From: Ehretia macrophylla
Taxonomy: Eukaryota; Streptophyta; Magnoliopsida; Boraginales; Ehretiaceae
Assembly: GCA_037974665.1 (NCBI GenBank)
Contig: CM075782.1
Coordinates: 44,675,851 to 44,739,850 of the forward strand
Direction of reading: 5' to 3'
Length of the DNA stretch: 64,000 nt
In this document: one piece after another, positions 1-64,000 of the stretch
Layout of the letters: each line of letters opens with the position of its first letter
Position numbering within the stretch: position 1 is the stretch's first letter
Position numbers and translations under genes: made by a program
Notes under the pieces: generated by a model
Database searches by the model: none
What the model saw: only the letters and a program-made list of their open reading frames with translations
Told to the model about the DNA's origin: nothing

Positions 1-1291
1 CGCCATATATGGAAAAATGAAAATCATTAACAATATTAAAAAAGATCCTACATAATTATAGCACGTATTACAAATAATCTCTAATTAACTAACAAAATTA
101 GCAATAATATAACACAAAAACAACAAATATTAATAATTTCAAAAAACCATAAGTTGTGTAAAAATATTAAAACTCATGTTTGCTTACCTTTGAAAATAAA
201 GGTCTTAACTCAAGGCAATAAATTTCCCTGACACAAATGAAGGAAGAGAAATATCAATAATGAAAGTTCAAAAAAATACTATTACCAAATAAAAAAATAT
301 TAATAAACATCTAACAAACGAAAAATTAAACATTTTTTTTAAAGCTAATATTATAAATAATTAATTAATTAAAAAATGAACAAATTTCAGAGAAGTCACA
401 CCACATAATATGGGCTTGAACAAATAAATGGAGATAGATTTAGCTTTTGAGTAATTAGAAAAAGAGGTACCAGTTGGAGGAATTGGTTGTTTGATTATTT
501 TTTATTTTTTACGACAAACCATGACTTTTTATTTTTTGCGGCAAATTATGACTTTTTTTTGCTACAAATTATAACTTTTATTTTTTTAGGATAAATTTTA
601 TGTTGTTTATGTTTGGAATATATTAATATAATTGTAGGTTTTTTTTTTTTTAAATTGTGGATGATGTGTATTACTTTTGGGATGATGTGTATTGCCTTTA
701 TGATGATGTGTAATGCTTTAAGATAATTTGTGAAAAACATATGAATTTGTTAACATTTATTCACAGAGCATATTGGTATTTTGAGTTACTTGGAATATAG
801 TTAAAGGCACTGAAATGGGTATTTCCCAAAGGTGATGGACTAAAATGAGCTTTTACACATAGTTGAGGGACATATTTGACTTTTTACACAATTATTTTAG
901 ATTCTCTAATCACAATAACGTTATTAGAAATCCAAGATGATAAATTAGTTATACAGTTACGATGAAATAATCTAAATTATTGAGTGTGAAGATCAAATAA
1001 TTCTATTATCACTTTTTCACCTTTAATTTTCTTAATAACTTTACATTATTAGATAATCCAAATTCACAAAAAGGTGGTCACCTTCGAGACTCTCACAATA
1101 GAGATGGACTCAAAAGTTTTGCTTAATATTATACGAAGAACGCTATATTTTTCAAGAGGCTAATTTTTGCGCGAGCTAGCTTAATTGCCAACCTTGGTTT
1201 ATAACTGCCCTTTGGGGTGCCATGCAGTGGAATTATTACCACATCCACTGCTCATCCTCCTAAAAAAAATAAAAGAGATTCAACATTTTTA
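1..1291. other. AT-rich intergenic DNA, no gene seen
   Basis: No open frame here resembles a protein I know. The stretch around 800-890 (phrases such as 'ggtgatggactaaaatgagc') reads like the edge of an old dispersed repeat, but I cannot delimit it. Confidence 0.5.
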
Positions 1292-1706
1292 GATAATTTA
1301 TTGAAATAGTCATAAATCTTTACATTTTTTAATATTTAAGTCTCGTATATTTTATTTTAGACAAAATGATCATTTCTCTTTCATTTTGGTTACAACTGTT
1401 AATCTTTGTAGCAAAATTCGTCAAAAAATAACGTTAGTGAGCACGTGGATAAAACGTACTTGCAAAATTCACAAAACTTCATGGATAAATTGTAACGCGG
1501 TAAAATATAAACATCCCAATGTTTATGCATTTTACGACCACCTATCATCCACATATTCACTAACATTATTATTTTTATAGATTTTACTCTAAAGACTAAC
1601 GACTATCACCAAAATAAAAGATAAATGACTATTTTGTCCAAAATAAAAGATAGAGAATTTAAATTTCAAAAAATACAAAGATCAAAGACCATTTTGGTAA
1701 ATTACC
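1292..1706. mobile_element. palindromic MITE with ~110-bp inverted ends
   Basis: The first ~110 bases (from gataatttattgaaatagtc) match the reverse complement of the last ~110 bases (ending at ggtaaattacc), with scattered differences. Both arms carry the phrase 'attttgtctaaaataaaa' or its complement. There is no coding capacity. Long subterminal inverted repeats without a gene are typical of non-autonomous MULE-type MITEs. I did not find a clean target duplication, so the superfamily is inferred. Confidence 0.6.
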
Positions 1707-1928
1707 AATATTCTTTCATCTAATCGTTTAAGTTCGACTTTGTCGCCTTTGAACAAGAAAAAAAAAAAAAAACTTTTTCCGACGTGTTTTATACAATACA
1801 TGCTCTGTAAAATTGATGCTAATTTTGTCAACATCCCACTAATCTTATTACATAAAGATAATATGATCCAAAAATATATATATATATTACATGTAGATAA
1901 CAAAAGGGGAAGTGTTTTTTTTTTTTTT

Positions 1929-2339
1929 GGACAAATTTGACAAATAATTTCTATTGTTTATAAGTTTTGGATAAATAGTCCTTATTATTTTAAAAGTCAC
2001 GCGGTTAATTCTCATTATTTGTAAAATTTCACCAATAGTCTCTATTGTTTCAAAAGTCACTTAGTTAATCCTTATTGTTTATAAAAGTCTCTTTATTAGT
2101 CTCTAATATTTATAAATGTATTTGTAAACATTGAAGATTAATGAAGAAATTTTTACAAACAGTAAAAACTAATGAAGAGACTTTTGAAAACAATAGGGAC
2201 TAACTGAATGACTTGTGAAATAATTGAGACTATTGATGAAATTTTTGTAAATAATAAGAGCTAACTGCTTAATTTTTAAAATAATAAAAATTATTTATCA
2301 AAAATTTATAAATAATAAAGATTATTTATGAGATTTACC
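1929..2339. mobile_element. MITE, 'caaatagtcc' family, copy 1
   Basis: This is a long imperfect palindrome of repeated phrases: 'aatagtcyctattgttt' in the left half and its complement in the right half. It is the same family as 34136-34548 and more diverged. It sits between two poly-T tracts, so the exact target duplication cannot be read. No coding capacity. Confidence 0.7.
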
Positions 2340-3592
2340 TTTTTTTTTTTGTCGAGTGAAAGTGTTTAATGACTTCCTCAACAAATTCCTAAAGCATTCC
2401 ACCACTAAAAAAAAGCACATGTATAGTCACATTGGCAGGTGTCTTTTGACCTGGGGAACAAAAAAAAAAAAAAAACTTGGCAGGTGTCTCGCGGCATTTA
2501 TATCATATTCTTCCGTCGTCTTTCGGATTCCTTCAAACACACGGCCAAGTAAAAGGAAATTAGTGCCTGACAAAAAGAAAAAAAAGGATATTACTGTAAT
2601 TTCAAGTCAAAAATTAGGATATAATGACAAATTCAAAAGAGTAATACACTTTGTGTAAACATTTGAATTTACAATCAAGATTGTAAATTTGAAATTTTAT
2701 AATTCTATTTTTAAGTGGACACTAATAAGATATGGAAGGTCAACCAATGAGATGATCCTTAGGAGTACTGCTGATAGGGTTGACTGTTGATAAGGTTGAT
2801 TAAAGATAAAGTCTAACAAAAGAAGAAAAAATAATGTTATGGGTATTGTTGGTAGACATGATTAAACACGATGAAAGTAGAATAGAAAAAACACAGTCAA
2901 TCACTAGTTATTTAGTTTAGTGGTATGAATATTTTTATTTTAAATATAAGAAATTGTAAGAATAATTTTTAAAATGTATTTTTTCTTTAAATTAAAAAGA
3001 AAAAAAGAAAAAACACAACCTCGGTCGTGATTAGGTTTTTTATTTTATTTTATTTATTTTTATTGCTTTTGGCAAGGTTAATGAAAATTATTCATAAAAA
3101 ATAGTTCAAGTTGAATTTATTACTGCATGATTCAAATTGATATCATATATACAATTCACTATCTCAAAGATTCTATCTAAACGGAATGCCAAAATTTGTC
3201 CATTATAATTTGTATTTTTTTCTTAAATCAAACCAAATCAAATATTATCTTATTCATTAAAGAGTACTTGACTATGTGTATTTGGGATACCACCTCTTTT
3301 TGTTAAGAAAGATATCTTCTCTTAATTTCATGCATTTATTTTTATTATAATTTTTTATATTAATTTCATTCACGAGTAATAATTCGTTTGAACATATTCA
3401 TCCAACACGTAGTTATTTATAATTACCATTATTATCCTCAATGATTATATTGGTCTCCTAGCTGTCCACAGCGGTTATGTTAGGGCCTGCTAAATTCCAG
3501 CACTAATCTTCGAACGTGGTCCCCTTTTTTTACCTCAAATTTCTCTTAGCAATCAAATCATTTTCCACTTTAACAGATACTTTCAATTATAC
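2340..3592. other. intergenic DNA and presumed promoter of the sterol glucosyltransferase gene
   Basis: AT-rich, with no gene seen. A short duplicated phrase, 'ttggcaggtgtct', occurs twice near 2430-2490, separated by a poly-A tract. The last few hundred bases upstream of the microsatellite should contain the promoter of the gene that follows. I cannot assign a single TATA box because the region is full of TA tracts. Confidence 0.4.
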
Positions 3593-3682
3593 AGACACAC
3601 ACATACATACATACATATATATATATATAGAGAGAGAGATATATATATATAGAGTGAGAGAGATAGAGAGAGAAAGTGAGGA
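3593..3682 (+). repeat. compound (CA)(CATA)(TA)(GA) microsatellite in the 5' leader or promoter
   Basis: Runs of acacac, catacatacata, tatatata, then gagagaga, tatatata and gagagaga end about 55 bases before the ATG at 3737. GA-rich tracts are common in plant 5' leaders. This is a good candidate for length polymorphism. Confidence 0.8.
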
Positions 3683-3736
3683 TTCTGGTCAGCGGATCTG
3701 GAGCAAAGGGAGAAGAGTTTGCCGGAGTTGGCAGCG

Positions 3737-6700
3737 ATGGCGGAGCCGTCATCGAAGACTGAAGAGTCGAGTTCGTCTTCAAGTTCCGGTGAAGTTTCGA
3801 TCGAGCTCGAGAAGGAAACGAAAGGCGGAGGTGGCGGAAATGGCGGAGAATCGAAGGAGGAAGCTCGTGATACTTCGACTGGCAACGGCGGCGGCGGCAT
3901 CGCCGCGAGCGGTGTTCAACTCGGCAATGGTGAAACTAACTCTCCAGGTTTGTTAATTTCGACTTAAGTTCTTTTCTGTTTCTCGAGAATTAGCAGGAAA
4001 TTAAATACTGTACAAGAGGAAATTTTTTTATTTCCTCAATTTAACTCGAATTTTGATTTATTTATGCAAAGCGATACTTCTTTAGCAAGAAATGTTACTA
4101 GCGTAAGCTTAGTTTCGGCTCTTTTAATTAATTAAATTAGCATTTTTATCAAATTTCTTGAATTTTAACTCGAATTTTGATTTATTTATGCAAACGAGCA
4201 AGAAACGTTAGTAGCTTAACTGCTTAAGCTTAGCTTTGCTCTTTTAATTAATGAAATTAGCATTTGTAATGCACTCGCTTGAATGTTTTAATAAATGATA
4301 CTGTTAGTAGAATGCTAATGATTGTAGTTTGATTTGAGTAAACAGTATACGGAGCTGAGTATTCGAATAAAAATAATCGACTTCTTATTCTGCTTTTCAT
4401 GGATGTGCATTTTTCTGGTTGAGATTATTGAATACTCGCTTTGATGTTTCTGAATAGCGAAATATGAAATTGATTACGGATAATATGTCAGGGACTGATG
4501 GAAGGAATATTTCCAGAGTAAATACTATGCCGGGAGAAATTAGAAATGAAAAATTGGAGAGACCTTCAAGTCAACTTAATTTAGGAAGATCAAAAACTGA
4601 GACGCATAGATGTAAGAAGATCCTTGCTGGAGAGGCAGCACAAATTTTTGATGACAAAATATCTGTTCAGCAGAAGGTACGATTCATTTCCTTCATAAGG
4701 TGCAATTGAAGTGTATCAAATCCTATGCAGCATGGAATTTGGCACCATGGAAATATACTTTGTCTGTCAAAATTTGTCAATCTTAGGTCGAATTTTAGTT
4801 AATGTGCTAAGTCTGTACATCATACGTAGCATTAATAGTTACAGGAATTAAGAATGTTCTTTATGTATTTGTAATGGAGTACATGGTATATGTAAGAGGA
4901 GAACTAGTACTAGGGTAGATGTCTCGTAACAACTTTGTTGATTAAATTTAGCTGTAGTAAGTTGATTCCGCTAATGCTTAGATGCATCAAAATTTTGAAA
5001 TACTGCAGCTCAAACTGTTGAAAAGAATTGCTACCGTCAAAGATGACGGTACCGTAGAATTTGAAGTTCCAGGAGATGTGGAACCCAAGGATCTTGGAGT
5101 TGAATCGGAGAACGTGTTTTGCGAAGCTATGGACAGAATTCCTGACTCAGGGGAACTTCAATACATTCCACCAATTCAAATCGTGATGCTTATTGTTGGG
5201 ACACGTGGCGATGTTCAGCCGTTCGTTGCAATTGGCAAGCGGTTGCAGGTGTTTTCGAAGCCCTTATATATCTTATTTGGAGAGGGGAAAATATTGGAAT
5301 TCTTTATCTCTGTTTGCCTAAGATTCCCAAAAAATAAAGTTAATATACAGTTGCGTGTTTCTTCTGTTAAATTATTCACTTGGTTTTAGTTGTCCAGTTT
5401 AGATCCAGCTGACCAACAGTTAAGATATTGACTGAAAGTCTTCTAGTTTATTACTAATCAATATTTCTCGACCTTCCCCCTGTGGTCTAAGTTTGAACAT
5501 TTCCAAGGTGTTCCCTTAAGGTTCGACTTGTTTTAAAAAAAAAACCTATTTGCAAAGAAATTGGACTTTGTGTACTTTTTAGAAGTGAAGTAGCAGAATA
5601 AATTGGACTTCTGTAACTGGCTCTTTCATTGACTATCAGGTGCTGCATCTTAGAGCCCAAGACTTTGTTTCTTAGTTTCCAGTCATATTCATCTTACTTC
5701 ATTGCATCAGATTTTGTTTTGCCAATCCATATGAGTAATAATGTGTAAAACATCTCTGTATGGAATTTGATTCTCAAATTTCTGTAGAGGCATAAAGAGT
5801 TGGTTGAATTTAGCTCTAATTTGAAGATAGATGGAGTTAATCCTATACAGACTTTCCTTTGCTCCTCCTTTAACTCCATACCTATAAGACTGCAAATTAT
5901 AGGATTGTATTTCCCACAGGTTACATTATTTGAGAGATGCATTCAAGACAAATGACGCCAAAAAGTAGTTTAATTTTGACATCGGAAAAAAATATCTTGG
6001 GCTCCAGTAAAGGAAAGTGGAGAATTCATAGGACATAGGGAATATTCCTAAAACAGTTTTTAATTATGTTACTAAATTACTTGTCTGAAGAAAAAAAAAT
6101 GTCACTAAATTGATGAAGACTGTTGGATGCAGGACTATGGTCATCGTGTTAGACTGGCAACTCATTCAAATTTTAAGGAGTTTGTCTTGACTGCTGGTTT
6201 GGAATTTTATCCTCTCGGTGGCGATCCAAAAGTTCTTGCTGGATGTATGTTTGTAATATTCCTGTTTGATCCTAAAGTGATTCAATATTCTCATGTGGGT
6301 CTGATAATGACTATTTCTCCTATTTCAGTTGATCTTGCAATTGAAGATGTTTTATTTGTTACTTAAGTGTGATTTATCTTAAATGATGTGCATCATCCTC
6401 CTCCTTCGAGGACTATGTGTGGCCACTTATTTCTCTGCCTTGGAACTAAATTCTTTACTCTTATCCTCTGTTGCTTATATCATCGTTTGGTTCTTCTTCT
6501 TTTTTTTTTCACTGAAGCTTTTTGAAAACCCCAATATTCATTCTAGATGCAGTACTTTTCTCTTTCACCTTTTCTGATAGTAACATGTCTTTTACCCAAA
6601 TTTCTGTGCCTGTGAGTTAGGAGTTCATAAACTCAGTTGATTCCAAAATCAATGTTTCCCATTCATATGGTTTAGTGTAAATTAAATTCTGGAAACCAGA

Positions 6701-9700
6701 TTTCTTGTAGCCCAAGAGTCAATTTCCCTATTGTAGACCAACACTTATAGACAAATTACTTGATTCATTCTTTTGTTTTGTTGTGTGTTTGCAGATATGG
6801 TAAAAAACAAGGGATTTTTGCCGTCAGGACCTTCAGAAATATCTGTTCAGAGAAATCAGATAAAGGATATAATAAATTCTTTACTCCCAGCTTGCAGGGA
6901 CCCTGATGTTGATTCTGGAATTCCTTTTAAGGCAGATGCAATTATAGCTAATCCCCCAGCATATGGTTAGATATTTGTTCCTTTTTCATCTCAACAATTC
7001 TTCTTATCTGTTTTTCCCTAGAAGTTATGAAATCAGATTGTGTGAGAAGATGCAATGTTGGAAATATTTTATCTTGACGTATGTGCACAATAAGATCCAT
7101 TCTTGTTTTGCAATATCACAACTCCACACATCAGATAAGTTTGTTATGGGAAATCTTGGAAGGTTTGAGGTTCTTTTGCAGAGCATTAAAATGAAATTCT
7201 CTTTATCCTCCCCTCTCTTTTGAGACCAAGGGAAAGTTCCTGTGAGTTCGTGTTTCCCTTCTATGGTAGGCTAATGACAACTCCTCATACATTCGGAAAC
7301 TCAATTATTTGGTCTTAGACGTTAACAGTGTGTTTGGTATGATGATGGGCTATCAGAGTGTACTGGGAAGAGAAGAGATTAAACTCCTTAATTTGGGGAA
7401 GGATTATGTTCTTTTCTCAGTATTGTTTGGTGGAGGGGAAATTTAAGACATTGACATTTTTATCCTTGTCTAGTGAAACAATAACATTTAAATTGAGGAC
7501 AATTTGATCTCTTCAGTGATGTCCTTCCTGGAGCTCTTCCATATTGGAAGGATTGAAAAAAGTGGCCTGCAGAGTTTGCTCCCTAGTCCTTCCGGCCTCC
7601 TCCGTTTTTCCTTCCCCTCCCCTATCCTTCCTAGGAAACAAGGAATTGGGTTTCTTCCCCTCCTGTTGTTTCTTCCATTTTTCTCTCCTACCAGACACCC
7701 TGTCAGAAGACTTGGCTCTTGGGCTTGTGCAAATTAGCTGACTTTCAAAATCATGGCAATATGTAGGTGTCTTCTCAAAACCTCTAAGGGTTAGCAGCCT
7801 ATCATGGCATGCAAATGTCACTTAATAGATATAGTGGCAGGCTGTTGAATTCCTAAAAATAAATGATGAGGGTTTAATGATATGTTAAGAAACTGTAATG
7901 GAAATACTTATTCTAGTTTTTTTGAATTTGAAAACGTTAAATGTATTTTCTTTAGCAGTCCATCATAGAGGTAAAACTCATTCAAGCGACTAACCTTATC
8001 AAGTACCATTTCAGGGCATACACATGTTGCAGAGTCGCTGAAAATACCAATTCATATATTTTTCACAATGCCATGGACGTAAGTCTTGTTTGGGTAACGG
8101 GATCTAACTAAAATGTTTCTGAATATTTTTTAGTCTGCTTCTGACGAATTCATGCATCCTTTTGTTGCTTTGTTTTCTTGCCTTAAAACGGTTGAATGAG
8201 GATTCTTTACTTTTTAAAACATATATTATCTTCTTCTACCAGGCCAACCAGTGAATTTCCTCATCCTCTCTCTCGTGTTAAGCAATCGGCTGGATATAGG
8301 GTGAGCTCCATTGAAACCATCTCCCAATTTGTTTATGTTTTTACTCTTCATGATTAATATGAATACTTTTCACTTTGTCTTCTTCTTCACTGTTGGATTT
8401 TCTGAAAATTAGCACATATTATCATAACGTGACAATCTCATATGTGACTTTTGCAGTTATCGTATCAGATAGTTGATTCAATGATTTGGCTGGGGATGCG
8501 TGACTTGATAAATGATGTTAGGAAGAAAAAATTGAAGCTACGACCAGTCACATACTTAAGTGGTTCACAAGGCTTTGAGTTTGATATTCCACATGGATAT
8601 ATCTGGAGTCCTCACCTTGTCCCTAAACCAAAAGGTACATCATTTACTAGGCTTATATTCACTGGGGGGTTTATACTTTATTATCTGTGTTAGTTGTGAA
8701 GTTTTGAATTCTTCCGCTATGTGAAATGCTAGATCTTTTATTGACGTCAGAAAGAAAATTATTGATCAGAACAATAAAAGAGAATAACTGCTTTATATAA
8801 CCTGACATGAATTTTTATGGATTTCTGAAGCTTGTGAATTATCTGCTTTTCCTGTCACTATAATAGGAAGATCACCAGATTTAGCTCTATTGTTATCTCT
8901 TGTTGTGCAGATTGGGGACCTAAGGTCGATGTTGTGGGCTTTTGCTTCCTTGATCTTGCATCCAACTATGAACCTCCTGAATCACTTGTAAACTGGCTTG
9001 CTGCTGGCCCAAAGCCTATATACATTGGGTTTGGTAGCCTTGTAAGTCTCTCCCCACTTCTTCCCCCCCCCCCCCCCCCCCCCTCGCGTGTGTGTGTGTG
9101 TGTAGATATATACATAGCATTGTTTTCTCCGGTATTTCGCTGGTTGCTGAAAACTCTCTCAAGTGATCTCTCTGCCTCTTGCCTCTTGGGTTGTCATCAT
9201 GCGAATGGTTTCCGAGTTTGACGTTTTCTATTGTAAATATATAGCCTAAACAAATAAATGACCTGCCAAGGGCCTTCCAGTGTTTCAAAATTTAGAGGTC
9301 TTCTCTAAGATCCGACTTCATAATTTTTATTGGTTAATTAAAAATTTAATGCACAAGACCTTCTGAAATCAAATAGGAGATGACTGAGGGTCTGACGAGG
9401 GCCATACCCCCTCCCTAAGTTTTCGAAACTTTCTTTATACCATTTGTTAAGCTGCTACATGTATAAGACATAACGTTTCAATGAGCCACTAACCTTATCA
9501 TCAACTCCTCAAGCAAAGGTAAAGCATTTCTAGCTTTGTGGTGATCCACATCAATTTGCTAATTTCTTTGTCTTTTGTAAATTAAGAGCCATGACCACGC
9601 TATCATAGTATATATCATCTTTTTGTGAAAGTTAACCGTCTATCACTGTGCCTGGAAGAAAGAAAAGGAAGCTTGGCATATCTTTGTGAAGACTTCAAGT

Positions 9701-11636
9701 TTGTATTCCCATGATTTATGCATTGCACATAACCTCTCTATTTCCTTGAAGAACATAATTTTCATGCTAAGTTGAAGAGTGAGAAAAAGAATATAGACGA
9801 ATGAAACTGAAACAAAATGTGTAAAAGTAAAGCATTGATTTTGGTGATGAAAGAAGAACACATTTGACTGATTGACTCTTCCAAGGTCATTTGGAGGTAG
9901 CTTTCTAATAAGTGAATGATCATTTCTTACCTTATTTGTAAATTCATAACTTGCAATATATATTAACATACGTCTCCAAAATTAGAATATGGTATGCAAA
10001 AGTTATTAGAAGTTTTAGCTCAGAGCCATTATCAAGGATTTGAAAACGTGGGTTCAATGTTGCTTGTGACCACCAAAAATACTTACAACACTCTATCACT
10101 TATCATAAAGGGTAAATAATCAACACGTTTTCATTAATCAGAAACGGCCATTATTTGTCACCGGGTTGAATGTGTCATGTTGTAGGCGTTCTTCATGTAT
10201 GATTGAACTGCTTCTGTTCTATTACCATGAAGAGATTGCAACTTTTTCTTTTTTGAGAAGTGCAAATTGGTCTTCAACTTTATCTTACGCTTCCATTTCA
10301 GCCTGTTCAAGAGCCAGAGAAGATGACTGAAATTATTGTCAAAGCTTTAGAGACTACCGGCCAAAGGGGGATAATCAACAAAGGCTGGGGTGGCCTTGGT
10401 AACTGTAAGTCTCAATGATTTTTATTGACGTTTCTGCTTAGCGTGTATGGTTTGCGACAGAACGTATCTGTTTAGTCTTTAGTATATCTATCATGATGTG
10501 GGCAGTGCATATATTATGCTGAATATTTTTTCTTTCCAGTGGCAGAACCAAAGGACTTTGTATATCTTCTGGATAATGTCCCCCATGACTGGCTTTTCTT
10601 ACAATGTGCAGCTGTGGTGAGCTTCTGTCATTTTCCCTTAGTGAAGTGGACTCGTTTTTCACTTAATTTTCGTTTCTTTATCCTTGTTCAGACTTCAGAT
10701 GTGCATACATTTTCACTTGAATGTTCAATCTCAAATATCAAATGTATTGCACGTTAGCAGGCTTGTTTACCTAGCTTGTCCGTTCTCTCTATTTTTGCAT
10801 AGTTTGTTTATGTGACCCTGCACTCTGCATATCTAGTTGCGCTTTATGACATCATGATCAGCTTTGTGATGTAAAAAAAACATACTGCTGTTTGTTGAAA
10901 TACATTAAATAATACAATGTCCGAAACATCTACAGAGAGCAATTTATTTATGTTGCTTTAACCTTTTCACAGGTGCACCATGGGGGTGCTGGGACAACAG
11001 CTGCTGGTCTTAAGGCTGCGGTAATGCTTGCAAAATATTGTTCTTCAACGATTATTATGACTTAGCAAAAAAAAAATATAAATGCTTGTTGACATTATCG
11101 TTGCTCTACAGTGTCCAACAACAATTGTTCCTTTCTTTGGCGACCAACCTTTCTGGGGAGATAGAGTACATAGCAGAGGAGTAGGTCCTGCACCCATACC
11201 TGTTGATGAATTTTCATTGCCAAAGCTGATCAACGCGATTAAATTCATGCTAGATCCCAAGGTACCTCCTAAGTAAATTTTTGACATCTACAACTGCGTG
11301 TCGGGTACATTCAGATACTCAACAGTTTTGTGGCTGCTTTAGTTATTATGTACCTGTTCTGTTGAATATCTTATCGTTGTGTGATCTCCGAATAAGTATC
11401 AACAATTGTTTGTGTTCTTGCCAAAGCATATTTCTGTGACCGTTTCTAATTGAAGAAATAATGCACAGGTCAAGGAGCGTGCGGTCCAACTTGCAAAGGA
11501 TATGGAGAATGAAGATGGCGTGGAAGGTGCTGTAAAAGCCTTCTTTAAACATCTTCCTCGCAAGACGCCTGTGGCTGAGCCAAAACCTGCGCCATCAAGT
11601 TTATTCTCCATAGGAAGATGCTTCGGTTGTTTTTAG
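3737..11636 (+). CDS. UGT80A2: sterol 3-beta-glucosyltransferase, UGT80A type (14 exons)
   Basis: Transfers glucose from UDP-glucose to the 3-hydroxyl of membrane sterols, giving steryl glucosides. Exons read as 3737-3947, 4492-4676, 5009-5248, 6133-6244, 6795-6965, 8015-8078, 8243-8300, 8457-8634, 8911-9041, 10302-10404, 10540-10616, 10973-11020, 11112-11261 and 11469-11636. All introns are GT-AG, phases agree, and the joined frame is 1896 nt (631 aa), close to the ~637 aa of Arabidopsis UGT80A2. The first ~130 residues are Ser/Gly-rich and poorly conserved. The GT28-type N-domain begins with IVMLIVGTRGDVQPF (about residues 190-204). NPPAYGHTHVAE and the donor-site block HHGGAGTTAAGLKAACPTTI (from about residue 512) followed by FFGDQPFWG are the family signatures. 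There is no signal peptide or membrane span, as expected for a peripheral membrane enzyme. The first ATG of the exon was chosen as start. The gene looks intact. The A-subfamily assignment rests on remembered Arabidopsis sequence. Confidence 0.95.
7326..7702. mobile_element. small MITE-like insertion in intron 5 of the sterol glucosyltransferase gene
   Basis: The left end (cagtgtgtttggtatgatga) and the reverse complement of the right end (cagggtgtctggtaggagag) match in about 15 of 20 positions. The inside is C/T-rich on one side and G/A-rich on the other, like the element at 14365-14829, which also begins 'gtgtgtttgg'. No target duplication was recognised, so the superfamily is open. Confidence 0.5.
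9063..9103 (+). repeat. poly-C tract followed by (TG)n in intron 9
   Basis: About 21 C residues are followed by tcgcg and eight TG units. It lies just inside intron 9 of the sterol glucosyltransferase gene, about 20 bases after the donor site. Confidence 0.85.
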
Positions 11637-11768
11637 ATCTCGAGCAAATACAGTGGTTTGTGTTTCTATTCGTATATTTTGTTAATGATTTAAATTTTAT
11701 TATTGTTATACACGGGTAATATATTGTAAATAGCGTTTTCATCTGAGAGGCCAGTCACTAAAATATCC

Positions 11769-11774
11769 AATAAA
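11769..11774 (+). terminator. likely poly(A) signal of the sterol glucosyltransferase gene
   Basis: AATAAA lies 133 bases after the stop codon in a T-rich 3' flank. It is the first canonical hexamer after the gene. Plant poly(A) signals are loose, so the real site may differ. Confidence 0.45.
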
Positions 11775-11779
11775 ACCAT

Positions 11780-14364
11780 CTCTTCTTCTCCCTTGAAGTT
11801 GTAAAGAGTGATGATTCATTTGATTGCTTTATTAATTAACTGGTCATGATTTTATTCCTGCGTCTGTTTCTTCATTATCGTAGTAGATAATTACTTTTAA
11901 TCCCTATATTAATCTCCCCCGTTTGATTTTTCTATCGTTGTTGTTCCGTGTCTTATTCTGTTGAAGTTTTTAATTGTGTATTCCTCCCTGGAGATATTCT
12001 GTTGCAGTTTTTTTTATTCGTGGATTCCTCCCTCCCTCAGTCCCGCTCCATATTTTAGGGCTCCATTTGAGGTGTAGCCTGTCGTTTAATTTTTCGCTTT
12101 GATAGCTGAGTCAAGTAATAAAATTGAGTTCGTCCCTGTTTGACGGGTGGGTGAGTCTTGCAGTCAAGCTCCCTTTCGTCTTTGCACTCGACGGCCAATC
12201 TCCATCTTGCTCGAGTTGGATCTTGGTCTCATCATCCAGAAGTCTAGTTTGGTGATCAAGATTTAAACAGACTTCTGGATGCGAAGAGTTTCGATGGTTT
12301 GTGTTATGGTTGACATTGTTCTTTCAATCTAGGTTAACAACAATTAGTACCTTGCTTCGAGTGCTTAACTGCAGAACATTGCTAACACAGATAGGATTAT
12401 TATTTACAGTTGTATACTAAAATTAACTTTGAAGCTAAAAGTTTTTGTAAACATGCAATTTAATTAGCTGCTCAAGGTGTTATGCACATCTGAGATCTGT
12501 TTAGCCTAATTTTTAGATATTTAAAAGCATTAATGTGAAATTAAAAGTTGAAGTTAATCTATTTGGTCATTTTTAAAAGAGCTTTTAGGTAAAATTCAAA
12601 ATTAAAAAAATAAGAAATTTCAAATCGAAGCTTTCCAATATATATATATATTTTTTTCATGAAACTATTTTTATATCATGTGAAAAGCTATTTTTATTTT
12701 TTGACATAATAAGACGAAACAATTAACAACTTCTATTCAATAACAATTGTAATTAAATTTTTATTACTAAAAGCGTTATAACTTAACAAAATTTCATAAT
12801 TAGGCAAAATAGATTAATATATTATTCAGTAAGCCGTTCTAAGTAAGGGGTTCAAATAATTTCTCTCACAGTAGTGTTTCTTTAGTAACTATCGTTATTC
12901 ATAATTTATGGGACCTATGGTTGCAGCTTTTAGTTCTTGGTCTTGCAACAATTCAATGCGATAGTAAGAATGAGCTGCAGTGTAGCGGATTTGGATCCCT
13001 TGTAATGTTATAACATTATGAGAACATTATGAGAGTGATCTAACGTTGATGAAATATTCATATAATTTCATTGTAATTATATCACTATTTTATCACCACG
13101 TTATAATGTTAAGATGAGATTCAAGTCCAGTTTAGCGGTTCCTAAGCTTTCTACCGATGAAGGAGGGCTGTTGGTTTAATCTTGGCTATAGACAAGTCTA
13201 ATGTTCTCCATAGTCTTTGCAGCACATTTGAACAGAAGCAGATGGCAGTGGCCATCACAGAATATATATACGTTGGCAAAAGATTCAAAATTATAAGGGT
13301 GATGGTATAGACAAACCTCAGAAGCTTGATTTGTCTCTCCAAATATAGATAAAAAGTACCATCTTAATTATCGTTTGACCCTTGCTGATCTTTAGCATGA
13401 GTTGGTGTGTGCAATTGCACCAATCACCATAGGGTTTTTAGTTTTGAGACAGATTGAATATTGTATCTGGATTGAGGTTCTCGTCATCCAAAAAAGAAAA
13501 AAAGGTAATGGGTAGGCTGATTTTTGTTTTTGCAGTAGATCATACTACATGCTAGAGCTTTGTCTAACAATTTTTACTGTTTTTCTCTACCAATTTTTTA
13601 TGAATGTCACGTCTGGGCAGTAAAGTATATGCCTCTGTTTTGGTTTTCATAGTGGCACCCGTTGGGACGGATCGTGCACACTAATATGAGACAAAATACA
13701 TTTTTAACGTAGTTTAACTTTCAATAAGGAATTAACCTACACATTTTTAATGTAATTTGACTTCAATGAGTAATTAGTCTACGTACACAAAATAATTTTT
13801 CTATTACTCAAGGAATTGTATTTTACACATGTTTTTCCTCACTCTATCGAGTGACTCACACTTGGGATTTCTCCCCGATACAAATAGTCACACGAGATAT
13901 TAAGTAATTATAAAGAATTTTGAAGTTGATTGGTGTTTTGAACTATTTAATTGATTTACTTTCCTCCTGCTTTGTAAACATTTGTTTGTTTCTTATTCAT
14001 TTGAAAATGACGAAAAACATATAGCCAGGAAAGGATCCAAAACGAGTAGAACAAACACTTGATAAATATTTTATACCAGCAAAAAAGCATGCAGCAAGAA
14101 GAGTAGTTTTCATGTAACAATAAAGTTGTCCTCATGCTGCAATCGGAATATTACGAGTTTAAATCATAAAAATAGTATATTTTGTAAAAATGTAAGATAA
14201 GATTGTGTACGGTAAACTTAAAGTAGTTTCGACTTTTTTTGCACCCTGTACTTAGCGAGAACTTTTTGTATCGACCTGTCCTTTTGAAAAGAACATAGCA
14301 CAAACCATCCTTCACAAAGTAGCAGCACTGTTTACGATTAGACTTTGCATAGGACTACTTTCTT
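11780..14364. other. intergenic, no gene seen
   Basis: AT-rich DNA with no recognisable coding region. It holds one perfect hairpin (listed separately). Around 13680-13800 an imperfectly repeated phrase ('acacatttttaatgtaatttgactt'-like, about 60 bases apart) suggests old local duplication. Confidence 0.5.
12233..12281. repeat. perfect 13-bp inverted repeat (hairpin, 23-nt loop)
   Basis: CATCCAGAAGTCT at 12233-12245 is exactly complementary to AGACTTCTGGATG at 12269-12281. It stands alone in mixed-composition sequence about 600 bases after the sterol glucosyltransferase stop codon. It could be a chance palindrome, a stem in a transcript or a remnant of a small transposon. Confidence 0.6.
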
Positions 14365-14829
14365 GTGTGTTTGGATTGAGGGGGAGGAAGTTTAATAAAG
14401 GAGAGGAAGGGGGAGTATTATAAAAGAAATGAGTGGAGAGGATCAAATCATGTTTGGATTGCATAATTTTATAAATGAGAGAATTGTAAAGGATGATGAG
14501 TGTTTTTTATTTGGATTAGAAAGAAAATGGAAGGGAGGGAAATTTTTTGTGTAAAATGACTTTTATACCATTTTTTATTTTATATTAAACTTTCATGATT
14601 TGATGAAGAAAAAAAGAAAAGAGCAACATTGTCATTACAACAAACAGTATTTTCCCCTCCCCCATTTTACCCCAAATCGGATGAACCATAATCTAAGGGT
14701 ATGGAGGAGTGAGACTCAGCCCCTCTATACCCCTTCCCCCCATTTCCTCACAAATCAAACAAGGTAAGGATGCAACCCTTCCCCTTACTAACCATCCCCT
14801 TCCCCCCATTTCTCCCAATCCAAACACAC
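14365..14829. mobile_element. MITE-like element with 'gtgtgtttggattg' inverted ends
   Basis: The left end gtgtgtttggattgagggg and the reverse complement of the right end (gtgtgtttggattgggagaa) agree almost perfectly over the first 16 bases. The left half is rich in gggagg and the right half in cccctccccc, so subterminal parts are also roughly complementary. No gene inside. I see no convincing target duplication. Confidence 0.65.
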
Positions 14830-17740
14830 TGTAGTCACTTTGTTGTCTGTTCTTTTTTTCATTTTAGAATTTTTTTGTTGGTCAAGCATTTTGGGCCGAC
14901 GAAGCAAACTTATCAAGGCTCACTAGATGGATACAAATTATCCAAACCCATGAAGTCCATAATGAGTCAAAATTGGGCTAGAGCCAATTAAATTATCCAT
15001 AAAGTTGGGAGTTCTGACATGAAATTCCGTCATTCACTAAATAAATATATATGTCGTGTATAAGTGAATTTATCAATTAATGGTTGAATTCTATCAAATA
15101 ATCTAATGATTAGATTCTCCCAAATGGGTTCTCACATCATCAAAAAATAAAAAAATCATCCTTTATTTAATTAATTAATTATCGGAAATATTGTTCCGAA
15201 TGGGTTGGATGCTTAGAGAGCCCAGGTGTTCAACATTGTTTACAAGTAAACAAAAAAAAATAAAATGTTGATTGAATACATGTCATGCACTCTTTCCACC
15301 CTTTTAGAACACCAAAAAAACAACAATTTTGTCCAGTAAAAAACAAAAGTTCGATAAATTAATTGAAAAATTAACAAAATGGACTAATGAAATAAAAAAT
15401 TTGTTCAGTAACTGAATTGAAATGAATGGACATGTTTTGATTTTAGAACTGTATTATCAGTTCATATTAGTAGATTTTGCTAAAATTGATTTAGGTTTCC
15501 TTTTCTTAAAAAAAAATTAATTAGTGTTAAAAAAATTCAATAAATACTATTGGATGCTCCACGTGGGCGATTTACTCGCATATGGACAACAGGTTAAAAT
15601 ATTCTAAAGACCATTCAGTGTATTTGTTTCATTAATCAAGATCGTACTATTATGTTAAACCATAGCATTTTGTTTTTATTTTTGACGTGATAGATGTCAA
15701 AACTGTGGTTTAAATTTAGACTCTCTTGAATGTATGATAGCTTTGTTAACATATACGTCACTATAATATTTTACTTCTTTTACAATATTTTATTTGAAAA
15801 ATTAAAAAATCGTTGCAATAGGCATGTTATTGCAATGGTTTTAACTGTTGTATAAACTAAAAACTTTTAAAACATTACTTTTTAAAATTGATGCTTATTG
15901 TTTATAAAAAGAAAAATCATTGTAAAAGAGAATTTATAAGGAGATCATATACAACAGTTAAAACGGTTGCATAAGAATCATTTGTAACTGTTTTAATTAT
16001 TACAACATATCAAAATGTGATCATGTGATGGTGATACTAGACAAAATAGAGAACATTGGTCGATCAAAAATGTATACTACTAGACTAGTTGACATTGATA
16101 TCTACATATAATATCCATAACAATTAATATGAATTGCATAAATGCTAATCTAGCTTTAATTTTCTATCCATTCCTTGATTTTAGGAGCCATAATATAGTT
16201 TTATTGAGAGTAAGATTCTTCTTAATAATAAAAGGTTCGTAATTCTCACTCTAAAAAAGAAAGGTCACGAGATTGATTCTCGAAATATATACAACATCTC
16301 GAAAGCTTCATGGGAGGGCATGTGAGGGGAATCTGCAGCCTAAGCATCTCTGGCTATATGTCTCACTTGATGGAGGAACCCTAAAAATTATTTTCACGTG
16401 CTCATGCTTATGCATGTGCCTTTAAACAATTAGCTATAATCTGGCCTACATATATACGGATGGTAATTAGAACATCAAAATCTATTTGGATTGACATTAA
16501 ATCCACGTATTATTAACTTCAAAAAAGACGTTTTTGCAAGTATCCAATGAGATTAAGGAAATGACACGCAATTGGTACCATTGTAATATTCTATATTAGT
16601 GGGAGACATAATTAGAATGTGATTTGTACGTAAGTCACTGTTATGAATTTAAGTAATATTTTGAATTAACAATTTTTTACCAGCAGGCTCAAAACAATTA
16701 GTTCCATACTAATTTTATTTGTGGGTTTAAATTTTTGGACTTGAGATCTTTAATCTCGTTGGTAAACTAGAGATTCTAAACCTGAGGACATGACAATCGC
16801 AAACTTATTACAGTTTGCATAAAGCATAAAACAATATTAGGCAAGAAATAAACTTGAAAAAATCAACAAATAACATAGAAGTAATCCTTTTCTTTTTTTT
16901 TTTTCTTTTTAATTTTTTTTTAATTCAAAGAAGACTTAAACTATTTAATGTCATTTAAAATGTTCCGTATAAAAATTATTGTCGAAAACTCTCACATCTA
17001 ATCGCTTCCACATACTGCAAAACATTAGCCATTCTCCTAACATATTGAAGTCGGCGAGCTGAATGATGACAGCCTATCCAGACATACAATGAGCTACACA
17101 AAAATGTAAGGTTCAATATTACTTCATACAAGTTCCTTTGGTTGTGAGACATGCCGTCTCCAATTATCCAACCCATTGTATTATGAAATAGCACCTATAA
17201 GTGTTATACGGTTTAGATCTCATTTGAATCAAAAAATAAAATAAAATAAAAGGCTCAAATGTTAATTTTGTATTAAGAATTCACAACGTTAATTAAATTT
17301 TATAGATGATTCCTTGTATAGACCCTTGAAAAGAACTAAAACAGAAAAATAGATTCTCTTTTCTGATATAGTTGCCTTCACTAAACTTCAAAAATACTTT
17401 AAAATTAGTCTGTAAAAATACTTTTAAAAGTCTTTACTGATCTCCAAAAATACTTTAAAGCCCTCAATGGCCATCAAACATACATTAAATTTATCTTAAA
17501 TTTATGTTTTTTTAGTTGGAAAAATAATTAATCTCCACTGATTTATCAATTCTTGTTTTGTAAACAAACTTAGTTCTTATATAACTTTCATCGGTGAAAA
17601 ATTCTAGATCTACCCATTAATATAAGGCTTCCAGTCAATGTTCCAAAAAATAGAAATCTATCAAGTCTAAATTTAATTTATCACTAGGCACTTGCATTTG
17701 GAGTCTTTTGTCCATTGATCACATATTAGTCCTCATCATC
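14830..17740. other. intergenic, no gene seen
   Basis: AT-rich. Around 15858-15970 the phrase gttttaactgttgta and its complement tacaacagttaaaac lie about 80 bases apart, possibly the core of a decayed DNA transposon. A degraded tRNA-derived repeat may lie at 16215-16382. A 72-codon open frame on the minus strand (16976-17194) resembles nothing I know. Confidence 0.45.
16215..16382 (+). mobile_element. possible degraded SINE
   Basis: The phrase ggtcacgagattgattctcg (16263-16282) resembles a decayed RNA polymerase III B box. It is followed by the 'catgtgaggggaatctgcag' and 'tctggctatatgtctcac' phrases I associate with plant SINE bodies. No clear A box or target duplication was found, so this is tentative. 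Confidence 0.3.
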
Positions 17741-17949
17741 CACTACAATAAATTTTGCGTCGGAGATAGCATATTTCTGTCTCATTTTCATCTCTAATTT
17801 GGAAAAGAAGACGAAAATGTGTCGTAACTTTTTGCACCGTCTCCAAACCATATCCAAATTGTCACATCAAAATTTTCGTCTTATTTTTGTCGCTTTTTTG
17901 GCGACGGAAAGGATACGGACCGTCACCAAATATAGTTTTTCTTGTAGTG
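17741..17949. mobile_element. CACTA-type MITE with 3-bp target duplication
   Basis: The left end CACTACAATAAATTT and the reverse complement of the right end CACTACAAGAAAAACTA match the CACTA (En/Spm) terminus. The element is flanked by ATC on both sides (17738-17740 and 17950-17952), the 3-bp duplication this superfamily makes. At 209 bp it is non-coding and must rely on a transposase made elsewhere. The phrases 'gcgtcggag' and 'tggcgacggaaaggatacgg' inside are typical of the short subterminal repeats in these elements. Confidence 0.85.
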
Positions 17950-17952
17950 ATC

Positions 17953-19270
17953 TTAGAATAGAAATAGAAAGCTTAATTTGTAAGTTCTATATATAGAAAG
18001 TTGGACCAGTAGCAATGTTGGCTTAGATTCAATAACAAGCACTTGAAAATCCAATCTATCAAATCCTAAACAAGTGTTACTGAAAAAAAAGGAAAAAAAA
18101 TGCTCACATAAGTCTGCTAAAGTTTGAGCCATTAATTAATCCCACATCATTATCAATCAATTTAATGCTTAAAACACTATCAGTTGTGCTACATCCATAC
18201 CATTCTTGTTGTTCTTCTTTGTCATCCACTTATTTTGTTGGCATAACCACCTAATTCACGATGAGCCCACCAATTTTCTGGCAAAATGACTACGGTTAAA
18301 AACCATCGATTCTTCACTTTAGCGTTATGCGCTTTGCTTCGTTTTTATAGAAAAGAATACTTAATGAGTGTTTGACCCTTCAAAAATGATGAGGGAAAGA
18401 CTGAGAGAAATGCATTACCAAGGCACATGTACCTTTAGGAGAATGAAAATTGAGTGGGAGCTGCAGTTTCTATTGATCTTAAACTTTTTTATCTTTTGGT
18501 ATAATGAATTATAATAGGTCCTTATTCGATCATTTCACTCAACTCTTAGGTGACCCGATCATAAATTATTTTCAATATATAAGTCGTTTCAGGGTAATTT
18601 TTAGGGTTTTTTAAATTAAAAAAATCAATTAATCCCTACTGAAAAAAAAAATTGTATATAAATGATAAATTTTATATTATAACAATCATCGAAACAAAAA
18701 TTCTAGACCCGCATGTATCAGCATTTAAGAGCTACTCATTATGATTAGTGAACCAAAGCTGTCTTTGTGAATGATATGCAAAAATTCCAGCGCAACCCAT
18801 TGACACAGCCATGGATCATGTGGTATTGTTATCGTGTTCACCACCAAACTAGAGGCCAGCTAAACATCTCTCGTGGGAAGTGCACAGCAAAACAAGGGAT
18901 CATATGTTTCCAGGTGTCGAATGCCGTGTATTGTTTTCCAAGTCTTTTTTTTATTTTTTATTTTTTATTTTTATTTTTTTTATGTGTTTTTGGTCTGTCT
19001 AGTTATTATCCACAACATATACTTGTATCAGCCCACATGGTATTATTCAAAATATGACCTCATTTTCATTCACAAATACACACAAGTCCACGTGACTTGA
19101 TTAGTTTCTGACTTGTGCTTGTTTCTCCACCATGCTCACCACAAGTTTATATTCCCATTTTTATTTTTTATTTTTATAACTTCAATCAATATGCTGCCTA
19201 AGTAGAGAGTCTAGAGACCATTGGGTAAATAATAATTTATTATTACGGGACGAACACATATCACTATTAT
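17953..19270. other. intergenic, no gene seen
   Basis: Mixed AT-rich DNA with no recognisable coding or RNA gene. The open frames near 18767-19100 run into low-complexity T/A tracts and look accidental. Confidence 0.5.
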
Positions 19271-19845
19271 GATATTCCAATTTTCAAAGATCAAGAATGG
19301 AATAAGCCTTATCCTCTTTATCGACAAGTAAAATAAGTCATAAACACAATTTTTAGAGACTGTACGTTACCTATTACTAGTTAATGTAATATCCCAATTC
19401 TCAAAGGCCAAGAACGGGACAAACCTTACCCTACTTGATCGACAAGTATAATAAGTCATAAACACAATTTTTAGAGACTGTGCGTTACCTACTACTAGTT
19501 AGTGTGATATCCCAATTCTCAAAGGCCAAGAACAGGACAAGCCCTACCCTATTCGATCGACAAGTATAATAAGTCATAAATACAATTTTAGAGACTATAG
19601 GTTACCTATCACTAGCTAGTGTGATATCCCAATTCTTATAGGGCAAGAAGGGGACATGCCTTACCTTACTTGATCGACAAGTATAATAAGTCATAAACAC
19701 AATTTTAGAGATTGTACATTACCTATCACTAGCTAGTGTGATATCCCAATTCTCAAAACCAAGAACGGGACAAGCCTTACCCTACTTGATCGACAAGTAT
19801 TATAAATCATAAACACAATGTTTAAAGATTGTATGTTACCAGTAA
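19271..19845 (+). repeat. tandem repeat, five copies of a ~117-bp unit
   Basis: Units begin at 19271, 19388, 19506, 19623 and 19740 (spacings 117, 118, 117, 117). Each runs through gatatcccaattctcaa, a cttgatcgacaagtataata block, 'agtcataaacacaattttta' and 'gttacctaycactagytagt'. The first copy is the most diverged. The unit has no open frame. It is a local minisatellite-like array, or the inside of an undefined element. Confidence 0.9.
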
Positions 19846-22800
19846 ACATAGGATATATCAGTTACTTCAGCAATTGGTACAATTTGTGTGACTTTGAGGA
19901 CTTCTCGATAAAAGACTCAGACATGAGAAAAACTGCATTCTGTGACATTAAGTTTGAGTTTCATTATAACAGATGAAACTTTTTGCGTAGTTGTTTCTTC
20001 CCAGTAATCTCTAAGCAAGCTAGCAAAAGGAAATTGCAACTTCTAAACGATTTAAAATCTTTTATAGGTTGTGAGATATATGAGTAGCGTTGTAATCTTC
20101 GGGCATAAAAGTGTCTACCGTGCCATATATTTCTTCAGAATCTATGCAATTGATATCGTAGAGTTTTTTTTTTTGGAATAGCTAAGCATCATAGCCAACT
20201 TCTAAAACAAGATTGAGTTAAACATATGGTTGGACAAGATCAAACTAAGGTCCAATTGTAATACCATAATAAGAAATTAACATCAAGTTTCATCTTAAAA
20301 TCAAAAGATGTTAAATAAGATAGTCTAAAATCATGTATATATATTTGTCTTAAAATTCGTTATTTATTCATGTAAAACATTAAAATTCTCCAACACATAT
20401 TATACTCAATTTTCTCCCATAATGTGCAAATAAGGTCTCTGGATTAGCTTAATCTATGTATGATTTTTCTCTTTTTTATTTCTTCCATTGTTTAGTCCAT
20501 CAATCTATTAAGTTTGAAAGGATGGAAATAAGCCCTTATTCTGATCAAATGGAAAAGAAATTAATATGTAGAAAAAAATTGAAAAAAGTGTCAGATTTGT
20601 AAATTAAGTGAAATTATTTGAAATTTCTTGGCGTGAAATGAAACGATCAAAGTATAGCATGATTGAAGTTGAGTGGCTTTATGATGGTGAGAGGACTATT
20701 GCATTGATTTACTAGAACTTCGGAAATATTTGATATGCTTCATCACTATTTTTTTTTTCTTTTTAACGATAACTCACTTTAATTAAGACCTCATTAGATT
20801 CATCCCAAACCTATAAATTTTATGGTATAATGATATCCTATCTCATGCTCTGAATCCATAAAATATCAGATAATATTTGTGATAAAATGACATAAGTTCA
20901 AAATCACATGCCTATGCTCTAGACGAAGACGATCACTCTTTTTTTGTTCTTTCATCAAATAGTCTGTTAGCTTTGGTCAAACTTAATCTATAAAAAAATT
21001 CTTCCAACAATGTAGATAGAACTGACATTAGTCCGTGAAAGAGATGTGAACTTCATATGTGTGTGGAACTTACCCCGTGTGGATGACTGATATCAATCCG
21101 GCCCAGCCTTTTGGAAGAGTTTTTCTTATTTATACGTATGGCTCGGTGCAAGGGTGGATCTCACTAAAAAGAATTTTATATATGTTGGTCTACAAGTCTT
21201 GGATAAGAATTTATACAACGCATTAGAACACCCTTGAAAGTAAGTCGTATTTCATAAATATAATATCTATCTAGTGTGATGTATGGAATATATAACAAAG
21301 GTGGAGTATTTTTATTAATTGGTCATATAAACTCGAGTTGAACATCTAATTACTTCGATTTGAATTATCCAGAGAATACCTACTATATAAAAAAAAAAGA
21401 CAATCAATGAACAAAGATCTCAAAGTTGAATTGCATTTCTAGATGACTAGTCATTTTTAATTTGTGCTCGAGAGAGAGGGGTGTTAGTGGCGGTGGTAGG
21501 TGGTTAGAGACGCCTTGTGGAACTTGGTGGTTTATCCACTGGTTTTGATTTCAACTCGATCATGAATATATCAAATGGCCAAAGTTAGCAAACAATTGTA
21601 TATATGTAGGATAGTGACTTATATTCACAATCGTCATCTTATCATTAATGAAGTTATCAAAAATGAGTTGAAATATCCGAACCCACATCGATCCAAATTG
21701 GCTATCTCTTTCAAAACCAAACCAAAAGATCATTCTTAACCGTTGTTGTTGGTATAGTAGTTTCGTGACACATCAAATTTTGCACCAAATGCAACTTTTG
21801 ATCATGATCTAATTGGATTTCACGGCATTGGTTGTGTCCAATATGTCAAACCCAAGTGAAAACCTTATGACTTAGATCAATACCCCATGTAAGCGGATTG
21901 ATATCAGTTCAAACTGTTTTAGAATATCAAGTTATCAACTCGTGAATAAGAGATAATTTGCGGTGAAACACTTGGGGGCTGAAGCATAGGCTAAAGACTT
22001 AATGACGTGTCTAGTTCGAATCAGTTAAGAAGTTAATTTATATGAGACTAATTTTTGTAAATCTTGTGACTAATTAACATGAACAATAGAAAAATGTATT
22101 GTGACTAATTAATTTGACCCATGCTTTTTTCCATATGGAATTATGTATCTTGGAATTTGACACTCCGGATGTGAGCTCGAAAGACTTTCCAAAAAGAGTT
22201 TCATGTTATTGAGAAAAAAAAAATGAGAATCATCAATAGTTAGGAGCGTGGAAAACTCTGCCTTTCTTTTCTTTCTTATTCGTTATTTAATATTCCATTG
22301 CACGCTATAAGGCTTATTCCTCGATCTTTCATGAAAATAGAACAAAATCTGGATCCATATAGCACTGTCTCTCTGTTAGTATGTGCGTGTGATTTTTATT
22401 TATTTATTAATTTTCATTAAGGTCAAGATAATCCCACATAAAACCTTGGGACTAGTTTGAACTCCCGGAAAAATCATAAAACAAAAGAAATGAAAGAGTT
22501 ATAAAGAAAAAGAAAAGATGAGAATTCTCTTGTTTAAATTGCACGAGACCATAAAGAACAGGGTGATCATAAAGGATTTTGTATTGTTTTATTTAAAATG
22601 AAATAAAAATAAAAAGTGGGTAAATTTTATATCTAATTTGAAGAGAACGAAAGAATGAGAATTTTGACTTTCTATCCTTGAACTTTTCTAAAAGAAATTA
22701 TTTGAACTCCTTGATTCCTCTCTTTCCTTTCCCTTATCCCCATTTCCTAACCCAAACAAGCCTAAGAATGGCAGCGGGTCAGATACTTACTAAAACTTGT

Positions 22801-24190
22801 AAACTATGAACCCAAACTCATTTAAATTATTTTTTTCAAACCCACTAAATCCGACAGTGTTAAGTTACTTAACAAACCCGAATTCGATAAGCATTTAAAA
22901 ATCTGTAGATACCTGACACGAGTCGTTAGTGAATTTTTTTAAGCAAACAAAATAGCCTATTTTTTTTTTTAAAGCATATAAAATTTAAATTAGAAAAATA
23001 AAATTTAAATATTAAGAAGACCTAATAAATAAATAAATAAAATAACAATTATTTAATAAATAAAATATGATAAGGTCCAACATAAACAACATAGTACAAT
23101 ATTTGTCTATAAATAAATAATCATTCTCACTAAAATTAAAAATAATAAATTAAATTTTTTGTTCATAAACAAATTCAAATCAGTCTAAACATAATAGAAG
23201 TATTTAAAAAAATCTTTTTGTTGAGAAGTTATCATATTTTCATAAAACAATCTAAAATAACATTGTATTATAAGTGTGTGTATATAAATATATAAATGTT
23301 TTTATTAATTTATTTTTTTACTAAATTAATAATCTAGTTTTTGAGTTTCGGAGTTTTTTTCACTACTATTATCAAACTTTATCTGACTATCAATTGGTAA
23401 CCACTTATAAAAATTAAACCGTGATGGATATCTCATCGATTTCTTGAATGAGTTTATGATCGGGTGAAATACTCATCTACCCATTTTCATCCCTAAACAA
23501 GCCCTTTCAAGAATCAACTAATATAATGAACATGTTTACATCGCAATCCTCTCTTAATTTCCCATGAAATTTTTTTCATTTTAATGAGGGCAAGAAAAGA
23601 ACACCCATCCACCCCAAACACCAGAGCCGACACCAAAGGGGGAGCAGGGGCCTCGTCGACCCTCCCAAAATTTTTAATTTTAAAAAAAATATCTATATAG
23701 TATATTTAAAAAAATTAACGGTTCTCCTTATTTTTTTCAAAAAAATTATGTAATACCATTAAATTTTTTTTTAAACTTTTTTAATATTAAAATTTTAATT
23801 CCGCCTTGCCAAACACAATCCATCCGGCCGAGGCGTAGAAGTAGAATGTGAAGTTTGACACTGGCATTTTTTGGTGTTTTGCCTTGGTTGGGATGGTCAA
23901 CTCAAAGAATAGTTAAATAAGCAATTGACATTTGACATGATGTATTCAGACCTTTGATTGATTGAAATCTGTAGTATAACTTTGTTTACAGGGAACAAAA
24001 AAAAAAAAAAAAAAAAAAAATGATGTGATTGTTTAAATTCTTAAATTCTTTGTCATAAATCGTGGTCCACACAACTTAAAATCCCATTGGCGAAATCCAG
24101 TCTTATATATATTGATTGACAAACATCACTATTATATGATTCAATGCTACAAGAGTCGAGAAATTTGTGCAACATAAAAGGACATTTACA
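19846..24190. other. long intergenic stretch, no gene seen
   Basis: About 4.3 kb of AT-rich DNA without a coding region I can support. Around 23620-23830 a phrase (gggggagcaggggcctcgtc, then poly-T/A) looks like an old dispersed repeat. A run of 23 A residues lies at 23998-24020, with no sign of a retroposed body before it. Confidence 0.5.
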
Positions 24191-24550
24191 GGGTAAATTA
24201 CATAAATAGTTTTTATTATTTTTTAAAAATTTTAAAATCGTATTTATTATTTAAAATTATATATATTTTTTGTTATGTCAAAATTAATGAATTTAGTCAC
24301 TATTATTTAAAAAAATAATAATTCAGTTCCTATTTTTTGCAAAAAAAAATTCAATATAGCTAATTTAAATAGAGACTAAATTGATTTGTTTTTTTTAAAA
24401 AATAATAGAAACTAAATTGACTATTTTAAACGATAGAGATAAATTTGAAATTTTTGAAAAATAGCAGTGACTAAATTGACTAATTTTAAATAATATAGAC
24501 GAATTAAAAATTTTTGGAAAAGAATAAGGACCATTTGCTCAAATTTTTCA
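24191..24550. mobile_element. MITE, 'caaatagtcc' family, diverged copy
   Basis: It starts gggtaaattacataaatag and ends with an 'aataaggaccatttgctcaa' phrase, the same order as in the well-preserved copy at 34136-34548. The inside alternates 'actattattt' and 'aaataatagaaactaaattga' as an imperfect palindrome. It is more decayed than the other two copies. Confidence 0.5.
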
Positions 24551-25055
24551 AAAACTACAAATTCCGAAATCAAATCCTCTAATTTTTTATTTTTTTAAAA
24601 AAATAAGTATACCTCAGTAAAGCCATAACTTGTTCAAAATATCAAAGTGTTTGGCGTTACATTCTTACGTGAATTCATTTATACTTTATCTTATTATGTA
24701 GTTACGGATTTTTTTTTTTTAATTTGAAGAGAGGCCTCTAAATATTTAGTTACAAGTGATCAACAGAACCATGTAACACTTGGCAAATTCATATGGCGAT
24801 TACAATGAACACCCAATTTAATGAGATTTAAATTTTAATTTCTCAATTATCAGGGAGAAGAATTCATTATTAAATTATTTTTAAATTTCTGCCACCTGTT
24901 ATATTGATTTAGAGAAAATACTAAAAAAAGATAAAATGGAACGGCGTAGCTCTGTATGGATGTGTGGGCCCCACACTCGTGTAGACCCCACGCCCTCTAT
25001 GCTGACAATGCAATTTGATTGTTCAAAAGGCCGATCCTAAATTTAGCTTAGCTGA

Positions 25056-25188
25056 TGACGTGGCGGAAGTGGTCCCCAAGCGGTGAATGCAAAATCAGTT
25101 AAAAACGTTGAGAGTAGTTTGAATGGTGAGAGACCAAAAGCAATGGTCTTGGTTTGGCACGTGAGGGGGCCGACGCAGCTGACACGTG
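25056..25188 (+). promoter_or_regulatory. cluster of ACGT-core (G-box/ABRE-like) motifs
   Basis: TGACGTGG (25056-25063) and two CACGTG G-boxes (25158-25163 and 25183-25188) lie within 133 bases. These are binding sites of plant bZIP/bHLH factors. The nearest gene start is the pectate lyase ATG 1.5 kb downstream, so a link to that gene is only a guess. Confidence 0.35.
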
Positions 25189-25388
25189 AAAGACCAAACC
25201 CACTGTGATGCACGTAAAAGAGGAAAATTTATTGGGATGAAATGCAGCAAATTATTTTTTCTTGCACTTAAAAAGCTTAGTTCATGTGTCACTATTATTT
25301 ATTTATTTTTAATTCATGTGTCAATTATTCATATTCCTTTTCTGTTTGTAAAATCACTTTTGTCTGCACGCAAAATATAATTCAATAA

Positions 25389-25515
25389 CTGAGCATTTGC
25401 TCTAGTGGTATGGAGCTCGCTTTGTGTGCGAGATATTTTAAGATCTATTTTAATAAGTGTAACATCATAATGTGATGTAATATTGGCTTACACCTCCTTT
25501 TAAATAAATAAAAAA
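25389..25515 (+). mobile_element. probable tRNA-derived SINE
   Basis: 'tgctctagtggtatggagct' resembles the polymerase III A-box region of plant SINEs. It is followed by 'cgctttgtgtgcgagatatt', where the B box has decayed, then 'attggcttacacctcc' and an A-rich tail (aaataaataaaaaaag). A short repeat, ttcaata, lies on both sides and may be the target duplication. Confidence 0.5.
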
Positions 25516-26520
25516 AGTATTTCAATATATATTATACGTCCTCATATATAAGTCTAATTATGCACAGGCCGATGTCGAATTTTTTCAATAAGAATTATAT
25601 ATTAAATTTTAATACTTATATACGAATTTTTTGCATTTTTTAGTGGGGGAAACACAAAAAAGCAAAATGAAAGTTTGACAACAAAAAACCAATCATATGT
25701 ATATTAACGTTTGCTCTAAGTCATTCTACAACTTATATGTATCAAACTGATATTTTCAAAACCTTCTTTTAGGAGTATTTGTTTCTACGCAACATCTTTG
25801 TGCTCTTTGATATTGTTGTCATAAATACTAAATTTCAGTAGTAGTCTTGCACTCAATCAAAAGAAAAAGACAGTAATAGTCTCTGGTTTTTTCTTAGATT
25901 TTGAGTTTAATCGCTAATGTTAAACAATTCACATTATAAAGTGTCAAATGTTCTGCTTTTTATCAAGTTGAGTATTGTGTATGCCGGGCCTTTCGGGTGT
26001 TATGTCTTGGCCAAGCTTACTGTACCTGCCTTTTGTTATTCTCTTTCAAATTTGGATGGAAACTTCATGAAATTATTTTTATACGTGAAATCATCTTTCA
26101 TCTTGGTGTGTTCATTCAAATTTGCAAATTAGTCTCTCAAAAAAGCACGTGTATGATTTTTTTAAAATTTTTTTGGGTCAAGAGGCATCAGTATTATCAA
26201 TTGGATCGGGTAAAAATTCTACAGTGAAGTTAATTGTAGGGGCAGGGGAGAGGATTAAGATCCTCAGGCTAATTAGTGTTGTATTCTAATATTTTAACAT
26301 TATATTTTAATCTTTTATTTCAATTAAAATATTTGAAATTTTATTTTCTTTTACTATTTTTTTGTAATTTAAAATTAAAACAAATGACTAAAATATAATG
26401 TTAGAATATTAGGACCGCGATGGGTGTTTCGGTGCTTGGCAGTTAGGTGCGAGGTTAAGGTGGTTGAGAGGCCACTAAATAGCTTTATTGCAATTGAAAT
26501 GCCGCTATATTTTTTTCTCC

Positions 26521-26527
26521 TATAAAA
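26521..26527 (+). promoter_or_regulatory. TATA box of the pectate lyase gene
   Basis: TATAAAA lies 152 bases before the ATG, which implies a leader of about 120 bases. The leader is purine-rich (gagagagaaaacatagagag and similar). Confidence 0.6.
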
Positions 26528-26678
26528 GGAGTGCTTCTCTGACACATTTTCTTTGACTCTATTCGTTTTCCATTTACTCCCCATGTTAAGATCAAGGAAG
26601 TAGATCAACATTGTTATTCTTATTTAGAGAGAGAAAACATAGAGAGAAGAAGAAGAGGAAGAGCTGAAGAGAGCAATA

Positions 26679-29600
26679 ATGGCAGTAGTCTTTTTAAGAC
26701 CTTTTGCTCTCTATGCATTACTAGCTATTATTTTGCTTGGAAATGTAGCTGCTGTGAGAGATAGGTACATATTAGTATGAAGCATTTTTTGGGTTTTTTT
26801 TTAATGACAGAAAACTCTTGTAAGAAATCCTTCGAGCTCGCTGCATGCAATTGCAGCATAATGTATTTGCTTAATTAACTTAACGTTTTTTGTTTTCTTT
26901 TGTTTTCTTCAATCTTGTTTTTGTTCTAATGTGACTTCAGGGTTGAAGAAACAAATCGTTTTCAGAGGTCAAAAAACACAACAATGGCGGATAGGTAGGT
27001 TACATGCACTCTCATCACCATGCGAGCTTGATGATCAGTAGATTTTTCTTTTTCGGTGTACAATAAATCAGCACCGTTGATTATGGAACTTTGTGATGAT
27101 CCCAACCGTCCAGGTCGGATCTGAAAGATCTTGAACGTTAGTTCTGTTTATGATACTATCATAACTTCCAGTCTTTTTCTTCTCAAATTTGGTAAAACTT
27201 TGCTTCGCTGTCCACATCCCAAAATTGCCCTTGAGGAATTGCTGAAATTCACTCAATTTGTTGCTAATTATGCTGTTTGTTCATTAATTCTGTGAGGTTA
27301 GTTTCGTAAATTCACATCATAGATATATAGTTTCTTTCAGAGTCTCCAATGTTTCCAACCAATAGCTATCCATTATCATAAGCTCTCTGACCTTTTATGT
27401 CTCGAGGACAGTGTTTTTTTGTCCTAATGGAATTTATTAAAATGCGGTCACTCGAGTATACAGTTAGTTTATAATTAAATTTTATAGTCGACAGATTATA
27501 AGATAAGCGGTCACCTGAATACACAGTTTGATTATAAATTTTATAGTCTACAAATTATAAGATAAGCGGTCACTTGAGTATACTATTTGTTTGTCCATTT
27601 TGTAGTGTACAGATTATAAAATAAGCGGTCACGTTTAATATTTGTTGAAACTATTTTGTTCATAATGTAAAATGTTATTTATTGGTTATTGTATATTTTC
27701 AGGTTAAATGAAGAGGATGATCTCAAGCATGAGCATGCTGTGGACAACCCAGAAGAAATTGCTTCAATGGTTGATATGTAAGTTGAAATTCTCTTCATTA
27801 ATTATTGCTATATATATATATATAACAATAATTAAAATGTGGTTGCTTTATGGTGACTTGTCATACCTCCACACATCATGTGTTTCATTTAACGATCGCA
27901 TTGTGAGATAGAGTTACTGAGTGAAAGATACATCGCATGATCCCCACATTAGCCACAAAGTAAACACACCCTACCCTTTCATGTCTTGCATTTTCTACCT
28001 ACTTGTTTCGTACCGAAAAATTCTTGCCTAGACCTAAATTATATTTTATTTATGTACAGTCTAGGCCAATTATTATATTATTTAGCACATTATTAGTATC
28101 AAAAATTAATAATCGATAATATAATTTTAAATAAAACTATAATCTTAGTCTAGACACGAATTTTTTGAATTTCATCTCCCATCAAATCTTACACTGATTT
28201 ACTGACAGTCAAAGAGTCAAGTAGTTAGCTACTGAACACTCTTTGGAATATTGCACATGCAATACGACAGGTCCCTCTAAAGTCTATTTTAAACACTTAC
28301 AGCTGATCCAAATTTTCAATTGATCAATAAGATATTTTAGTTTATTAAATTAAAGTTGTTTCTGATTAGCTAAGCTAAATTAAATCTCTCTCGTGCATTA
28401 CTATATTGCCTATCATAGTTGTTTTGGTCAAGAAAGTGTTTTAAACGGATTTAGATCCTATCGTATCTTATAAAGTTATTAGTGAAATTCAATAGTGATA
28501 CTAGATCTATATCATTTTTATCATAATTACATGGTCATATCATCACTATTGGATCTCTACATGAACTTTTTATTGTCGTTGGATTTACTGACAAAAAAAA
28601 AAAAATTATCATTAAATTTCTTTTATAACGTGTTGTTGTGATGATACAAGAGGATCCAATTCCGCTTTGAAGTGTTAAGCATCTGATTTCACTGCTACAT
28701 CTTGTTGCCAGCCTTACCCACATGTCCTTGTTGCGAGATCCGCACATCACGCTTTAAAACTTATTTTTCATGTCCTTTTCTTCACCTTCTCTATGTTTTA
28801 CTTGCAAGTACAATGGCTTTACATTCCCACATATATTGTTTGTTTTATTTTTGGTAATTTTAACTTTATCACGTCGGTCCTTCCACTCCTTTGTAAAGGA
28901 CCCCCGTTTTTATGATGGAAAACACTTTGAAAAGTATTTTTGATTCACAAAATGATTTAAATTTTAAAATACATGACTCTATCTGAAAAATGTAAGATTG
29001 AATATCTTTTATTCTATTGTAAAGCCTTCTTTTTTTTTTCTTTCCTTTTTTTTTATTTATCGGGAAACAATCTTGAGAAACCATTTTAGACTCACATTGT
29101 GCTCCATGTCCTGAATCACATGACTCCACTCGAAAGAGACATAATCCGAGTTCCTTTCATTCCTTTGTAAAGCCTTCTTATTTTTACACCGGGAGAACAA
29201 TTATATGAAACTCTTTGAACTCACATCATGAACCAAACTTTAGACCACATAACTTTGTTCAAAAAAACATGTTCCGATTTCCTTTCATTCCTTTGTAAAA
29301 CCTTAACGTGCAATTCCTATAGTAGTATAGTTCTCTGAAGATTTCATACATGGAAAATTTACTAGAAAAAAGATGTTGTGTGCTTTTTCATCACGTGCCT
29401 GCAAACTAAATGCCTCATCTTTTAAAGTAATTTAGAATGACCGACTAGCTTATCAAAAGGTATTAAAAAACTAAATATGCATCGGATTATGCACTTGTTA
29501 AAACATCTGTTGTCTTCATTTGTATTCTTAATGATATTATTAAAAAATAATCTTAGCCTGTTTAAGGTTCATAATTTTATTACTTGAAACACAATATATA

Positions 29601-32600
29601 GTGCACTTGATTTCAGAAATAAAATTGAGGGAATATAAATCTAATCTTTGAATTATTTTGTCTGAAAAGCACATGAAAACTGTCACAAACTTTCAGACAA
29701 GACTGAAATCTACATGTAATGGAATATGTAGGGGAATGAACTAGAATTATTTTAAGGTTTGGATTCTCGTACAACGCCAACTATCTTATAATGTTACTAC
29801 GAAAATTTTGATGGTTAATTGTCCAATCTAACACTGACGAAATAATGATAATAAGGGCTTAACAAACCATCTCTTATTTAGTAGTTATCACCACTGAACT
29901 TTGGGTCCCCTCTTACTATTATATTGGGTGTCATTCATAAGATTATAGAGTAAACGATTTAATACTTATTTGTATTTTGTCAAAAGTATATAATATTTTC
30001 TTGTGTTTTAAAACGTAACTAATTATCTCATTGTTTTATAAAAGTAGTTGAATATCCCCCTATATTTTAAAACGTAGCGGATTACCTTCCTGTGTTTTAA
30101 AAATGTAACTGAATATCCCTCTGTGTTTTAAAAATGAACCCTAAACCTTGTGTTTTTAACAAGAGGTATTCAACTACGTTTTTAAAAACACCCGAATACC
30201 TCCCTGTGTTTTAAAAATGAACCCTAAATCCTGTGTTTTTAACAATGGGTATTCAACTATGTTTTTAAAAATACAGGGGATATTCAACTACATTTTTAAA
30301 ATGTAAGGAGATAATCAGTTACGTTTTAAAACACAGAGGGTATTCAACTATTTTTATAAAATACAGGAAGATAATCAGTTACGTTTTAAAATACAGGAGA
30401 TATTGTACACTTTTGACAAAATATAAAAATATGTTAAATTATTAAAAATTATCATCTATTAATTTATCACCGTGAATTAAACAGTCAATTATTATTATTA
30501 AAAAGTAAGTGTCACGGGATAATCCGGGTCAATTATTTTGAATAACTTTAAGATCCCACAAGTGGGTTGGACCACATAGATTTGGTCTGTATTTTTCCCC
30601 AGGCTGTCAAGGGGCATAAGCTCCAGAAAGATGAGATCTGGCTTCATTCCGGTAGATGCAATGCAGGCATTAGCAGATGGCTACACTGACACAATGCCAT
30701 GACCTTATTAAATGGGGCAGTCATTGGGTCCGGCTTGCCTATCCGCTCTTATTAACACTAGATCCACATTATATAAATTTTACGCGTTGAGGGCCGGACC
30801 CAATAATTTTGCTTATTAAATGACTTTCGATCAGTTCGGAGAATTAAATGCCCACCGACGCTTTGTGAACCAAATGCTTCCACCTCGTGCATTTATTTCC
30901 AATGTTTGAACATCGTGTGTGGTTTCCGTATGAACCGTATTCATCATTCTCACATTAATTCACATGGCCCCGTAACTATTTTGCATAGCATTTGTCTAAT
31001 GTTTTTTTTAACATTATTCTAATGCATCTGATTACATATTCAGTTCACTAAATATTCTGATACTACTAAATTATAGAACGTCAAGAAAATTATTAATATT
31101 TACATGAACCTAATGCTTTTATTTTATCCCATTTGTGATAATAAATGTAAAAAGTAAAAAGTTGGTCATTATTAATGCTTACATGAACTTTAATGCTTTT
31201 ATTTTATCCAATTAACGATAATAAATGTAAAAAGTAAAAACTTGATAATAAATTCGAGTTGTGAAAATCGTCTTTATTAAATTTAAGATAAAAATGCATA
31301 AAATAGAGCTCAAATTGAGTTCAACTCTTTCCCTGTTCTCAATGCATAATAAAAGCTTAGTGCAATGGTGTACGCGTACTTGTTGGAGAAAAAAAGTCTA
31401 ATCATAATAACAATGTATTTAATACTCAAATGACTTTAATTCTTTTAGTTTATCCAATTTATAAAAAGTAAAAAATTGGTCACCCTTTTGAATTGTAGAA
31501 ACAGTAACTTTCAAAACGAAAGGTAAGATGGTAATACAACAAAACTCAAAATGAGTCCGATCATTTTTCAAACATTACACATAGTAGAAGTTGCATGTAC
31601 GGAGTTGTGTAGTGTCTATACTTGTTGGACAAAGAAAAAGTTGGATTTTAATAACAGTGTACTTCGTTTTGTTTAACCAGGAGCATTCGGAATAGCACGG
31701 AAAGGAGAAAACTAGGTTTCTTCACGTGTGGAACTGGAAATCCTATCGATGATTGCTGGCGCTGTGACCGGAATTGGATGCGCCACCGCAGACGTCTAGC
31801 AGATTGTGCTATCGGCTTCGGGCGTAATGCAATCGGGGGTCGTGATGGCAGGTAAGACTTGTGCATCCATATAAGGGCGAGTGGGGCTGTAGTTTTCACT
31901 GGCCCAAAATAACGCTAAAAAATCTAGAACTAATTAATCCCTACTGAGAAAAAATTTTGAATTCGCCCTGACAGGTACTACGTTGTCGCTGATCCAGGCG
32001 ATGACGACCCTGTAAATCCTCGACCTGGAACGCTTCGCCATGCCGTAATCCAAGATAGGCCTCTCTGGATTGTCTTCAAACGTGACATGGTGATCACCTT
32101 AAAGCAAGAGCTGATCATGAACAGCTTCAAGACAATTGATGGTCGTGGCACAAATGTTCACATCGCCAATGGCGCTTGCATCACAATTCAGTTTGTTACG
32201 AACATTATCATTCATGGTGTCCACATTCACGACTGCAAACCTACTGGCAATGCCATGGTGCGTAGCTCACCTACTCACTATGGATGGAGGACGATTGCTG
32301 ATGGCGACGCGATCTCCATTTTCGGTTCAAGCCATATCTGGATTGATCACAACTCGCTGTCTAACTGTGCTGATGGGCTTGTGGATGCCATTATGGGATC
32401 AACTGCAATTACCATCTCGAACAATTACTTCACTCACCACAATGAGGTCTTTTGCTGATCCGAGTTGATTATTTTATGCAAATATCATAAGACTTGACAA
32501 TCTTACAGAAACTGATTCTTCGTTTGTGAAATATCCGGACAGGTTATTTTATTAGGACACAGTGACTCTTATGTCAGAGACAAGGGTATGCAGGTTACAA

Positions 32601-33229
32601 TTGCCTTCAACCATTTCGGAGAAGGTTTGATCCAGAGAATGCCAAGGTAATGTGTCCAATCCTTATTTTTATTCTCGTGTATTTTGGAGGCGACAGTATT
32701 ATTCTTCTATAGTTGTAAATAGGACTAAAATTGATAGTTGTGATGATCTGAGTCTGAGTTATATGATATGCAGGTGTAGGCACGGCTATTTTCACGTTGT
32801 AAACAATGACTATACTCACTGGGAGATGTACGCAATTGGTGGCAGTGCTGATCCGACAATTAACAGCCAGGGCAACCGATATCTTGCCCCGGCCAACCCT
32901 TTTGCTAAAGAGGTTAGAATGGTGAACTTGGAAGAGAAAGGCTCGTGGCAATGTACATTCATTTGTTAGATGATCGTTGTATCTAACTCTCGAGATGGTG
33001 TTAACAGGTAACGAAGAGAGTAGAACCTAATAATGGTATGTGGAAACACTGGAACTGGAGATCAGAAGGAGATCTTATGCTAAATGGAGCCTATTTCACT
33101 GCTTCTGGCCGCAGAGCTGCAGCCAGTTACGCTAAGGCCTCAAGTTTAGCAGCCAAGCCGTCCTCCCTCGTTGGTACCCTTACCTCTGGTGCTGGTGCTC
33201 TCTTCTGTCGCAAGGGCTATCAGTGCTGA
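26679..33229 (+). CDS. pectate lyase, polysaccharide lyase family 1 (8 exons)
   Basis: Cleaves de-esterified pectin (polygalacturonate) in the cell wall by beta-elimination, using calcium. Exons are 26679-26764, 26941-26994, 27703-27777, 31681-31851, 31975-32446, 32543-32646, 32774-32912 and 33008-33229. All introns are GT-AG, phases agree, and the frame is 1323 nt (440 aa). Residues 1-25 are a signal peptide ([20 protein letters not shown]...). The Pec_lyase_N region ([20 protein letters not shown]) follows, then the conserved block [19 protein letters not shown]. The PL1 beta-helix carries [20 protein letters not shown] (from residue 237) and CADGLVDA with the calcium-site Asp residues. The catalytic-arginine motif RMPRCR (residues 318-323) precedes [20 protein letters not shown]. 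The tail ends FCRKGYQC. Predicted to be secreted. The N-terminal extension recalls the anther and pollen pectate lyases (LAT59-like), but expression cannot be seen here. Intron 3 is unusually long, ~3.9 kb. Confidence 0.95.
27444..27650 (+). repeat. tandem repeat in intron 2 of the pectate lyase gene
   Basis: The phrase gcggtcac recurs at 27444, 27507, 27566 and 27624 (spacings 63, 59, 58). Between them lie 'gagtatacagtttgtttata', 'attttatagtcgacagatta' and 'taagataa' variants. About 3.5 imperfect copies. Confidence 0.8.
28880..29310 (+). repeat. degenerate tandem repeat (~130 bp unit) in intron 3 of the pectate lyase gene
   Basis: 'tcctttcattcctttgtaaa' occurs near 29150 and 29280, and a weaker relative ('ccttccactcctttgtaaag') near 28878. 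Between them are similar phrases ('actcacattgtgctccatg' and 'actcacatcatgaaccaaac'). About three copies, well diverged. Confidence 0.6.
29948..30447. mobile_element. MITE, 'gagtaaacga' family, inside pectate lyase intron 3
   Basis: The left arm starts gagtaaacgatttaatactt and continues with repeated 'cctgtgttttaaaacgtaac' phrases. The right arm is their complement ('gttacgttttaaaacacaga'), giving a ~500-bp imperfect palindrome. It is the same family as the better-preserved copy at 42996-43376. The outermost right end has decayed. A transcript through the intron could fold into a long hairpin here. Confidence 0.75.
30448..31680. other. rest of pectate lyase intron 3
   Basis: Two similar stretches (31082-31170 and 31170-31250), each containing a 'tgcttttattttatccaatt' phrase and 'aataaatgtaaaaagtaaaa', show a local duplication; a third, weaker copy lies near 31430-31480. 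A GC-richer piece at 30540-30870 resembles neither neighbour; I found no coding sense in it. Confidence 0.45.
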
Positions 33230-34135
33230 TTCAAACTACATATACCGAGAGCAATAAGATTAAAGGAACGAAACAACAATCATCTATTGATCGCGCCACA
33301 GTAAAAATCCAGCCTATTTTCATCAACCTCCTTTCAATTTCTTGTTTCTACCTATCCTGTGATATCTGACAAGCTATATGTACATCTTTTTCATGGTACA
33401 AAGTCACCCATCCACGCCCCGTATTATGCCATTATTCCCCATTGTTGGTCAACCTCGGCCTGCTTCAACCTGAAAAATTTGATACCTCTGGAGCAGGCGC
33501 AGAAGCGTTGTTCCTTCATTCATCACATAATGCCATGTCTCATTTCCTCGCACACACTCCAAAAAAAAAAAAAGTTTAAAAAAAAAATCCCCTTGTTCCC
33601 CTGCAATTCGAGTGTCAAACCTCCTCGTTTATGTTATATCAAAGCCCAAATTATCAAACGGTTTGAGTTTAATTCTCCTCACATCTCTGCTTCCTTCATC
33701 CCACATTTTAGCCGAGTCAGGTGCATAGAACGGAAAGTGAGAAAAATGAAAGTGAATATAGAGCTCAATTTCCATATTGCTTCTTGTAACAAATGTTCAG
33801 AACTTGGTTATGATTCTTCTATAATGTAATTATGGTTTGTGTCATCTTTCTTTTTTCTTTCTTGTTTGGTCAGAATGGTTTATGTCATCTTAAAATTCTC
33901 TGTTTTTTTACTGTAAATGTCTGTTCATTTCAATTAATAGACAAATTTTACTTGATAGCATTGTGATGCAATGTTTTTTTTCCCCTTATCCAAGAGATAA
34001 TATTTGCTGTGAGACATTAAACATGTTGGAAGGATATTAATGCCGTAAGAGCAGAAGTTGAGTTGAATTGTCGAGTAATGAGTAGAGTGAAAGTGTCACG
34101 CTCTCAAACCAATTAACGTTACTAATTTAAAATTA

Positions 34136-34548
34136 GGGCAAATTAGACAAATAGTTCCTATTGTTTACAAAATTTGAACAAATAGTCCCTATTATTTTAG
34201 AAGTCACGAGGTTAGTCCCTATTGTTTGTAAAAGTTCCACTAATAGTCCCCATTGTTTCAAAAGTCACTCAGTTAGTCTCTATTATTTGCAAAAATCTCT
34301 CCATTAGTCCTCAATGCTTGCAAATGCATTTACAAATATTAAGGATTAATAGAGAGACTTTTGTAAACAATAAGGACTAATAGAGAAACTTTTATAAACA
34401 ATAAGGACTAATTGAATGACTTGTGAAACAATGAGGACTAATGGTGAAACTTTTACAAACAATGAGGACTAATTGTGTGACTTTTAAAACAATAAGGACT
34501 ATTTGTCAAAAATTTGTAAACAATAAGGACTATTTGTGAGATTTGCCC
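34136..34548. mobile_element. MITE, 'caaatagtcc' family, with 9-bp target duplication
   Basis: Starts gggcaaattagacaaatag and ends ctatttgtgagatttgccc, so the ends are inverted. The inside is a palindrome of 'tagtccctattgttt' phrases. TTAAAATTA lies on both sides (34127-34135 and 34549-34557). The sister position near 40041, 'atttaaaattaaatgttttg', lacks the insert. A 9-bp duplication and long inverted ends point to the MULE superfamily. Confidence 0.9.
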
Positions 34549-34955
34549 TTAAAATTAAATATTTTAACCTCATATTTACTCACTTAAAAGGATGAATTCA
34601 AATTATTATTTAAACCCGAGGCTAATTTGTAAATCACTTTTATAATATTTTTCGCAGCAATGTGGGACATTGTACAAGTGAGAATAAAATTCCACTTTCA
34701 TCACATGCGTCCAAATTGTGTTTCTATTTTAGTTGATTTTTATTTACAGGAAAGCGTAAAATAAATAATATATTACATACAAATATGTTACATTTGTCAA
34801 GAATCGATCTTTGAACCTCTTGCATACAAATATTTTAGTTGATATTTTGATGTTAATTAAAAAACATTTGCTAAATTAGGTTTAATCTCTTCTTTAAAGA
34901 TAAAAATAATTTCGAATACACTAATTACATGAAAATAATAATTTTTAACATAAAA

Positions 34956-35022
34956 TCCGATGTAGCACTGGTAATGTCTTAGAAATTCAACTTGACATCT
35001 GGGTTCAAACCCCGGCAGCGGA
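34956..35022 (+). pseudogene. tRNA-Glu(UUC)-like cassette, copy A1
   Basis: 67 bp. The 5' TCCGATG and 3' CAGCGGA form the acceptor stem with one mismatch. The T arm is CTGGG-TTCAAAC-CCCGG. The anticodon-loop equivalent still reads TTC. The D arm is shortened by several bases compared with a real tRNA, so it is a pseudogene or tRNA-derived repeat, not a working tRNA gene. A long poly-T tract follows 8 bases after the end, as a polymerase III terminator would. Confidence 0.65.
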
Positions 35023-35234
35023 AAACTTCTTTTTTTTTTTTTTTTTTTTTGTATATTTCAATTATTCCAATTACCCATAGAAACACATAGGATTTCTTCT
35101 TTTTGTTACTTTCCTATCTTCTTTTAACATAAATTGTGTAACACAATATAAAAAAATATCCCTCTCCAAAATTAAATTAGATCAAGTCTTAATAAGATTA
35201 AAAAAGGCCAAAAGTAGCTCAGAGTGCTATCGTA

Positions 35235-35590
35235 GAAGCCCTTTAGTCATTATATCGGTGAACTGATTAGTTGTGAAAATAAACTGAATTTATAACTCTC
35301 TCTCCCGCTGCTACTTTCTCCCTCGCAAAATGCACGTCAAGTGAAATATGCTTCGTGAAAGCATGAAAAATTGAATTAGTTGTTAAATGGATAACCCCGA
35401 TATTATCACACCACAAAGTGGATGGTTTCATGGACGGCAAAGAAGCAAACTACTACATCCAAGTTCAACACTAAAGCAAAATATAATGCAATTGCTTTTT
35501 CCAGGGCAGAGTTATGCTAGTTGAAATCACTCTCTTATAGGAACTTCAGCGACACCAACAATATGCCTCCTTAGGAAAAACTAGTTGTAA
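35235..35590. mobile_element. small fossil piece of a Copia element
   Basis: Short stretches read like the RNase H end of a Copia polyprotein. The part near 35240-35350 reads on the minus strand (DIMTKGL-like and KHI..DVHF-like) and the part near 35430-35560 on the plus strand. It is old, broken and rearranged. A related piece lies at 41950-42600 in the sister unit. Confidence 0.6.
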
Positions 35591-36275
35591 ACAAAATGGG
35601 TAATTTTATTTCAAAACCTTTCAACTTTTGTTCAACTAGAGCTAGACTTATACTTCTTGCAATATGTGACTTAGACTCTTTTTGTTAGGTTGACCTTAAA
35701 TTAATATTTATACTCACAATATTAATTTATAAATCACTCTCACAATGTCTCTCACATTAATGCAGGAATTTTTGCGTCCATTGCAAATTAAATTAATAGA
35801 ATTAAAGGAGACTATTTTCAATATTGCACTTTATTTTATTTAAGAACCAAACAAGTATCTTAAGGAAATTTTTAAAAATAGTTTGTCATTTTGAACATCA
35901 ATGAAAGAGTGATATGAGCCTCACATGAATATGAAACCTACACAAATATGGGACCTACAAGCAAGATGATCGGCCAGTTCTGATGGACGTTTTCTATATG
36001 GACCCTTGTCTTAATATTGGTTATGAATTATGATATTTATCAAACTTATTATTCATAAAAAATGTGTCATATTTGTAACTGCATTATTAATTCAAAATTT
36101 TAAATATTATTTGCGGATCATTACTCGTTCACAATGTATTACAAACCCTAGTTATAGAAGCCTGAGAAGCCTAATAATATTGTTTCGAATATTTTAAAAG
36201 AACAAAAAAGTTTATTTTGACTATAGTTTTATAGTTTCATTAGATAAAAAGGAAAAGCAAAGCATGACATCAAAA

Positions 36276-36343
36276 TCCGCTGTAGCACTTGGCAATGTCT
36301 AACGATTTCAACTTGACATCCGGGTTCGAACCCCGGCAGCGGA
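36276..36343 (+). pseudogene. tRNA-Glu(UUC)-like cassette, copy B1
   Basis: 68 bp, among the best preserved. The acceptor stem TCCGCTG/CAGCGGA pairs perfectly over 7 bp. The T arm CCGGG-TTCGAAC-CCCGG is perfect and holds a canonical B box (GGTTCGAACCC). The anticodon loop ATTTCAA gives UUC. The D arm is short. Eukaryotic tRNA-Glu also starts TCCG and has the CCGGGTTCGA T arm, which is why Glu is proposed. Confidence 0.7.
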
Positions 36344-36491
36344 ATTTAATTTTTGTGTTTGTAGTGATGCAAATGATTTTTCTTTTGCTTCCTTATCAAC
36401 GGTAGATTTAGAATTATTGGGGTTAAACACATCATTTAATTAACACTCATACGAATAATATTTTTTTAATTAATTTTCACACTAAAATTAC

Positions 36492-36982
36492 GGGAAAAAA
36501 ATATTTTAGTCCCTCATAAATATGATAAATATCAAATAGGTTGTTGTAAATTTAAAAATCACTCCACAAGTCCCTATACTTTAATTTCTTTTGTAATTTT
36601 TGATGGAAAACGGTATAATGCACTAAAATGCCATTTTTTCCCTTTCAATTTGATCATTGTCTAACTATTTGTTAGACCTTTTTTTTTTTTTTTTTAATTG
36701 ATGTCCAACTTATTTGTTGGGATATGACTACACTAATGTAACTCTTTTTATCCAGCAAGCAAATGGCCACAATAAATTTTTTATAGCCAAAACTCCTTCC
36801 CGGCGTGTCATTACATGAAGCAATGAAATTTTGCAAGCATGACAAATTTACTAATCTACATTACATTTTAAGGGCAAAAATTGACATTTTAGTACATTAT
36901 GCATTTTTCCATAAAAAATTATATAGTAGATATTAAAGAGCAGGGACTTGTGAAAGAAAATTTCAAATAGGTTTTTTTTTTT
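36492..36982. mobile_element. MITE, 'attttagtccctca' family, copy 1
   Basis: Starts gggaaaaaaatattttagtc. Both arms contain 'cactaaaatgccattttt' or its complement and 'aagtccctatactttaat' or its complement. The flanks taaaattac (left) and taaaaatac (right) look like a 9-bp target duplication with one difference. The right arm is shorter than in the copy at 45210. Confidence 0.7.
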
Positions 36983-37508
36983 CTAAAAATACTTTAACAA
37001 TACACATCTCATGAGAAATCGATAGCTGAAAAATAAAATAGAACTCACACAATACAAAAGTAAAGACACAACCTCAATAGGGGTACGACTTTCATTTCTA
37101 GTTTCAGTTGGACTATATAAAGCTGACATATTCCTCAGTCTATTTACTTATCTAAAAGGGTGAATTTAAATCATTATTTAAAATCATGGCTAACTTATAA
37201 ATCACTTTCATAATATATTTTATAGCAATGTGGGACATGGTACAAGTGAGAATAAAATTCCAGTTTCATCAAATGTGTCCAAATTGTGTTTCTATTTTAG
37301 TTGATTTTTTTTATTATTTAAATGGAGGCCTAAGTCATATAATAATATATCACATATAAAGATGTTATATCTAGCGAGAATCGATCTTTGAACCTATCGC
37401 ATACAAATATTTTAGTTGATATTTTGATGTTAATTAAAAAGCATTTGCTAAATTAGAAATCATTTGGAATACATTAATTAAATAAAAATAACTACTCGTA
37501 ACATAAAA

Positions 37509-37575
37509 TTTGTTGTAGCACTGGTAATGTCTTAGAATTTCAACTTGACATTCGGGTTCAACCCCCGGCAATGGA
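37509..37575 (+). pseudogene. tRNA-Glu(UUC)-like cassette, copy A2
   Basis: 67 bp. The acceptor strands are TTTGTTG and CAATGGA. All seven positions can still pair when G-U is allowed, and one C-G pair has become T-A on both strands. The anticodon loop keeps TTC. The T arm has one change in its loop side. All acceptor-stem changes are C-to-T or G-to-A, so methyl-cytosine decay explains them as well as selection would. Confidence 0.6.
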
Positions 37576-38103
37576 AAACATTTTTTTTTAATATATATTT
37601 CAATTATTCCAACTACCCATAGAAAAACATAGGACTTCTTCCTTTTGTTACTTCCCTATCTTCTTTTAACATAAATTGTGTAACGCAATATAAAAAAATA
37701 TATATATTATTCTCTCCAAAATTAAAGCCTCACCTAAAGCCTCCAACAACACCACCAATACAGGTGGTCAACAATATGGTGGTAAAAAAATAGAAATAGT
37801 AGTAACGGCCAAGCGACGAGCGGCAAACATACAACACAGCCAAACCTCATACCAGTTTATTATGATGAGCTGTACAACGCAAACAAACCTCATACTAGCC
37901 AAATTTCACACTAATACAGGGCATCATAAAAGTGAGAAAAAATTTCACTTTTATCACATACGCCAAAATTTTGTTTCGATTTTGTTGATATTATGATGTT
38001 ATTAAAGCATTTTCTTAATTCGGATTGATCTTTCCTCTCAAAAATTTCATTCGCCGTGGTTAAGTAAAAATGAAAAGATTATTATTTAGTTTTAAATTCT
38101 CCT

Positions 38104-38135
38104 ATTGACATCCGGGTTCAAATCCCGGCAGCGGA
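38104..38135 (+). pseudogene. tRNA-Glu-like cassette, copy C1, 3' half only
   Basis: Only the T arm CCGGG-TTCAAAT-CCCGG and the acceptor strand CAGCGGA remain, preceded by 'cctattgacat' as in copy C2. The 5' half is replaced by unrelated AT-rich sequence. Confidence 0.55.
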
Positions 38136-38691
38136 AAGAAAAGAAAATGAATATTTGCGTCCACTGCCAAATTAAATCAAGGGAATTAATGGAAGCTATT
38201 TTGAATATTGCACTTTATTTTATTCAAGAACTAAACAAGTATCTTAAGGAAATTTTTAAAAAGAGTTCGTCATTTTTAATGTCCGTGAAAGAGTGATATA
38301 AGCCTCACAAATAAGACGGCCGACGAGTTCTAATAGACATTTTCTATATGAACGCTTGTCTTAATACCGATCAATTCTAATGGATGTTTTCTATATGGAC
38401 CCTTATCGTAATATTGATTATGAATCATGATATTTATCAGGCTTATTATTCATCCAAAAAATGTCATGTACATAACTGTATTATTAATTCAAAATTATAA
38501 ATGTTATTCGCGATCATTACTCATTCACAATGTATTACGAATCCTAGCTATGGAAGCCTGAAAAGCCTAATAATATTGTTTCGAATATTTTTAAAGAACA
38601 AAAAAAATTTATTTTGACTATAGGTTTTCTTGCTAAGTATTCTAACTAGAATTATTAGATAAATAGGAAAAAGCAAAGCTTGACATCAAAA

Positions 38692-38759
38692 TCCGCTGTA
38701 GCACACGGCAATGTCTTACGATTTCAACTTGACATCTGGGTTCGAACCCCGGCAGCGGA
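38692..38759 (+). pseudogene. tRNA-Glu(UUC)-like cassette, copy B2
   Basis: 68 bp. Perfect 7-bp acceptor stem, anticodon loop ATTTCAA, T arm CTGGG-TTCGAAC-CCCGG (one wobble pair). The flanks match those of B1 (upstream 'agcaaagcttgacatcaaa', downstream 'catgcaaatgatttttcttt'). Confidence 0.7.
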
Positions 38760-38903
38760 AATCCTTTCTTGTGTTTGTAGTCATGCAAATGATTTTTCTT
38801 TTGCTTCCTTATCAACGGCGGATTTAGAATTATTGGGGTTAAATACATAATTTAACATTCATACGAATAATACTTTTTAAATTAATTTTCACACTAAAAG
38901 AAC

Positions 38904-39187
38904 GGGAAAAATTATTTTAGTCCCTCAAAAATATGATAAGTCTCTAATAGGCCTTTGCAAATTTGAAAATCATTCCACAAGTCCCTACACTTTAATTTCT
39001 TTTGTAATTTTTTATGGAAAACAAAATAATACACTAAAATATCATTTTTGCCCTTGCAATTTGACTATTGGCTAACTATTTATAGGCCTTCGTTTTTTAT
39101 TAATTCCCAACTTATTCGTTGGGATATAACTGTACTAATGTAATTTTTTTTAACAAAGAAACATCACAATAAATGTTCTATAGCCAA
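38904..39187. mobile_element. MITE, 'attttagtccctca' family, copy 2, left arm
   Basis: Starts gggaaaaattattttagtcc and runs like copies 1 and 4 until 'tatagccaaaactc', where it meets the duplicated pectate lyase flank. The break marks a junction between array units. Confidence 0.65.
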
Positions 39188-39415
39188 AACTCTTTCTTGT
39201 TTGGTCAGAATGGTTTATGTCATCTTAAAATTTTCTGTTTTTGTACTGTAAATGTCTGTTCATGTCAATTAATAGACAAATTTTTCTTGATAGCATTGTG
39301 ATGCAATGTATTTTTCCCTTATTCTAGAGATATTATTTGCTGTCAGACATTATTCATGTTGGAAGGATATTGATGTTGTAAGAGCAAGAGTTGAGTTGAA
39401 TAATCGAGTAGTAAC

Positions 39416-39994
39416 TGTTAAGCTGTAAAGCTCATTTGAAGTCAAAAAGCAACAATAACTTTTGTTGCTTTGTTGACAAAAGAGAAAAGTAGCAGATAAA
39501 AAAGACAAAAGCAATGGAAAAAAGAAAGAAAAGTTTATGCACAAACTTTGTTAGGCGCATGCAATTGCAATTTGGTTTCACACTGCGCAATGAAGATTTT
39601 GCACGTTGGCTTTGCAGAAGAATGAGCCTATAAATATGTGGTTCATTCTTCTAGTTTTGGCATCAACAAAAACATAGCAAATCAGAGAGAAAAATTATAA
39701 GTTTTCTCCTGAGTATTTTCTCTTCCTCTTTTGTTGTTCTATATTTGTGAGTGAGAGTTAGTTTCTCATATTATTTGAGAGAGTGATATTGTTCTCTCCT
39801 TATATTAGCGAGAAGGTTATTGTAAAATACTCCACATCATAGTGAAATCCTCCATTATTTGCCTGTGATTTTTCTCTCGATTTGTTTGAGGATTTTCCAC
39901 GTAAATCTTGTGTCTCTACTTTTTCTGTTCTCATTATATTTTAGCTGCGTGATACTGCTTGTCCCCAACCATTCCGTTGCGCCGATATCCAATA
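39416..39994 (+). mobile_element. solo LTR (Copia-like) with 5-bp target duplication
   Basis: 579 bp beginning TGTTAAGC and ending CCAATA, flanked by GTAAC on both sides (39411-39415 and 39995-39999). It contains a TATA-like 'cctataaatatg' and the phrase 'ttttccacgtaaatcttgtg', which I associate with Copia LTRs. No internal region is present, as left by recombination between two LTRs. Orientation is inferred from the TATA-like site. The uninterrupted sister site is near 34085-34095. Confidence 0.75.
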
Positions 39995-40395
39995 GTAACT
40001 AAAGTAAAAGTGTCACGCACCAAACCAATTAACGTTATAGATTTAAAATTAAATGTTTTGACCTCATATTTACTCACTTAAAAGATTGAATCTAAATTAT
40101 TGTTTAAGTCCACAACTCACTTATAAATCACTTTTATAATATTTTTCATAGCAATGTAGGACATGGTAGAAGTGAGAATAAAATTCCACTTTCATCACAT
40201 GCGTCCAAATTGTGTTTCTATTTCAGTCGATTTTTTTTATTTAAAAAGAGGTCTAAACCAAATAATAAGATCTTCGAACCTCTCGCATAGAAATATTTTA
40301 GTTGATATTTTGATGTTAATTAAAAAGCATTTGCTAAATTTGGTTTGATCGCTTCTACAATGATTACAATGAAAATAATAATTTAGAATATAAAA

Positions 40396-40455
40396 TCCGC
40401 TGTAGCACTGGCAATGATTTCAACTTGACATCCGGGTTCAAACCCCGGCAGCGGA
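40396..40455 (+). pseudogene. tRNA-Glu-like cassette, copy A3
   Basis: 60 bp. Perfect acceptor stem TCCGCTG/CAGCGGA and T arm CCGGG-TTCAAAC-CCCGG, but about eight bases of the anticodon stem's 5' side are missing (gcaatg-atttcaac). A long poly-T tract follows closely. Confidence 0.6.
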
Positions 40456-40513
40456 AACCTTTTTTTTTTTTTTTTTTGTATATTTCAATTATTCCAATTA
40501 CCCATAGAAAAAC

Positions 40514-41802
40514 GGAAGAATGCCAAAAAACCCCATAGGTTCTCCCTAAAATCTCAGATTCCCCCATGAGCTTTTTAATTTACCCATATTCCCCCATGAC
40601 ACTTATCTCTCCCAAACAATACTTAAGGCTAAAAGGATAATTCAGTCATCTCAATTTGAAACCATAAATTAATTTTTGATGAGAAAAAAAAAAATCTGCC
40701 TCTTCCCAAGGCCCCAGCTCCTTCCACCATTGCCCCCATTCCCCCAATCTGTATTTTTTTTTTTATAGCTATTTTTGGTTGAAATTATTGGCATAAAAAG
40801 GGGCAACCAGCCTAATCATCCTTCCATAGACTCATCTATTGCAAGATCATTCATCAAGTGTAGGGAAAATTCTTCTACGAGACTGTGGCAGATTTGTTAA
40901 GTTGTTATTTTATAAAATTAATTCATATTAGTTTGTATCGTACAGATATGTTATATCAGAATGTTTGAAATTTCTCTTTTTACTAATTTGACCTTACAAA
41001 ATTTTAAATAAATTACTATGATGTCCCTACTTATAATAATTGGTTAACATTTATCAACTAATTAAATCACTTTTTGTCTATGTATATGTGACAAATTTGT
41101 CACATGTCTCATAAAAGAAGAACCCCAAGTGTAGTGTCTGTACCAAAACAAGGGAAAAAGGACAAAGTACTGTTGTATGAAGTACGGCATGAAGTACGAC
41201 ATGCAAAGTGATACCGCCATGGCTGCAAAAATCATTGGTTTTGCCTAGCCAAGACACAAGACATTTTGCCTCTTATTGCTTGATGATGCGCCTTCTTGAA
41301 GAATATTACCATCACGGCCCCCATATAGTGCATAGATTACTTCTCGAAACTTAATATGCTGCTTGACATTTTGGCCCAATTAGTCATTTAGAACGTAGCT
41401 CTTACACCAAAATACAATGTACAATGGTCTTCGGTTTCTTTGAAGAACTCAAGTATATTTTAGTATATAATATTAGTGTGTGTGCGTGTGTATTTGTGCC
41501 AAGGTGGGTTGGTGTGTGTCCTGACCAAGAAAAAAAAAGGTGGATGTGTGTGACTCTGTTATGTATGGCGTGTGACTGTGTGTGTAGAGAGAGGAGAAAA
41601 AGAGAAGAAGGGATAGATGACAGATGATTGATTTTTTATAATAATTTTTTTAATTTTATTTAATCAAAAGACAGAAATACCGTTTAGTTGTTAGGATTGT
41701 TTGGCAGAATAGGTGACTGTAGGGGAATGTGGGTAAATTAAAAAGCTCATGGGAGAATCTGGAATTTTAGGGAAAACTCATGGGGTTTTTTGGCATTCTC
41801 CC
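40514..41802. mobile_element. non-autonomous MULE-type element, 1289 bp, 10-bp target duplication
   Basis: The left end ggaagaatgccaaaaaaccc and the reverse complement of the right end gggagaatgccaaaaaaccc differ at one position, and the inverted ends extend for about 70 bp. ATAGAAAAAC flanks both sides (40504-40513 and 41803-41812). Sister units near 35067 and 37607 have the empty site. The interior (~1.1 kb) contains no transposase. It carries a 67-codon open frame at 41424-41627 that I do not recognise. The ends resemble those of the MULE at 47995, so that family's transposase may have moved it. Confidence 0.85.
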
Positions 41803-41949
41803 ATAGAAAAACATAGGACTTCTTCTTTTTGTTACTTCCCTATGTTCTTTTAACATAAATTGTGTAACACAATATAAAAAAAATGTTCTTCTCTCCAAAA
41901 TTAAATCAGACCAAGTCTTAAGAAGATAAAAAAAGACCAAAAGTCGCTC

Positions 41950-42600
41950 AGAGAGCTACGATGAAAGCGTGTAAAAGGTCGTGTATTTCTTGTATGTTAA
42001 TCAACAATGTACACCTTTGCTTTTTACAAGCTAATAGTAAGGAGATAAATGCAAGAGAAATACGAGTCCTATACAAAGTTCTACATAAGTGTTCTATGTA
42101 TATCTGTTGACATGATTCAAATTTACACTTAATCCAAAAGAAAGTTCCAAGAGCGATACGACTCCCATCACGCTCCTTCAAGCGAAATTGGACTATGAAC
42201 CATAAGCTTACACTGAATGTTGCCAAATCGTGTATGAGAATGCCCCTTGGTCATTATATCGGCGAGCTGATCAGTTGTGGAAATAAACCGAATTTACAAC
42301 TCTCTCTCTCCTATTGCAACTTTCTCCCTCACAAAATGCACGTCAAGTTCAATATGCTTCGTGAAAATATGAAAGATTGAGTTAAATGTTAAACAAGTAA
42401 CTCCGATGGTATCACACCACAAAATGGGTGGTTTACTGGGCTGCAAAGAAGCAAACTACCACCTCTAAGTCCAACACCAAAGTAGAATATCATGCAATTG
42501 TTTTTGCTAGGGCAGAGTTATGCTAGCTGAAATCACTCTCTTACAAGAACTTCAACGATAACAACAATATGCTTCCTTGGGAAAAATCAGTGGTAACAAA
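41950..42600. mobile_element. fossil piece of a Copia element (LTR part plus pol end)
   Basis: On the minus strand, the part near 42240-42380 reads like the end of a Copia polyprotein (ADIMTKG, KHIELDVHFV). The part at 41955-42230 looks like adjoining non-coding and LTR sequence. On the plus strand, 42420-42560 reads like an upstream piece of RNase H (KKQTTTSKS, EYHAIVFARAELC). Old, broken and rearranged; related to 35235-35590. Confidence 0.6.
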
Positions 42601-42995
42601 ATGGGTAATTTTATTTCAAACCCTTTCAACTTTTGTTCGCCTTAGACTTATTCAAGGTTCCTTCAATAACGAGAGTTAAACTCTATACTTCTTGCAATAT
42701 ATAACTTAATTAGACTCTTTCTATTAGGGTAAACATAAATTAATATTTATACCCACAACATATATTTATAAACCACTGTCATAATATTTCTCACACCAAT
42801 GCAAGATATCATAAAAGTGAGAAAAAATTCCATTTTCATCACATACGTCCAAATTTTGTTTATATGTCCAAATTTTATATCTATTGTGTTGATATTGTGA
42901 TGTTAATTAAAGCATTTTCTTAATTCGGTTTGATTTTTCCTTACAAAAATTTCATTCACCGTGCTTAAGTGAAAATAAAAAGATATTTCTTAATA

Positions 42996-43376
42996 GAGTA
43001 AACGACTTAATACCTCCTGTGTTTTGTCAAAAGTGTATAATACCTTCTGTGTTTTAAAACGTTACTGATTATTCCCCTTTATTTTATAAAAGTACCTGAA
43101 TACTTCATGTATTTTATAAGCTAATTACCCCCTGTATTTTAAAAACGTAGTGAAGATTCTCCTGTATTTTTAAAAATATAATTGAATATATGCTGCTTAT
43201 TTAAACAAGGGGTATTCAGTTACGTTTTTAAAAACACAGGGGGTAGCCACGTTTTTAAAACACATGGGGTAATCAACTTATTTATAAAATACAAGGAGGT
43301 AATCAACTACGTTTTAAAATATAAGAGGTATTGTACACTTTTAACAAAATATAAGAGAATATTAAGTCGTTTACTC
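42996..43376. mobile_element. MITE, 'gagtaaacga' family, with 9-bp target duplication
   Basis: 381 bp, starting gagtaaacgacttaatacct and ending aagtcgtttactc, so the ends are inverted. Both arms consist of repeated 'gtgttttaaaacgt' phrases. TTCTTAATA lies on both sides (42987-42995 and 43377-43385). The insertion is six bases upstream of tRNA-like copy C2. Confidence 0.9.
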
Positions 43377-43390
43377 TTCTTAATATGGAG

Positions 43391-43457
43391 TCCGTTGTAG
43401 CACTGACAATGTCTTAAAATTTCCTATTGACACTTGGGTTCAAATCCCGGCAGCGGA
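43391..43457 (+). pseudogene. tRNA-Glu-like cassette, copy C2
   Basis: 67 bp. Acceptor TCCGTTG/CAGCGGA pairs with one G-U. T arm TTGGG-TTCAAAT-CCCGG. The anticodon region has changed (atttcctattga), although a TTC triplet survives. Its upstream flank resembles that of the A copies; its downstream flank does not. Confidence 0.6.
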
Positions 43458-43978
43458 AAAGCAATTTTTCTTCCATTGCAAATTAAATTAAGGGAATTAA
43501 CGGAAACTAATTAGAATATTGTACTTTATTTTATTTAAGAACCAAACAAGTATTGTAGAGAAATTTTTAAAAGAGTCTCATTTTGAACATCCATCAAAGA
43601 GTAATATGAGCCCCCACATTAACTCAAAACCCACATGATACGAGACCTACAACCAAGACGACCTATCAGTTCTGATGGACGTTTCTGGACCCTTGTCTTA
43701 ATATTGGTTGTGAATTATGATATTTATCAGGCTTATTATTCATCAAAAAATTGTCAAGTTCAAAATTATATTATCAATTCAAAATAATAAATATTATTCA
43801 CGGATCATTACTCATTCTCAACGTATTACAAACCCTAGTTATGGAAGCCTGAGAAGCCTAATAATATTTGTTTCGAATATTTTCAAAGAAAAAAAAAAGT
43901 TTTATTTTGACCATAGTTTTTTTGCTAAGCATTCTGTTTTCATTATAGGAATAAGAAATAGCAAAGCATGACGTCAAA

Positions 43979-44045
43979 TCCGCTGTAGCACTTGGCAATG
44001 TCTTATGATTTCAACTTGATATCCGGTTCGAACCCCGGCAGCGGA
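43979..44045 (+). pseudogene. tRNA-Glu(UUC)-like cassette, copy B3
   Basis: 67 bp. Perfect acceptor stem, anticodon loop ATTTCAA kept, and one base lost in the 5' side of the T stem (ATCC-GGTTCGAACCCC). The flanks are those of the B context. Confidence 0.65.
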
Positions 44046-44200
44046 ATTATATTTTGATGTTTGTAGTCATGTGCAAATGATTTCTCTTTTCCTTCCTTCT
44101 CAACGGCGAATTTAGAATTATTGGAGTTAAACACATAATTTAACATTCATACATTCATACGAATAATATTTTTTAAATTAATTTTCACACTAAAAGTACA

Positions 44201-44475
44201 GACAAAAATCATTTTAGTCACTCAGAAATATGATAAGTCTCAAATAGGTCCTTGTAAAATTGAAAATCTCTCCACATGTCCCTACAATTTAATTTCTTTT
44301 GTAATTTTTTGATGGAAACGAAATAATGCACTAAAATGCGATTTTTTCCCTTGCAATTTGACCATTGTCTAACTATTTGTAGGACTTTATTTATTGATGT
44401 CCAACTTATTTGTTAGGATATGACTGGACTAATGTAATTTTTTAAAACCAAGAAGCAAATTGTTACAATAAATTA
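44201..44475. mobile_element. MITE, 'attttagtccctca' family, copy 3, left arm
   Basis: It follows the B3 block in the same position as copies 1 and 2 follow B1 and B2. It breaks off at 'gttacaataaatt' into A/T-rich sequence (44476-44640). That stretch ends with a phrase (ttattttacagcagacaaa) shared with 58825-58860. Confidence 0.6.
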
Positions 44476-45080
44476 ATAATTTATTAATATTTTTTTTAAA
44501 AAAAATTAATAAAATAATAATTTTAACTACTTTTTCACTATTACATCCAAATAACAATTTTTCAGTGTGACAATCAAACATCGAAAAATATTTTATTTTT
44601 CAAAAAAATATTTTCTATCAGCAAGTTATTTTACAGCAGACAAAAGGAGCCTTAAGAAAATTTGTAAAAGAATCCGTCATTTTGAACGTGCATGAAAAAG
44701 TGATATGAGTCCCATAAAAAATATAGATCCCACACGAATATGGGACCCACAAGCAAGACGATATATCAATTTTAATGGACGTTTTCTGTATGGACCCTTT
44801 TCTCAATATTGATTATAAATTATGATATTTATTTTTTCATAAAAAAAAATATCATGTTCATAATTGTATTATTAATTCAAAATTATAAATGTTTCAAAAT
44901 TGTAAATGTTCACGGAACATTACATTCACAATGTATTACAAAACCTAACTATGGAAGCCTAATAATATTGTTTTGAATTTTTTTGTAAAGAACAAAAAAG
45001 TTTTATTGTGACTATTTTCTTTTTTTTACCGACTATTGCTTTCACTAGATAAATAGGAAAAAGCAAAGCATGACATCAAA

Positions 45081-45148
45081 TCCGCTGTAGCACTTGGCAA
45101 TGTCTTACGATTTTAACTTGACATCCGGGTTTGAACCCCGGCAGCGGA
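45081..45148 (+). pseudogene. tRNA-Glu-like cassette, copy B4
   Basis: 68 bp. Perfect acceptor stem TCCGCTG/CAGCGGA. The T arm is CCGGG-TTTGAAC-CCCGG. The anticodon-loop equivalent is now ATTTTAA, so the Glu triplet is lost here. B-context flanks. Confidence 0.65.
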
Positions 45149-45209
45149 AATACATTTTCATGTTTGTAGTCATGCAAATGATTTTTCTTTTGCTTCCTTA
45201 TCAACGGCG

Positions 45210-45727
45210 GGGAAAAATTATATTAGTCCTTCAGAAATATGATAAGTCTTAAATAGACCCTTGTAATCCTCACAAGTCCCTACACTTTAATTTCTTTTAT
45301 AATTTTTTATGGAAATCAGAATAATGAACGCACTAAAATGCCATTTTTTTCCCTTACAATTTGATCATTGTCTAACTATTTGTTGAAATTTTTTTTTAAT
45401 TGATGTCCAACTATTCGTTAGAATATGATTGCACTAATGTAATTTTTTTAACCAAGAAGCAAACGGTCAAAATAAAATTTTTATAGCCCAAACTCCTTCC
45501 TGGCATGTCATTATATGAAGCAATGAAAATTTACAAGCATAACAAATTTGCTAATATACATTCCATTTTAAGGGCAAAAATTGCCATTTTAGTGCATTTA
45601 TTCATTTTTTTTCATAAAAACATACAATAGATATTAAAGTGCAAGGGACTTTTGAAAAAAAATTTAAATTCATAAAAATTTGTTTGAGATTTATCATATT
45701 TCTTAGGGACTAAAATAGTATTTTCCC
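45210..45727. mobile_element. MITE, 'attttagtccctca' family, most complete copy
   Basis: About 518 bp. The left arm gggaaaaattatattagtcc and the right arm ggactaaaatagtattttccc are inverted. Inside, 'cactaaaatgccattttttt' faces 'aattgccattttagtgcatt'. It is followed by taaatatac, similar to the 9-bp flank of copy 1. Non-coding. The left flank has been rearranged. Confidence 0.75.
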
Positions 45728-45902
45728 TAAATATACCTTAACAATACACGTCTCAGGAGAAATCATAGCAGAAAAGTAAAATAAAACTCACAATTCAAAT
45801 GGAAAGAAACGGACCTCTTCCTTGGTCTATTTTCCAGGTTATTCTTATAGAAGACCCACTTATTAGAAGCGTATGTATGAAACAACACACCCATAAACAC
45901 AT

Positions 45903-46145
45903 TCATGCCGCGACGTACAAAATGTCCGGACATTTCCAATAATTTCCTTTCTTTTCTTCCAATGAATTCCGCCCAGGCGTTTTCAAAAGTTCATTTTTTT
46001 GAAGCTCTGGTGCCTTGTTTTCATAATGTTTGGCAACTACCACTATTTCATCTGCAACAGCTGGTATCATTGTCTTGTCTAATCCAAACTCGACAAGCGA
46101 AAATAATTCATTTACAAAAGCAACTTTTGAACTCCGGGGATGAAT
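45903..46145 (-). other. unrecognised coding-like fragment, ~80 codons
   Basis: A continuous frame on the minus strand, ending in TGA at 45903-45905, has ordinary protein composition: FVNELFSLVEFGLDKT, then PAVADEIVVVAKHYENK, then NYWKCPDILYVAA at the end. The surrounding DNA is low complexity, so this stretch stands out. I do not recognise the family. It has no good start codon upstream (TAA at 46146-46148), and no clear splice acceptor was seen. It may be the last exon of a decayed gene or a captured gene piece. It lies just outside the tRNA-like array. Confidence 0.4.
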
Positions 46146-46148
46146 TTA

Positions 46149-47994
46149 ATATTTATATTCAATAAGAACTAAAATTGCTCAATTTAAGACTCATATATAT
46201 ATATTTTTTTAAAAATTAATAGGAACTAAATCAATTTTTTAACTAAAAAATACCTTAAAATACATATATTTAAAAAAAAAAAAAATTGGATTGAGCCCCA
46301 CTTATATGCAAATGGATCCCCCATTGTTTTGAACTCACGTTGCCATGAGTAACTGGTCTTTCAAGACCATGAAGACGTTTTGTCTCCTAATGTTTATTTA
46401 TATAATTAACTTCATTCTGTGATTTAGTTAATAAAAATATTGCTTGTAGTTATTAAAAAATATACAAAAGTTTAAAGATACCCTTTCTTTGTACCAATAA
46501 TTGAAAGGGTCAAAGTGACAAAAAATAAATATTAGTTGGATCATTCAACTTTTTTGTTTTGTTTTTAATTTCAGGGTGGCATGAGCCATTTTATATCATT
46601 TAAAATGTTACACACGAAAATTGATTTCGATACCTCTCTCATCTAAAGCGAGAATCACTCATAGGTTAATATACTTTACCTCCTCAGTGTATATTTAGTG
46701 TAAATTTTTGTCCTTTTTTTTTTTTTGCTAGACAAGTAAAGTTATTTTCATTCCACCTCAAAAAACATACAAAACTTTTACAAAGATGCTTCAAAATGGT
46801 CTGTGAGCTAAGCTGCCAAGGTGTACAAAAATATAAATTTGGCTGACTATCAACATATTAATTTACTATGGAGACTAACTTTTTCTTTTTCTTTTGTCCA
46901 AATATTTATTTTATACCACATAACCCCTCCATCTTTTAGTTGTGAAAAATGCAAGTTATAGCCATTATAAAATATGGAAATGTATAAAAGTGCTCTTATT
47001 TGACCTTATACTAGAAAAATCAAGTCATACCAAATAAAGAGAGGACAGAATTTTCCATTGTATATACTTTAAGCGGGTAAAATGATAGTAATCTAAAAAG
47101 TTAAATATAATTTGGGGGGCAAAATGCTACACTCTTGAAGTTTTATTTTTTGTCTGAAATTTTAATATTTACACATAAAAAAAATTAAAAAATAAGTAAA
47201 ATGAAAGAGAATTTTATACGTTCATATATTTTTCAATAGTTACAAGGGATATTCTCTTTAATTGAATCACGTTAGGAAATAAAGTGATATACAATAAATA
47301 TTAGTGAACAAAATATTATAACATATATATTGTGAGAATAAAAATGATATTAACTAGCGATACTATAACATATACATTGTGAGAATAGAAATGATATTAA
47401 CGTAATAGTTTGTGATTAATGGTGTGTAAGATGCTCCTTTTTTAAAACTTAGAGTCTTTGAGCTCTTTTTTTTACAAATTTGAAAATTCAAACCTTAAAA
47501 TTTTATATTAAACCAAATTCATATACTAAAGTTATCATTTTATTAGAAACACTTCAAAATATCTAGACGACATATGTCTATGATCAGTATGGGGTGGCCA
47601 ATCAAGTTAACAACACTGACTCACTACTAGCAATCTCGTTAGTTAGGACCACCCCATGGGAGAAAGACGGTCATTCTCTCTTATTTTTTTGGTCAGACAA
47701 AAAAAAATGTTAGATATGATAAGTACAATAAAAGTGTACTGATGTTACTAACTGATTTTGTTGGGCCAAACATGTTTGTGCGATCAGTACAATAATAGTG
47801 TTGTCGTAAATGTAGAAGACCATGAAAGGGCCAAGTATCTTCCACTTACTTCAGCCGAAAGAAACACGTGCTTAAAAGCATAAGTAGCTGATTCAAGCCT
47901 CTTTTAGCAAAGACAAAAACAAAAAAAAAAAAAAAGCCGAACCTCCGTCCCACCCGTCATTCCCACCCCACTACCGTGAAATTTATATATATAT
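46149..47994. other. intergenic, no gene seen
   Basis: AT-rich DNA with no coding region I can support. Around 47310-47400 the phrase 'ataacatatayattgtgagaata' occurs twice, about 60 bases apart. Confidence 0.5.
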
Positions 47995-50240
47995 GGGAGA
48001 ATTCCATTTTCCCCCATGTGTTGAGTAATAAATTCCAAAGTCCCCTATGTGTTTTTAATATTACCCAGATTCCTCCATGGCTTTTAACACTGTTAACAAA
48101 TGTTAATGGTCAAACCTATTGATTGGCTACAATGACAAATTTGCCCTTACTCACTGATCCTGCTAGTAACAAATTACCCTGTTTCAATTACATTTTTGCC
48201 ATTATTCACCCAATCAGCTTAGAACTGCAGAATCTGTTCATAATAAACTAATATCCATACAAAATATTGCTTCATAAAGACAATTAAAAAATTCATAAAA
48301 GTCCACCAAGTTTCAAAAGACAATCAAAAAATTCATAAAAATCCACCAAACACTACCACCAACATCATACCAAAAATAATCAAAAAAATAATAATCCACC
48401 AAACAACACTACCAGTACCAAAAAATTACATTCCAATACTTCAACAAGTCCACATAACATCACCCACATACTCTCACCAATCAATTAACGTATAAGCATT
48501 AAATATCACCATTATATGTGCCACATCTTGAAGCTGTGGAGCCTACATAGAACCAAAGAAAGGTTTGAGAATCGAAATTAGAAAAATCATTTTAAGAAAA
48601 CAATTAAGCTTATACCTGCGAAAATAAGATCAAGGATTGCTATATTATGTTGCATGATTGATCTGTCTAGCTTCTTCATGTTGTATAGTGGATTTATACT
48701 TCTTTTTTGACGATCTCTTGGGTGCCTCCTTATCTATTCTTGGAAATAAATTTTTATTATGTCCCATTTCTCTGCATATGCTACATCTTTTATGGATAGA
48801 TCTGGGTTCTTTTGCAATTTCCCCTACCTCTTTGATTCTATTCATCTTAGGTCTACCTCTTTTCTTTAGTACCTTTGGAGGATTTACTTGAGCACAACTA
48901 ACTTGAGGCCACATGCATCGATCAGGAACTGGATTTATCATTCCCTGGTATGTCCTTTTGTATGCATCCACATTCAAGTATTGATGAACAAATTCTGTTG
49001 GATCATATCTCATGGTATGTATGCACATCACGGCATGTCTACTTGGAATACCACTCACTTGCCATTCTCAACATTGACAAGTCATTTCTCGCAAGTTGAC
49101 CACAAAACTTTTCTTGTCATCTTCCACTTGAAAGAGCCATTTAGTTGATATCAATGGATTCAAATGCCTGCCAACTTGAAAATTCTTGTCTATTCTTTCT
49201 AGGACTTTTGGTGGAACTCTTGATTTCCATTCTAATGATTTTTGGTATCTTGTGTACATCATTTTCGTTACTTTTTTTCTGATACACTCCAAAGGGATGA
49301 TAACAGGTCTTGCTCTATATGTGGTAAGTGAAGCATTAAAAGATTCAGACATGTTGTTGGTGACATGGTCATTCATAACTGCTTCATCAAATTCATGTCT
49401 TGCCCAACATTCAGTGTCGACTTTTGAGTCCACCATCAACCACTTATGTGCATTTGGTTCCACAGTTTTTATCTCTTCCATGTAGTCATCGAACTCAAAC
49501 TTATTGTATGCCTTAGTAGCTTTCCAAAACAACTTAATCTAACACCTGGATATTTTTTTTTTGAAATTGGCATATAAATGTCTTGCACAATGCCTAATCC
49601 TGTGATTTGCACAATACTTATTAAAAGCATTTTGTAACCCCTTCTGTCTATCACTCATGAAAGTGATAGATACTTCTATACCAAGAAAATCCAGCAAACA
49701 TTCAAGAAAATACCCCCAAGTATCTTCACTCTCAGATGTACACACCATCACTGCTATAGGAAATATGCTTGAATTTGCATCAAGTGAAACTGCAAACAAC
49801 AATTGGCCCGCATAATGACCTTTCAAGAAGCAACCATCAAGTACAATAAATGGTCTACAACCATAAACAAATCTGTTCCTTTGAGCAATAAAACTAATGA
49901 AAATTCTATCAAACGTTACAATGCCCCTTGGATTGTTGAAGAGTACATCATCACACTTCATTTTTACAAATGATGTAGGGTTGCTATCTTTCACAACTTG
50001 TGCATACTGAGGCATTAAAGCATAACTTTCAGACCAATCACCGGAAACCTTCTCAACTGCCTTACCTTTAGCCCTATACAACTTCGAACATCGATGGCGT
50101 TATTTTTAGCATCACCTCACAGATTGAAGTTGGTAAAAATGTTTTTCATCACTTTGCTTTGTTTGTGTGTGTGACGAGGAGTGGGTTTGAGTATGTGTAG
50201 ATCTGTGATTGAAGCCAATGGTGTTTTTCTTCTTTTGCTA
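47995..50240 (-). mobile_element. MULE (Mutator-like) transposon, left end and transposase half
   Basis: The left terminus gggagaattccattttcccc and its next ~100 bases resemble, in order and phrasing (cagattcctccatgg, ttaatattaccca), the ends of the element at 40514-41802. The transposase reads toward this end on the minus strand. No matching right terminus is in the window, and the 5' part of the transposase is absent beyond ~50240, where the Copia element begins. Confidence 0.75.
48645..50081 (-). pseudogene. MULE transposase (mudrA-like), degenerate
   Basis: One frame on the minus strand, interrupted by two in-frame stops (about 49537 and 49066), spans ~480 codons. It begins within the pre-catalytic region (LYRAKGKAVEKVSGDW, SYALMPQYAQVVKDSNP). 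The MULE catalytic domain follows: RPFIVLDGCFLKGHYAGQLL, with the first Asp in VLDG and another in FMSDRQKGL, then CARHLYANFKK. Next is the SWIM-type zinc region (TCQC ... EWQVSGIPSRHAV), where the usual third Cys (GIPC) is Ser, and a zinc-knuckle-like CSICREMGHNK near the end. The N-terminus is missing. The enzyme would cut and paste MULE DNA; this copy should be inactive. The short frames on the opposite strand are shadows. Confidence 0.9.
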
Positions 50241-50367
50241 TCGGCCCTCGACCTTCGCTACCACCACAGACCCCTAATTTTTCTCCAAAAATAAGTTTTC
50301 ACCAAATGGGTCGCACCGCGAACTTTTCGGGTTGGGCCAAATAGAATTCGGGTCACAAACTCTAACA
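50241..50367 (-). repeat. Copia 3' LTR (127 bp present)
   Basis: Matches 54779-54905 with two differences. In element orientation it begins TGTTAGAGTTTGTGACCCG. To its left lies sequence not found in the other LTR. Confidence 0.85.
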
Positions 50368-53300
50368 ATCTCCACCTTGACACGAATTCCATACAAGGAA
50401 CGAAACACAAACTCCAATCTTCAACAAAAAACTCTCATCCTCTTCCACAAAAGCCCCTAAGGGCATAACTCAACAACAAACACTAACCAAGTCCAAGCAA
50501 TGCTCAAACTTGGCTATCGGAAGTGACTTTGTCATCATATCAGCTGGATTATCATGCGTACTGACTTTGCTGACAACAACATCACCACGAGCAATGACAT
50601 CACGCACAAAATGATACCGTACATCAATATGCTTTGTTCTCTCGTGAAACATCTGATCTTTTGTGAGGAAGATTGCACTCTGACTGTCACAAAAGATTGT
50701 GGTTATCTGCAAACCATCATTAAGCTCACCCAATAGTCCTTTCAACCAAATAGCTTCCTTACAAGCCTCTGTTATAGCCATGTACTCTGCCTCAGTAGTA
50801 GACAACGCAACTGTGGTCTGCAATGTAGCTTTCCAACTGACAGCACAACCACCAATAGTAAACACATACCCCATGAGAGATCTTCTTTTATCTAGGTCTC
50901 CAGCAAAATCAGAATCAACATAACCAATGACTCCATCTCTAGTTCTGCCAAACTGCAAACAAACATTAGAAGACCCGCGCAAGTATCTGAAAATCCACTG
51001 AACTGCTTTCCAATGTTCTTTACCAGGGTTCGCCATGTATCTACTAACTGCACTCACAGCATATGATAAATCTGGACGTGAACAAACCATAGCATACATG
51101 AGAGATCCCACTGCACTAGAATATGGCACTCGAGACATATACTCAGTCTCATCATCTGATTGAGGAGATAAAGCAGACGAAAGCCTGAAATGGGCTGCTA
51201 GTGGAGTACTAACAGGTTTGGCATTCTGCATATTGAATCTATAAAGAACTTTCTCAATGTACCCTTTTTGACTTAGGTACAATTTTCCTGCCTGTCTATC
51301 TCTGAGAATCTCCATTCCAAGAATCTTCTTTGCTGCTCCTAAATCTTTCATCTCAAACTCTTTACTAAGCTGGGCTTTGACCTTTCTTATTTCTCCCTTA
51401 TCCTTGGCTGCTATCAACATGTCATCCACATACAAAAGTAAGTAGACAAATGACTCGTCATCACTCCTCCTAAAATAGACACAACTATCATAACTGCATC
51501 TTTTAAAACTGTGAGAGATCATAAATGAGTCGAATCTCTTGTACCACTGCCTGGGAGATTGTTTGAGGCCATAAAGGGATTTCTTCAACAGGCACACATA
51601 GTCCTCTTTACCTGAAACTACAAAACGCTCTGGCTGTTGCATGTAGATGTCCTCCTCAAGTTCTCCATGTAAAAATGTTGTCTTCACATCCAACTACTCA
51701 AGCTCAAAATCATACATGGCCACAATACCAAGCAAAACTCTAATTGAACTATGCTTTACAACTGGAGAAAACACATCTGTGAAGTCAACACCTGGAACTT
51801 GACTATAACCCTTGGCAACAAGTCTTGCCTTATACCTGGCATCTTCAACTCTTGGTATTCCTTCCTTTCTTTTGAACACCCATTTGCAACGAACGGATTT
51901 CTTACCCTTAGGTAGTCTCACTAATTCCCATGTGCCATTCTTATAAAGGGATTCTATCTCTTCCTGCATAGCAATCATCCACCTGCCAGAATCGTCACAA
52001 CTAACTGCCTCTGAATAAGTAGAAGGTTCTTCACTCGAAACAATACCTTCTGCTACATTTAAGGAATAAGCAACCAAATCAGCCTCAGCATACCTCTGTG
52101 GAGGTCTAATATCTCTTCTGGGCCTATCTTTAGCAATAGAATACTGCGGCACTGGAGGTGGTGATCTGGTTATAGCATCATCATGTATTTCGGAGCTAGA
52201 CTGAGATGTAGACTCTGATGGAGATCCTGACCCAATCTGAAATTCTACTTGTGTGCTTGATTTATGTTGATTTGTATCACAAGGGTCACTAATAGCCAAA
52301 TCTCACAGCATTGCAGTTTCATCAAACATAACATCTCTACTAATTACGATCTTACTGGTTTCCGGACACCATAACTTATATCCCTTAACACCAGACTTAT
52401 ATCCTAGAAAAACACACTTAACAGATCTGGGTTCTAGCTTTCCATTGTCAACATGAGCATACGCAGGACATCCAAAAATTTTCAAATCAGAGTAATTACC
52501 AGGAGTACCAGACCATACCTCTAGAGGAGTCTTTTTGTCAATAGCAGTTGAGGGAGACCGATTAATAAGAAAACAAGCTGTAGAAGCCGCTTCAGCCCAG
52601 AACGACTTTGGTAAACTGGCATTAGAAAGCATACACCGTACTTTCTCCATTATAGTTCTATTCATCCGCTCTGCTACACCATTTTGCTACGGAGTATGAC
52701 GAACTGTAAAGTGTCTCACAATTCCTTCTGATTTACATAGAGCATTAAACTCGTTAGAACAAAACTCCAAGCCATTATCGGTGCGAATATGTTTTATCTG
52801 CTTCTCTGTTTGTTTCTCAATCATAGTTTTCCACTCCTTGAACGTAGTAAAGACGTCACTCTTCTGTTTCAAGAAGAATACCCAAAGTCTCCTGGAAAAA
52901 TCATCAATAATACTCAACATATAACTAGCACCTCCTTTAGAAGGCACTCTAGATGCTCCCCAGAGATCAGAATGTATATAATCAAGTATCCCCTTGGTGT
53001 TGTGAATGCCTTTAGTGAATCTGACTCGCTTCTGCTTCCCAAAAATACAATGCTCACAAAACTTCAATTTACTAATACTCTAACCATCAAGAAGTCCTCT
53101 TCTGCTCAATTCAGCCATACCATTTTCACTCATATGACCAAGACGCATATGCCAGAGTCTAGTAACATCACCATCTGATAGAGAAGGCGTAGCAACAGCC
53201 GCATCACCAGTAACAGTAGAACCCTGCAAGATATATAGCTTGGCAGATTTTCTCTGCCCTTTCATCACAACAAGAGCACCTTTACTAGCCTTCAGGACTC

Positions 53301-54473
53301 CACCTTCAGCAGTGTACTTGTACCCTTTCGAATCAAGGGTACTCAATGAGATAAGATTCCTCTTTAGATCTGGGACGTGTCTAACATCCCCTAGTGTCCT
53401 GATAACTCCATCAAACATCTTAATTCTGATTGTTCCGATCCCTGCAATCTTACAAGATGAATTATTACCCATCAACACAACGCTTTTAGACACAGTTTCA
53501 TATGTTGAAAACCAGTCCCGATTGGGACACATATGAAACGTACAGCCAGAATCTAGAATCCACTCATCACCAGGTTTAGAGTCATTATCAGAGATAACAA
53601 GGAGCTCTCCATCACTGTAATTGTCTTCTGCAACACTGGCCTGACCGAAATTTTCTGGTTGTTTTCCCTTTTGATTAATAGCAGCCCTCTTATTCTTATT
53701 TTGTAACTTATAACACTCAGATTTAATGTGTCCCTTCTTCTTGCAGTACCTACATACTTTGTCCTTGTTACTAGATTTTGATCTGCCTCTCCCATCACCA
53801 CCATAATTTCTCTCCTGTGACCTACCTCGAACAACAAGGCCTTCTGCTTGAGTATCAGATCCGACTACAAGATGTTTCATCTTCTCCTTAGAAAGCAAAG
53901 CACCATAAACCTCATCCAGAGTAAGAGTATCACGACTATACAAAATTGTATCTCTAAAAGTAGAATATGAGGAAGGCATAGAACATAATAAAATCAACCC
54001 TAAATCCTCTTCATCATACTTAACCTCCATGGCTTCTAAATCAGCAACGATTTCTTTAAAAACAGTTAAATGATCAGCCAAAGACGTACCTTCAGACATA
54101 CGATGAGAATATAGTCGCTGCTTTAGATGCAATTTGCTAGTTAGACTTTTTGTCATGCACAATTGCTCCAATTTCAACCATAACGCAGCGGCAGTTTTCT
54201 CCTTCATAACATCCTGCAGAATTTGATTCGATAAATGAAGCTGAATCTGAGATAAGGCTTTACGATCCTTACGTTGTTTTTCCTCCTGCGTCCAAGACGA
54301 GGGCATCTTATTAAACCCCAACAGCGCATCATCTAATTCTATCTGCGCAAGAACAGCCTGCATCTTAACCTGCCATAGCGAAAATCTAGTGTCGCGATCC
54401 AGCAGCGGAATATCATACTTCATAGTTGCCATTGTAGTGAGCAAACCAAAACCTGGATGCTCTTGATACCACT

Positions 54474-54905
54474 TGTTATCAAAGATGACAAACAATAGCA
54501 ACAGAAAACGAAAAGAAAAATAAGAGACACACAGATTTTACGTGGAAAACCCTTAACGGGAAAAACCACGGGCGGAGGAGGAGCAAATTCACTATATCAA
54601 AAATTGGTACAAGAGGTGAGCAAATAGAGTTGGCTACCAAAACCTACTTGACAAACCTAAATACATTATTATATATAGGCTCATACAAATAAAACCCTTA
54701 GCCCAAAAGGTCCATACCGTGGGGGCGAAGCCCCCGCACCCCCAATAGGGTCAGTGGTGGGCTTCGGTCTCGGGCCTTTCGGCCCTCGACCTTCGCTACC
54801 ACCACAGACCCCTAATTTTTCTCCAAAAATAAGTTTTCACCAAATGGGTTTCACCGCGAACTTTTCGGGTTGGGCCAAATAGAATTCGGGTCACAAACTC
54901 TAACA
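54474..54905 (-). repeat. Copia 5' LTR (432 bp)
   Basis: In element orientation it begins TGTTAGAG and ends ...GATAACA, two bases before the primer-binding site at 54459-54471. It includes a GC-rich palindromic stretch (gggggcgaagcccccgc). Confidence 0.85.
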
Positions 54906-54937
54906 CTAATCAATTCTTTTGTCTTTGTATGCAGGCA

Positions 54938-55553
54938 ATGAACAATCAAACTCAGATTAGTATGGAGCATCTTGATTTAAATATGGAGCACTCACAAGCT
55001 TCATTTAATGTAAGCTTTATTGATTATAATCTAAGTAACATATAAATTCATTTATTAACTTAATTACTATAATCTAAATATTTCATACTCATTGTAACAG
55101 CCTACCATAACTGAAGAATCACACCTGGGCAATCAACTACCACCCATGCCAAGAGTCGTTGGTCGAGGTAGAGGTGTTTGACGAATTGTTGCAGGCCGAG
55201 GCAGTGTTGCAGGCCGAGGTACTATTAGTGCCAGATCTACAACAGATGGTGACAGATCTGAACTTGAGCAAAACAGATCTGATGTTGAAACTAGATCTGA
55301 ACTTAAGCTAAATAGATTTGATTTTGAAACTAGATTTGATGTTGGTGGTAGTGGGTCAGCTGTGAGAGGTGGTAGGACAAAGCTTGGTGTGCGTCGTACT
55401 GTTCTAGATGGTTCAACTAGTGATGAAGCCGTGGGCAGGGTGTATACAAGCTTCCGCAATGAAGCTCTCATGGGTGGATATGCTACAAAGAGAAAACGCA
55501 CTGATGAAGTGGTAGACAACATGAATAAGAAGAAAACAATATGGAAGCCATGA
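54938..55553 (+). pseudogene. RG-rich ORF fragment, likely tail of a transposon protein
   Basis: It reads as an exon 54938-55009 (preceded by a good acceptor, tttgtatgcag), an intron with GT-AG ends, and an exon 55101-55553. The product starts MNNQTQISMEHLDLN and continues PTITEESHLGNQLPPMPRVV into GRGRG and AGRGSVAGRG repeats. An Arg/Asp/Ser-rich repeat (RSELEQNRSDVETRSELKLN) comes next, then GGYATKRKRTDE with a basic tail. One in-frame TGA lies after GRGRGV, probably a CGA that decayed. Short RG-rich, KR-rich tails are known at the C-terminus of some plant MULE transposases, so this may belong to the MULE ending at 57424. That is inference. It converges with the GRF ORF. Confidence 0.45.
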
Positions 55554-55924
55554 CTTCAAGTTGGAGTTTTTAAACAATTTATGTCATTTTCTATTAATCA
55601 ATTGGGTGTGGTCCAATTTGATGGTTTCTGGAAGGCACATGGTGCGGTCCCATTTTGTTGGTTTTTGGCATGCTCATTTTATGACTTCTAGTTGGAGTTT
55701 TTAAAGACTTTCTGTCTTTGTATGCAGGCATGCTCACTTTATGACTTTATGGTATAAAATATTGTGTTGGTTGCACTGTATTTGGACACATTTTTTTTGT
55801 ATTGTTGCTTGGTATTAGGACATATTTGGACACGTTAGGTGAGCAAGTCATTAAAGTCTGTTAGTGGCACATTTCTTGGTTGGTATTTCAAAAACAATTT
55901 TAAACTGGAAATCATAAAACTTTG

Positions 55925-56070
55925 CAACACAATGTTGATTCATTGAAAAACATTAAACTTGAAGATTAATGCTAGCATCACAATGTTGATTCATTAAACT
56001 TAAACTTGAAGATTAATGTTAGCATCACAATGTTGATTCATTAAACTTAAAGGAAAGCATTACAGTTGAA
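55925..56070 (+). repeat. short tandem repeat (~52 bp unit)
   Basis: The phrase cacaatgttgattcatt occurs three times, with 'aaacttgaagattaatg' and 'ttagcatca' between. About 2.5 copies. It lies between the two convergent transposon ORFs. Confidence 0.7.
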
Positions 56071-56295
56071 GATTAAACTTAGCAACAAACTTGAAGATTA
56101 AAATGAGCAACACAATGTGGATTCATTAATACATCATAACTTAGCATAAACTAACCTAGAACTACATATTACATGATAACTACAAAGGCGCAACGACTCC
56201 TTACATCTCAATTCTTGAAGATTAACACAACAAATAGTAGTAGCAACAAGATACAACAACAGGCAAGAAGAAACGTATTCAACTCCCCAATGTAA

Positions 56296-56643
56296 TTATT
56301 CTCTGTTATATTTCTCTTTTTTTTTCTTCTTCAAAGGAAATGTCACCTCTTCTCCACTCTCCTCATCATCACTATCTTCACTAGCTTCAATGTCTCTCAA
56401 TCTCATTTGAACAGGGAGCTCAGTGCCTTTCCAAGATGCAAAATTAGGCTCGCATCATCTAAAAAATTTGCACCTATTACAGTTATAGAACAAACGCCCT
56501 TTTGAAGGCTTCTTATCATCTACTACAACAATGATTTCAGCCTTGTTATAGCAATGACATGTCCTATTAGTGTACCACAAATCAAGTGCTGGGTCTTCAT
56601 AACTTCGACTACGCGTACGACTTCGACTACTCGATGTTGACAT
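56296..56643 (-). pseudogene. GRF-type zinc finger ORF (transposon-associated), one in-frame stop
   Basis: MSTSSSRSRTRSRSYEDPAL leads into CHCYNKAEI, then GRLFYNCNRCKFFR, the spacing of a GRF zinc finger (C-x-C ... GR-x-Fy-x-C ... C-x-FF). The next codon is TGA at 56455-56457, where the family has Trp (TGG), so one base change ended the frame. The same frame continues with CEPNFASWKGTELPVQMRLR, an acidic stretch (EASEDSDDEESGEE) and a lysine-rich tail ending at 56296. Full length would be ~115 aa. Small GRF ORFs of this kind often accompany plant MULEs; their role is unknown to me. Confidence 0.65.
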
Positions 56644-56820
56644 TTTTCACTTATGCTACAAAATATTTTTCACAAACAGGAATAATTACATGATAATAAA
56701 AAATGTAAATGTATAACAAATTTATTAATGTAACAAAATAATGTATTGAGTTATTACTAATAAAACAAATGCTAACCACTGTTTAAAAATAAAGTAGAGT
56801 TATTATTAACAAAAAAGTTA

Positions 56821-57155
56821 CTCAATATGGTTAAAAGCAAGAAGAGTTATTATGTTAAAAAAAAAAATTAAGCTCACTGAATGATGCTCAAGCCGAGAAG
56901 GCATGTTCAAGCTCAAACAATTATAGATCTCAATATGGTTAAAAGCAAGAAGAGTTATTATGTTAAAAAAAAAAACAAATGAAGCTCACTGAATGATGCT
57001 CAAGCCGAGAAGGACATGTTCAAGCTCAAACAATTATAGATTTCAATATGGTTAAAAGCAAGAAGAGTTATTATGTTAAAAAAAAAAAAAATGAAGCTCA
57101 CCGTCGGTGATGAAGCTCAAACAGAAAAGGAGATGTTGAAGCTCAAACAACTGTA
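56821..57155 (+). repeat. tandem repeat, three copies of ~110 bp
   Basis: The phrase tcaatatggttaaaagcaag starts at 56822, 56930 and 57043 (spacings 108 and 113). Each copy continues with 'aagagttattatgtt', poly-A, 'gaagctcactgaatgatgct' and 'gttcaagctcaaacaa'. The third copy differs in its second half. It lies between the GRF ORF start and the terminus at 57424, as a subterminal array might. Confidence 0.85.
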
Positions 57156-57299
57156 CTTCTTGCAAGCATATTTTTATTATGGAGCAAAGGGTATAATGGT
57201 GATAAAATACACATATTTTTATTAAACAAAATGTTACATAGCGATCATAGTTGCAAAACAAGCGCGTGTCATGCATTCTCGTTAGTTTTAACAGAATTG

Positions 57300-57424
57300 C
57301 TGACGGACGGGGGGGTGATGTGCACTTTTGTATCACCACAGGGGGGTCTGGTGGAAGTTTTTACACCACAGGGGGGTCTTGTGCACTTAGGCATCACCAC
57401 AGGGGGGTCCGATGCAATTTACCC
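57300..57424. mobile_element. right terminus of a second MULE family
   Basis: Ends 'ggggggtccgatgcaatttaccc'-like at 57424; read inward it starts gggtaaattgcatcggaccc. The block accacaggggggtc occurs three times within it. Such 'gggtaaattgc...acccccc' ends are typical of MULEs. They do not match the left end at 47995, so two different elements seem to be joined here. Confidence 0.5.
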
Positions 57425-59124
57425 AAAAAGAAAGAGAAGTCAACTACTTACCACTCATCCACAAAGTGTATTGTTCTTTGCTTTCCACTTTCTTCGTTCA
57501 GTAAGCGTATGATCTAAAAACCATCTCCTAGTGTTAGTGCTTCAAAATATAAATAATGATACTGTAATCTTCAAAATATAGAAGCTAGAGGAAAATTGAA
57601 AATAAAAACCAACAAAGACTTGAACTTTTTTTTTCTTCAGAAGATAATAAAAAATCTGGATTGAAAGTTTTTCTTCAGAAGATAATAAAAAACCTGGATT
57701 GCCATACTCCATACGCAACTAAAGACACATTAACATAAACAAAAGTTGAGTGCAGCAGTGAGTGGATGCTTGCTATAAAATTATCACAGCATATATATTT
57801 GATGACTCAACTTACGCTTCCTGCTTGCGAAATTATGACTTTAGGCACAAATTCTTTTTAAACTCACCATCGAGCTTATCCATGGCCTTCTTAGCTTCAT
57901 CCTAGTAGTTGTAATGCACAAACACAAAAACCCTCGAATCTCCAGTCCTAAACAACCACACATAATTCATCAACATCAAGATAAACACACATAGAACACA
58001 AAATAATAACCAATCTCTTTTATCAATTTTCACAAGACTTACCACAAAAATCGTAACAACGTATGCTTATATACATCTTTTTATTAGTTCCGTAACAAGC
58101 GGGAAAAAAAATCACAAAGCTTTTAAATTCTAGTAATAAAAATAAATAAAAACCAACAAAGTAGGAAAGAAGTGAAAAAGACCTTCATCAGTGCATTTCA
58201 ATGAAGGAGGAAAAAAAAGATGTGATCCGAAGATGTGACGGAAAAGAAAAGAAATAGTAAAGCTTTTGTCAACGTTGGGAAGTGAGGGTGGAAAGAAGTT
58301 AAAAAGACTATAATAGCCCTTAACCAGTGCATTTCGAATATTCTAGTCAAGGGTTAAATAGTAATTTGCCAACAAGCATTTAATGTAAAGCTGACCCATG
58401 TAAAGTGTCAGATTCCATCGACGGTTGACACTTGTGTATTTGATTTGTTGTGGCGAGATACTAACCGTTAGATTGGAGCAATGTGATGTAAGATTCCACT
58501 CAGCCACAAAAGGGCATTATGGTCATATCATATAAAACATACACAATGATTAGCACATGGTACAATACATTTAATGCCATGATGAGCGAAACTTTTCCTT
58601 TGTTGGACGATTTTGACCCTTATTAGACTCTTATTATATAGTATAGATATATCTATCTGTGTGTGAAATTTTTATATGTATCTATATGTGTTGTGTTATA
58701 AAATCTCATATTAAAAAATATTTTTTATTCTGACATTCTAACAGTAGAAAATATTTTTTTGTGTGACAATTAAACACTAAAAAATATTTTATTTTTAATT
58801 TTTAATTATTTTTTATAAATATTTTTTCCTGAAAAATTATTTTACGACAAACAAACGGTGCCCAAATATACTTATAGTTTCCTATTGGGAAATATTTGAT
58901 CCTTTCAATTGCCTTTCTTTTGAGACAAAAAAAAAAAATAATAATGTGCCTTTCTTTTGAGAAAAAGGTTAGTTTTATTGCAACTAGAAAAAAGTATTCA
59001 TACCATTCTTTTCTTTTTTCCATGCAATTCCTTAATCTTTTATTAAACGACTTCTTTCCCTTTCTTTTGTCAATGACAACGCAATGTTAAAAAATTTTAC
59101 CATTTAAAAAAATGAAATATACAG
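57425..59124. other. intergenic with a 31-bp direct duplication and one orphan exon
   Basis: 'ttcttcagaagataataaaa' occurs at 57633 and 57671 as part of a ~31-bp duplication. The orphan exon at 57868-57947 is listed separately. The piece 58700-58860 ('gtgacaattaaacactaaaa', 'ttattttacgacaaacaaac') is related to 44560-44650 and may be a decayed MITE. Nothing else was recognised. Confidence 0.5.
57868..57947 (-). pseudogene. orphan exon of an SC35-like splicing factor (RRM part)
   Basis: On the minus strand, an acceptor (ttgtttag) precedes 80 bases reading TGDSRVFVFVHYNY, a stop, then DEAKKAMDKLDG, followed by a donor (gtgagt). Plant SC35 has the same run, TGDSRGFAFVRYKY then DEA..AV..LDG, in its RNA recognition motif (RNP1 region). 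The neighbouring exons of an SC35 gene were not found, and the frame contains TAG, so it is a gene fragment. It lies about 440 bases outside the MULE terminus at 57424 and may have been carried by a Pack-type element or left from a decayed duplicate. Confidence 0.65.
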
Positions 59125-59692
59125 AACCTCTTTATACTTTTGTAAAGTTGTATAATATCCCCTGTAATTTTAAAAGTGTACGACACCCTTCTGTGGTTTC
59201 TGAAACTAAGTACAATAGTCTCCTGTAGTTTTAAAAGTGCACAGTACCCCCTTGTGGTTTCTAAAACTAAGCACAACAGTCCACTCTGTCAAAAAATCCA
59301 TATATTTAACAAAAAGTATGATGCACGTGCGTTAAATATGTTTTTTTTGCTTAAATTATTAATTGTTTAGACAAAAATACCCATTTTTTCCAACCCTAAA
59401 GAGAAAAATATGTGTCATATAAGAGTATTTTTGTCTAAATAATCAATAATTTAAGTGAAAAAGTTTTGAATAATCGCATTTAACGCTCGTACATCACATT
59501 TTTTGTTAAAATAAACATAATTTTTTTTATAGAGGGGGGTTATTGTGCTTAGTTTCAAAAACCATAGGCGGTATTGTATACTTTTAAAACCACTGGAGGC
59601 TATTGTGCTTAGCTTCAAAAATCACAAGGGTACCATACATTTTTAAAATCACAATAAAGTTTTGTGTAACTTTACAAAAGCACAAGAAGGTT
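59125..59692. mobile_element. palindromic MITE, 'aacctctttatac' family
   Basis: About 568 bp. The left arm (aacctctttatacttttgtaaag) and the reverse complement of the right arm (aaccttcttgtgcttttgtaaag) match well. Both arms hold repeated 'tgtagttttaaaagtgcac' and 'gtggtttctaaaactaagca' phrases or complements. The AT-rich centre has matching 'attaattgtttagacaaaaa' and 'ttgtctaaataatcaataat' arms. No gene. The right end abuts the Gypsy LTR exactly. Confidence 0.75.
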
Positions 59693-60072
59693 GTCATGGA
59701 TGAAAAAACAGAGCACAGCAAAGCAATACTTCAAGCTGACTGTGAGGATGATGATGTGGCAATAACAAAGCAACCACAATGTGATGTCATTCGGTTACGC
59801 ATGAGTGCACACACCAGAAAGATGCCATCTCACTTGAGCGAGTTTGTTACAAAGTAAAAGGAGCGTCATCAGCAGCCTATAAATCACTTGAGAATTCAAT
59901 ATGAAAAAATTAGGCAACAAGTTGTAAACAGTTTCTATATTCCTCTCCTTCTTTCTGGAGCCTTCCAATTGCTCAAAAATTGGATCTATCTTTGTAATTT
60001 TAGTTTTGTCAAATTAAATACAATCAAAAGCTTATGTGCCTCCGTTAATTTCGGTTCTTAATAGTTGATTCA
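59692..60072 (+). repeat. 5' LTR of the Gypsy element
   Basis: Starts TGTCATGG and ends GTTGATTCA, a few bases before a primer-binding-like 'ttggtgctttcat'. It contains a TATA-like 'cctataaatc'. The partner LTR is outside the window, so the ends are inferred. Confidence 0.6.
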
Positions 60073-63000
60073 TCTTATTGGTGCTTTCATTCTCCGAATA
60101 ATGGCCGACAGTACGCGTCTCAAAGTTGTCGACGAAACTCTCCGCACCCAAGCTCAAATCCTCGATTCCCTTCAATCTGCCATTTCCACCCAACAGCATT
60201 CGATGGAACAACTAGCTCTCCAATATACTACATTGAATGGCAAGCTTAACCAGATGCTTTGTTCGGGTAAGTCATCTTCTTCTCGCGCTTCTCCGATCCC
60301 GGGTGCCAGTGGCATGTCCGGTGGTCCACCCAACCTCACTCGCTCTCTCTGCCTTGATTTTCTTCGCTTTGATGGATCTGATGCCGTTGGGTGGGTGTTT
60401 AAGGCTGAACAGTTCTTCGACTACTATGGGATTGATGATTCCCAACGACTCACCATCATTTCCTTCCACATGGACGGCGACGCCCTCCAATGGTATCAAT
60501 GGATGGTTCGCAACCACCTCCTGGGCACCTGGTCTGACTTCACTACTGCTCTTGAAACCTGCTTCGCCCCTCTCAAATTTGAAAACCCTCACAGATCTCT
60601 CGCCAAACTTACCCAACAAGGCTCCATCGCTGAATAGCAATCAGCGTTTGAAGCTCTTACCAATCGGACCACCAACCTACCTTCCGATTTCCTTGTTCAT
60701 TGCTTCATTTCGGGCTTATGACCAGACATTAAACATGAAGTCTTAGCCTTCTGACCTACCTCCATGGTTTCAGCTATCCGCCTGGCTTGCCTCCAAGAAA
60801 CAAAACTGGAGGCCCAACGCCAAACTCTTCCACGCGGCCCACTGTAGTGTGGCCCACACAATCCTTCATCTCAATATTTTCCGAGCCCACACCAGCAGCC
60901 CATTACAGTTTCTCCACCCAACCCATTTCTTCATTCCTTTCACAGATCGTCGTCAACATCCTCTACACAACCACCTCATCTCCCTCCCATTCCTTTATTG
61001 TTACTTCCAACGCCCACTTCTTCGGCGCTTACGACACCTTCGCCATCTCCTTTTCCTATCCGCCAGTTGTCAGCCGCGGATATCCAAGCCAAATGCGAAA
61101 AAGGGCTTTGTTACTCCTGTGATAGTAAATGGTCTCCTTCCCATCGCTATCGATCCACTCCTAAACTTCTCCTCCTTGACTATGAAGCTGATTCCAATAG
61201 TCTTCCACCATCATCCCCACCTGAACCTCCTGATTCCAGCTATGATCCACATTTCACAGAAATTTCCTACCATGCCTTAGTTGGCCACCAATCCCTCACT
61301 ACTTTGCGACTTAACGGCATTCTTTCCGATGCTCCGGTCCAACTTCTTATTGATAGGGGTAGCACCCATAATTTTATCCAAACACGAATTGCTCATTACT
61401 TAGCCCTTCCAGTTGAACCATCCCCTGCTTTCGTTATGGTCGTCGACATCGACGAACGATTGCATACCGAAGGCTGTGTTCGGCAAGCAAGAATCACTAT
61501 TCAAGATCATGAAATTTGCACTGACCTGTATGTTCTACCTTTGCATGGGTCATACATTGTACTGGGTATCTCTTGGCTTATGACTCTTGGTGACATTCGT
61601 TTGAACTATGCTACTCTGACTTTGGGTTTTTATTACTAGGGACAACAAATTGAGTTGCAAGGTGTTGCTTCACTTACCGTCGAGCCTATACAATATAAAG
61701 GCTTGCAGCGAATTCGTAATTCTAATGGCGTGGCTGAGTATTTTCGTTTAAAGGTCCTCCTTCTTAATTGCTCTGAACCAGCAACACCACCACCACCACC
61801 ACCGTTGGCCTCTTTGATAGCTAAGTATGCTTCTATCTTTTCCAAACCAAAGGGCCTTCCTCCTAGTAGGGCACATGATCACATAATTTCTATCCAGCCG
61901 GGTCTTCCGCTTGTGAATGTTAAACCATACAGGTACCCTTATTTTCATAAATAGGAGATTGAAAAATTGGTCAATGAGATGTTGACTAAAGGACTTATTC
62001 GCCCAAGTACGAGTCCGTATTCATCCCCAGTATAGTTGGTAAAAAAAAAAAGATGGAACGTGGCGTTTTTGTACTGATTGTCGTGCTCTCAACGCGGTAA
62101 CAATCAAAGACCGATTTCCTATTCCTACGACTGATGAGCTTTTTGATGAGTTACATGGCGCTATGTGGTTCTCTAAACTGGATTTATTGGTTGGGTATCA
62201 CCAGATTAGAGTATGTGAAGCAGACATTCCAAAGACTGCCTTCTGTACTCACGAAGGGCATTACGAATATCTCGTTATGCCTTTCGGGTTGACCAACACT
62301 CCGGTAACATTTCAGGCTACTATGAATTCGATTTTCAAGCCCTTCCTTCGACGTTTTGTTCTTGTATTTTTTATGATATCTTAGTTTACAGTTATACTTG
62401 GACTGATCATTTATCACACTTGGAATTGGTTTTTTCAACATTACAAGAGCAAGGTTTGGTCGCCAAGCAAGCTAAATGTGTCTTTGGGTAGACGTCAATT
62501 CAATATTTGGGCCATGTGATTTCGGGACAAGGATTAGCTGTAGATTCTGACAAAATCCAAGCCATAGTGGCCTGGCTGCAGCCTACTACCATCAAGGGCC
62601 TTCGCAGATTCTTGGGCCTCTCTGGTTACTATCGCAGATTCGTGAAATATTATGCCCAAATAGCTAGTCCTTTAACTGAATTATTGAAGAAGAATGCTTT
62701 TGTCGGGTCCGACACCGCTCAGGCCTCATTTGAGGCTCTCAAGCATGCCCTTATCTCTGCTCCAATCTTGAGCCTTTCGAATTTCTCTATTCCTTTTACC
62801 ATTGAAACGGATGCATCCAGAACTGGTATCGGTGCAGTGCTTCATCAGAACGGAAAACCCATAGTTTATTATAGTCAGAAGTTGTTTAACAGAATGTAAA
62901 ATGCTTTGACTTATAACAGAGAGATGCACGTGATAGTCATGGCAGTCCAGAAGTGGTGGCAATACATACTTGGCTGAAATTTTTTTATCAAAACAGATCA

Positions 63001-64000
63001 ACAAAGTTTAAGGAATTTGACAAGTCAAACGATCCAGACTCCAGAACAACAGAAATGGCTATCCAAATTACTAGGTTATAAATTGGAAATTTTGTATCAT
63101 CCGGGTCGAGAAAATACGATTGCTGATGCTCTGTCTCGTGTTTCTTCTGATTTCCTGATGGCATTTTCCCAACCCTGCTTCCATATTCTAGATGACATCA
63201 AGGCAGAAAACTTGAGTCATCCTGAGTTGTTACAACAGCATGACTTCATCAAAAGAAATCCTTATCATAATACATCCTTTGCAATACGTGATGGCATCTT
63301 GGTTCACAATAATAGGATTGTAATTGCTTCAGATTTTGAAATTCGTCAGAAATTGATGCACGAGTTTCATTCTACACCATTGGGTGGACACACAGGCTCC
63401 CTGCGTACCTTTCAAAGACTGGCTTCGGGGTTTTACTGGCCTAAAATGAGACAAGAGGTGCGTGAATTTGTCAACTGGTGTCATACATGTCAAGAAATGA
63501 AAATTGCTCAACTAACAACAGCCGGTCTTCTTCAACAGCTTCCCATTCCTACTCACGTATGAGAAGATATCTCAATGGATTTTGTTACTGGCTTACCTAT
63601 GTGTAAAGGTAAGAACATTATATTTGTGGTGGTTGATCGATTCATGAAATATGCACATTTTATTAGTTAGTCACATCCCTTAACTAGCACCAAGGTAGCA
63701 GCTGCCTTTGCGACTGAAATTATTTGTCTTCATGGGGTTCCACGTACTATTGTTAGTGATCGTGACCCAATTTTCATCAGTACATTTTGGAAAGAGATTT
63801 CAGGCTGCAAGGGACGACCCTAGCCACATCAAGTGCTTACCATCCTCAAAGTGATGGGCAGACGGAGATAGTCAATAAGGGATTGGAGCTCTACTTACGT
63901 TGCTTTGTGGCTGATGCACCAGCTCAATGGGCAAGGTTCTTACCATGGGCTGAGTTCTGGTACAACACAGCATTTCACACCTCAGCTCAGATGACACAAT
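59692..64000 (+). mobile_element. Gypsy-type LTR retrotransposon, broken, runs off the window
   Basis: A fossil Ty3/Gypsy element in the plus orientation. Parts in order: 5' LTR, gag from 60101 (LRFDGSDAVGWVFKAEQFFD), aspartic protease region near 61.3 kb, reverse transcriptase near 62.1-62.4 kb (MPFGLTNTP), RNase H near 62.8 kb (ETDASRTGIGAVL), and integrase zinc finger and core from 63.4 kb on (GGHTGSLRTFQRL, HTCQEMK). It is broken at many places, on the order of eight or more, so it is older than the Copia element. The order and the short LTR fit a chromovirus-like lineage, which is inference. Confidence 0.9.

Follow-up and report, generated by a model that had tools for sequence, protein, structure and literature searches.

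Tandemly arrayed tRNA-Glu-like cassettes in Ehretia macrophylla and the probable flank-free copying of a tRNA-length unit

Known tRNA gene clusters and tRNA-derived repeats

In plants, tRNA genes and pseudogenes are already known to form clusters. In Arabidopsis, the SYY cluster (tRNA-Ser/Tyr/Tyr) on chromosome 1 comprises 27 units with two isotypes (PMC12308677, PMC11700998, PMC10701932), and tRNA-like RNAs come from 13 of its 54 clustered tRNA-Tyr genes (PMC12308677). The tRNA-Cys cluster on chromosome 5 consists of units of about 420 bp that are 84–94% identical, each carrying a tRNA-Cys retained by the high-confidence filter, with a pseudogene on one side and an overlap with an annotated Helitron (PMC10701932). 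In therian mammals, tailless retropseudogenes of tRNAs have their truncations at single-stranded positions and are identified through flanking duplications (PMC5322556), and Helenus TRIMs with tRNA-like LTRs are defined by two LTRs, a primer-binding site, a polypurine tract and a 5-bp duplication (PMC10886601).

Here we analysed a window of 64 kb from contig CM075782.1 of Ehretia macrophylla, in which nine copies of a tRNA-Glu-like cassette lie in three flank classes, X, Y and Z. Like the SYY cluster, the locus has tandem units with several tDNAs and tRNA-like pseudogenes within the array; in contrast to its 27 units, in which most tRNA-Tyr genes are sound, there are about three units with one tRNA type, and none of the copies appears sound. 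The tRNA-Cys cluster likewise is a small tandem array of tDNA-bearing units (PMC10701932), whereas the units found here are larger and diverged, hold three cassettes and comprise two unrelated settings. With plant tRNA-derived SINEs (PMC8825457) the cassettes have in common a tRNA-derived stretch with box-A-like and box-B motifs and, after the X copies, a long T-run, but they have no common body or tail, and within the window they form one array only. Therian retropseudogenes are also tRNA-derived and devoid of an oligo(A) tail; unlike them, the cassettes have retained a complete 3′ acceptor strand and lack a clear duplication. Helenus resembles the cassettes in its A and B boxes, its tRNA-likeness and the location within a repeat, although here the Z setting is unrelated to that of X and Y. 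An LTR or TRIM element of this kind appears less likely: inspection by eye revealed no LTR ends, and no LTR pair with a binding site and polypurine tract, near the cassettes.

A preliminary description had offered a SINE-like unit, a tRNA pseudogene family and a processing signal as explanations, and of these three the pseudogene family fits best. We think that the array probably consists of tandemly duplicated pseudogenes (tDNA relics) that stem from nuclear tRNA-Glu and lie in transposon-rich DNA, the gene and transposon types of which point to a plant, and that it is apparently one more plant cluster of this kind, of the Glu type.

Copy inventory and tRNA features

The nine cassettes, first noticed as same-strand copies within 10 kb, span exactly positions 34956–45148 on the plus strand; eight are near full length and one, Y2, is a half copy (Table 1). 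A covariance model (R1), trained on the eight near-full copies, scored these at 73.2–93.5 bits. Y2 entered neither the alignment (A2) nor the folds, the model or the pair counts; R1 matched it at 38053–38136 with 33 bits (E = 2e-6). A tenth copy was not found in the 64 kb with R1, the next of the 22 matches listed having 12.1 bits (E = 0.68), and the remaining ~54 kb of the window were without further cassettes in this search. With nine copies, chance tRNA-like matches are excluded as an origin. Pattern scans of viral contigs and prokaryote genomes gave no cassette match, which a plant-like sequence would lead one to expect, and titles and abstracts in the literature, the partial coverage of which leaves absence unproven, contained no description of the cassette.

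Table 1. Positions of the cassettes and of the approximate tandem units within the window
Feature	Position	Strand	Remarks
Cassette X1	34956..35022	+	67 bp; acceptor stem with one mismatch; 21 consecutive T a short way 3′
Cassette Z1	36276..36343	+	68 bp; Rfam tRNA 28.8 bits (cut-off 29 bits)
Cassette X2	37509..37575	+	67 bp; X copy with most changes
Cassette Y2	38105..38135	+	3′ half alone; 5′ half apparently deleted
Cassette Z2	38692..38759	+	68 bp; Rfam 30.2 bits, sole copy above tRNA cut-off; ARAGORN tRNA-Glu TTC
Cassette X3	40396..40455	+	60 bp; 7-bp deletion in anticodon arm; rest 60/61 identical to Z1
Cassette Y3	43391..43457	+	67 bp
Cassette Z3	43979..44045	+	67 bp; T stem lacks one base
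Cassette Z4	45081..45148	+	68 bp; TTT at anticodon position
Tandem unit 1, approximate (X1, Y deleted, Z1)	33856..37069	.	Self-comparison
Tandem unit 2, approximate (X2, Y2, Z2)	37141..39196	.	Self-comparison
Tandem unit 3, approximate (X3, Y3, Z3)	39191..44474	.	Self-comparison; enlarged by two inverted-repeat insertions
Partial unit 4, approximate (Z4 and downstream part)	44651..45810	.	Self-comparison

Several features reported initially were borne out. The acceptor stem TCCGCTG/CAGCGGA does prevail, with the 5′ strand exact in five of the eight near-full copies and the 3′ strand in eight of nine, and the D arm is shortened in all eight near-full copies, with a D stem of 3 bp. At the relaxed threshold (-ps85), ARAGORN assigned Glu(TTC) to six of these eight, in line with the TTC described as usual at the anticodon position, Lys(TTT) to one (45081) and nothing to one (40396). 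Its default threshold yielded just two calls, Glu at 38692 and a tRNA-Asn at 38050, which overlaps Y2 and is probably an artefact. Among 14 reference tRNAs, nuclear Glu-TTC had the top alignment score (69; 50/69 identical), and the proposed tRNA origin, with nuclear tRNA-Glu as the best-aligned of these references, is supported. From the same set, mitochondrial and chloroplast Glu scored lower (46 and 41), and Gly-TCC tied with Glu-TTC by identity (50/69 each) with an alignment score of 55. PMC4189724 gives the 5′ end of nuclear Glu-TTC, TCCGTTGTAGTCTAGTTGGT, as a small RNA of poplar.

With the Rfam tRNA model, four stretches were matched at E ≤ 10, with 30.2, 28.8, 26.1 and 20.2 bits, the third of them in an odd register over Y2, and five copies remained unlisted. 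The covariance check proposed earlier thus recovered tRNA matches, but just one of them lies above the cut-off. Members of the tRNAscan-SE high-confidence set score at least 50 bits overall (PMC8450103); the 30.2 bits of the best copy are on the Rfam scale, which differs from that of tRNAscan-SE, and the anticodon stem is weak. By appearance, no copy is a sound or working tRNA. TAGCACTTGG or a near form occupies the A-box position in all eight near-full copies, and the B box GGTTCRAAYCC is present in seven of nine (both read by eye). TTTT follows within 25 bp 3′ of seven of the nine copies, which are not independent, at a background of 0.27. With these boxes and T-runs, the copies may be transcribed by Pol III. 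A terminal-inverted-repeat element built from the acceptor strands was also considered and rejected, since the T arm and the A and B boxes fit a tRNA better.

Tandem blocks and flank-free copying

Self-comparison arranged the flank classes as X-(Y lost)-Z, X-Y-Z, X-Y-Z, Z. A larger unit thus occurs about three times in tandem, with an extra Z, and duplication of such units, as already suspected, is the source of most of the nine copies. Y2 is better explained by deletion than by partial insertion, because its surroundings match the copy at 43391 on both sides; between these two, 28/31 positions are identical in the cassette and 170/199 in the upstream flank. Nine tRNA-derived copies in one orientation and in repeated units within 10.2 kb have the makings of a tDNA cluster. 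As neighbours are 0.5 to 2.9 kb apart, their density stays below three per kb, a cluster rule given in PMC11700998, and three of the eight neighbour pairs conform to a 1-kb rule (PMC2888827).

Upstream 400-bp flanks of X and Y aligned with scores of 161, 145 and 185 (background 99th percentile 61), and the shared part does not extend beyond the cassette on the downstream side. X–Z scores were 34–53 upstream and 29–52 downstream (background 95th percentile 51). X and Y hence have the upstream flank in common, whereas Z flanks are unrelated to both on either side; this confirms the initial view that two settings share only the upstream flank and the third neither. X1 is identical to the Z cassettes at 59–61 of 67–68 positions, X2 at 55–56 of 67–68 and X3 at 58–60 of 60–61. 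The distances to Y3 (X1 0.182, X2 0.241, X3 0.164) each exceed that X copy's distance to the Z copies. X cassettes are thus nearer to Z than to Y, but only the X–Y upstream flank is recognisably homologous, and therefore at least one copy step of the tRNA-length unit probably took place without flanks. Simulated co-duplicated 400-bp flanks were detected in 60/60 cases up to a distance of 0.6; the mean between-class cassette distance is 0.150 (Y3–Z pairs included). Pure segmental duplication was rejected for X versus Z, as co-duplicated flanks should have been detectable. The array hence provides an internal control: X and Y cassettes are more diverged, yet their upstream flank is recognisable, whereas X and Z are less diverged and have no common flank, so that a tRNA-length unit probably reached a new setting alone. 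That such a unit had spread by itself, as initially suggested, is supported for at least one step without detectable flanks. In the 60 bp adjoining the cassette, X–Y similarity is weak (scores 29, 20 and 24; 99th percentile 26) and X2–Z scores are no lower (24, 24, 25 and 21); the X–Y duplication may therefore not run unbroken into the cassette.

The block order and flank relations are observed; from them we infer the following sequence of events, along with its causes. One tRNA-Glu(UUC) gene would have lost part of its D arm, with a weakened anticodon stem, and this loss would have preceded the spread, since all near-full copies have the short arm. A copy of the ~68-bp sequence may then have passed between the X/Y and Z settings, in either direction and with no detectable flank; its vehicle could have been a Pol III transcript after reverse transcription or an insert made during DNA repair. 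Duplication of the upstream flank together with the cassette would have produced X and Y, and unequal exchange might have amplified the X-Y-Z block in tandem to about three plus the extra Z. Later transposon insertions and deletions could have erased the Y cassette from unit 1 and halved Y2. The array may serve as a small test case for the spread of tDNA-like sequences; many flank-free copies genome-wide, if found, would indicate a very small retroposon.

A minimal SINE-like retroposon would use the cassette as tRNA head, with Pol III transcription to the T-run, LINE reverse transcription and reinsertion. The tRNA-related head, which has A and B boxes, the X–Z copy without flanks and the long T-runs directly 3′ of the three X copies fit this model. 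In addition, as a candidate target-site duplication, an exact 12-bp direct repeat, TTTTAACATAAA, lies at −1 and +100 of X1, with 9 bp in X2 and 9 bp at +239 in Y3. However, for about 400 random pairs per copy the 95th percentile was 9 and the maxima lay at 12–21, and a 12-bp repeat is therefore attainable by chance; Z1–Z4 had best scores of 6–7 (null median 7), and X3 had no repeat. Moreover, no body or tail is common to the classes, downstream between-class similarity is at background, and the 100-bp X sequence is missing from Y, which does carry the cassette. A common Pol III leader and trailer gave no significant signal (P = 0.10 each and 0.039 jointly), with the Z1 and Z2 leaders aligned by dropping one A, and the other ~54 kb hold no extra copy. 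The SINE-like unit proposed earlier is thus not supported, and we consider it unlikely. A bodiless mobile unit, in which a complete tRNA-length Pol III transcript inserts itself and the Z lineage is still selected as a transcription unit, would be a very improbable source.

Conservation of the Z cassettes and stem pairing

With gap columns excluded, 8/67 columns vary in the Z cassette and 223/702 in its flanks (Fisher 2.6e-4), and none of 570 windows outside the cassette varied as little. The contrast is weaker against the nearest 150 bp (43/177 variable, P = 0.023) and absent from the X cassettes (10/60 versus 73/449, P = 0.62). Conservation of Z above its flanks speaks against a plain relic, which does not predict such an excess. 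Z copies might instead be functional Pol III units under selection that provide a small, non-translating tRNA-like RNA, with X and Y decaying. This would agree with a Z cassette evolution rate of 0.32 of the flank rate, with a CAA motif that occurs no more than 10 bp upstream of every one of the four Z copies and at this place in none of the five others, and with the folds of Z1 and Z4, which are better than shuffles (z −2.6 and −2.5). However, the CAA count corresponds to one event because the four Z copies are related, conserved stretches also lie directly downstream of the Z cassettes, and gene conversion could yield an equal pattern. The Z3 fold is not better than 26 of 200 shuffles, and covariation is not above shuffles; Z2 has no T-run within 25 bp, Z3 misses its T-stem base, and Z4 is altered at the anticodon position. 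We hence regard functional Z units as unlikely, and a pseudogene cluster remains our preferred reading.

Acceptor stem cells are paired to 98.2% and those of the T arm to 100%, versus 77.1% in the canonical anticodon stem. Together with a likeness of X3, the sole copy listed, to mascRNA (23.9 bits), this could suggest a repeat-borne RNase P/RNase Z processing signal that releases neighbouring RNAs. However, a C-to-U change opposite G automatically leaves a G–U pair, and the observed pairing and covariation values were reached by 85 to 174 of 500 shuffles. An alternative fold with an ATGTC/GACAT stem paired 98.0% of cells versus 94.1% for the cloverleaf, and in covariation neither exceeded its shuffles. 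X3 lies far below the Rfam cut-off of 42.5 bits for mascRNA-menRNA, and no RNA family reached the Rfam cut-off in the flanks. A processing signal, as once considered, thus finds no support and is extremely unlikely.

Ectopic conversion could be another route to the likeness of X and Z. Between very old cassettes with decayed flanks, it would make a flank-free move unnecessary, and X3 is nearly identical to Z1 despite its X-type flanks. A shared tract of 68 bp is short for gene conversion, and we judge this route to be distinctly unlikely. Like X1, X2 and Y3, however, X3 still has a D loop that is one base shorter and an A in column 53 of alignment A2; it therefore seems to be the X copy with the fewest changes and not a product of conversion.

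Copies, classes and tRNA identity

Nine plus-strand copies of the ~68-bp tRNA-Glu(UUC)-like cassette occupy exactly the span 34956-45148 claimed in the preliminary description. Self-comparison resolves an array from ~33856 to ~45810, with approximate unit borders, into three tandem units that have diverged from one another plus part of a fourth, in which the cassettes form three classes, X, Y and Z, set by flank and numbered by unit. Under a covariance model trained on the eight near-full copies, these training rows reached 73.2-93.5 bits; the half copy, kept out of the training, reached 33 bits (E 2e-6 in 64 kb). A tenth cassette was absent from the 64 kb, the next of the 22 matches listed having an E of 0.68.

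Cassettes and neighboring features
Feature	Position	Strand	Remark
Class X cassettes	34956 (X1), 37509 (X2), 40396 (X3)	+	recurring flank
Class Y cassettes	38105 (Y2, half), 43391 (Y3); deleted in unit 1	+	recurring flank
Class Z cassettes	36276 (Z1), 38692 (Z2), 43979 (Z3), 45081 (Z4)	+	recurring flank
Copia RNase H remnants	35270-35532 (unit 1), 42225-42562 (unit 3)	both	between X and Y
Inverted-repeat (MITE-like) insertions	34125-34560, 40514-41802, 42995-43377		in or beside array
Self-complementary family one	1923-2342, 34125-34560		~30-bp repeats; 78% identical
Self-complementary family two	29957-30439, 42995-43377		~30-bp repeats; parts 74-75% identical
Likewise self-complementary	24204-24536, 59125-59692		
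117-bp unit in tandem	19270-19840		4.9 copies, 86% matches
Pectate lyase piece	31961-32458		Pfam match
MULE transposase; Copia gag and reverse transcriptase pieces; retrotransposon gag; integrase zinc-binding piece			other Pfam-matched frames

Aligned against 14 tRNA reference sequences, the cassette scored highest with nuclear Glu-TTC (69; 50/69 identical), followed by Glu-CTC (66), Asp-GTC (58) and Gly-TCC (55, identity also 50/69); among these 14 tRNAs the comparison supports the proposed nuclear tRNA-Glu derivation. A poplar small RNA given in a passage of PMC4189724 has the sequence of the 5' part of plant tRNA-Glu. The cassette departs from a sound tRNA in its 3-bp D arm and in an anticodon stem paired in 77.1% of cells, and single copies show a 7-bp deletion (X3), loss of one T-stem base (Z3) or an altered anticodon position (Z4). 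Searching with the Rfam tRNA model (E<=10) gave four matching stretches (Z2 30.2, Z1 28.8, the Y2 region in odd register 26.1, X1 20.2 bits). Z2 alone exceeded the 29-bit family cut-off; X2, X3, Y3, Z3 and Z4 had no tRNA match at E<=10. A full-window Rfam scan with standard filters gave nothing above cut-off, and X3 weakly matched mascRNA (23.9 bits, below the 42.5 cut-off).

Flank comparison and a probable flank-free copy step

Scores of 400-bp flanks, read against 300 random pairs (95th percentile 51, 99th 61), agree with the earlier claim that X and Y have only the upstream flank in common and Z neither. X-Y pairs scored 161, 145 and 185 upstream; downstream homology was looked for over 400 bp and not found (39, 31, 34), nor was Y-Z flank homology, with scores at background. 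The 12 X-Z pairs scored 34-53 upstream and 29-52 downstream over 400 bp; the 95th percentile was reached by two of them upstream (53, 51) and by one downstream (52), the 99th by none. At 150 bp, the best X-Z scores were 39 upstream and 34 downstream (95th percentile 33, 99th 47). X and Z may have a few bases adjoining the cassette in common, because at 60 bp upstream X2 scored 24, 24, 25 and 21 with Z, about the 95th-99th percentile (22, 26). X-Y homology is weak directly beside the cassette too (29, 20 and 24 at 60 bp upstream).

Y3 is farther from every X cassette than the Z copies are, X3 and Z1 being identical at 60/61 positions, and in a FastTree of the eight cassettes X3 sits next to the Z copies on a branch of almost zero length (supports 0.71-0.87). 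In simulations with the X1 flank (co-duplicated 400 bp, 60 trials per distance), the flank was detected in 60/60 trials at all distances to 0.6, in 29/60 at 0.8 and in 6/60 at 1.0. Cassettes of different classes lie 0.150 apart on average; even when scaled by the slower Z rate (0.32), this value predicts a flank distance of ~0.47, which argues that X and Z most likely are not products of larger-segment duplication. With X-Z flanks near background and simulated co-duplicated flanks detectable, the idea that a tRNA-length unit spread by itself thus holds for at least one probable flank-free step. Ectopic conversion remains as an alternative source of the X-Z cassette likeness.

We read the array as a tRNA-Glu-derived pseudogene cluster formed by tandem duplication and, probably, at least one flank-free copy step. 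The probabilities of this reading and its rivals do not sum to one because the readings overlap. Its features agree with those of tDNA clusters, of which it would be a degraded, Glu-like case with no sound tRNA among its copies. Passages in PMC12308677, PMC10701932, PMC11700998 and PMC12652284 describe tandem tDNA clusters, some containing pseudogenes, in Arabidopsis and other plants, and others in PMC2888827 document them across eukaryotes. Helenus (PMC10886601) is set apart from this array by its LTR pairs.

Hallmarks of plant SINEs were taken for comparison from sections of PMC8825457. Best direct-repeat scores were 12 for X1, 9 for X2, 7 for X3 (elsewhere) and 9 for Y3 (at +239), with a null 95th percentile of 9 and maxima of 12-21; Z1 to Z4 scored 6, 6, 7 and 7 (null median 7). 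Leader and trailer similarity of the X vs Z consensus gave P 0.10 each (joint 0.039). The upstream flanks of X1 and X2 contain an extra ~100 bp (34727-34843 and 37295-37420) flanked by TTTTAGTTGAT on either side, by inspection missing from Y; one exact TTTTAGTTGAT copy is left at X3. The stretch looks like a minus-strand SINE insertion later than the X-Y duplication.

Conservation, folding and promoter-like signs

Conservation was tested in classes Z and X. Z cassettes vary in 8/67 complete columns vs 223/702 flank columns (Fisher 2.6e-4), and 0/570 outside windows of equal size vary as little; within 150 bp to either side of the cassette, 43/177 columns vary (P 0.023 vs cassette). C to T accounts for 5/8 changes in Z. 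Counting from the Z start, the profile shows another well conserved stretch ~80-120 bp downstream. X cassettes are no less variable than their flanks (10/60 vs 73/449, P 0.62; 213/331 outside windows as low). Selection on Z, or conversion, could be compatible with the pseudogene-cluster reading.

Pairing in the acceptor and T arm is high but equalled by shuffles, and thus gives no evidence of covariation. Among 200 shuffles, the number folding as well or better was 1 for Z1 and Z4, 6 for X3, 9 for Z2, 20 for Y3, 26 for Z3, 92 for X1 and 100 for X2. TTTT follows 7/9 copies within 25 bp (background 0.27), CAA precedes 4/9, all Z, within 10 bp (0.19), and TATA occurs at -50..-21 in 3/9 (0.17); in these counts same-class copies are not independent, and the half copy contributes a leader that is not a true one. 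Z4 is bracketed by an imperfect 13-bp inverted repeat, GCATGACATCAAA/TTTGTAGTCATGC (45068-45080, 45163-45175), which may be due to chance.

Surroundings of the array

Pfam matched 6/8 stop-to-stop frames, and two had no match; the gene and transposon types found, together with a G+C of 33.6%, suggest plant nuclear DNA. The RNase H remnants matched the window's own Copia by tblastn on the minus strand (E 1e-8, 2e-8) and the plus strand (E 0.05, 0.008); they are a rearranged old retrotransposon fragment duplicated along with the array. Each MITE-like insertion is, by eye, apparently bordered by a 9-11 bp direct repeat, as is known of Mutator-type elements, and the third stops 13 bp upstream of cassette Y3.
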